A stretch of DNA of 22,228 nucleotides. Source: a virus. Of this stretch, positions 1-22,228 are shown in pieces. Position numbers and translations under genes: made by a program. Each line of letters begins with the position of its first letter. Position 1 is the first letter of the stretch. The notes beneath the pieces are model-generated. The model ran no database searches, had not been told where the DNA came from, and saw only the letters and a list, made by a program, of their open reading frames with translations. The DNA lies in IMG/VR virus record IMGVR_UViG_3300042294_001510, positions 1 to 22,228 of that record, one strand, 5' to 3'.

Positions 1-528
1 CAGGCGGAGAGCCTGCGCGCATCGTTCGGGCGACGCCACGAAGGTCTTCGTAACATGCACAAGATCGCGGTTCTAACGGGCGGCGCGGACTTCAAGACGC
101 TCTCGTTCAAGCCGTCGGATCTTGCGATCGTGGAGCACATGGAAGCAGGCACGCAAGCGATCGCCCGACTGTATGGCGTACCGCTGCATCTGCTTCAGCT
201 ACCGGGCGGCAACTCGTCATACAACAGTCTGGAGATCGTCTCACGAGAGTGGCTGATGCTTGGGTTGGGCAGCCTCATCTCACGCCTTGAGGCTGGACTC
301 CAGCGGCTCATCGTCGGCGACACCACGTTCATCAAGTTCAACGTAGACAGCATGCTGCGACCGCTGACCAAGGAACGCTTCGACGCGTACGCCGTGGCTT
401 TGAACAACGGCTTCCTGAGCCTCAACGAAGTGCGCACTTTGGAAGACCGTCCACCAGTCGGGCCAGAGGGCGACGCCTTCCGCCAGCCACTCAACATCGG
501 CACCGTCGGGCAAGAGCCACAGCCGTAA
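1..528 (+). CDS. Phage portal protein, C-terminal part (5' end outside window)
   Basis: The frame is open from base 1 to TAA at 526-528, so 175 residues are visible and the gene starts upstream of the window. The segment has the look of the HK97/SPP1-type portal: an ESLRASFGRRHEGLRN helix, a short beta region (KIAVLTGGADFKTLSF), then 'GVPLHLLQLPGGNSSYNSLE', followed by long helices with ERFDAYAVALNNGFLSLNEVR. In the family this part forms the crown and wing around the dodecameric DNA channel at one capsid vertex. An ATG at 55 lies in the middle of conserved sequence and is not a believable start. The TAA overlaps the next ATG by one base, so translation is probably coupled to the protease gene. 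Identification is by motif and by its place directly before protease and capsid genes. Confidence 0.9.
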   Translation, partial: QAESLRASFGRRHEGLRNMHKIAVLTGGADFKTLSFKPSDLAIVEHMEAGTQAIARLYGVPLHLLQLPGGNSSYNSLEIVSREWLMLGLGSLISRLEAGLQRLIVGDTTFIKFNVDSMLRPLTKERFDAYAVALNNGFLSLNEVRTLEDRPPVGPEGDAFRQPLNIGTVGQEPQP

Positions 529-2024
529 TGTCATACGTCATCGCTGATCTGGACGGCACTCTCGTGCTTGACAACGATCAGCCAAACCAGCCGCTGATTG
601 ACGCGCTGAATGATCAGGTCATGTCTGGTGACGTGGAGATCATCATCGTCAGCGCCCGCAAGATCGACCGCCTGACAGAGACTCGCGCATGGCTGCAGGA
701 GTACGGCGTGGCTGGCGTGGAGCAGGTGCATCTCAACGACTTCGAAGGCAGCGCCTTCGCCACAGGGCTTCCGTTCAAGACGTACAAGTATGGACTGCTC
801 GTAGATGAGTACGGCGCTGATGAGATCGCCTATGCCGTAGACAACGACGCCGACGTGCGCGCTATGGCTGAGGGTTTGGGTATCAAGGCGCTGAGCCCAG
901 AGCAGGCGGTGAGCGAAGAGCGCGCCATCGTGAGCGTCCCCAACTACATCGCAGCTGCAGCCAAGGCGGGGCTGGAGGCGTATGAGGGCGGGCTCGGAGG
1001 CGACGGCTTGCAGGATGCGACGATCCGTGAGGCACGTCAGCTCGCAGAGGGCCGCGTAGATGATGAGAAGGTGGCGCGCATGGCTCCATGGATTCGCCGC
1101 CATCGCGGCGACTGGGAGGGCGTACCGCAGAACAGCGACCCCGAGCATCCTGACTTCCCAGCACCGGGAGCCGTGGCTGCACTGCTCTGGGGCGTGAATC
1201 CCGTAGACACAAACGGCGCTGATCGCGTGCTGGCTTGGGCAGATAGTATCAACGACACCACTCAGCAAGAGGAGAACTCCATGGCACGAGAGCACGAAAC
1301 GCGCGCACTACCGCTCGGCGACTTCACCGTTACCGAAGGCGAAGACGGGCAGAAGACCTTCACGGGATACGCAGCCGTCTTCGGCGCGGAGTCTCAGGGG
1401 CTGCCGTTCATCGAGCGCATCGCCAACGGTGCGTTCAGCCGTGCGATCAAGCAGGCGGAGCAGGGGCGCCGCGTCATCAAGTTCCTACACGGTCACGATG
1501 AGAGCCGCATGCTGGCGACTACCGCGAGCGGGCGCCTCACGCTGACTGAGGATAACGTCGGGCTCAAGGTGGAGGCGCGACTTGATCCATCAGATCCAGA
1601 CGCCGCAGCCGTAATCAGCAAGCTCACCAACGAAGCCAAAGCCATGGGCATGTCGTTCGGGTTCACCGTGCCAAAGAACGGGCAGCAGTGGCACGAAGAC
1701 GGCAGCCGCACGCTGACTGAGATTGGGCTGCTCGAAGTCTCCACGCTCTCGGGCCATACGCCTGCATACCCTGCAACGCTCGGGCTGACTGCCGTGCGCA
1801 AGATCGCGCCGAACAAGATCGGCGTGGACGGCGATGCTCTCGTTGAGACTCTTGAAGCCGTCAAGGCTGGCAACACTCTTGACGCTGATCAGACGGCGCT
1901 GCTCGATGCAGTGCGCGCCAAGTTGGGCGCAGCACCCGAGCCCGTCATTGAAGCAACTGCCCCGGCTGGTGAGCACCACACGATTGTGGCAGCCCGCCTG
2001 AAGTTGGAGCAGTTGAAGGGATAA
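528..2024 (+). CDS. HAD-phosphatase / prohead serine protease fusion (498 aa)
   Basis: Three parts are visible. Residues 1-125 look like a HAD hydrolase of the polynucleotide 3'-phosphatase type: DLDGT at 7-11, VSARK at 41-45 and AVDNDADV near 103-110. Residues about 160-242 form a compact helical region (IREARQLAEGRVDDEKVARM, WIRRHRGDW, ALLWGVNP) that I associate with phage proteins around portal and protease genes. Residues 252-498 are an HK97-type prohead protease (peptidase U35/S78 group) with a likely triad: His in HGHD (321-324), Ser376 in MSFGF and Glu403 in LLEVS. The protease trims the capsid scaffold during maturation; a role for the HAD part is unknown. The ATG overlaps the portal TAA. 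A second in-frame start at 1281 would release the protease alone. The last 70 residues may be a scaffold-like tail. Confidence 0.85.
   Translation: MSYVIADLDGTLVLDNDQPNQPLIDALNDQVMSGDVEIIIVSARKIDRLTETRAWLQEYGVAGVEQVHLNDFEGSAFATGLPFKTYKYGLLVDEYGADEIAYAVDNDADVRAMAEGLGIKALSPEQAVSEERAIVSVPNYIAAAAKAGLEAYEGGLGGDGLQDATIREARQLAEGRVDDEKVARMAPWIRRHRGDWEGVPQNSDPEHPDFPAPGAVAALLWGVNPVDTNGADRVLAWADSINDTTQQEENSMAREHETRALPLGDFTVTEGEDGQKTFTGYAAVFGAESQGLPFIERIANGAFSRAIKQAEQGRRVIKFLHGHDESRMLATTASGRLTLTEDNVGLKVEARLDPSDPDAAAVISKLTNEAKAMGMSFGFTVPKNGQQWHEDGSRTLTEIGLLEVSTLSGHTPAYPATLGLTAVRKIAPNKIGVDGDALVETLEAVKAGNTLDADQTALLDAVRAKLGAAPEPVIEATAPAGEHHTIVAARLKLEQLKG
1281..2024 (+). CDS. Internal in-frame start: prohead protease alone (247 aa)
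   Basis: Met252 of the fusion gene (ATG at 1281) is preceded by AGAGGAGAACTCC, giving an AGAGGAG ribosome site with 6 bases to the ATG. This site is better than the one before the full-length start at 528. The product would begin MAREHETRALPLGDF, exactly where HK97-type proteases usually begin, and would hold all three putative catalytic residues. I infer that the gene makes two proteins, the 498-aa fusion and a separate 247-aa protease, as in other phage head genes with nested starts. The ribosome site and frame are seen directly; production of both forms is inference. Confidence 0.6.
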   Translation: MAREHETRALPLGDFTVTEGEDGQKTFTGYAAVFGAESQGLPFIERIANGAFSRAIKQAEQGRRVIKFLHGHDESRMLATTASGRLTLTEDNVGLKVEARLDPSDPDAAAVISKLTNEAKAMGMSFGFTVPKNGQQWHEDGSRTLTEIGLLEVSTLSGHTPAYPATLGLTAVRKIAPNKIGVDGDALVETLEAVKAGNTLDADQTALLDAVRAKLGAAPEPVIEATAPAGEHHTIVAARLKLEQLKG

Positions 2025-2130
2025 ACTCCCAACAGCCCACGCGCCACGGTTCTTCTGGCTGATCATCAGAAGCGTCGGATAGGTGGCTCGGCGTATTGTG
2101 TAAACCCAGAGAAAGATGAAGGAGTCCACC

Positions 2131-3264
2131 ATGGACAGCATCAAGAATCTGGCTGAGAAGCGCGCCGCGCTGTTGACTGATGCTTCGGGCATCGTTGCAG
2201 ATGCAGCAGCCAAGGGCGAAGCCCTTTCGGCTGAGGCTCAGGCTCGTTTTGACGCCCTTACTTCGGAGGCTTCAGTTGTTGCTTCCGCCATCACTTCAGA
2301 GAAGATCGCTGCTGAGGCCCGTGCCGCAGCCGACGCTGCTCGCTCGGAGAAGGCAGTTGCCTTCGCCCCAGCGGCTGAGTCGACCCGTGACCTGTCCGCT
2401 GAGCTTCGCCGAATCGCCCGAGACGGCGGCACGGTTGAGCTTCGTGACATCACGAAGGCGACCTTCACGCAGGCAGTTGAGCAGGGTGACCGCTTCTGGA
2501 TCACCGCTGGTCAGGTCAACCCGTTCGTTGATCCTGCCGTTGTTTCCGTCATCCAGCTCGAGAAGGGCAACGTTCTTGCTCTTCCACGAACGACCGCTCT
2601 CGGCACTGCAGCCGCAGTTTCCGAAGGCTCGTCGATCGGTGAGTCGGACGGCACGAACTCGTCCCTCAGCCTGACGCCAGTGAAGTACGCTTCACTTCTT
2701 CAGGTCGGAATCGAGACTGTTCAGGATCAGATGTTCGACGTAGCCTCATGGGCCACGGAGAAATTGGCTGCCGAGCTATCAGTAGCACATGGGGCAGTTG
2801 CTGCTCCTGCTGTTGCTGCAGCTGCGACGGTTGGCGTTCAGGGTGCGGCAGTTGCCCCAACCTACGCGAACCTTGTCAGCCTCATCTATTCGGTGAAGCA
2901 GCAGTATCGTCGCGCAGCGAAGCGCGGCTTCCTTATGAACGACACCACGCTTGGTGCCGTTATGGGCTTGGTTGACGGCGCGAGCCGACCAATCTTCGTG
3001 CCGGGCGATCAGAACCGCCCAGACACGATCCTTGGCTTCCCAGTCTATTCAGCCGCTCTCGTCGACAACGGTGACGAAGCTCTCTCGATCGCTTTCGGCG
3101 ATCTTGGAAGCGTGTACACTGCCATCGCTGGGGCGCCTGCAATCGAAGCTGACCGATCGTTCGCGTTCGGAACAGGGCTCGTGTCTTATCGCGGAATCCT
3201 CCGCGGTGCGACCGGGCTCATTGACCCTAACGCCGTGAAGACGTTCAAGGGCGCGAACGTCTAA
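2131..3264 (+). CDS. Major capsid protein, HK97 fold (377 aa)
   Basis: The first 70 residues are Ala/Glu-rich and helical, typical of the scaffold-like delta domain that the prohead protease removes. The rest follows the HK97-fold pattern: WITAGQVNPFVDPAVVSV, a long N-arm/E-loop region with LALPRTTALGTAAAVSEG, then GFLMNDTTL, ILGFPVYSA, IAFGDLGSVY and a C-terminal beta region. Length is normal for the family. ATG at 2131 is chosen because AAGGAG sits just before it; the in-frame ATG at 2116 contains this site in its own codons and has no good site of its own. Codon use leans to T-ending codons (GCT, GTT, CTT) more than in neighbouring genes, as expected for the most expressed phage protein. 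A strong hairpin follows the stop. Confidence 0.93.
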   Translation: MDSIKNLAEKRAALLTDASGIVADAAAKGEALSAEAQARFDALTSEASVVASAITSEKIAAEARAAADAARSEKAVAFAPAAESTRDLSAELRRIARDGGTVELRDITKATFTQAVEQGDRFWITAGQVNPFVDPAVVSVIQLEKGNVLALPRTTALGTAAAVSEGSSIGESDGTNSSLSLTPVKYASLLQVGIETVQDQMFDVASWATEKLAAELSVAHGAVAAPAVAAAATVGVQGAAVAPTYANLVSLIYSVKQQYRRAAKRGFLMNDTTLGAVMGLVDGASRPIFVPGDQNRPDTILGFPVYSAALVDNGDEALSIAFGDLGSVYTAIAGAPAIEADRSFAFGTGLVSYRGILRGATGLIDPNAVKTFKGANV

Positions 3265-3290
3265 TCCTTCGGGACTAGACTCGCAGGCGG

Positions 3291-3320
3291 CGGGGAGTCG
3301 GGCTTCGGCTCGGCTCCCCG
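3291..3320 (+). terminator. Terminator-like hairpin after the capsid gene
   Basis: CGGGGAGTCGGGC and GCTCGGCTCCCCG form a 13-pair stem (two G-U pairs) closed by a TTCG tetraloop with the favoured C-G closing pair. It lies 26 bases after the capsid stop and 22 bases before the next start. There is no T-run, so it could be a weak or partial terminator, or a structure that protects the 3' end of the capsid message. Confidence 0.6.
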
Positions 3321-3342
3321 TCACCATTAGCAGGAGGGCAAC

Positions 3343-3573
3343 ATGAAAGTGCGACTCATCTATCGACTAGACGGCACCCGCAACGGGCAGCCATGGCCCG
3401 CCATTGGCGGCGAGATTGACCTGCCAACCAGCGAAGCCATCAACCTCATCAGCCACGGCTACGCCGTGCCAGTGCCCGTGCCACAGGTGCAGGAGCGTGC
3501 AACGCTTGAGCAGGAGCCTGAGCGCGCTACACTTCCGAAGACAACCTCCAAGCCACGCAAGGGGAGAAATTAA
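3343..3573 (+). CDS. Small neck-region protein, function unknown (76 aa)
   Basis: ATG at 3343 has a clear AGGAGGG ribosome site. The protein starts with a beta strand (MKVRLIYRLDGT), continues with a GG...IDLPTSEAINLISHGYAV segment in the form of a strand plus helix, and ends in a basic, charged tail (KTTSKPRKGRN). A small protein of this shape is common between capsid and connector genes of siphoviruses. It resembles the 64-aa protein at 4865 in layout. The stop TAA overlaps the next ATG by one base. I do not recognise a function. Confidence 0.75.
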   Translation: MKVRLIYRLDGTRNGQPWPAIGGEIDLPTSEAINLISHGYAVPVPVPQVQERATLEQEPERATLPKTTSKPRKGRN

Positions 3574-3833
3574 TGGCAGTTGCAAGCGTTCACAAAAGCA
3601 TCAACGCATCCACGCCGACGCTGCTCGTTCAGGCTGACACTGACGGCTGCATCGTCTACGTGCACACGCAGGTCACCATCTGGCTAGGCGGAGCGACCGT
3701 GAGCAGCAGCACCGGGATGCGCCTTGACTCAGCGGCTGGGCCCGTAGAGATTCGACTCCAGCCAACTGACGCGCTCTATGCCGTGAGCAACTCGGGCACC
3801 CAGACGGTCACCCTCATGACGGTGGGCAACTGA
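3573..3833 (+). CDS. Small beta-rich virion protein candidate (86 aa)
   Basis: The sequence is almost all predicted beta strand (CIVYVHTQVTIWLGGATV, GPVEIRLQPTDALYAVSN, QTVTLMTVGN), with no signal peptide or membrane segment. Proteins of this type are common just after the capsid gene and may be decoration or neck proteins; that is inference from shape and position. The ribosome site AAGGGGAG lies at the end of the previous gene, and both ends overlap neighbours by one base (TAATG and TGATG), so it is translated as part of a coupled string. Confidence 0.7.
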   Translation: MAVASVHKSINASTPTLLVQADTDGCIVYVHTQVTIWLGGATVSSSTGMRLDSAAGPVEIRLQPTDALYAVSNSGTQTVTLMTVGN

Positions 3834-4435
3834 TGAGCTACGCCACGCTTGCCGAGTTCAAGAGCAGCATCGGAATCACTGACTCCACGGACGACACCCC
3901 GCTGCAGTCATGCCTTGACGCTGCCGATCAACTCATCAACAACTACGTCGACACGAAGGTCGGCTTCGGACAGACGGCAAGCCAGACGCGCTACTACACC
4001 GCCGACCGCTTTGACTTCGTCCTCACTGACCCGATCGTATCCGTCAGCCAGTTGGCGACGGACATCAACGGGGACGGCACCTATTCGCAGGTGTGGACGT
4101 CGAACGACTACATCCTTGCACCGCGCAACGCAGCACTAGACTCCCGCCCGTACACGGAGATTGACACCAGCCCGTTCAGCAATGCCGACTACAACTTCCC
4201 CGTTGGGTACCTTGAAGTCAAGGTCACTGGCGTCTTCGGCTGGCCATCAGTCCCAGCAGCCGTCAAGCAGGCGGCGCTGATTCAGGCTGGCGCAATCTGG
4301 TCAAGCCGCACCGCCCCCTTCGGCGTGATCGGCTCGCAGGACTTGGGCGGCGTGCTCCGCATGAGTGCAGCCCTGCACCCTGAAGCCCGCATCCTGCTCG
4401 AGCCGTACCGCCTGCGCGGCGGGCTCGCCATCTGA
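3833..4435 (+). CDS. Head-tail connector (adaptor), gp6-like (200 aa)
   Basis: The N-terminus MSYATLAEFKSSIGITD followed by LQSCLDAADQLINNYVDTKVGF is the usual opening of gp6-like head-tail connectors of HK97-type phages. Later parts fit too: RYYTADRFDFVLTDPIVSVSQL, then GYLEVKVTGVFGWPSVPAAV and the closing helix KQAALIQAGAIWSSR. The adaptor forms a ring below the portal and links the filled head to the tail. Length is normal for the longer members. Start and stop overlap neighbours by one base (TGATG). Confidence 0.82.
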   Translation: MSYATLAEFKSSIGITDSTDDTPLQSCLDAADQLINNYVDTKVGFGQTASQTRYYTADRFDFVLTDPIVSVSQLATDINGDGTYSQVWTSNDYILAPRNAALDSRPYTEIDTSPFSNADYNFPVGYLEVKVTGVFGWPSVPAAVKQAALIQAGAIWSSRTAPFGVIGSQDLGGVLRMSAALHPEARILLEPYRLRGGLAI

Positions 4436-4872
4436 TGAACGACCTCACGATTCACCAAGCCGTAGCGGCTCGCCTAGTCGCAGCCACGAAGCCAGCGGGG
4501 TACACGCTCCGAGCAGCGCACGCCACCCCGCCCGACAATCTCGCCGTGGTGCCTGCAGCCGTCTGCATCCCCGGCGGCGACACCATCAGCTACGGCACGG
4601 GCGGGAGCCGCACCACCCTGCTCACGGTCAGCGTCGTAATCTATCTGCAGGAGCAGGCTGACATGGCTCGCAAGTATGCCGACCTGCTCACGTGGCGCAC
4701 GTGGCTCCGTGGGGTGTTCGACGGGCAGGTGCAACTAAACACAGCCGACGTGGCTCAGGCAATCGTCACAAGCACTACAATCGGCACAGATACTTGGAGC
4801 GACGTGATCTACCTAACGATCACGGCTGAGCTGCAGGTGAGTATTCTTGAGGGAGTAAACGTCAGTGCCTGA
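4435..4872 (+). CDS. Probable tail terminator / head-tail joining protein (145 aa)
   Basis: A mixed alpha/beta protein opening with a helix (MNDLTIHQAVAARLVAAT) followed by strands with a YTLRAAH, GGDTISYG and TLLTVSVVIYLQ pattern, and ending in a long strand (DVIYLTITAELQVSIL). Position between the connector and the tail tube gene is where the tail terminator or neck stopper is normally encoded. That assignment rests on gene order and fold impression more than on a named motif. It overlaps the connector stop by one base and the next GTG start by eight bases. Confidence 0.6.
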   Translation: MNDLTIHQAVAARLVAATKPAGYTLRAAHATPPDNLAVVPAAVCIPGGDTISYGTGGSRTTLLTVSVVIYLQEQADMARKYADLLTWRTWLRGVFDGQVQLNTADVAQAIVTSTTIGTDTWSDVIYLTITAELQVSILEGVNVSA

Positions 4873-5059
4873 TACGCTTCGCACGCTTCTGGTCAAGGTT
4901 GTTCAGCCCCGCGCTGAGGGCAACCCCTACCTCCCAGCGTCTGACGACGTTGTCGAACTGGACGCCGCAGTTGCCACATCGCTGGCAGCCAGCGGGCTCG
5001 TTGAAATCGTGGACAATAAGCCCAACGCCAAGACGGCGAAATCAGAGAAGGAGTCATAA
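4865..5059 (+). CDS. Small protein before tail tube gene, unknown (64 aa)
   Basis: A GTG start at 4865 with GAGGGAG about 10 bases upstream, overlapping the previous gene by 8 bases. The sequence is LRTLLVKVVQPRAEG, then [20 protein letters not shown] and a charged Lys-rich tail (KTAKSEKES). It repeats the design of the 76-aa protein at 3343: strand, loop, strand-helix with a final 'sGxA/V', basic tail. No function is recognised; the position suggests a neck or tail accessory protein. Confidence 0.65.
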   Translation: MPDTLRTLLVKVVQPRAEGNPYLPASDDVVELDAAVATSLAASGLVEIVDNKPNAKTAKSEKES

Positions 5060-5062
5060 GTC

Positions 5063-6073
5063 ATGCCAACGCTAGGCGCTAAGTCTTTCACGAAGGTCGT
5101 CGTCAAGAGCGAGAGCGGCTATGGCACGCCTGCAAGCTTCAACGACGCCAACGGCGAACTCCTTCACACGGACATCGTCGGCATCGTTGACCCGGGCGTG
5201 ACCGTTGACTTGGCTGATGATAAGAGCGTCGGCATCCGCCCACGCCGCGTCGCCGCTTCAGCAACCATCACCGCCAAGGCTCCAGTCGTCAGCTTCGGCG
5301 AAGCGCCTGCGTCACTCCGCACGCTGCCAATCATCTTCGATTCACTCGCCACCATCACCCCAACGGGCTCGGGCCCGTACACGTGGGCGTACGCTCCAAG
5401 CCAGACGGACGTTGACACGCTTGAGACCTACTCGCTCTACGTCACGGACGGCGTGCAGAAGTTCATCATCGACGGCTGCGTGCCAACGGAGATCACCCTC
5501 AGCGCCGATCAGTCGGGCCTTCTGCAGATGGGCACCACGTGGGCTGGACGCGCACTGAGCACCACCACGGACACCAGCACCGCTGCCTTCGCCGCGCAGT
5601 ACTTCATCCCGGGGCGACTCTTCGGGCTGAAGACGCACGGCTCCATGATCACTGCGAAGACGGGCACGGGCACCGCCTACTCCAGCTTCATCACGAACTG
5701 GAGCCTCACCCTTATGCCGGGCGCTGCCCCGCTGCAGGTGTTGAACGGCTCCACCACGAACGTGAACGCTGGCGGCGTCGCCTACACGGGCGCCCTTGAC
5801 GGCACCCTTGAGTTGACCATCGCATCGAACAGCGCCGCCACCAGCGCCTTCCCAGTCGGCGACATCGGCACCACGAAGTTCGTTCAGGTGCAGGGACTTG
5901 ACGCCAACGGCTACGGCTTCACCGCCAACATCTGCGGCGTCGTTGAGAACGTCAGCGTCATCGGCTCAGAGTCCGACGGGTTGATCCTCAACACCGTGAC
6001 CCTGCAGCTCGCCAGCAACGGCACGAACTCGATTCTCTGCTGGGTGGATTCACCACTCTCGGCGCGCCCATAA
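5063..6073 (+). CDS. Major tail tube protein (336 aa)
   Basis: A beta-rich protein with a typical tube-protein opening (MPTLGAKSFTKVVVKSESGYGTP) and repeated strand pairs, including VPTEITLSADQSGLLQMGTTW, a pattern common in phage tube proteins where one domain carries 'i..g.t..sG.l....sf.g'. It lies directly before the tail chaperone genes, as in most siphoviruses. It is larger than minimal tube proteins (about 150-250 aa), so an extra surface domain is possible. ATG at 5063 is preceded by AAGGAG 9 bases upstream. It should polymerise as stacked hexamers around the tape measure. Confidence 0.78.
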   Translation: MPTLGAKSFTKVVVKSESGYGTPASFNDANGELLHTDIVGIVDPGVTVDLADDKSVGIRPRRVAASATITAKAPVVSFGEAPASLRTLPIIFDSLATITPTGSGPYTWAYAPSQTDVDTLETYSLYVTDGVQKFIIDGCVPTEITLSADQSGLLQMGTTWAGRALSTTTDTSTAAFAAQYFIPGRLFGLKTHGSMITAKTGTGTAYSSFITNWSLTLMPGAAPLQVLNGSTTNVNAGGVAYTGALDGTLELTIASNSAATSAFPVGDIGTTKFVQVQGLDANGYGFTANICGVVENVSVIGSESDGLILNTVTLQLASNGTNSILCWVDSPLSARP

Positions 6074-6105
6074 AGTAGCCCGCTACAGGCGGGGAGGAGG
6101 AGCAC

Positions 6106-6396
6106 ATGGCAGGCACCGCAACTGATCCAGTGATCGTTCACCTAGACGGTGACTTCGCAGGCTGGCACGCAACCTTTCGCCCACTCACACGCATCAGCGC
6201 CCGCGTGCTGATTGACCTTGAGAGCGAGAGCATGGCGACACGCTTGCAGGCTTACACGAAGATGATCCTCAGCATTGAAGGCTGGAGCGATCTTGACGGC
6301 ACGCCTACCAGCGACCCGCTTGAGGCACCAGTGCAGGCCCTTGAAAACGCTGCTGAGAAGTTTATTGCTGAGGCTGCTGCACTCCCAAAAGCGTAA
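6106..6396 (+). CDS. Tail assembly chaperone, G form (96 aa)
   Basis: ATG at 6106 follows a very strong GGAGGAGGAG ribosome site. The protein (WHATFRPLTRISARVLIDLE, then EGWSDLDGTP and an Ala-rich C-terminal helix) has the size, place and acidic helical nature of siphovirus tail chaperones located between tube and tape measure genes. The normal stop is TAA at 6394-6396. A slippery heptamer just before the stop gives a longer product, described separately. In lambda the equivalent G and G-T proteins coat the tape measure and recruit tube subunits, and are absent from the finished virion. Confidence 0.8.
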   Translation: MAGTATDPVIVHLDGDFAGWHATFRPLTRISARVLIDLESESMATRLQAYTKMILSIEGWSDLDGTPTSDPLEAPVQALENAAEKFIAEAAALPKA

Positions 6397-6584
6397 GGCT
6401 TGCCGCCCGGCAGATTAGCCTTGGGCAAGCCGTCAAGCCACCGCCCGAGATCATCTTCCACATCTTGGCGAAAGAGTTCGGCAAGTTTCCGTGGGAAGTC
6501 GAAGAAGCGCCGCTAGACTTAGTCGTCAAGGCGTGGGCACTCTACGCCGAACTGCAGCCGAAAGAAGTGAAGCGTGGCCGCTAA
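6106..6584 (+). CDS. Tail assembly chaperone G-T fusion by -1 frameshift (159 aa)
   Basis: The first 95 codons are read to AAA at 6388-6390. A one-base slip back then re-reads base 6390 and continues to TAA at 6582-6584, adding 64 residues that begin SVRLAARQISLGQAV. The added part has a believable T-like sequence (PPPEIIFHILAKEFGKFP, WEVEEAPLDLVVKAWALYA). The downstream frame has no start codon with a ribosome site of its own, so frameshifting is the only evident way to make it. In lambda the ratio of short to fused form matters for tail assembly. The last 11 bases overlap the GTG start of the next gene. Confidence 0.85.
6384..6431 (+). promoter_or_regulatory. Programmed -1 ribosomal frameshift signal
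   Basis: The heptamer C CCA AAA (6384-6390) fits the X XXY YYZ slippery rule in the reading frame of the G gene. After a 6-base spacer holding the frame-0 stop, GGCTTGCC (6397-6404) and GGCAAGCC (6424-6431) pair perfectly over 8 bases with a 19-base loop. Spacing and arrangement match known stimulatory hairpins of tail chaperone genes. Confidence 0.85.
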
Positions 6585-7080
6585 GGGCAACGAGAAGGTC
6601 AGAATCTTCGTCACCCCTCAGTCGCTCAAGGCGACGGACGAACTGCGCCTTGGCTTCTTGGAATCAAGCAACCCGCGCAAGTTCAAGGCAATGCTGCAGC
6701 TCGCCACCCTGAACGCCGCCCGCACCATGGTCAAGCCGATCAAGGCAAAGGCACCCGTGCGCACTGGACGCCTAAGGGGCGCTATCGCTGCGCGCAAGGG
6801 TATAAACGACCGCCCCTCCAGCGTTGTCGGCGTGAAGGCGGGCAAGAGCCGGGGCGACATGAAGGGCGCATGGTATCGCTGGTTTGTGGTGAGTGGCACA
6901 TCTGGGGTGAGAAACACGAAGACACGGGGTAGAGTCAACGTCAAGCGCATCGCTGGGCGTGACTTTGTCAAGGACGCCGTCACTGAGCCGAGCGTGCAGG
7001 CTCGTGCCATTGAGGTGCTAAACAACACCGTCATGGCGTTCTTAGACGGCACCATCAAGTACAGGGGAAGAAGGGGCTGA
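6574..7080 (+). CDS. HK97 gp10-like protein (168 aa)
   Basis: GTG start at 6574 inside the last codons of the T frame. The core (MLQLATLNAARTMVKPIKAK followed by APVRTGRLRGAI) is the signature of HK97 gp10-family proteins, in which a helix is followed by 'aPvrTGrLr.si'. Later WYRWFVVSGTSGVR fits the 'y..fvEfGT' strand of that family. The family sits at the head-tail junction and is often called a tail completion or joining protein. Its usual place is before the tail terminator and tube gene; here it lies between the chaperone and tape measure. The protein is strongly basic. Confidence 0.78.
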   Translation: MAAKGNEKVRIFVTPQSLKATDELRLGFLESSNPRKFKAMLQLATLNAARTMVKPIKAKAPVRTGRLRGAIAARKGINDRPSSVVGVKAGKSRGDMKGAWYRWFVVSGTSGVRNTKTRGRVNVKRIAGRDFVKDAVTEPSVQARAIEVLNNTVMAFLDGTIKYRGRRG

Positions 7081-7081
7081 C

Positions 7082-8395
7082 ATGGACAAGGGCACGATGA
7101 ATCTCGTTATCAAGGCGATCGACGACGCCACGCCCACACTGCGAAAGATCGGGAAGGGCTTCGGCTCGCTGAAGAAGGCAGGCTCCGCCCTTGGCAGTGG
7201 ATTGAAGACTGCAGCCGTTGGCGCCTTGGCAATCACTGGCGCCGTTGCTGCCTTCGCCATCGCTGCCACCTCCGCCGCTGCAGACGAAGAGAAGCAGATC
7301 GCCCGGCTCAACGGCGTGCTCAAGACGCGCGGCATGCTCACGGAAGCCAACAGCGCAGCCGTTCAGACGCAAACAGCCAGACTAGAAAACCTTGCCTTTT
7401 CTGGCGACGCCGTTCGAGAAAGTCTTATTACCGCGACGCAGTTCACAAAGAAGTTCAGCGACGCCATCAGGATTCAGAACGTTGCGGCTGACGTTGCTGC
7501 CGCTAAGGGGATCAGCCTAGAAGAAGCCACCTCACTGGTAGGCAAGGCGTATGCGGGAAACACTAAGGGCCTCAAGGGGCTTGGCGTAGAAGTCAAGAAA
7601 GGCGTCAAGGGTTTAGGGGCACTGAACGCAGTCACTAAGAAATACGGCGGCTCCGCTCAGGCAGCGGCTAATACGGTCAGCGGGAAGTTCACCATCGCCC
7701 AAGAAAAAATCGGCAATGTAATGAAAGAGTTTGGCGACAAGCTACTTCCATACGCGAGCAAGGGGCTGGACTTCATTAGTGAGAAAGCAGTGCCAGCCTT
7801 GACCAGCGCCCTAAACACTGCCTTCCCCATTATTGAGAAAGTTGGCAAGGGGCTTGTGGATACCTTCGGGCCGATGATTCAGGACAACATCAACAACATG
7901 ACGAAGCCGGGCGGCGTGTTTGACTCAGTCGGCAAGGTTGTCGGGCCCATCTTCGGCAGAATCAGCGAAAGCGTCGGCGGGCTGATTGAGAAACTGACGG
8001 GCCCGGGCGGCTTGCTCACTGCACTCGGCGACGTCATCGGCACGCTCTGGGGCGACGGCAAGGGCCCACTCGCCACGGCAGTCGGCGCAATCGGCAACAT
8101 CATGAGCCTGCTGATTGACACAATCGCCAACATCGCGGGCGCTATCGCTGGGCTGATCACTGCAGTGGACGACTTCTTGAAGGCGTTCGGCAAGGCGTCG
8201 GACGTTAGCAAGGGCGCCTCATACGATAAATACATGCGCATGGGTGGCAACATTACGCCAACAGCACCCGGCACAATCATTGACCAGTACGGCGTGCCAG
8301 TCATCACGGTCAAAATCGGCGAGAAGAGCGTTGACTCCATCGTGACTGACTCACTCGGGCGCATCATTGACACGTCCAACTTGAATCGCCAGTAG
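7082..8395 (+). CDS. Tape measure protein, short (437 aa)
   Basis: The opening (MNLVIKAIDDATPTLRKIGK) is the standard start of tape measure proteins ('i.a.d.as..l.ki...l'), followed by a Gly/Ala-rich hydrophobic segment at 43-64, a long helical body with Lys/Ala repeats, and a second hydrophobic stretch at about 333-362. The protein fills the tail tube, sets its length and may help DNA entry. If the usual rule of about 0.15 nm per residue holds, the tail would be roughly 65 nm, short for a siphovirus. No lysozyme or peptidase domain is seen. ATG at 7082 has AAGGGG upstream; an in-frame ATG at 7097 is an alternative. Confidence 0.8.
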   Translation: MDKGTMNLVIKAIDDATPTLRKIGKGFGSLKKAGSALGSGLKTAAVGALAITGAVAAFAIAATSAAADEEKQIARLNGVLKTRGMLTEANSAAVQTQTARLENLAFSGDAVRESLITATQFTKKFSDAIRIQNVAADVAAAKGISLEEATSLVGKAYAGNTKGLKGLGVEVKKGVKGLGALNAVTKKYGGSAQAAANTVSGKFTIAQEKIGNVMKEFGDKLLPYASKGLDFISEKAVPALTSALNTAFPIIEKVGKGLVDTFGPMIQDNINNMTKPGGVFDSVGKVVGPIFGRISESVGGLIEKLTGPGGLLTALGDVIGTLWGDGKGPLATAVGAIGNIMSLLIDTIANIAGAIAGLITAVDDFLKAFGKASDVSKGASYDKYMRMGGNITPTAPGTIIDQYGVPVITVKIGEKSVDSIVTDSLGRIIDTSNLNRQ

Positions 8396-8398
8396 CCC

Positions 8399-9847
8399 AT
8401 GGCGACGCACCCCTTCGCCATCATCGTGGACGGCGTCAACAGCGGCGCCAACATCCTTGACGACTACAGCACCGCCAGCCCAACGACGCCATGGGTTGAC
8501 CCTGAGAGCGTGAGCCTGACGCAAGACGCCAACGGCGAAGGCGGCGCTCTTTCGTTCGACGTGGTGCAGGTCAAGACCCCAGCGGGCGGGCCATGGTGGA
8601 AGTCGGGCGCAGTCTATGACAACGCGCGCGTGCGCTTTCAAGTCAGCGGCACAACCACCTTCTTGGGGTACATCACGAAGATTGACGCCGAGCTTGCCGA
8701 GAACGGACTGGGCACCCGTGCCAGCGTCACCGCCGCAGTCGCGTCCACCTTCTTGGACAAGATCATTGTCTACAAGGGGCGACTTGTGACAGGTACGAGA
8801 AATGACTTCACGGGAAACTTCGTCATCGGCTCCAGCGTCACGACGGATCAGGCAGCCGTCACCGCGCTGGTGAGCAAAGCAGACGCTGCCATGGCGTTCA
8901 GCACGGGCACCAGCGGGCGCACCGCCAACCGCCTCATCGTCAACACTGCAACCACGCCCGCATACACGGGCACCGCCGTGACAGTGGGGCAGTTGCTCAT
9001 GGTGCCGGGCACGCTGCGCGCATGCCTTGACACGATCAAGCAGGCAGCCGAATCCGTTGACGGTGAAGAGCGCCGCTACTGGGTGGCGCCAAACGGGACT
9101 ATCAACTACGCCCGACTTGGCAGCGCCACGCCAACCTATGCCACGGCTCCGTTCAAGGTCGTCACCACGGCAACCTATGACCCCTACGGCTCAGTTGCGG
9201 CGGCAGCCACGCTGCAGGTGCGCAATCTTCAGGTAAGCCTTGATCATGACGTCATCGTCAAGAAGGCGCGCTTTATCATGAACGAAGTCGTCAGCAAGTA
9301 CGACGCCAAGATCAGCGGCGGCGTCTACACCGTGAAAGATCCATACGGTCGCGTCTACGATCAGGCGGCGCCGAACGGTGCAGGCATGACGACGCGCAAT
9401 GGCCCGCGCCCTGAGACGCTGATCAGCGTGACGCCAATGCCGAAGCGCACCCCCGGCAGCGTCCAGTGGAGCGACAAGATCACCGACTATGGCAAGAAGT
9501 ACTTCGGCACGGACGCCTACCCGAACCGCGCCGCGCCGCAGCGCAGCATCACCTTCAGCGTGCGCGGGGCTGATCCGACGAACAACCCCTACGGCTTCGC
9601 CAACGGATACCGTCAGACGGCGCCCAGCACCTTCGTGCTGCAGAGTGGCTGGGAGGCTGGGCAATACGTTGAGATCAACGACGCCACCACCATCGGCGGC
9701 AACACGGTCAACATCCTTGGACTCGGCGGGCTCTACCGCATTGAGTCGCTGACCATGACCTTCGAGCCGGGCTCTATGATTCGACAGTTCGACTTGACGT
9801 GTGAACGAGTACCACGCAATCCGTTGAAGAAGTTCTTGCAGGGGTAA
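8399..9847 (+). CDS. Tail-tip / baseplate hub-like minor tail protein (482 aa)
   Basis: A large beta-rich protein directly after the tape measure gene. It has features of siphovirus tail-tip hub proteins: an N-terminal strand-rich domain (FAIIVDGVNSGANILDDY), a segment ARVRFQVSGTTTFLGYITKI typical of hub proteins where ligand strands are described as 'G.i..i', and a late part GGLYRIESLTMTFEPGSM with FDLTCERVP near the end. The assignment to the Dit/Tal group comes mainly from place and length. It would join the tube end to the fibre encoded next. The ribosome site before ATG 8399 is poor, so coupling to the tape measure gene, three bases upstream, is likely. Confidence 0.62.
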   Translation: MATHPFAIIVDGVNSGANILDDYSTASPTTPWVDPESVSLTQDANGEGGALSFDVVQVKTPAGGPWWKSGAVYDNARVRFQVSGTTTFLGYITKIDAELAENGLGTRASVTAAVASTFLDKIIVYKGRLVTGTRNDFTGNFVIGSSVTTDQAAVTALVSKADAAMAFSTGTSGRTANRLIVNTATTPAYTGTAVTVGQLLMVPGTLRACLDTIKQAAESVDGEERRYWVAPNGTINYARLGSATPTYATAPFKVVTTATYDPYGSVAAAATLQVRNLQVSLDHDVIVKKARFIMNEVVSKYDAKISGGVYTVKDPYGRVYDQAAPNGAGMTTRNGPRPETLISVTPMPKRTPGSVQWSDKITDYGKKYFGTDAYPNRAAPQRSITFSVRGADPTNNPYGFANGYRQTAPSTFVLQSGWEAGQYVEINDATTIGGNTVNILGLGGLYRIESLTMTFEPGSMIRQFDLTCERVPRNPLKKFLQG

Positions 9848-9850
9848 GCC

Positions 9851-11350
9851 ATGGTTGATAAGTTCGGCTCCGATCAGCAGCAGCTCGCCAACTCGGGTGG
9901 CAGCGTTATCTCGCAAGACAACGCCGTGCTCATCAACGGCGACAGCGACGGTGAAGATGCGCTGCTCTTTGGGCCTGCCGCGCTTCGTGAGATTCAGACG
10001 GGCGTTGCCAACGGCGACTTTTCAATTCCACCATCCGATGCTGAAGGAATCGTCACGGCTGACAACGACCTGCCCTATTGGACGTTCACGGACGTCAACA
10101 GCGCGGGAGCGATCACCTGCTCAATCGTGACTGATGCTTCCGCTGCGTCGGGCACGTCGCTGCGCTTCAGCATTGCAGCAGGTACGGGAAACAGCAAGAG
10201 CGTGACCCTGCGGCGTTTCATCCCAGTCGCATCAACGCGCAACCAAGCCTTCGCGTACCAGCCCGAAGTCAACACCTTCGGCGCAACCAACACGGCGAAC
10301 TCCACCATCCGCATGCAGTCGCAGTTCTACGAAGCCGACCAGACAACCACAACGGGCAGCGTTATTGACACTGGCGTTGTGACCTTTGCAACACTCGGCA
10401 CTGGAACGAACGCAATTGTCGGGACGCTGACGACTGCGAACGCCGCGCCGTCAGATGCAGCCTTCTGCCTGATCACCATCACGGTGGCAACGGCTGCGTC
10501 TGGCACCGTTGTGGCTTCTACGGTTGACATCCCCGAAGTGCGCCTCATCCGTGGAGATCAGACAAACATCTTCGCGGAGTATCGAGACCCAGCAACGTAT
10601 GCGCCGACCTATGTGCGCCAGCGATTCGGTGAGCTGCAAATCTCTCCGAACGCCGCCTCAGGCAACACTCGCCTTGGTGGGAACCTGAGCGTTGACGGTG
10701 GCACCATTGACACTGACGTCAACCTGACGCTTGACGTGCCGAGCGGCAGCGTGATCATCAAGGGCGGTGATAACGCTCCGCGTGTGCAGTTTGTAAACGC
10801 ATCCGGCACCAATCTCGGCGGACTTCGTATGGGTACCACCAACAACTTTGCGTTTCTCAATGGCACCAGTACCAATGACTACGCCTATGTGCTGGCTGAA
10901 CGCTTCTATCCAATGGACGGCACATCAGGCAGCCGATACATCTACGACGATGGGCTTAGAACAGCCACCAGCGGCGGATTTGTTATTGGCTCCTTCACCT
11001 CAACGGCTACAGCAGCAAATGTGAACACAACATCAAACACCAATGGTTTGCTCCGCATTGTTTCGTCATCGCGTCGCTGGAAAGAAAACATTGAAGACGC
11101 CGACGAAGAAACACTTGCAGCCGCAAAACGATTGAAGGCTCGGCACTTCAACAGTCTGCACCCATCTGATAACAACGCGCGACTTCTTGGGATGATTGCC
11201 GAAGAAGTAGAAGAGTCTGGCCTTCATTGTGCAGTCGAGTATGACGACGAAGGTTTGCCGCTTGCAATCAACTGGTCAGCAATCACCGCCGCGCTACTGG
11301 TGCGATTAGAAGACGCCGAGCGCCGCATTGCCGCGCTGGAGGCACGATGA
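9851..11350 (+). CDS. Tail fibre/spike with C-terminal S74 self-cleaving chaperone (499 aa)
   Basis: Residues 1-400 are repetitive, Ser/Thr/Gly/Asn-rich and beta-rich, as in trimeric fibres and receptor-binding proteins; part of this (LSVDGGTIDTDVNLTLDVPS) resembles a beta-helix. The last 95 residues match the intramolecular chaperone of endosialidases (peptidase S74): SSSRRWKENIEDA with Ser405-407 and Lys411, then FNSL, LLGMIAEEVEESGL, INWSAITAALLVRLEDAE and a C-terminal coiled coil. In the family this domain drives trimer folding and then cuts itself off at the Ser using the Ser-Lys pair. The fibre probably binds the host surface. The stop overlaps the next ATG (ATGA). Confidence 0.85.
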   Translation: MVDKFGSDQQQLANSGGSVISQDNAVLINGDSDGEDALLFGPAALREIQTGVANGDFSIPPSDAEGIVTADNDLPYWTFTDVNSAGAITCSIVTDASAASGTSLRFSIAAGTGNSKSVTLRRFIPVASTRNQAFAYQPEVNTFGATNTANSTIRMQSQFYEADQTTTTGSVIDTGVVTFATLGTGTNAIVGTLTTANAAPSDAAFCLITITVATAASGTVVASTVDIPEVRLIRGDQTNIFAEYRDPATYAPTYVRQRFGELQISPNAASGNTRLGGNLSVDGGTIDTDVNLTLDVPSGSVIIKGGDNAPRVQFVNASGTNLGGLRMGTTNNFAFLNGTSTNDYAYVLAERFYPMDGTSGSRYIYDDGLRTATSGGFVIGSFTSTATAANVNTTSNTNGLLRIVSSSRRWKENIEDADEETLAAAKRLKARHFNSLHPSDNNARLLGMIAEEVEESGLHCAVEYDDEGLPLAINWSAITAALLVRLEDAERRIAALEAR

Positions 11351-11532
11351 CGCGCAGCCAAGTTGACGCCATCATCGAACGGCTAGACGCGCAGAGCGCG
11401 AAGATTGACCGCCTGCAGTCAGAGATTGACCAGATGAAGGGGGGGCTCACGGTGCTGAAGGCGATCGGGGCCTTCTTGGGAGTTGGGGGTATTGGCGCGC
11501 TGCTGGCGTGGCTTCAACAGCAGGGCAAGTAG
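11347..11532 (+). CDS. XhlA-like coiled-coil / membrane protein, holin-associated (61 aa)
   Basis: The first half is a regular heptad coiled coil ([29 protein letters not shown]). The second half is one hydrophobic helix ([20 protein letters not shown]) followed by a short polar tail. This is the layout of the XhlA/hemolysin family, which sits next to holins and endolysins of Gram-positive phages and helps lysis. The start overlaps the fibre gene by 4 bases (ATGA). The stop TAG overlaps the GTG of the next gene by one base. No catalytic residues are expected in this family. Confidence 0.72.
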
Positions 11533-12560
11533 TGCGCCGCGTACTGATCCCGCTGCTGGCTGCCTTCGTGCTGCTGCGTGCAGTGCCCGTCATTGCATCC
11601 GACTGGACTGCCGACATGACCTTCAATGGCAGCGTGCAGCTCGTTGACGGGGGCTTCGTCATCACTGGCCCCGACGCTGGCGTGGGCTCCAACACCGTCA
11701 CCTACTCCACCACGGCTGACACCGCTGGCACCATCGCGTTCTTGTGGGCGTACAGCACCATTGACGGCGCATGGTTCGACCGCCCGCAGTTCGTCATCAA
11801 CGGCGTCACCAGTGACCTGATGCAGCAAGGGCAGCAGGGCAACGGCAGCATCCAGTTCGACGTCATGCCGGGGGACGCCTACGGCTTCAGAGTGTGGGCG
11901 CTCGACACCTGCTGCGGCGCTGGTGTGTTGACCATCACTGACCCCGACTTCGTGCCAGCATCACCAGAGCCAAGCCCGCTCCCATCCGTGGAGCCAAGCA
12001 TTGAGGTGCCAAGTGTTGAACCGTCCCCGCTCCCGAGCCCTGACCCGACTGCCACACCCGAGCCGTCGCCCGAGCCGACACCATCACCTGAGCCTTCGCC
12101 AACTCCTACGGCTGAACCTAGCCCTGCTCCTACTCCTAGCCCTGACCCTACTGCTACGCCAACCGTAGAGCCGAGCCCTACGGCGACGCCTACGCCGACC
12201 CCTACACCTACCCCAGAATCCCCTTCACCTAGCCCCAGCGTGGCGGAAACACCCCTCCCAGAGCCTTCTGAGGAACCCTCACCAGTGCCTTCTCCTGAGC
12301 CTACGCCCGAGCCCACGGATGAGCCGCTCGTGATTGACCCCGGCGCTGCAGTTGGCGCAGCCGTTGAAGCCGTCGGAGAAGCGGCTGCGTTCGTTGCCAA
12401 TCTCGGACACGACTTGACCCCTGAAGAAAAGAAGCAGGCAGCGGCTACAATCATCCCCGCAGTGATCATCACGCAGCTCGCGCAGGCAGCCGTTGCGGCA
12501 GCCAGTGCAGCGGCGGCTGGTGCTGCGTCATCGGGAGGGTCACGAAAGGGCAAGCAGTGA
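11532..12560 (+). CDS. Exported protein with Pro-rich linker and C-terminal membrane segment (342 aa)
   Basis: GTG at 11532 (TAGTG overlap) is chosen because it gives a clean signal peptide, [21 protein letters not shown], cut after Ala22 before Ser-Asp-Trp. Residues 24-141 look like a beta-sandwich ([40 protein letters not shown], then CC at 127-128) similar in rhythm to a domain found in exported bacterial proteins. Residues 142-265 are a long Pro/Ser/Thr/Glu linker. Residues 266-301 are helical, 303-332 form a hydrophobic Ala/Ile-rich segment, and the end is basic (SRKGKQ). This predicts an outside domain tethered by a wall-spanning linker to the cell membrane. It sits inside the lysis cassette. 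I know no family with this full layout; function could be lysis control, envelope disruption or blocking of other phages. No lipobox Cys is present. Confidence 0.72.
11955..12326 (+). repeat. Degenerate Pro-rich coding repeat
   Basis: About 372 bases within the exported-protein gene encode imperfect short units such as EPSP, PTPTP and PSPDPTATP. The units use many different synonymous codons (CCG, CCC, CCT, CCA; AGC, TCG, TCA, TCT), so the repeat is old or held at protein level and is not a fresh DNA slippage product. Confidence 0.8.
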
Positions 12561-12736
12561 GACTCCTGAAAGACATCGCACTCGACATCGCGGCAAGTTC
12601 TTGGACGTGGCTCGGCATGATGATCGCGTGGATCGTGTTGCCAGACGGCAGCACCCGCGACTTCGTGGGCGCAGCGATTCTAGGGCTGCTCATCTTGTGG
12701 GCAGCGACAGGGCCCCTACGCTGGGGCGGGGAGTAA
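12557..12736 (+). CDS. Two-helix small membrane protein, holin candidate (59 aa)
   Basis: GTG at 12557 overlaps the previous TGA by the GTGA pattern, and the frame runs to TAA at 12734-12736. The protein has a short basic/amphipathic start ([15 protein letters not shown]), a hydrophobic helix ([13 protein letters not shown]), a polar turn (PDGSTRD), a second hydrophobic helix ([15 protein letters not shown]) and a short tail. Size, two helices and position between an XhlA-like gene and the endolysin make it a good holin candidate. Small size alone cannot prove this; it could be a membrane helper of the exported protein. It has no other overlapping gene. Confidence 0.65.
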
Positions 12737-12738
12737 AC

Positions 12739-12993
12739 ATGACGGCGGCTGATCACATCGAAGAGATTCACGAGCAGGGCTGGACGAAGATCGTCACGGC
12801 TCCGGGCGAGTGGGTTGCACTGGTGCCCAACGACAACAACAGCGCCTACGGCGGCACGCTCTGGAAGCGCGCCGAAGACGGCAACGACTACGCCGAAGGC
12901 GCCACTGAGGGCTTCCCAGTCAGCGCCGCACTCGACCACGAAGCCGCTGGGCGAGCCGTCGCAGTGCTCATCAAGAAAGAACTCGGCGCGTGA
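12739..12993 (+). CDS. Small acidic protein in lysis cassette, unknown (84 aa)
   Basis: ATG at 12739 has a GGGGAG ribosome site 5 bases upstream; the frame is open further upstream but that would overlap the membrane-protein gene fully. The protein is acidic, with aromatic residues (GWTKIVTAPGEWVALV, GGTLWKRAEDGNDYAEGATE) and a C-terminal helix (AGRAVAVLIKKELGA). No signal peptide, membrane segment or cysteine is present. It overlaps the endolysin start by 4 bases (GTGA), so the two are probably made together. No function is recognised; it could be a lysin partner or inhibitor. Confidence 0.7.
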   Translation: MTAADHIEEIHEQGWTKIVTAPGEWVALVPNDNNSAYGGTLWKRAEDGNDYAEGATEGFPVSAALDHEAAGRAVAVLIKKELGA

Positions 12994-14171
12994 AGTACCG
13001 CGTCAAGAGCCAACTCTACTCTGACGCTGAAGCCCAACTAAAGGGCGCCAAGCAGATTCTGGATGACTGCACATGGTCATCCTGCGCCGCAGCCGTGAGC
13101 TGGGCGAGCGGGTATGAGGTCGACTACAGCGCCGCCGACGGCGTCGCAGCAATGAAGAAAGTCACGGGGCGCAAGGACGTGCAGGGCAAGTCCGACAACG
13201 GCGGCAGTCTCGCCGAAGCCGTCAAGGTCATCGCGCACCTAGGCGGCAAGGCCCGCTACGCCAAGAGCTGGGAAGATGCCGTCACCGCTGCCAAGGCTGG
13301 CGCCGCCCTCATGGTGTGGGTGCAGCAGCCGATCGGCTACCCGCCCGAGATTCGCATCAGCAAGTGGCACGATCGCTGGGTGAAGTGGTGGACGAAGAAC
13401 GCCCCCGAGAAGATCAAGGCGGGATACGGTCACATGACGTCTGCAGGCTACGGCGAAGTTGACGGTGTTGAAACTTTCCAATGGTGCTGCCCAACTCGGG
13501 ATGAGCGTGACCCAGCCGAGAAGTACGCCGTCCCAGTGACGGAGTCCCAACTGCACACCATCGTCAAGTCGAAGATGCGGGCGCGCAAGTTGACCGCCGA
13601 CTTCAAGGCCCTTCTCATCGTCACCTACCCGAAGAAGGCAGCAGCGCCGGCTCCTGCGCCCGTCGCAGTCCCTGAGCCAGTTGCAGCACCCGTCAACGCA
13701 GGGGCGCGAGTAGCAGTGGCAGCGGCGCCAGAAGTGGCACCTGAGCCAACACGTGGGGTGCAACTCCCCACCGCGTCCACCACTCCCGAGCCCAAGAAGG
13801 TCAGCGCCGTGGATGCGCAGCTGGCGGCTCTCGGCAAGGTAGACTTCGGAGCAGTGGCTGGGAGGGCGCTCAATGCTGCGAAAGGCGCAGCGGCTGCGGC
13901 TGCCAAGGTCAAAGGGGTACCAGCCAAGATGATCGCCTTCTTGAAATACTTCAACGAGAGCACGGGTATCGTCTCCGCTCTGACAGAGTTCGTGCGCACC
14001 TTCGTCACGGTGAGCATCAGCGTCGCACTTGGGTTGGGAATCCCCCTTCTCGACATCAGCGGGGGAGACTTCCGAACGGTGCTGAGTGCGGGCTTGGCGA
14101 GCGGGTTGGGCGTGCTCGTGAAGTGGCTTGATCCTAAGCAATCCGACTTCGGAATCAAGCAAAAAAACTAA
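12990..14171 (+). CDS. Endolysin: cysteine peptidase-like domain fused to holin-like C-terminus (393 aa)
   Basis: GTG at 12990. Residues 1-215 resemble papain-like C39-type peptidase domains of actinophage lysins: QILDDCTWSSCAAAVSW with Cys27 or Cys32 as nucleophile and GYGHMTSAGYGEVDG with His148 as partner. Residues 216-268 are an Ala/Pro/Val-rich linker. Residues 270-315 are helical and Ala-rich. Residues about 334-354 and 360-380 form two hydrophobic segments (FVRTFVTVSISVALGLGIPL; FRTVLSAGLASGLGVLVKWL) of the kind seen in actinophage holins, where 'GDwRtvlsaal.agl.a..kWl' is typical. The protein should cut peptide bonds in the wall; the C-terminus could place it in the membrane. No classical wall-binding domain is seen. 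A different role for the N-terminal domain, such as tail-borne peptidase, is less likely. Confidence 0.72.
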   Translation: MKYRVKSQLYSDAEAQLKGAKQILDDCTWSSCAAAVSWASGYEVDYSAADGVAAMKKVTGRKDVQGKSDNGGSLAEAVKVIAHLGGKARYAKSWEDAVTAAKAGAALMVWVQQPIGYPPEIRISKWHDRWVKWWTKNAPEKIKAGYGHMTSAGYGEVDGVETFQWCCPTRDERDPAEKYAVPVTESQLHTIVKSKMRARKLTADFKALLIVTYPKKAAAPAPAPVAVPEPVAAPVNAGARVAVAAAPEVAPEPTRGVQLPTASTTPEPKKVSAVDAQLAALGKVDFGAVAGRALNAAKGAAAAAAKVKGVPAKMIAFLKYFNESTGIVSALTEFVRTFVTVSISVALGLGIPLLDISGGDFRTVLSAGLASGLGVLVKWLDPKQSDFGIKQKN

Positions 14172-14213
14172 ACACACACCCCGCCATACACCTGACATAA
14201 GTGCTGGTGTAGG

Positions 14214-14248
14214 CTGCGAGCAGGCACCCTTGCAGGTGCCGCAAGCAG
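14214..14248 (+). promoter_or_regulatory. Leader hairpin(s) before the helix-turn-helix gene
   Basis: GGCACC (14223-14228) and GGTGCC (14235-14240) form a 6-pair stem with loop CTTGCA, extended across an internal loop by CTGC (14214-14217) with GCAG (14245-14248). A second stem, CTTGC (14229-14233) with GCAAG (14241-14245), excludes the first. There is no T-run. This 91-base gap (14172-14262) divides the lysis genes from the next group. It could hold a terminator, attenuator or operator; I see no convincing promoter. Confidence 0.4.
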
Positions 14249-14262
14249 TTGGAGGTGTTCAC

Positions 14263-14493
14263 ATGGACGGACTCGAAGAGCTCAGGGCGCTGAGCAAGCC
14301 ACGCAAGGGGCCACCTTGCGGGATGACGACCGTGCACCTTGAGGGCAAGGACTGGGAGACGCTGCACGCAGGGCTGGCTGATCCCGCGATCACCGCCAAG
14401 GCGCTCAGCTCATGGCTCGACAAGCGCGGCTTCACCGTGAGCTTCTGGACAATCGGAAGGCACCGCCGGGGCGAGTGCGCGTGCAACTCATGA
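14263..14493 (+). CDS. Small helix-turn-helix-like protein (76 aa)
   Basis: ATG at 14263 has GGAGG 7 bases upstream; an earlier in-frame ATG at 14128 would overlap the endolysin and has no ribosome site. The sequence VHLEGKDWETLHAGLADPAI followed by TAKALSSWLDKRGFTVSFWT and IGRHRRGECAC fits a short DNA-binding helix-turn-helix found in actinophages, where the end 'RHRRGeCrC' is recurrent. It may be a terminase-small-subunit-like or regulatory protein. It overlaps the metallophosphoesterase by 4 bases (ATGA), suggesting joint action. Confidence 0.62.
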   Translation: MDGLEELRALSKPRKGPPCGMTTVHLEGKDWETLHAGLADPAITAKALSSWLDKRGFTVSFWTIGRHRRGECACNS

Positions 14494-15515
14494 CAGACGA
14501 ACTGCAGATGGAGCAGCGACTCCATGAAGTGACTGAGGCTCACAAGCGTGCACTCCGCCAACTGGCGAAGCGTGACGCTGCCCGTGAGGAGTTAGTGGCA
14601 GCCGTCTATCAGGCGGCAAAAGACGCAGCCCTGAGCATCACGATCCCGCCCGTGCCAGCGCCGAAGGCGTCGGGCAAAAAAAGCGACGGCGAGACGCTGG
14701 TGATTCTGCTCGGAGACTGGCAGTTGGGGAAGTACTCGGAGACGTACAGCATTGACGTAGCGAAGGCGCGCATCGCGCTGCTCGCCACGAAGGTGCAGCG
14801 CCTCATCGAGCTGCACGGCGTCCCCGTCAAGGAGATCGCCTGCGTGCTGCTGGGTGACTTCGTAGAGTCGGACGGCAACATCTTCCCGAGCCAAGCCTAT
14901 GAGGTTGAGCGCGGCGGGTTGTACGTGCAGATCTTCGAAGGTGCTGGGATGCTCGCGCAGTTCGTGCGGGCCATGGCAGCACTCGCTCCGAAGGTCACGG
15001 TGCGTGGTGCGATCGGCAACCACGGGCGACTCGGACGCTACGGCGACCACTCCAACGAGAGCAACGCTGACGCGATTCTTTATCGCATCGCAGCCGAGCA
15101 CCTGAAGGGCGAGAAGCGCGTTGACTGGAAAGAGTCGCTCACACTGGGTGGGCGTCACTGGTACGACATGCTTGAGCTGCCGGGTGGGAAGACTGCCATG
15201 CTGGTGCACGGTGATCAGTTCAAGGGCGGCGCCTTCGGGCTCCCGTTCTACGCGATCGCCAAGCGCGCGCAGGGCTGGAACCTATCAGTGCAGCCGTTCG
15301 ACTTTCTCTTCTACGGGCACTGGCACACGCCGAGCCGACTGGTGCTGAGCGACGGCGCTCACACCTGCTGGGGCAACGCCAGCATCGAGAGCAGCAACCG
15401 CTACGCGCAAGAGTGGCTGGCAGCGTCTGGCACCCCTGCGCAATGGGCGCTCTTCTTCGGCAAGGAGGGCCCGACCGCCGAGTATCTGGTGAGACTGGAT
15501 GCCGCGAAAGCCTGA
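14490..15515 (+). CDS. Calcineurin-like metallophosphoesterase (341 aa)
   Basis: ATG at 14490 overlaps the previous TGA. Residues 1-48 form a charged helix, probably a coiled coil. The metal-binding motifs follow in order: GDWQLGK (75-81, with Gln where many members have His), LLGDFVESD (121-129), GNHGR (176-180), VHGD (239-242) and GHWH (276-279). Enzymes of this fold hydrolyse phosphodiester bonds with two metal ions; relatives in phages include Mre11/SbcD-type nucleases. The substrate cannot be told from the sequence. Pairing with a small DNA-binding protein suggests a nucleic-acid substrate. An in-frame codon further upstream exists but would lie within the previous gene. Confidence 0.85.
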   Translation: MTDELQMEQRLHEVTEAHKRALRQLAKRDAAREELVAAVYQAAKDAALSITIPPVPAPKASGKKSDGETLVILLGDWQLGKYSETYSIDVAKARIALLATKVQRLIELHGVPVKEIACVLLGDFVESDGNIFPSQAYEVERGGLYVQIFEGAGMLAQFVRAMAALAPKVTVRGAIGNHGRLGRYGDHSNESNADAILYRIAAEHLKGEKRVDWKESLTLGGRHWYDMLELPGGKTAMLVHGDQFKGGAFGLPFYAIAKRAQGWNLSVQPFDFLFYGHWHTPSRLVLSDGAHTCWGNASIESSNRYAQEWLAASGTPAQWALFFGKEGPTAEYLVRLDAAKA

Positions 15516-15705
15516 GACTGAGGTGAGCACCTGCCCCGTGTGTGGCGAGCTGGGGCAGGTGTACGCCTACGGGGAGCAGGTGGTGAGCACGGGTGAGCAC
15601 GGGGTGGGCTGGGTGCTCTCGCAGGGGGTATGTCGGGAGTGCCTCACGGTGGTGGTGGAGGCTGCTCGGGAGGGCAGCCTCCCAGCCCTAGAAGAGGGGG
15701 CTTGA
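15499..15705 (+). CDS. Small zinc-ribbon protein (68 aa)
   Basis: Two CxxC pairs, CPVC at 12-15 and CREC at 45-48, separated by a strand-rich stretch (QVYAYGEQVVSTGEHGVGWV), form a zinc ribbon. The C-terminus is an acidic helix. ATG at 15499 overlaps the phosphoesterase end by 17 bases. GTG at 15523 is an alternative start that would begin MSTCPVC and leave both pairs intact. No function is known; phage zinc ribbons of this size often bind DNA or host proteins. Confidence 0.68.
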   Translation: MPRKPETEVSTCPVCGELGQVYAYGEQVVSTGEHGVGWVLSQGVCRECLTVVVEAAREGSLPALEEGA

Positions 15706-15731
15706 CGGGCTGGAGCCGTCAACCCTAGGAT
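15702..15731 (+). promoter_or_regulatory. Sigma70-like promoter with inverted repeat over the -35 box
   Basis: TTGACG (15702-15707) and TAGGAT (15726-15731) are separated by 18 bases, close to the TTGACA/TATAAT consensus. TTGACGG (15702-15708) and CCGTCAA (15716-15722) are a perfect 7-base inverted repeat with a 7-base centre covering the -35 box and spacer, so a repressor or activator could bind here. Transcription would start near 15738 and serve the operon beginning at 15786. The -35 box overlaps the last codons of the zinc-ribbon gene. Confidence 0.55.
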
Positions 15732-15785
15732 TGGCAGGTCAGGGAAAAACAGCCCCATGCGGGGCGACTGGCAGGAGGTAAAAAG

Positions 15786-16022
15786 ATGGCAGAGAAGAGG
15801 ATCGCACTACTGAGCAGCACTGGACTCTTCCAGTTCAGAGCGAAGCCAGCGGATCGCGTCTGCGTGGACTGCATCAGCGGCTACATCGAGACGAATCCGG
15901 GGATGACAACCGCAGACTGGATCGCTGCAGACGTCAGCGACTTCGACGCTGAGTGCTGCGATGCATGCGACTGCGTACCAGCTGCTGAGGGCAAGCGTCT
16001 GGCGCTGGTGGTGCGAGTATGA
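15786..16022 (+). CDS. Cys-rich small protein, first gene of operon (78 aa)
   Basis: ATG at 15786 has an AGGAGG ribosome site 8 bases upstream and lies about 50 bases after the predicted transcription start. Cysteines occur at 26 and 29 (CVDC) and at 57, 58, 61 and 63 (ECCDACDC), enough for a zinc site. The rest is mixed, with MTTADWIAADVSDFDAE between the two clusters. It ends with a strand (KRLALVVRV) and overlaps the next gene by 4 bases. A first-expressed gene in a phage operon is a candidate host-interaction protein; no function is recognised. Confidence 0.72.
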   Translation: MAEKRIALLSSTGLFQFRAKPADRVCVDCISGYIETNPGMTTADWIAADVSDFDAECCDACDCVPAAEGKRLALVVRV

Positions 16023-16168
16023 GCGCCGCCTTCTGGAACCTATGCCCAGTCTCAGCGCGCCACGGGTATCTGCGCGTGGTGAAGAACGAGCAGGGGGGCC
16101 TCATCGCCATCTGCTCCAAGTGCTACGTCCCGACGAAGGGGCGAGCGAATCTGCTGGAGGTCAAGTGA
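16019..16168 (+). CDS. Tiny zinc-ribbon-like protein (49 aa)
   Basis: ATG at 16019 overlaps the previous TGA (ATGA), and the frame ends at TGA 16166-16168, where the next ATG begins. Cys9 and His15 with Cys32 and Cys35 (ICSKC) could hold one zinc ion. The sequence reads LCPVSARHGYLRVVKNEQ, then LIAICSKCYVPTKGRANLLE. Overlap on both sides and no other frame with signals support it as a real gene. Function unknown. Confidence 0.65.
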   Translation: MSAAFWNLCPVSARHGYLRVVKNEQGGLIAICSKCYVPTKGRANLLEVK

Positions 16169-16251
16169 TGCGAGCAGTGCAGGAGTTTCTCGCCTACGTC
16201 ACGTTCGTGGCGTGCATCATCATCGTGCTCATCGTGGGAGGTGCATCGTGA
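16168..16251 (+). CDS. 27-residue single-helix membrane protein
   Basis: ATG at 16168 overlaps the previous TGA by one base and has GGAGG 8 bases upstream. After a short polar start (MRAVQEF) almost all the rest is hydrophobic (LAYVTFVACIIIVLIVGG). It overlaps the next GTG by 4 bases. A tiny membrane protein such as this may change host membrane proteins or help the next membrane protein. Its length makes it uncertain, but the ribosome site and the exact overlaps support it. Confidence 0.6.
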   Translation: MRAVQEFLAYVTFVACIIIVLIVGGAS

Positions 16252-16394
16252 GACTGAATCGCGCACGTGATCCGAAGACGATCACCAGTTTCTACAAGCC
16301 GAAGCAGCGCATCGAAGCGCAGCGGCGCAGCGACGTCACCATCGTCTTCTGCATCGTCATCATCGTCATCGTGGCGCTGGTGAGGGGGCTCTGA
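16248..16394 (+). CDS. 48-residue basic single-helix membrane protein
   Basis: GTG at 16248 overlaps the previous TGA, with GGGAGG 7 bases upstream. The N-terminal 28 residues are basic (RLNRARDPKTITSFYKPKQR) and would stay in the cytoplasm; a strong helix follows (VTIVFCIVIIVIVALV) with a short RGL tail. It pairs with the 27-residue membrane protein just before. The stop overlaps the next ATG by one base. Confidence 0.65.
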   Translation: MRLNRARDPKTITSFYKPKQRIEAQRRSDVTIVFCIVIIVIVALVRGL

Positions 16395-16591
16395 TGATCG
16401 CTGATCTATGCAAGCCGGGAGACATCAGCGGGATCGGAAAGCATCGCCCATGTGTGCGCGTGCTCATGTGCGGCAAGTGTGACCGCCCGCTGGTGAATGA
16501 CGCTCCAGTCTGCGGGGAGTGCAGCTACTGCATCCGACTGCAGGAGCGCCGCGAGCGCAAGCCGCGCAAGACGCCGACGGGGAGGTTCTAA
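16394..16591 (+). CDS. Cys-rich zinc-ribbon protein (65 aa)
   Basis: Seven cysteines at 6, 20, 26, 29, 40, 43 and 46, with CGKC and CGECSYC clusters, suggest one or two zinc sites. The C-terminus is very basic (RLQERRERKPRKTPTGRF), which suggests contact with nucleic acid. ATG at 16394 and the TAA stop each overlap a neighbour by one base. Function unknown. Confidence 0.68.
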   Translation: MIADLCKPGDISGIGKHRPCVRVLMCGKCDRPLVNDAPVCGECSYCIRLQERRERKPRKTPTGRF

Positions 16592-16782
16592 TGCCGCTCT
16601 ATGTCTTTGACTGCTGGACGTGCTGCATCGTAGAGGAGCGACTGCAGACGGGCTTCCAGCCCGTAGTGCCCCGCTGCGATGGATGCGGCGCGTGGATGCA
16701 GCTGCGGATCACTGAGTCCAGCATCCGCTTCAAGGGTGACGGTTGGGCCAAGACAGACAGAAAAAAGGAGGGGAAAAAGTGA
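16591..16782 (+). CDS. FmdB-like zinc-ribbon protein (63 aa)
   Basis: MPLYVFDCWTCCIVEE with Cys8 and Cys11, then PRCDGCG with Cys29 and Cys32, and IRFKGDGWAKTD near the end follow the FmdB zinc-ribbon pattern ('MP.Y.y.C..CG..fE ... C..Cg ... f.G.Gf..td'). FmdB-type proteins are small putative regulators; the exact function is not known. ATG at 16591 overlaps the previous TAA, with GGAGG 7 bases before. The C-terminus is Lys-rich (RKKEGKK). Confidence 0.72.
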   Translation: MPLYVFDCWTCCIVEERLQTGFQPVVPRCDGCGAWMQLRITESSIRFKGDGWAKTDRKKEGKK

Positions 16783-16991
16783 CCAAGTGGAAGTGCACCA
16801 TCTGCTGGCGACAGATGCAGACAGATACCAAGCCGGGGCTGATCGAGCGCCTCTGCCCCGACTGCAAAGTCAGCCACTGGGCGAAGGTGGTGGCGATCTA
16901 TCAGACAGGCGATGCCGATCGGCTGGCTGAGGCGAAGACAAAACTGCGCGCCGCGCAGGCAGCACTGAAGAAAGAGCAGGTGATCCAGTGA
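16779..16991 (+). CDS. Zinc-ribbon / helical small protein (70 aa)
   Basis: GTG at 16779 has a strong AAGGAGGGG site and overlaps the previous stop (GTGA). CTIC (6-9) and CPDC (26-29) form a zinc ribbon. The second half is a helix rich in Ala and Lys (DADRLAEAKTKLRAAQAALK) that could be a coiled coil. It overlaps the exonuclease gene by 4 bases, so it may be a partner of the recombination enzymes, which is inference from position only. Confidence 0.68.
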   Translation: MTKWKCTICWRQMQTDTKPGLIERLCPDCKVSHWAKVVAIYQTGDADRLAEAKTKLRAAQAALKKEQVIQ

Positions 16992-17935
16992 GCAAGCAGT
17001 ACGAGTTCGTGAAGGCACCGCAGCGCAGCCCTGAGTGGCTGGAGCTGCGACGTCAGGGGCTGGGAGCCTCCGACATGGCGGCAGTGATGGGCGTCAGCCC
17101 GTACAAGACGCCGTACCAACTGTGGGCTGAGAAGACGGGAGCGACGCCGCCCCAGAAGGTCGGCGCGGCTGCCCAGCGCGGCGTGATCCTAGAGGATGCC
17201 GTCGGGCGCTACTACGAAGAGGAGCGCGGCGTGAAGCTGCGCAAGTCGAACGGGATCATCCGACTCAAGCAGCACCCGCGCATCATGGCGTCGCTGGATC
17301 GCACGATCGTCGGCGAGCCCAAGGGCATCGTGGAGATTAAAACCTCCGCCAGCCCGCGCTGGAGCATGTGGCCCGTCCCCCCGGAGGTAGTCATCCAGAC
17401 TCACGTTCAGATGGGGATTCTCGGGGTGGAGTGGTGCGACGTGGTCGCCCTACTGGGCGGGCTCGTCTTCAAGATCGAGCGCGTGCAGTTTGATCCTGCG
17501 CTCTGGGCTGAGATCCAGCGCAGCGCGATGGCTTTCTTGGAGGCGGTGGATACGAATACCCCGCCAAAACTGGAGGCGCTGGACGCTCAGGCATACGCAC
17601 TCGCCACGCCTCAGGCGTCTGATGACTTCGCGCAGGCGACGTCTGACCTAGAGCGCGTCTACGCCCAGCTGCGAGAGGTCAACACGGAACTCCACTTCGT
17701 AGAGGAGAAGAAGGGCGCGCTGGAGATCATCCTCAAGGAGGCGATCGGCGAGAAGGCGGGGCTGGCTGGCAACGGCTGGACGGTGTACTGGAAGCAGGCA
17801 CGCCCGTCGCAGGTCACTGACTGGAAGATGGTGGCGCAGGCGGCTGGCGCTCTGCCTTCGGTGATCACTACGTACACGGATACGAAACCCGGGAGCCGCC
17901 GCTTCATCATCAACGATGGAGGGCTCCATGATTGA
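16988..17935 (+). CDS. YqaJ-family exonuclease (lambda exonuclease-like) (315 aa)
   Basis: GTG at 16988 (GTGA overlap). The N-terminus RSPEWLELRRQGLGASDMAA is the YqaJ signature, followed by RGVILEDAVGRYYEEE (Glu69), ASLDRTI (Asp104), GIVEIKTS with Glu116-Ile-Lys118, and VIQTHVQMGI with Gln137/Gln141. These match the PD-(D/E)XK active site of lambda-type exonuclease. Residues about 210-250 look helical or coiled (LERVYAQLREVNTELHFVEE), and the last 60 residues form a strand-rich end found in longer members. The enzyme trims one strand from DNA ends to give single strands for annealing; the Rad52-like gene at 18583 is the expected partner. Confidence 0.87.
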   Translation: MSKQYEFVKAPQRSPEWLELRRQGLGASDMAAVMGVSPYKTPYQLWAEKTGATPPQKVGAAAQRGVILEDAVGRYYEEERGVKLRKSNGIIRLKQHPRIMASLDRTIVGEPKGIVEIKTSASPRWSMWPVPPEVVIQTHVQMGILGVEWCDVVALLGGLVFKIERVQFDPALWAEIQRSAMAFLEAVDTNTPPKLEALDAQAYALATPQASDDFAQATSDLERVYAQLREVNTELHFVEEKKGALEIILKEAIGEKAGLAGNGWTVYWKQARPSQVTDWKMVAQAAGALPSVITTYTDTKPGSRRFIINDGGLHD

Positions 17936-18428
17936 GCAGACGATCATCCTAGACCCCTACGAGTGGGCGCACGCGTCGCAGATCGGCAAAGCCCGAGACG
18001 CGTCCAGCAAGTCGAAGGGGCAGCAGGGGCGTGCAGGTCAGTCGGCTGATCGCAGCCTCCAGAACCACATTGACGGCGCAGCTGCTGAGATGGCAGTATG
18101 CATCGCCCTTGGGCTGCCATGGGCAGCACATGTCGACACCTACCTGAGCGAGCCCGACGTGGAGGTTCCGGGACTCGGAGGGGTAGAGGTGAAGTGGACG
18201 TCGGGCACTGGGCTCATCGTCCGAGAGAACGAACAGCGTGAGCAGATCCACGTGCTGGTGACGGGCGCAGGCCCTATCAAGCGCATCGTGGGCTGGCTGG
18301 ACGTGGAGGGGCTGCGAGCCCTGAAGGCAAGCCCGAAGACTGACTTCGGCAACGGTCGAGCTCCAGCGTGGCTGAAGCCGACTGAGGAACTAAACGACTG
18401 GGGACTCTTCCCCAAGGAGGCAGCATGA
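17928..18428 (+). CDS. Putative PD-(D/E)XK nuclease-like phage protein (166 aa)
   Basis: ATG at 17928 is chosen over ATG 17916 because GGAGGG at 17918-17923 lies just before it. Motifs compatible with a restriction-endonuclease-like fold are visible: Glu54 in GAAAEMAV, Asp77 in EPDVEVPG, and Glu87-Val-Lys89 in GVEVKWTSG, followed by LIVRENE and IHVLVTG strands and RIVGWLD. The region before (SSKSKGQQGRAGQSADR) is basic and flexible. It lies between the exonuclease and the annealing protein, so a role in DNA processing is likely. The reading as a nuclease is inference. Confidence 0.65.
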   Translation: MIEQTIILDPYEWAHASQIGKARDASSKSKGQQGRAGQSADRSLQNHIDGAAAEMAVCIALGLPWAAHVDTYLSEPDVEVPGLGGVEVKWTSGTGLIVRENEQREQIHVLVTGAGPIKRIVGWLDVEGLRALKASPKTDFGNGRAPAWLKPTEELNDWGLFPKEAA

Positions 18429-18586
18429 AAAAGGCAGACGCCAACGACTGGCTGGTGATCACTGGACTCAACGGCAAGGAGATCCCGGGGCTGAAGGATG
18501 CGCTACTGCGCAAGGTCGCCCGAGAGGATCAGGCTACGAAGCAGCCCGCCAAGGTGGCGCGCAAGAAGAAGGAGGGCTCACGATGA
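18425..18586 (+). CDS. Small basic protein between recombination genes (53 aa)
   Basis: ATG at 18425 overlaps the previous stop by 4 bases, with AAGGAGG just upstream, and its own TGA overlaps the next ATG. The first part (ANDWLVITGLNGKEIPGLKD) could fold as strand and helix, and the second is strongly basic (KQPAKVARKKKEGSR), suitable for DNA or RNA contact. No match is recognised. Confidence 0.68.
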   Translation: MKKADANDWLVITGLNGKEIPGLKDALLRKVAREDQATKQPAKVARKKKEGSR

Positions 18587-19281
18587 GCAAGCACCAAGAC
18601 ATTCTCGCCGCGCTGTCGGCACCCTTTCCGCCTGAGGTCATCAGGCACCGCGTCGGAGCGGGCGGCAAAGATCTGACGTGGGTTGACGCCCGCACGGTCG
18701 CAGCTCGACTTGACGAAGTGCTCGGGGTCAACGGCTGGGATTTCGCTGTGGAGCCCGTCGGGGATACCAGCACGGTGGTGGGCATCCTCACCGCCCGCTT
18801 CCCAGACGGCACCGTGGCACGTCGCCAAGACTTCGGGTATGAGACTGGCGGCTCAGGGGAGTCTCTCAAGGAGGCAGCCTCAGACGCCCTCAGGCGCTGT
18901 GCGTCACTCTTCGGGGTGGCTCGGTACCTGTATGGCGGGGATCGCCCCGCAGCGGGGCGCGCAGCCCTCCCTCCGTTGAAGGCTATGAGCATCCCTCAGA
19001 CACCAGCGCCCAGCGCGGGCCATGACACGGTGGTGCTGAAGGCAGCCATGGAGATCTTCGGCGCTGACACATGCCCAGATCACGGGCAGGCGTGGACGAA
19101 GAAGCCGGGGGGCGTATCGAAGGCGACGGGCAAGGCGTATCAGCCCTTCTGGGCTTGCTCGGGGCGCACAGATGGTCAGTTCTGCAAGCGGAAGCCAGCC
19201 ATGGACTGGATCGCCAAGCAAAATGCGCCACTGGGCGAGCCTGTGCGGGCTGAGGAAGATCTCAGCGACTTGCCGTTCTAG
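18583..19281 (+). CDS. Rad52-family single-strand annealing protein (232 aa)
   Basis: ATG at 18583, AAGGAGG 6-12 bases upstream. Residues 1-120 match Rad52/Rad22-type phage annealing proteins: RHRVGAGGKDLTWVDARTVA, then LDEVLGVNGWDF, and the helix ESLKEAASDALRRCASLFGV ending ARYLYGG. Residues 120-150 are a Pro/Ala linker. Residues 150-215 hold Cys164, His167, Cys192 and Cys201, possibly a zinc site. The last nine residues, EEDLSDLPF, resemble the acidic tip of bacterial SSB (ending I/L-P-F), known to bind many replication and repair proteins. With the YqaJ exonuclease it forms a two-component recombination system. A hairpin follows the stop. Confidence 0.85.
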   Translation: MSKHQDILAALSAPFPPEVIRHRVGAGGKDLTWVDARTVAARLDEVLGVNGWDFAVEPVGDTSTVVGILTARFPDGTVARRQDFGYETGGSGESLKEAASDALRRCASLFGVARYLYGGDRPAAGRAALPPLKAMSIPQTPAPSAGHDTVVLKAAMEIFGADTCPDHGQAWTKKPGGVSKATGKAYQPFWACSGRTDGQFCKRKPAMDWIAKQNAPLGEPVRAEEDLSDLPF

Positions 19282-19291
19282 GTAATCACAT

Positions 19292-19319
19292 GGGGGCGGG
19301 CTCTGGACGGCTCGCCCCC
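19292..19319 (+). terminator. Terminator-like hairpin after Rad52-like gene
   Basis: GGGGGCGGGCT and GGCTCGCCCCC form an 11-pair stem (two G-U pairs) with a 6-base loop, starting 10 bases after the stop. There is no T-run. It resembles the hairpin after the capsid gene and may end or reduce transcription of the recombination operon, or protect its message. Confidence 0.5.
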
Positions 19320-19338
19320 GCCAGCATCGGAGGATCAC

Positions 19339-19773
19339 ATGGGGCTATGGATCAAGTGGGATGCGAACGCCCACAAGGATGACAAGATCGCCGCACTGAC
19401 AGACACTGAGTTCAGGGCGTTCGTCACGGCGATCGCTGAGGCGAAGCAGCTGCGGAGCGGCGGCATCTTCAAGAGCCGGGAGCACCTCAAGGTATGCATC
19501 GGGAGCCGCTTCGGGAAGGCGATCAGCGGGCTCATCACCAAGGGCCTGCTCGGAGTAGATCAGGCGGGGATCGTGATGATTACGGGCTGGCATCGGTATC
19601 AGATCGACCCGACATCAACCCGACGTCAGGCTGCGTTCACCGCTCGCCGACGCTCAGAAACGGGGGGGTTGACGGAAGGCGGACGTTCAAGAGAGAGAGC
19701 AGAGAAGAGTGAGAGAGAGAACCCCCCTTCCCCCCTGCAGGCGGGAGAGATCCTGCGGAGGATCGTCGGATGA
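19339..19773 (+). CDS. Replication-initiation-like protein with winged-helix N-terminus (144 aa)
   Basis: ATG at 19339, GGAGG 7-11 bases upstream. Residues 1-95 follow phage replisome-organiser N-terminal domains: KWDANAHKDDKIAALTDTEF, RAFVTAIAEAKQL with GGIFKSREHL, then ISGLITKGLL and GWHRYQIDPT. Such proteins bind the origin and bring in the helicase or its loader. Residues 96-144 are basic and low in complexity (RRQAAFTARRRSETGG, then RERAEKSEREN). The gene contains a purine/pyrimidine tract that might be an origin. The protein is short and lacks a visible helicase-binding domain. Its end overlaps the kinase gene by 4 bases. Confidence 0.62.
   Translation: MGLWIKWDANAHKDDKIAALTDTEFRAFVTAIAEAKQLRSGGIFKSREHLKVCIGSRFGKAISGLITKGLLGVDQAGIVMITGWHRYQIDPTSTRRQAAFTARRRSETGGLTEGGRSRERAEKSERENPPSPLQAGEILRRIVG
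19689..19736 (+). other. Purine-rich / pyrimidine-rich tract inside the replication gene
   Basis: 33 bases that are all A or G except C19700 and T19710 (19689-19721) are followed at once by a 15-base all C/T run (19722-19736). The tract encodes a low-complexity part of the replication-like protein. Some phages keep their origin inside the initiator gene, so this is a candidate unwinding or binding element, on compositional grounds only. Confidence 0.35.
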
Positions 19774-20330
19774 GGAACGTGGCATTTATCGGCAAGGCAG
19801 GAACTGGGAAGACGACCCTGAGCCAGATGCTCTCGGAGCATCACGGCTATCAGGTCACCAGCATCGCAGCACCTATCCGTGAGGTAGCAGTGCTCGCCTA
19901 CGGCAAGTTCGACAAGGGGATGAGATACCCGCAGCAGACGCTGGGCCTCTCCCGACTGGTGACTGGGCGTGAGCTGCTGCAGGAGATCGGCGCTGCACTG
20001 AGGGAGATGGACTCACTCTTCTGGATGAGGGTATGGCTCCGCCGTACCAAGCAGGGCGCTGATGACGGGGTGATCGGGAGCGTCACCTTCGTGGTGGATG
20101 ACGTCAGGCTAGACGCTGAGCGCGCCTTCATCAGGGCATGGTATCCAGAGACGCTCTTCGTGCGGCTGGTACGCCCCCCGGAGGGTGATCTCCAGCCGTG
20201 GCAGCATGACGTCACTGAGCGTCAGGCTGGGGAGATGGAGGCTGAGGTGGTTCTAGACACCAGCGCCCTCACCCCGCTAGAGTGCGTAGCAGCCGTTCTA
20301 GAGGCGGCACGTATGGAGGTACAGGCATGA
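19770..20330 (+). CDS. Deoxynucleoside monophosphate kinase-like P-loop protein (186 aa)
   Basis: A Walker A motif GKAGTGKTT (8-16) follows the first strand (RNVAFI). VTGRELLQEIGAALREMDSL and FWMRVWL match the central region of phage dNMP kinases ('gr.llq.lG...r..d..~W'), and VTFVVDDVRLDAERAFIR (Asp110-Asp111) gives the Walker B-like strand. LFVRLVRPP and the C-terminal helices complete the fold. The enzyme would phosphorylate dNMPs to supply phage DNA synthesis. A dephospho-CoA-kinase-like substrate cannot be excluded from sequence alone. ATG overlaps the previous stop (ATGA). Confidence 0.75.
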   Translation: MRNVAFIGKAGTGKTTLSQMLSEHHGYQVTSIAAPIREVAVLAYGKFDKGMRYPQQTLGLSRLVTGRELLQEIGAALREMDSLFWMRVWLRRTKQGADDGVIGSVTFVVDDVRLDAERAFIRAWYPETLFVRLVRPPEGDLQPWQHDVTERQAGEMEAEVVLDTSALTPLECVAAVLEAARMEVQA

Positions 20331-20548
20331 GCGAACTGAGTGAGCTGGAGACTATGGCGGAGATGGTCGGCTTCCGATACGCCAACTGCGCGATCGACAC
20401 GGTGACGCGCAGGGTGACCCTGCAGTGCGAAGACCATGACGGGCAGACGCTGACCGTTGAGGCTGACACGCTGAGCGACGCCATGAGCGCCATGATGGTC
20501 AAGCTGGGCGCGATGCTCCAGCGGGATGGGCAGACATGGCAGGCGTAA
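20327..20548 (+). CDS. Small acidic protein, unknown (73 aa)
   Basis: ATG at 20327 (ATGA overlap), with GGAGG about 9 bases upstream. After a helix (MSELSELETMAEMVGF) come strands (DTVTRRVTLQCEDHDGQTLT) and a helix rich in Met (LSDAMSAMMVKLGAMLQ). No membrane segment. Its last 13 bases overlap the next gene. No function recognised. Confidence 0.68.
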   Translation: MSELSELETMAEMVGFRYANCAIDTVTRRVTLQCEDHDGQTLTVEADTLSDAMSAMMVKLGAMLQRDGQTWQA

Positions 20549-20739
20549 AGGCGAAGCGCGGAGGCCCGTCGCTGCCCCCACGCTGGACTGATACGGACTG
20601 CACTGAGTGCGGCAAGGTGATCAGCGTGGCTGATGCGAAAAAGCCGACGTTTCCCGCGAGCCGGGTGATGGTGATCACCTTCACTGGCGCCAAGGGCAAC
20701 GTGCGGCTGCACTGGCGTCACAAGGCGTGCGTCAAGTGA
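20536..20739 (+). CDS. Small basic protein with partial zinc site (67 aa)
   Basis: ATG at 20536 overlaps the previous gene by 13 bases. CTECGK (Cys22, Cys25) and the late HWRHKACVK (two His and one Cys) could together bind zinc, in the order expected of an HNH-like or zinc-finger fold, though no nuclease motif is complete. N-terminus is basic (MAGVKAKRGG). Function unknown. It overlaps the next GTG by 4 bases. Confidence 0.65.
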   Translation: MAGVKAKRGGPSLPPRWTDTDCTECGKVISVADAKKPTFPASRVMVITFTGAKGNVRLHWRHKACVK

Positions 20740-20900
20740 TCGACTCACTGATCATCACGCTGATGGGCGTGCATACGCTGATCGCGCTGTGCATGGGCTG
20801 GATCGGGATCACTGTGCCACGCGCTAACTCAGCGATCGTCATCGGCTGGTTCGGCATCAGCATCCTCACGGTGGTGGCACTGGGGCAGGCACTACGATGA
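20736..20900 (+). CDS. Two-helix small membrane protein (54 aa)
   Basis: GTG at 20736 (GTGA overlap), TGA at 20898-20900. Two hydrophobic helices are evident, SLIITLMGVHTLIALCMGWI and AIVIGWFGISILTVVALG, joined by a short polar turn (TVPRANS). No other frame here has start signals, and both ends overlap neighbours by 4 bases. A membrane protein in the DNA-metabolism region may act on the host membrane or on superinfecting phage; this is inference. Confidence 0.68.
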   Translation: MIDSLIITLMGVHTLIALCMGWIGITVPRANSAIVIGWFGISILTVVALGQALR

Positions 20901-21280
20901 GCCACATGAGTGACGCTGACATTGACCTGAAGAACGCAGCCCGCAGCCGCATGGGGAAAAACAATCGCAACCGTGGCAACAGTCTGGAGCGCCGACTGGC
21001 TGCTGAACTCACTGAGGCTGGACTGGCTGGCGAGAGGGTTGGGCAGTACGGCGGCAAGACTGATGTTCGCGCACTGGGGCTGATCATCAGCGCCAAGAAG
21101 GGCGGCGCCTACTCGGAGCGATTCGATAAGTGGCTCAACGAGTTGACGCCGAAGGCTGACGAAGTCGCCGCGCTGGTGGTGGAAGACGCCCCCGGCTCAG
21201 GCATCAAGGCCCGTCGCATGGTCGTGATCCACTGGGAGACACTGGTGCAGCTGCTACAGCAGCGGGAGGAGAAGGCATGA
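20897..21280 (+). CDS. Resolvase-like / PD-(D/E)XK-type protein (127 aa)
   Basis: ATG at 20897 (ATGA overlap); a second ATG at 20906 is possible. The basic start and NRGNSLERRLAAELTEAGL resemble the first helix of Hjc-like resolvases ('G...E..l...l...G'), with Glu31. GGKTDVRALG (Asp56) and LIISAKKGG (Lys67) match the order D...xxK, and VVIHWETLVQLL is a typical end. The Glu expected in the ExK motif is Ser65 here, so activity is uncertain. A role in branched-DNA resolution would suit the recombination genes upstream. Confidence 0.6.
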   Translation: MSHMSDADIDLKNAARSRMGKNNRNRGNSLERRLAAELTEAGLAGERVGQYGGKTDVRALGLIISAKKGGAYSERFDKWLNELTPKADEVAALVVEDAPGSGIKARRMVVIHWETLVQLLQQREEKA

Positions 21281-21732
21281 AGATCGCACTCGCACTGGCG
21301 CTGGTATTCGCGCCGCTCACAAATCCGCAACCACTTGGCGAGCCGCCGATCAACTACGCCATGGGCGTACTGGCAGATCAGCCAGCCGTACCAGAGGGGT
21401 ACTTCGTGGGGACTGCGACGTGGTATGACGCAGCACGTGGCTCGCACTCCAGCTGGTACACCCGCGCAGGGATCACCCTATACGGCGCGATCGGCGCTGA
21501 CGTCCGAGCCTACAAGCAGCACCGCTGGCGCACGAGTTGGGACGTCAGGATCACCAGCCTGCGCACTGGCAAGAGCGTCATCGTGCAGGTGGTGGACGTC
21601 TGCACGTGCTACGGCATCCGCAAAGATCCCAACGATCAGCGACTCATCGACCTATCGCCGCAGACATGGGCAGCCCTTGGCGTACCGCTCTCGCGTGGCG
21701 TGATGGCGATCACCCTAGAGGTGCTGCCATGA
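21277..21732 (+). CDS. Exported RlpA-like double-psi beta-barrel protein (151 aa)
   Basis: ATG at 21277 (ATGA overlap) with GGAGGAG upstream. A short signal peptide (MKIALALALVFAPLTNPQ) is followed by a spacer and, from about residue 43, a double-psi beta-barrel: GTATWYDAARG, GADVRAYKQHRW, WDVRITSLRTGKSVIVQVVD, and DLSPQTWAALGVPLSRGVMA. Asp107 in VVDVCTCYG stands where RlpA-like enzymes have the Asp of 'vnDrGp'; the conserved His of RlpA is not clearly present. RlpA relatives bind or cut glycan strands of peptidoglycan. Cys109 and Cys111 are unusual in the motif. It is far from the main lysis cassette, so it may remodel the wall or alter the cell surface. Confidence 0.75.
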   Translation: MKIALALALVFAPLTNPQPLGEPPINYAMGVLADQPAVPEGYFVGTATWYDAARGSHSSWYTRAGITLYGAIGADVRAYKQHRWRTSWDVRITSLRTGKSVIVQVVDVCTCYGIRKDPNDQRLIDLSPQTWAALGVPLSRGVMAITLEVLP

Positions 21733-22208
21733 GCAAGAGCCTGCGCCCCGACGTCATCAACAAGCGCGTGCTGGAGGCGTACCCCGGGAGCACCGCCGTC
21801 ATCGCCAGCGAGAAGGTCGCCGCGCACATGCGTGACTGTGGCGTGAAGATCACGGGGCGCACGATCAGATCCTACGCCAAGGCAGAGCGTCGCCCGTCAG
21901 AGCGGTTCTGCGCGGTGTTCTCTCAGGCATACGGGCCCTTCGAGCAGGATGACTGGATGGAGAGAGAGGAACTCCCGAAGCCGTACACCAGCCCGCGGCG
22001 CCCTGAGCTGAGCGCAGCAGAGAAGGAAGCCCGACGCCTGCAGATGCTGGTGGCTCGGTTTTGCAACTGGTGCGTGGGTGGTGACATGGGAAGCGCCGAA
22101 ACGCTGCGCTGCCCTGATGCGACATGCGTGCTGCGCCCAGCGTCGCCGCTGCCACTAGCATCCAATGCATCCACTAAGCGCGTGGCGTCGCCAGATAGGT
22201 GGGACTGA
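21729..22208 (+). CDS. Helix-turn-helix / Cys-cluster protein (159 aa)
   Basis: ATG at 21729 (ATGA overlap). Residues 22-55 (TAVIASEKVAAHMRDCGVKI followed by TGRTIRSYAKAERRP) look like a helix-turn-helix or similar DNA-binding bundle. Residues 108-140 hold CNWC (112-115) and a CPDATC (128-133) cluster ending VLRPASPLPL, a pattern seen in small phage proteins where the second pair precedes 'l.P.R..'. It is likely a zinc-binding DNA-interacting protein, perhaps a regulator. The stop TGA overlaps the next ATG by one base. Confidence 0.62.
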   Translation: MSKSLRPDVINKRVLEAYPGSTAVIASEKVAAHMRDCGVKITGRTIRSYAKAERRPSERFCAVFSQAYGPFEQDDWMEREELPKPYTSPRRPELSAAEKEARRLQMLVARFCNWCVGGDMGSAETLRCPDATCVLRPASPLPLASNASTKRVASPDRWD

Positions 22209-22228
22209 TGCGCTACCATCGCCGCACG
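22208..22228 (+). CDS. Start of next gene, cut by window end
   Basis: ATG at 22208 overlaps the previous TGA by one base, in the same stop-start style as the other genes. Only seven codons (MRYHRRT) are visible, so no product can be named. Confidence 0.4.

Follow-up and report, generated by a model that had tools for sequence, protein, structure and literature searches.

What is a phosphatase domain doing in the gene of a capsid maturation protease? The question is raised by a single ORF encoding 498 aa (positions 528-2024, + strand), typical of a family of uncultured phages, in the window, by which we mean the whole stretch of DNA analysed, a virus record of 22,228 bases. The ORF lies between the 3' part of a portal gene (1-528, + strand; PF04860, E 1.6e-33; phrog_12, portal, E 4.9e-36) and the gene of an HK97-type major capsid protein (2131-3264, + strand; TIGR01554, E 5.9e-31), and its ATG overlaps the portal stop codon (TAATG). 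The mechanical ORF of the capsid gene begins at 2116; a Shine-Dalgarno (SD) sequence AAGGAG with a duplex energy of -9.0 indicates the ATG at 2131 as its likely start. Farther along, the window carries a recombination block with an exonuclease (14412-15515), a RecE-like exonuclease (16988-17935) and an Erf/Rad52-like annealing protein (18583-19281), followed by a probable deoxynucleoside monophosphate kinase (19770-20330; phrog_139, E 3.9e-22).

A first-pass annotation read the product, from amino to carboxyl terminus, as a HAD phosphatase, a small helical domain (MID hereafter) and a complete HK97-type protease. These domain assignments hold; the same annotation overlooked an internal start with the bare-protease product that it predicts, and could not reveal that some relatives are devoid of MID.

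Three domains in one reading frame

The protease is complete. Peptidase_S78 (PF04586, E 2.7e-29, 102.9 bits against a cut-off of 21) covers residues 270-417 of 498, and the NCBIfam model TIGR01543 (E 1.4e-24, 86.8 bits against 59) also exceeds its curated cut-off. H323 and S376, which we take to fill the His and Ser roles of S78 proteases, are present in 142/142 relatives and E403 in 141/142. No other S78 protease is recognised within the 22-kb record. By its scores above the family cut-offs, its place between portal and capsid protein and its conserved His and Ser, the protein resembles an HK97-type prohead protease, but it differs by about 250 extra N-terminal residues that include an enzyme-like domain and by the nested start.

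The HAD phosphatase domain occupies residues 1-131 (528-920, + strand). Its fold, initially proposed from short motifs, was recovered by profile and by structure: phrog_415, named polynucleotide kinase, matches residues 1-160 with E 3.2e-11, and the AlphaFold2 model of residues 1-132 (pLDDT 92.6) has HAD phosphatases as its best PDB matches. Foldseek against the PDB returned lipin/Pah, PNKP and Nir2 mixed at similar E-values. With VIA-align, run on 1000 chains, the top eight are all Pnkp (Z 15.9-16.6, rmsd 1.9-2.1 over 117-119 residues), followed by Nir2 (Z 14.5-14.9) and lipin/Pah (Z 13.6-14.1). A profile of 18 HAD domains from both groups of fusions gives the bacterial Pnkp1 (4xrp, E 8.3e-8) and T4 Pnkp (5uj0, E 6.5e-4). 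Matches of the gene product to Pfam HAD models all stay under their cut-offs, phmmer with the whole protein against the PDB yields chance matches only, and tblastn with the HAD domain alone against the phage collection gives no match at E 0.1. A hit of the HAD part to intimin, far under the cut-off, was set aside as chance.

The motifs DLDGT (7-11), VSARK (41-45) and VDND (104-107) are positioned as first described. Among the key residues D7, D9, T11, S42, R44, K84, D105 and R111, conservation is complete for D9, T11, S42 and R44 (139/139 sequences with letters there for each), for K84 (141/141) and for D105 and R111 (142/142). The nucleophile D7 is found in 135/139, with G in three contigs and E in one. 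The likeness to T4 Pnkp and bacterial Pnkp1, their rank as top structural and profile matches aside, resides in D-x-D-G-T, S-x-R, the Lys and the first motif-IV Asp. The differences are the fusion to a protease, the lack of a kinase domain (Pfam, PHROG and NCBIfam profiles have no such match outside the HAD phosphatase stretch) and motif IV itself, where the second Asp of both Pnkp proteins corresponds to N106 in the window's D105-N106-D107. Among the 142 relatives, position 106 carries N 120 times, D 19 times and S three times; for position 107 the counts are 129 D and 13 S. Because the Asp-Asp pair of motif IV is absent, we name the domain PNKP-like and not PNKP 3'-phosphatase. A dN/dS of about 0.19 indicates that it is under purifying selection (medians of 0.189 for HAD, 0.166 for MID and 0.085 for the protease). 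Sequence and model together argue that it is probably a PNKP-like phosphatase with an altered motif IV, active in most members of the family.

One clade of three (L206, L208 and L154; 3300020183_001568, 3300021092_001577 and 3300020578_002385) combines the D7 to G change with additional modules that separate HAD from MID; the phosphatase of this clade looks dead.

Such a composite gene could be an assembly or sequencing join of two genes, with close relatives keeping them apart. The relatives have the same fusion. In the first scan of viral contigs, which kept 80 of 217 relatives, 79/80 loci match from the beginning of HAD (residue 1 or 4) and continue into the protease, the exception (L040) starting at a contig end. 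With three additional scans (80 of 266, 334 and 191 relatives) 146 sequences were assembled, and 142 distinct coding sequences were left after removal of contained ones. These come from loci L001-L246 with HAD and protease on the + strand, to the exclusion of L081, L247-L326 and ORFs in which one of the two domains is missing; a further scan kept 80 of 322 relatives. All 142 hold the two domains in a single frame. There are thus at least 142 distinct fusions, forming 23 clusters at 85% identity, the most divergent about 53% identical to the window; the counts are of related sequences, not of independent events, and cluster counts are given for that reason. A BFVD structure search adds viral proteins named Prohead protease that have a HAD match, namely A0A6J5R419 (501 aa, 55% identity), A0A6J5S5M9, A0A6J5NAI8, A0A6J5MQJ8 and A0A6J7WPK9, showing that such sequences are already in databases, unremarked as far as literature searches show. 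With 142 distinct sequences from many metagenomes and these database entries, an artificial join can be virtually dismissed and we rejected it: the fusion is, by sequence comparison, real and old.

Contig L099 has a piece of a protease on its other strand as well (4587-5147, - strand), probably a sign of chimeric assembly. A search for relatives in contigs of sequenced bacteria, where a prophage would have been a clue to the host, returned 299 pattern matches, none of them a relative. Among named phages the nearest is phiPsal1, from the actinobacterium Pontimonas; the Pontimonas genome paper announces that it leaves this phage aside (PMC6106888). In literature searches, read at the level of listings and opening lines of abstracts, neither a HAD-prohead protease fusion nor an internal start in a gene of this kind is described; a paper where both "prohead protease" and "haloacid dehalogenase" occur names them separately in the extracts at hand (PMC5099504).

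A probable second start within the gene

Just before the protease, the SD sequence AAGAGGAG (1267-1274, + strand; duplex energy with the anti-SD of -9.4 in the window) precedes an ATG at residue 252 (1281-1283, + strand), in the order GAGGAG, six bases, ATG (1269-1283). Initiation at this ATG would yield the protease alone, a predicted product of 247 aa (1281-2024, + strand) that PF04586 matches with E 6.7e-30 on the stretch alone. The site has ATG, GTG or TTG (112, 20 and 8 sequences) in 140/142 relatives and 21/23 clusters, so that the residue encoded may be M, V or L. Among the 108 sequences of the first set, V is always GTG there (14/14, against 32% elsewhere) and L always TTG (7/7, against 15.8%). 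The five SD codons (-6 to -2) behave likewise: their Arg is encoded by AGG in 99/102 cases against 61/4191 elsewhere, or 15/17 against 11/701 when cluster representatives are counted. Both representatives without AGG are those with the internal start lost, which have TTT and TTC in its place (clusters L156 and L167). The same two clusters carry an insert with AGG-GAA and ATG codons farther upstream, making a shifted start possible.

The duplex energy with the anti-SD has a median of -9.0 over the 140 relatives, versus -2.8 for 3341 other in-frame start codons; it is -7.3 for 112 upstream starts and ranges from -8.6 to -10.8 for the adjoining genes of the window. The upstream starts of the fusion are GTG or TTG in 99/112. 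In the window the upstream SD is weak (-2.1), and this phage may therefore make little of the fusion. The mere presence of an SD followed by a start codon is not unique to the junction, residue 185 having such a pair in 80/102 sequences by a loose criterion; the count is thus not decisive alone and we relied on the codon and energy tests.

The codon pattern points to selection on the RNA and not on the protein, its simplest cause being a second start for the 247-aa protease. We regard the internal start in itself as highly probable on these comparisons, and both the fusion and the bare protease are very likely made from the gene. One could argue that the fusion is the sole product and that the SD and start are the relic of a once separate protease gene, the site being located exactly where the start of such a gene would be. 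It is kept, however, in clusters that are 53-97% identical to the window, with the rare AGG held and the start codons interchanged, and a relic would have decayed over such divergence; we consider this reading very improbable. A second start in the gene has precedents in lambda C/Nu3 and Mu I/Z, where an internal in-frame start of a head-protease gene gives a shorter C-terminal protein. The short form is the scaffold in those phages, whereas here it would be the protease, with the long form bearing the extra domains. Whatever the function of the N-terminal domains, the conserved internal start means that two proteins per gene are to be expected when this family is annotated or studied by mass spectrometry.

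The helical domain and exchange of modules

MID (residues 135-245; 930-1262, + strand) is modelled mostly as helices (pLDDT 95.4), in agreement with its first description as a small helical domain. It has a weak match to phrog_2859 and no PDB match worth naming, the best Z being 4.1 among 104 chains aligned. The same domain is present in predicted prohead proteases and in XkdF-type, portal-like and ParB-named proteins of phages, and also in a protein of Actinomycetia phage DSL-LC01 annotated as capsid maturation protease and a Nodularia minor head protein. It is also N-terminal to the protease-capsid fusions of Synechococcus S-CBS1 and Roseobacter CRP-831. By analogy with the placement of the HK97 scaffold domain, we infer that the N-terminus of a protease-capsid fusion would face the procapsid interior, which makes MID probably an interior domain. 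The S-CBS1 and CRP-831 proteins (L180 and L179; 836 and 974 aa) are single polypeptides that join MID, a weak S78 protease and the capsid protein.

Six of the 142 relatives do without MID (L083, L084, L085, L101, L112 and L115), a linker or a remnant of MID joining HAD to the protease. They make up two separate subgroups, L112 and L115 on one side and L083-L085 with L101 on the other. HAD, protease and the internal start with its SD are retained in them.

The reverse combination is found in Pontimonas phage phiPsal1 (MG835450, AUV61415), whose prohead protease shares MID and protease with the window (39.7% identity over query residues 165-466) but has other N-terminal modules instead of HAD. 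In the phiPsal1-type set of 81 ORFs (80 from viral contigs plus phiPsal1), 76 begin with such modules, to which we assigned by eye names like Cys-rich and Tudor-like, and five have a HAD module (L271, L272, L299, L300 and L321); a second background has thus combined HAD with proteases of this sort. This group also differs in having no clearly conserved internal start: several members carry a Lys codon at the position, and when the search around the junction is made wide, every sequence yields an SD-plus-start of some kind.

The wide occurrence of MID in head proteins, including its place ahead of protease-capsid fusions, would suit an interpretation where HAD and MID are parts for assembly, acting in portal or scaffold targeting, in dosage or in space-filling, and are destroyed or expelled at maturation, the phosphatase chemistry being irrelevant. 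The dN/dS of HAD, about twice that of the protease, the clade without nucleophile and N106 in 120 of 142 relatives point the same way. The invariance of D9, T11, S42, R44, K84, D105 and R111 speaks against it, as does the loss of MID from six relatives that retain HAD. We find this interpretation unlikely.

E-x-R sites and a possible cargo of the head

Candidate sites for self-cleavage are found on both sides of MID. The HAD-MID linker has E-E-R132/A133 (915-926, + strand), with R132 in 138/142 relatives, a gap in the other 4, and E-x-R in 103/132 among the sequences listed for this position. E257-T-R259/A260 (1296-1307, + strand) precedes the protease domain, E257 and R259 being present in 142/142. 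The capsid protein has an E-x-R/D (2437-2448, + strand) that is probably its maturation cleavage site: behind the helical region at the N-terminus, 140/150 distinct capsid sequences have E-x-R at the same position of the alignment, the 150 including the S-CBS1 protease-capsid fusion, which is poorly aligned there. In the distinct junctions of the phiPsal1 type E-x-R precedes MID in 39/43, the Cys-rich module in 12/18 and the Tudor-like module in 13/22, against a background of 1.6% of positions, and the junctions without E-x-R all end in R. The recurrence of E-x-R before modules and at the probable capsid cleavage site suggests self-processing. The candidate site in the capsid protein would be cleaved by the S78 protease, and one protease cutting all E-x-R sites is the natural guess from their shared pattern. 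Against self-processing, E-x-R also opens the protease domain, whose fold may need it, so that E257-R259 may simply belong to that fold, and the linkers are Glu-rich. The passages of PMC11445458 consulted on cleavage sites were of no help.

Encapsidation of the HK97 protease was reportedly described by Duda and colleagues in 2013. In D3, procapsids that have yet to mature contain about 90 copies of the protease, whose band has disappeared once maturation is over (PMC12749128). We favour the following sequence of events. The upstream start would give the 498-aa HAD-MID-protease and the internal start the bare 247-aa protease, a step strongly supported by the comparison of relatives. Both products would enter the procapsid interior by virtue of the protease, as the biology of HK97 and D3 suggests. 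There the protease could cut the capsid protein and its own linkers at E-x-R, which would free the PNKP-like phosphatase and MID within the head. More speculatively, the phosphatase would be a cargo travelling with the DNA, to act, within the head or once a new cell is infected, on nucleotides or on phosphate-bearing ends of nucleic acids. The internal start would set the ratio of fusion to protease, so that a cargo could be taken along while part of the protease stays free of it; by analogy, we think that the fusion represents a minor form of the protease, one that bears the cargo. We give this chain of events, taken as a whole, about even chances. N106 at motif IV counts against it, as do the three contigs with G and the one with E in place of D7; moreover, since the D3 protease is gone after maturation, the freed domains could leave the head too.

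PNKP-type phosphatases remove the 3'-phosphate at ends. A phosphatase of this type could be tied to the protease to be placed around the portal, cleaning 3' ends or nucleotides during packaging with no delivery to a new host, a role that would be in line with the gene's location between portal and capsid protein and with the presence in the window of a probable dNMP kinase and of recombination nucleases. The timing fits poorly, however, because the protease does its work ahead of packaging and, in D3, is no longer seen once the procapsid has matured, and the gene has no kinase or ligase partner; we hold this role to be distinctly unlikely.

The first-pass annotation had proposed for the phosphatase the processing of DNA ends at the portal, a ride into the capsid or a function as scaffold piece. 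The ride into the capsid fits best, given the variable N-terminal modules, the occurrence of MID in head proteins and the analogy with phage polyvalent proteins, whose peptidases are C-terminal. Polyvalent proteins combine unrelated domains in one polypeptide encoded in the head-gene region; in the passages at hand, their assemblin-like peptidase is described as always C-terminal and thought to process proteins in virion assembly, and the proteins themselves are presumed to be packaged and then injected (Iyer et al. 2017, PMC5512222). The fusion resembles them in having disparate domains in one polypeptide encoded among virion genes and a C-terminal peptidase (S78, residues 270-417 of 498). 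It differs in that its peptidase is the only recognised prohead protease of the record, and also by the internal start, none being seen in those passages of PMC5512222. The main text of that paper has no mention of a HAD domain, haloacid, phosphatase or PNKP. The best reading by this analogy is that of a small cargo of the polyvalent type that would enter the head on the protease.

If so, the head protease would be a loading vehicle: its entry into the procapsid would import an enzyme and its own cleavage would free it, with one start codon fixing the ratio of fusion to protease. This would be a simple route of enzyme loading for phage heads without a T4-like targeting peptide. More tentatively, the protease gene could be considered a self-processing cargo polyprotein with dosage control, its swappable modules (phosphatase, Cys-rich, Tudor-like, MID and others) entering the head on a minor form of the protease, being freed at E-x-R sites like those of the capsid protein and being delivered to the next host, and its internal start supplying the bare protease.

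Two further proteins with MID have a composite architecture. The minor head protein of Nodularia phage kac65v151 (L181, 3413-5014) combines Tudor, MID and inorganic pyrophosphatase domains in a similar style of assembly. In Limnohabitans phage DC31 (L182, 1329-2123) MID precedes an XkdF-type protease, and the protease region is also matched by PHROGs named DNA methyltransferase and RNA ligase, which hints at more enzyme-protease fusions.

Follow-up and report, generated by a model that had tools for sequence, protein, structure and literature searches.

The open reading frame at positions 12990–14171 of the window (the whole stretch of 22,228 nucleotides analyzed here, positions 1 to 22,228 of the IMG/VR virus record IMGVR_UViG_3300042294_001510) probably encodes a lysin-holin, that is, a wall-cutting cysteine peptidase joined to the product of a former holin gene, such that a tethered lysin and a free holin would act jointly. 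Comparative sequence analysis supports the fusion itself, the existence of split homologs, the prediction of a peptidase fold, the invariance of key Cys and His residues, the conservation of an internal start together with a ribosome-binding sequence, and module swapping.

The gene is one open frame with a GTG start that encodes a protein of 393 amino acids (aa); this gene and the other features of the window for which positions are given below are located on the plus strand. The N-terminal part (residues 1–213, positions 12990–13628) is a papain/C39-like cysteine peptidase domain, the predicted lysin. It is followed by a linker (residues 214–313, positions 13629–13928), the first part of which is rich in Ala, Pro and Val and is modeled with low confidence, and the second part of which is Lys-rich and helical; in relatives, the linker consists of 73–100 residues. 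The holin-like module (positions 13929–14171) starts with an in-frame ATG, residue 314, from which an 80-aa product with two helices could be translated, and matches the separate holin ORF of the split relatives. Judging by hydrophobicity, it contains two membrane helices, residues 337–354 (TFVTVSISVALGLGIPLL, positions 13998–14051), with a mean Kyte-Doolittle value of about 2.0 family-wide, and residues 363–380 (TVLSAGLASGLGVLVKWL, positions 14076–14129). The helices are joined by an acidic 8-residue loop, DISGGDFR, with a mean net charge of about −1. The first-pass annotation of this DNA had already described an Ala/Pro linker, two hydrophobic segments and the motif 'GGDFRTVLSAGLASGLG'; the linker (approximately residues 214–313) and both segments (337–354 and 363–380) are borne out, and the motif is found in this ORF. 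No wall-binding domain was found in the 393-aa protein, and no signal sequence precedes the peptidase domain. The N-terminal signal-anchor helix characteristic of SAR endolysins is absent as well, the strongly hydrophobic segments being only C-terminal. Sequence searches of Pfam, PHROGs and PDB with the full protein and 26 relatives identify no significant family.

A papain-like fold is predicted for residues 1–213. The AlphaFold model of this domain, for which 24 diverse sequences served as input (pLDDT 90.6, pTM 0.90), is a mixed alpha/beta structure, and its best structural match is PeiR, a pseudomurein endoisopeptidase (Z 13.7, rmsd 3.2, 150 aligned residues, 13% identity). It is followed by 3erv, a C39-like peptidase (Z 12.2), and by PCAT1 and ComA with their peptidase domains (Z about 11), the papain-like fold being found throughout among the structural matches listed. 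With the full-length model, PeiR is again the top match, so that two models agree with the earlier assignment of a cysteine-peptidase-like N-terminus. Gln8, Cys27 and His148 are conserved without exception (124 of 124 sequences). The first-pass annotation had singled out Cys27, Cys32 and His148, with correct numbering; Cys27 and His148 stand, whereas Cys32 fails as a general active-site residue. The nucleophile motif is DCTWSSC in the fused enzymes and DCGPSS in the split ones, which makes Cys32 specific to the fused clade. Split relatives have Thr, Ala, Met or Val at this position, and a catalytic role of Cys32 is accordingly rejected. In C39 and C71 enzymes, the third catalytic residue is an Asp or Asn located after the His. 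Here, the presumed third catalytic position, 167, placed by spacing and not by coordinates, is Cys in 123 of the 124 sequences and Asp only in L226. The latter protein (L226:5001–5561) is the most divergent peptidase of the set, with Asp-Pro where all others have Cys-Pro, and comparison of L226 with the rest points to an apparent Asp-to-Cys change at the presumed catalytic residue. The Pfam model of Peptidase_C39_2 (PF13529) yields no match at E 10. Given that the expected Asp of the triad is Cys167 in all sequences but L226, enzymatic activity of the predicted peptidase is likely but not certain.

Searches of viral contigs with the whole protein as the query identify 161 and 187 relatives, those with the C-terminal part 359, and those with a split-type peptidase 86, which puts the fusion well outside what chance could produce; the relatives studied here were drawn from the best 80 of the 161, 187, 359 and 86 matches. 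After the removal of duplicates, the working set comprises at least 67 fused sequences and at least 66 split sequence pairs. Among the fetched loci, at least 112 are fused and at least 110 are split; in the 5 others, the partner is out of reach or missing, or the record is that of phage DSL-LC01. Thus, the fusion, for which a search in other phages had been proposed, is widespread, with at least 67 distinct fused sequences in viral contigs. In the split relatives (at least 66 distinct), a stand-alone peptidase ORF, mostly of 202–211 aa and up to 258 aa, is directly followed by a hairpin ORF of roughly 80–125 residues, with a gap of some 10–25 bases between the two; the hairpin ORF has its own start and ribosome-binding sequence. 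Proteins of the stand-alone hairpin type carry the label "Holin" in the structure library. The location of the peptidase and the hairpin in two adjacent genes indicates that the hairpin originated as an independent holin-like gene, in agreement with the earlier proposal that the C-terminal part is of the holin kind.

The linker is absent from most of the split forms. Five split peptidases (L218, L219, L220, L223 and L224) possess an Ala/Pro-rich tail that ends, just before the holin gene, in a CxxCG motif resembling a zinc-knuckle, and these tails (L218–L224) represent a possible intermediate towards the linker. In the peptidase tree, a single branch with the support of 100/100 separates the fused forms from the split ones, which corresponds to one change. 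The hairpin tree, which is based on short sequences, forces at least two changes, with four in the most parsimonious case, a result in keeping with the exchange of hairpin modules among phages. At the E-value thresholds applied, the cultured phages searched yield no match to the fused protein or to the peptidase, and only a weak relative of the holin is detected among them, in the Actinomycetia phage DSL-LC01 from lake water. The scan of a genome collection produces one relative, L090 (RFQY01000166.1), a 6-kb MAG contig named Rhodobacteraceae with a fused gene that is 68% identical; this is probably a misbinned phage contig.

The conserved internal start in front of the hairpin is a new observation, absent from the first-pass annotation. 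In the window, the ATG at position 13929 is preceded by the Shine-Dalgarno (SD)-like sequence AAAGGGG (positions 13911–13917, computed −8.4 kcal/mol). An in-frame ATG or GTG is present 15–23 residues ahead of the hairpin motif in all 67 fused genes, in the position where the separate holin genes begin. An SD of −6 kcal/mol or stronger accompanies this codon in 66 of the 67 genes, compared with 3.5% of segments of equal size taken from other parts of these genes. The mean SD strength of 35 distinct internal sites is −8.2; the corresponding values are −7.6 for the split holin starts, −7.2 for the starts of the fused genes, −8.3 for the split peptidase starts and −2.8 for random positions of the window. 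The protein context of the internal start varies, with 18 distinct seven-residue contexts, and the start codon is kept in 67 of 67 genes; where the aligned Met is replaced by Val, as is the case in some fused genes, the codon is GTG. The conservation of this start suggests that the gene may produce a free holin besides the tethered lysin. Synonymous shuffles of the seven upstream codons score nearly as well as the actual sequences (mean −7.4 vs −8.2 observed, median rank 0.39), so that the SD signal is, for the most part, a consequence of the Lys-rich amino acid sequence. Either the Lys-rich segment is kept as the code for a ribosome-binding site, or the resemblance to an SD is a by-product.

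Pairwise DNA comparisons are suggestive of the swapping of holin modules between phages as units, with a junction close to the internal start codon. Between the loci L020 and L028, DNA identity is about 100% in the peptidase and linker regions, 58–77% in the segment that begins near the internal start and ends at the stop codon, and 90–98% thereafter. The window and L001 are 90–98% identical over most of the peptidase and the linker, 70–78% identical between position +5 relative to the internal start and the stop codon, and 87–97% identical beyond it. When the window is compared to L003, a divergent patch is found inside the peptidase. Because divergent patches also occur elsewhere, the junction near the internal start is suggestive but not unique.

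In the proposed mechanism, the N-terminal cysteine peptidase would cleave cell-wall bonds of the peptide or isopeptide type, and the gene would give two products, the full-length lysin-holin and the free holin translated from the ATG at position 13929. The C-terminal hairpin would anchor the full-length form to the inner membrane face, where the two forms would co-assemble. Once the holin patch opens to form a hole, the flexible linker of roughly 100 residues would allow the tethered peptidase, positioned at the rim of the lesion, to reach the wall and bring about lysis; with such a reach, no wall-binding domain would be needed. The fused forms have a positively charged C-terminal tail and an acidic interhelix loop, a charge pattern that weakly suggests an N-in/C-in topology, with both ends of the protein inside the cell. 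Together with the lack of a signal sequence, this location of the ends would favor a lysin that waits on the inner face. We further propose, tentatively, that this single gene is a lysis device, in which the tethered lysin is combined with a free holin made from the retained start, the long form may restrain the short one and so set the lysis time, and phages swap the holin module near the internal start. In F1 mycobacteriophages, the two-helix protein is not the main trigger of lysis (PMC13056207).

The lysin-holin gene is located after the gene for a tail-fibre-like protein with a Peptidase_S74 intramolecular chaperone domain at its end (positions 9851–11350) and beside holin-like genes. Between the two lies a cassette of three genes that is common to most fused and many split loci. 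It encodes a 61-aa protein with a heptad-like N-terminus and one membrane helix (positions 11347–11532), similar in layout to a small protein from the lysis region of the Pontimonas phage phiPsal1; a 350-aa protein with a signal-peptide-like start, a long Pro/Thr/Ser/Glu-rich spacer and a hydrophobic C-terminal segment (positions 11508–12560), which could span the wall in a spanin-like or anchoring role; and a 59-aa holin-like protein with two hydrophobic stretches (positions 12557–12736), a candidate second holin or antiholin. The 59-aa ORF is absent from the 60-aa ORF list; its family is strongly conserved beside both fused (61 of 68) and split (51 of 59) lysin loci. Far from the lysis cassette, the window encodes a DPBB (RlpA/expansin-like) protein with a signal-peptide-like start (positions 21277–21732), and this domain is found in 5 of 9 related records. 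Another region (positions 528–2024) encodes a head maturation protease, and the domain that precedes it in the same frame matches a polynucleotide kinase family. For the capsid, the nearest counterpart comes from a Pontimonas phage; for the nuclease encoded downstream, the nearest counterparts come from DSL-LC01 and from a Streptomyces phage. These affinities make an actinobacterial host the best guess; we infer, with respect to both habitat and host, that the source is probably a tailed phage of an aquatic actinobacterium.

Several other explanations of the fused gene deserve consideration. The protein might be a tethered lysin and nothing else, with the hairpin serving as a mere anchor that delivers the enzyme, the internal start idle and the 59-aa protein acting as the working holin. 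The wide occurrence of the 59-aa family is in line with this scenario, and so is M4Lys, which has the same layout of an enzyme followed by two helices and lyses without a holin (PMC8943055); moreover, the synonymous shuffles do not clearly part the internal SD from coding constraint. We nevertheless consider this explanation rather unlikely because the split relatives encode the hairpin as a full gene of its own, the start codon persists in all fused genes despite the diversity of its contexts, even as GTG where Met became Val, and the module-swap junction lies near this codon. Alternatively, the full-length protein could combine the roles of antiholin and lysin, its bulky N-terminal domain slowing down the assembly of the free holin and setting the lysis time. 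Dual starts are a familiar holin device, as in the lambda S gene where the longer product, S107, slows S105, and the use of the internal start would likewise give two in-frame products that differ only at the N-terminus. In lambda, however, the extension amounts to two residues as opposed to a whole domain here, and we regard this scenario as improbable.

The possibility that the N-terminal domain is a membrane-anchored processing protease with another late function appears slightly less probable again. C39-like peptidases often cleave leader peptides, and structural matches ranking below the best one include the C39 domains of PCAT1 and ComA; against this stand the best match, which is a wall-cutting virus enzyme (PeiR), the position of the gene after the tail-fibre gene and next to holin-like genes, and the split relatives, which keep the lysin-then-holin order seen in Gordonia phages. 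Furthermore, no NlpC/P60, Amidase_2, CHAP or M23 lysin was found in nine related records. The lack of these common lysins leaves room for a lysin of an unknown family, and the window is incomplete. Finally, the window comes from a single contig, and a sequencing frameshift or an assembly error could in principle have joined two genes. This is hardly credible, being refuted by the recovery of at least 67 distinct fused sequences from many contigs, the absence of the linker from most split forms, and the placement of the fused peptidases on one side of a single, fully supported branch.

If the lysin-holin interpretation with an internal holin start is correct, the fused gene would amount to a compact lysis cassette and provide a natural template on which to study the coupling of holin and lysin amounts, and one gene may do both main jobs in bursting the host. 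Given that the peptidase family is unlabeled in Pfam, PHROGs and PDB sequence searches, many environmental phages that carry this peptidase probably lack an annotated lysin. How enzymes with C-terminal membrane domains reach the wall is a question that applies to the Enc34 and M4Lys endolysins; as the two proteins described here occur in nature both separately and fused, matched pairs are available to address it.

Within the part of the literature covered, there are precedents for each component of this gene and none that combines them in this order, which is not proof of absence; in the same partial coverage, we found no description of a lysin with a membrane tail that sister phages encode as a separate holin gene and that has kept its start codon. 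The closest in layout are the Enc34, Siskin and M4Lys endolysins, which share an N-terminal enzyme, a linker and a C-terminal two-helix membrane domain, without a wall-binding domain (PMC8943055). Their hosts are Gram-negative, and their enzyme is described as all-helical and distantly lysozyme-like (PHA02564), in contrast to the papain-like alpha/beta domain here; the passages covered mention neither a stand-alone membrane part nor an internal start (PMC8943055). TpeE of Clostridium sporogenes (WP_163247266.1) likewise joins a holin to an endolysin in a naturally occurring translational fusion; its order is opposite to that in the window, with the holin, one helix plus an amphipathic helix, at the N-terminus, and it is encoded in bacterial genomes (PMC9527704).

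PeiR (PDB 8z4h and 8z4n), which we take to be a member of peptidase family C71, is a virus-encoded wall-cutting enzyme, similar to the role predicted here; it acts, however, on the methanogen wall, whereas the domain from the window shows the presumed Asp-to-Cys replacement and no match at the sequence level. In the known cases of endolysins made as two polypeptides, the short isoform is the wall-binding region, i.e., a part of the endolysin, whereas the short product here, if made, would be the membrane hairpin. Endolysin genes with internal starts that yield two polypeptides are frequent in phages of Gram-positive hosts (PMC9430671).

Holins of the r1t type (PF16945; from Lactococcus, Gordonia, Mycobacterium and Streptomyces phages) are small two-helix proteins with a short acidic hinge, often encoded beside a lysin gene, as is the case here. 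The PF16945 profile does not match at E 10 in five records, and a profile-profile comparison (hhalign) of the hairpin with nine r1t-type holins gives a probability under 1%, so that membership in this family is supported by neither Pfam nor profile-profile comparison. Of the earlier assignment to the actinophage holin type, therefore, the layout (two helices, a short charged hinge, proximity to a lysin) is retained and formal r1t membership is not. In contrast, the 64-aa hypothetical protein WJZ48444.1 of DSL-LC01, encoded about 1.4 kb upstream of the annotated endolysin of that phage, matches the hairpin family joined with L226 with a probability of 97% (E 5.5e-11). Unlike the fused hairpin, WJZ48444.1 is a stand-alone protein, and DSL-LC01 has no match to the peptidase family at E 1; thanks to the bridging locus L226, the link between the two holins is firm.
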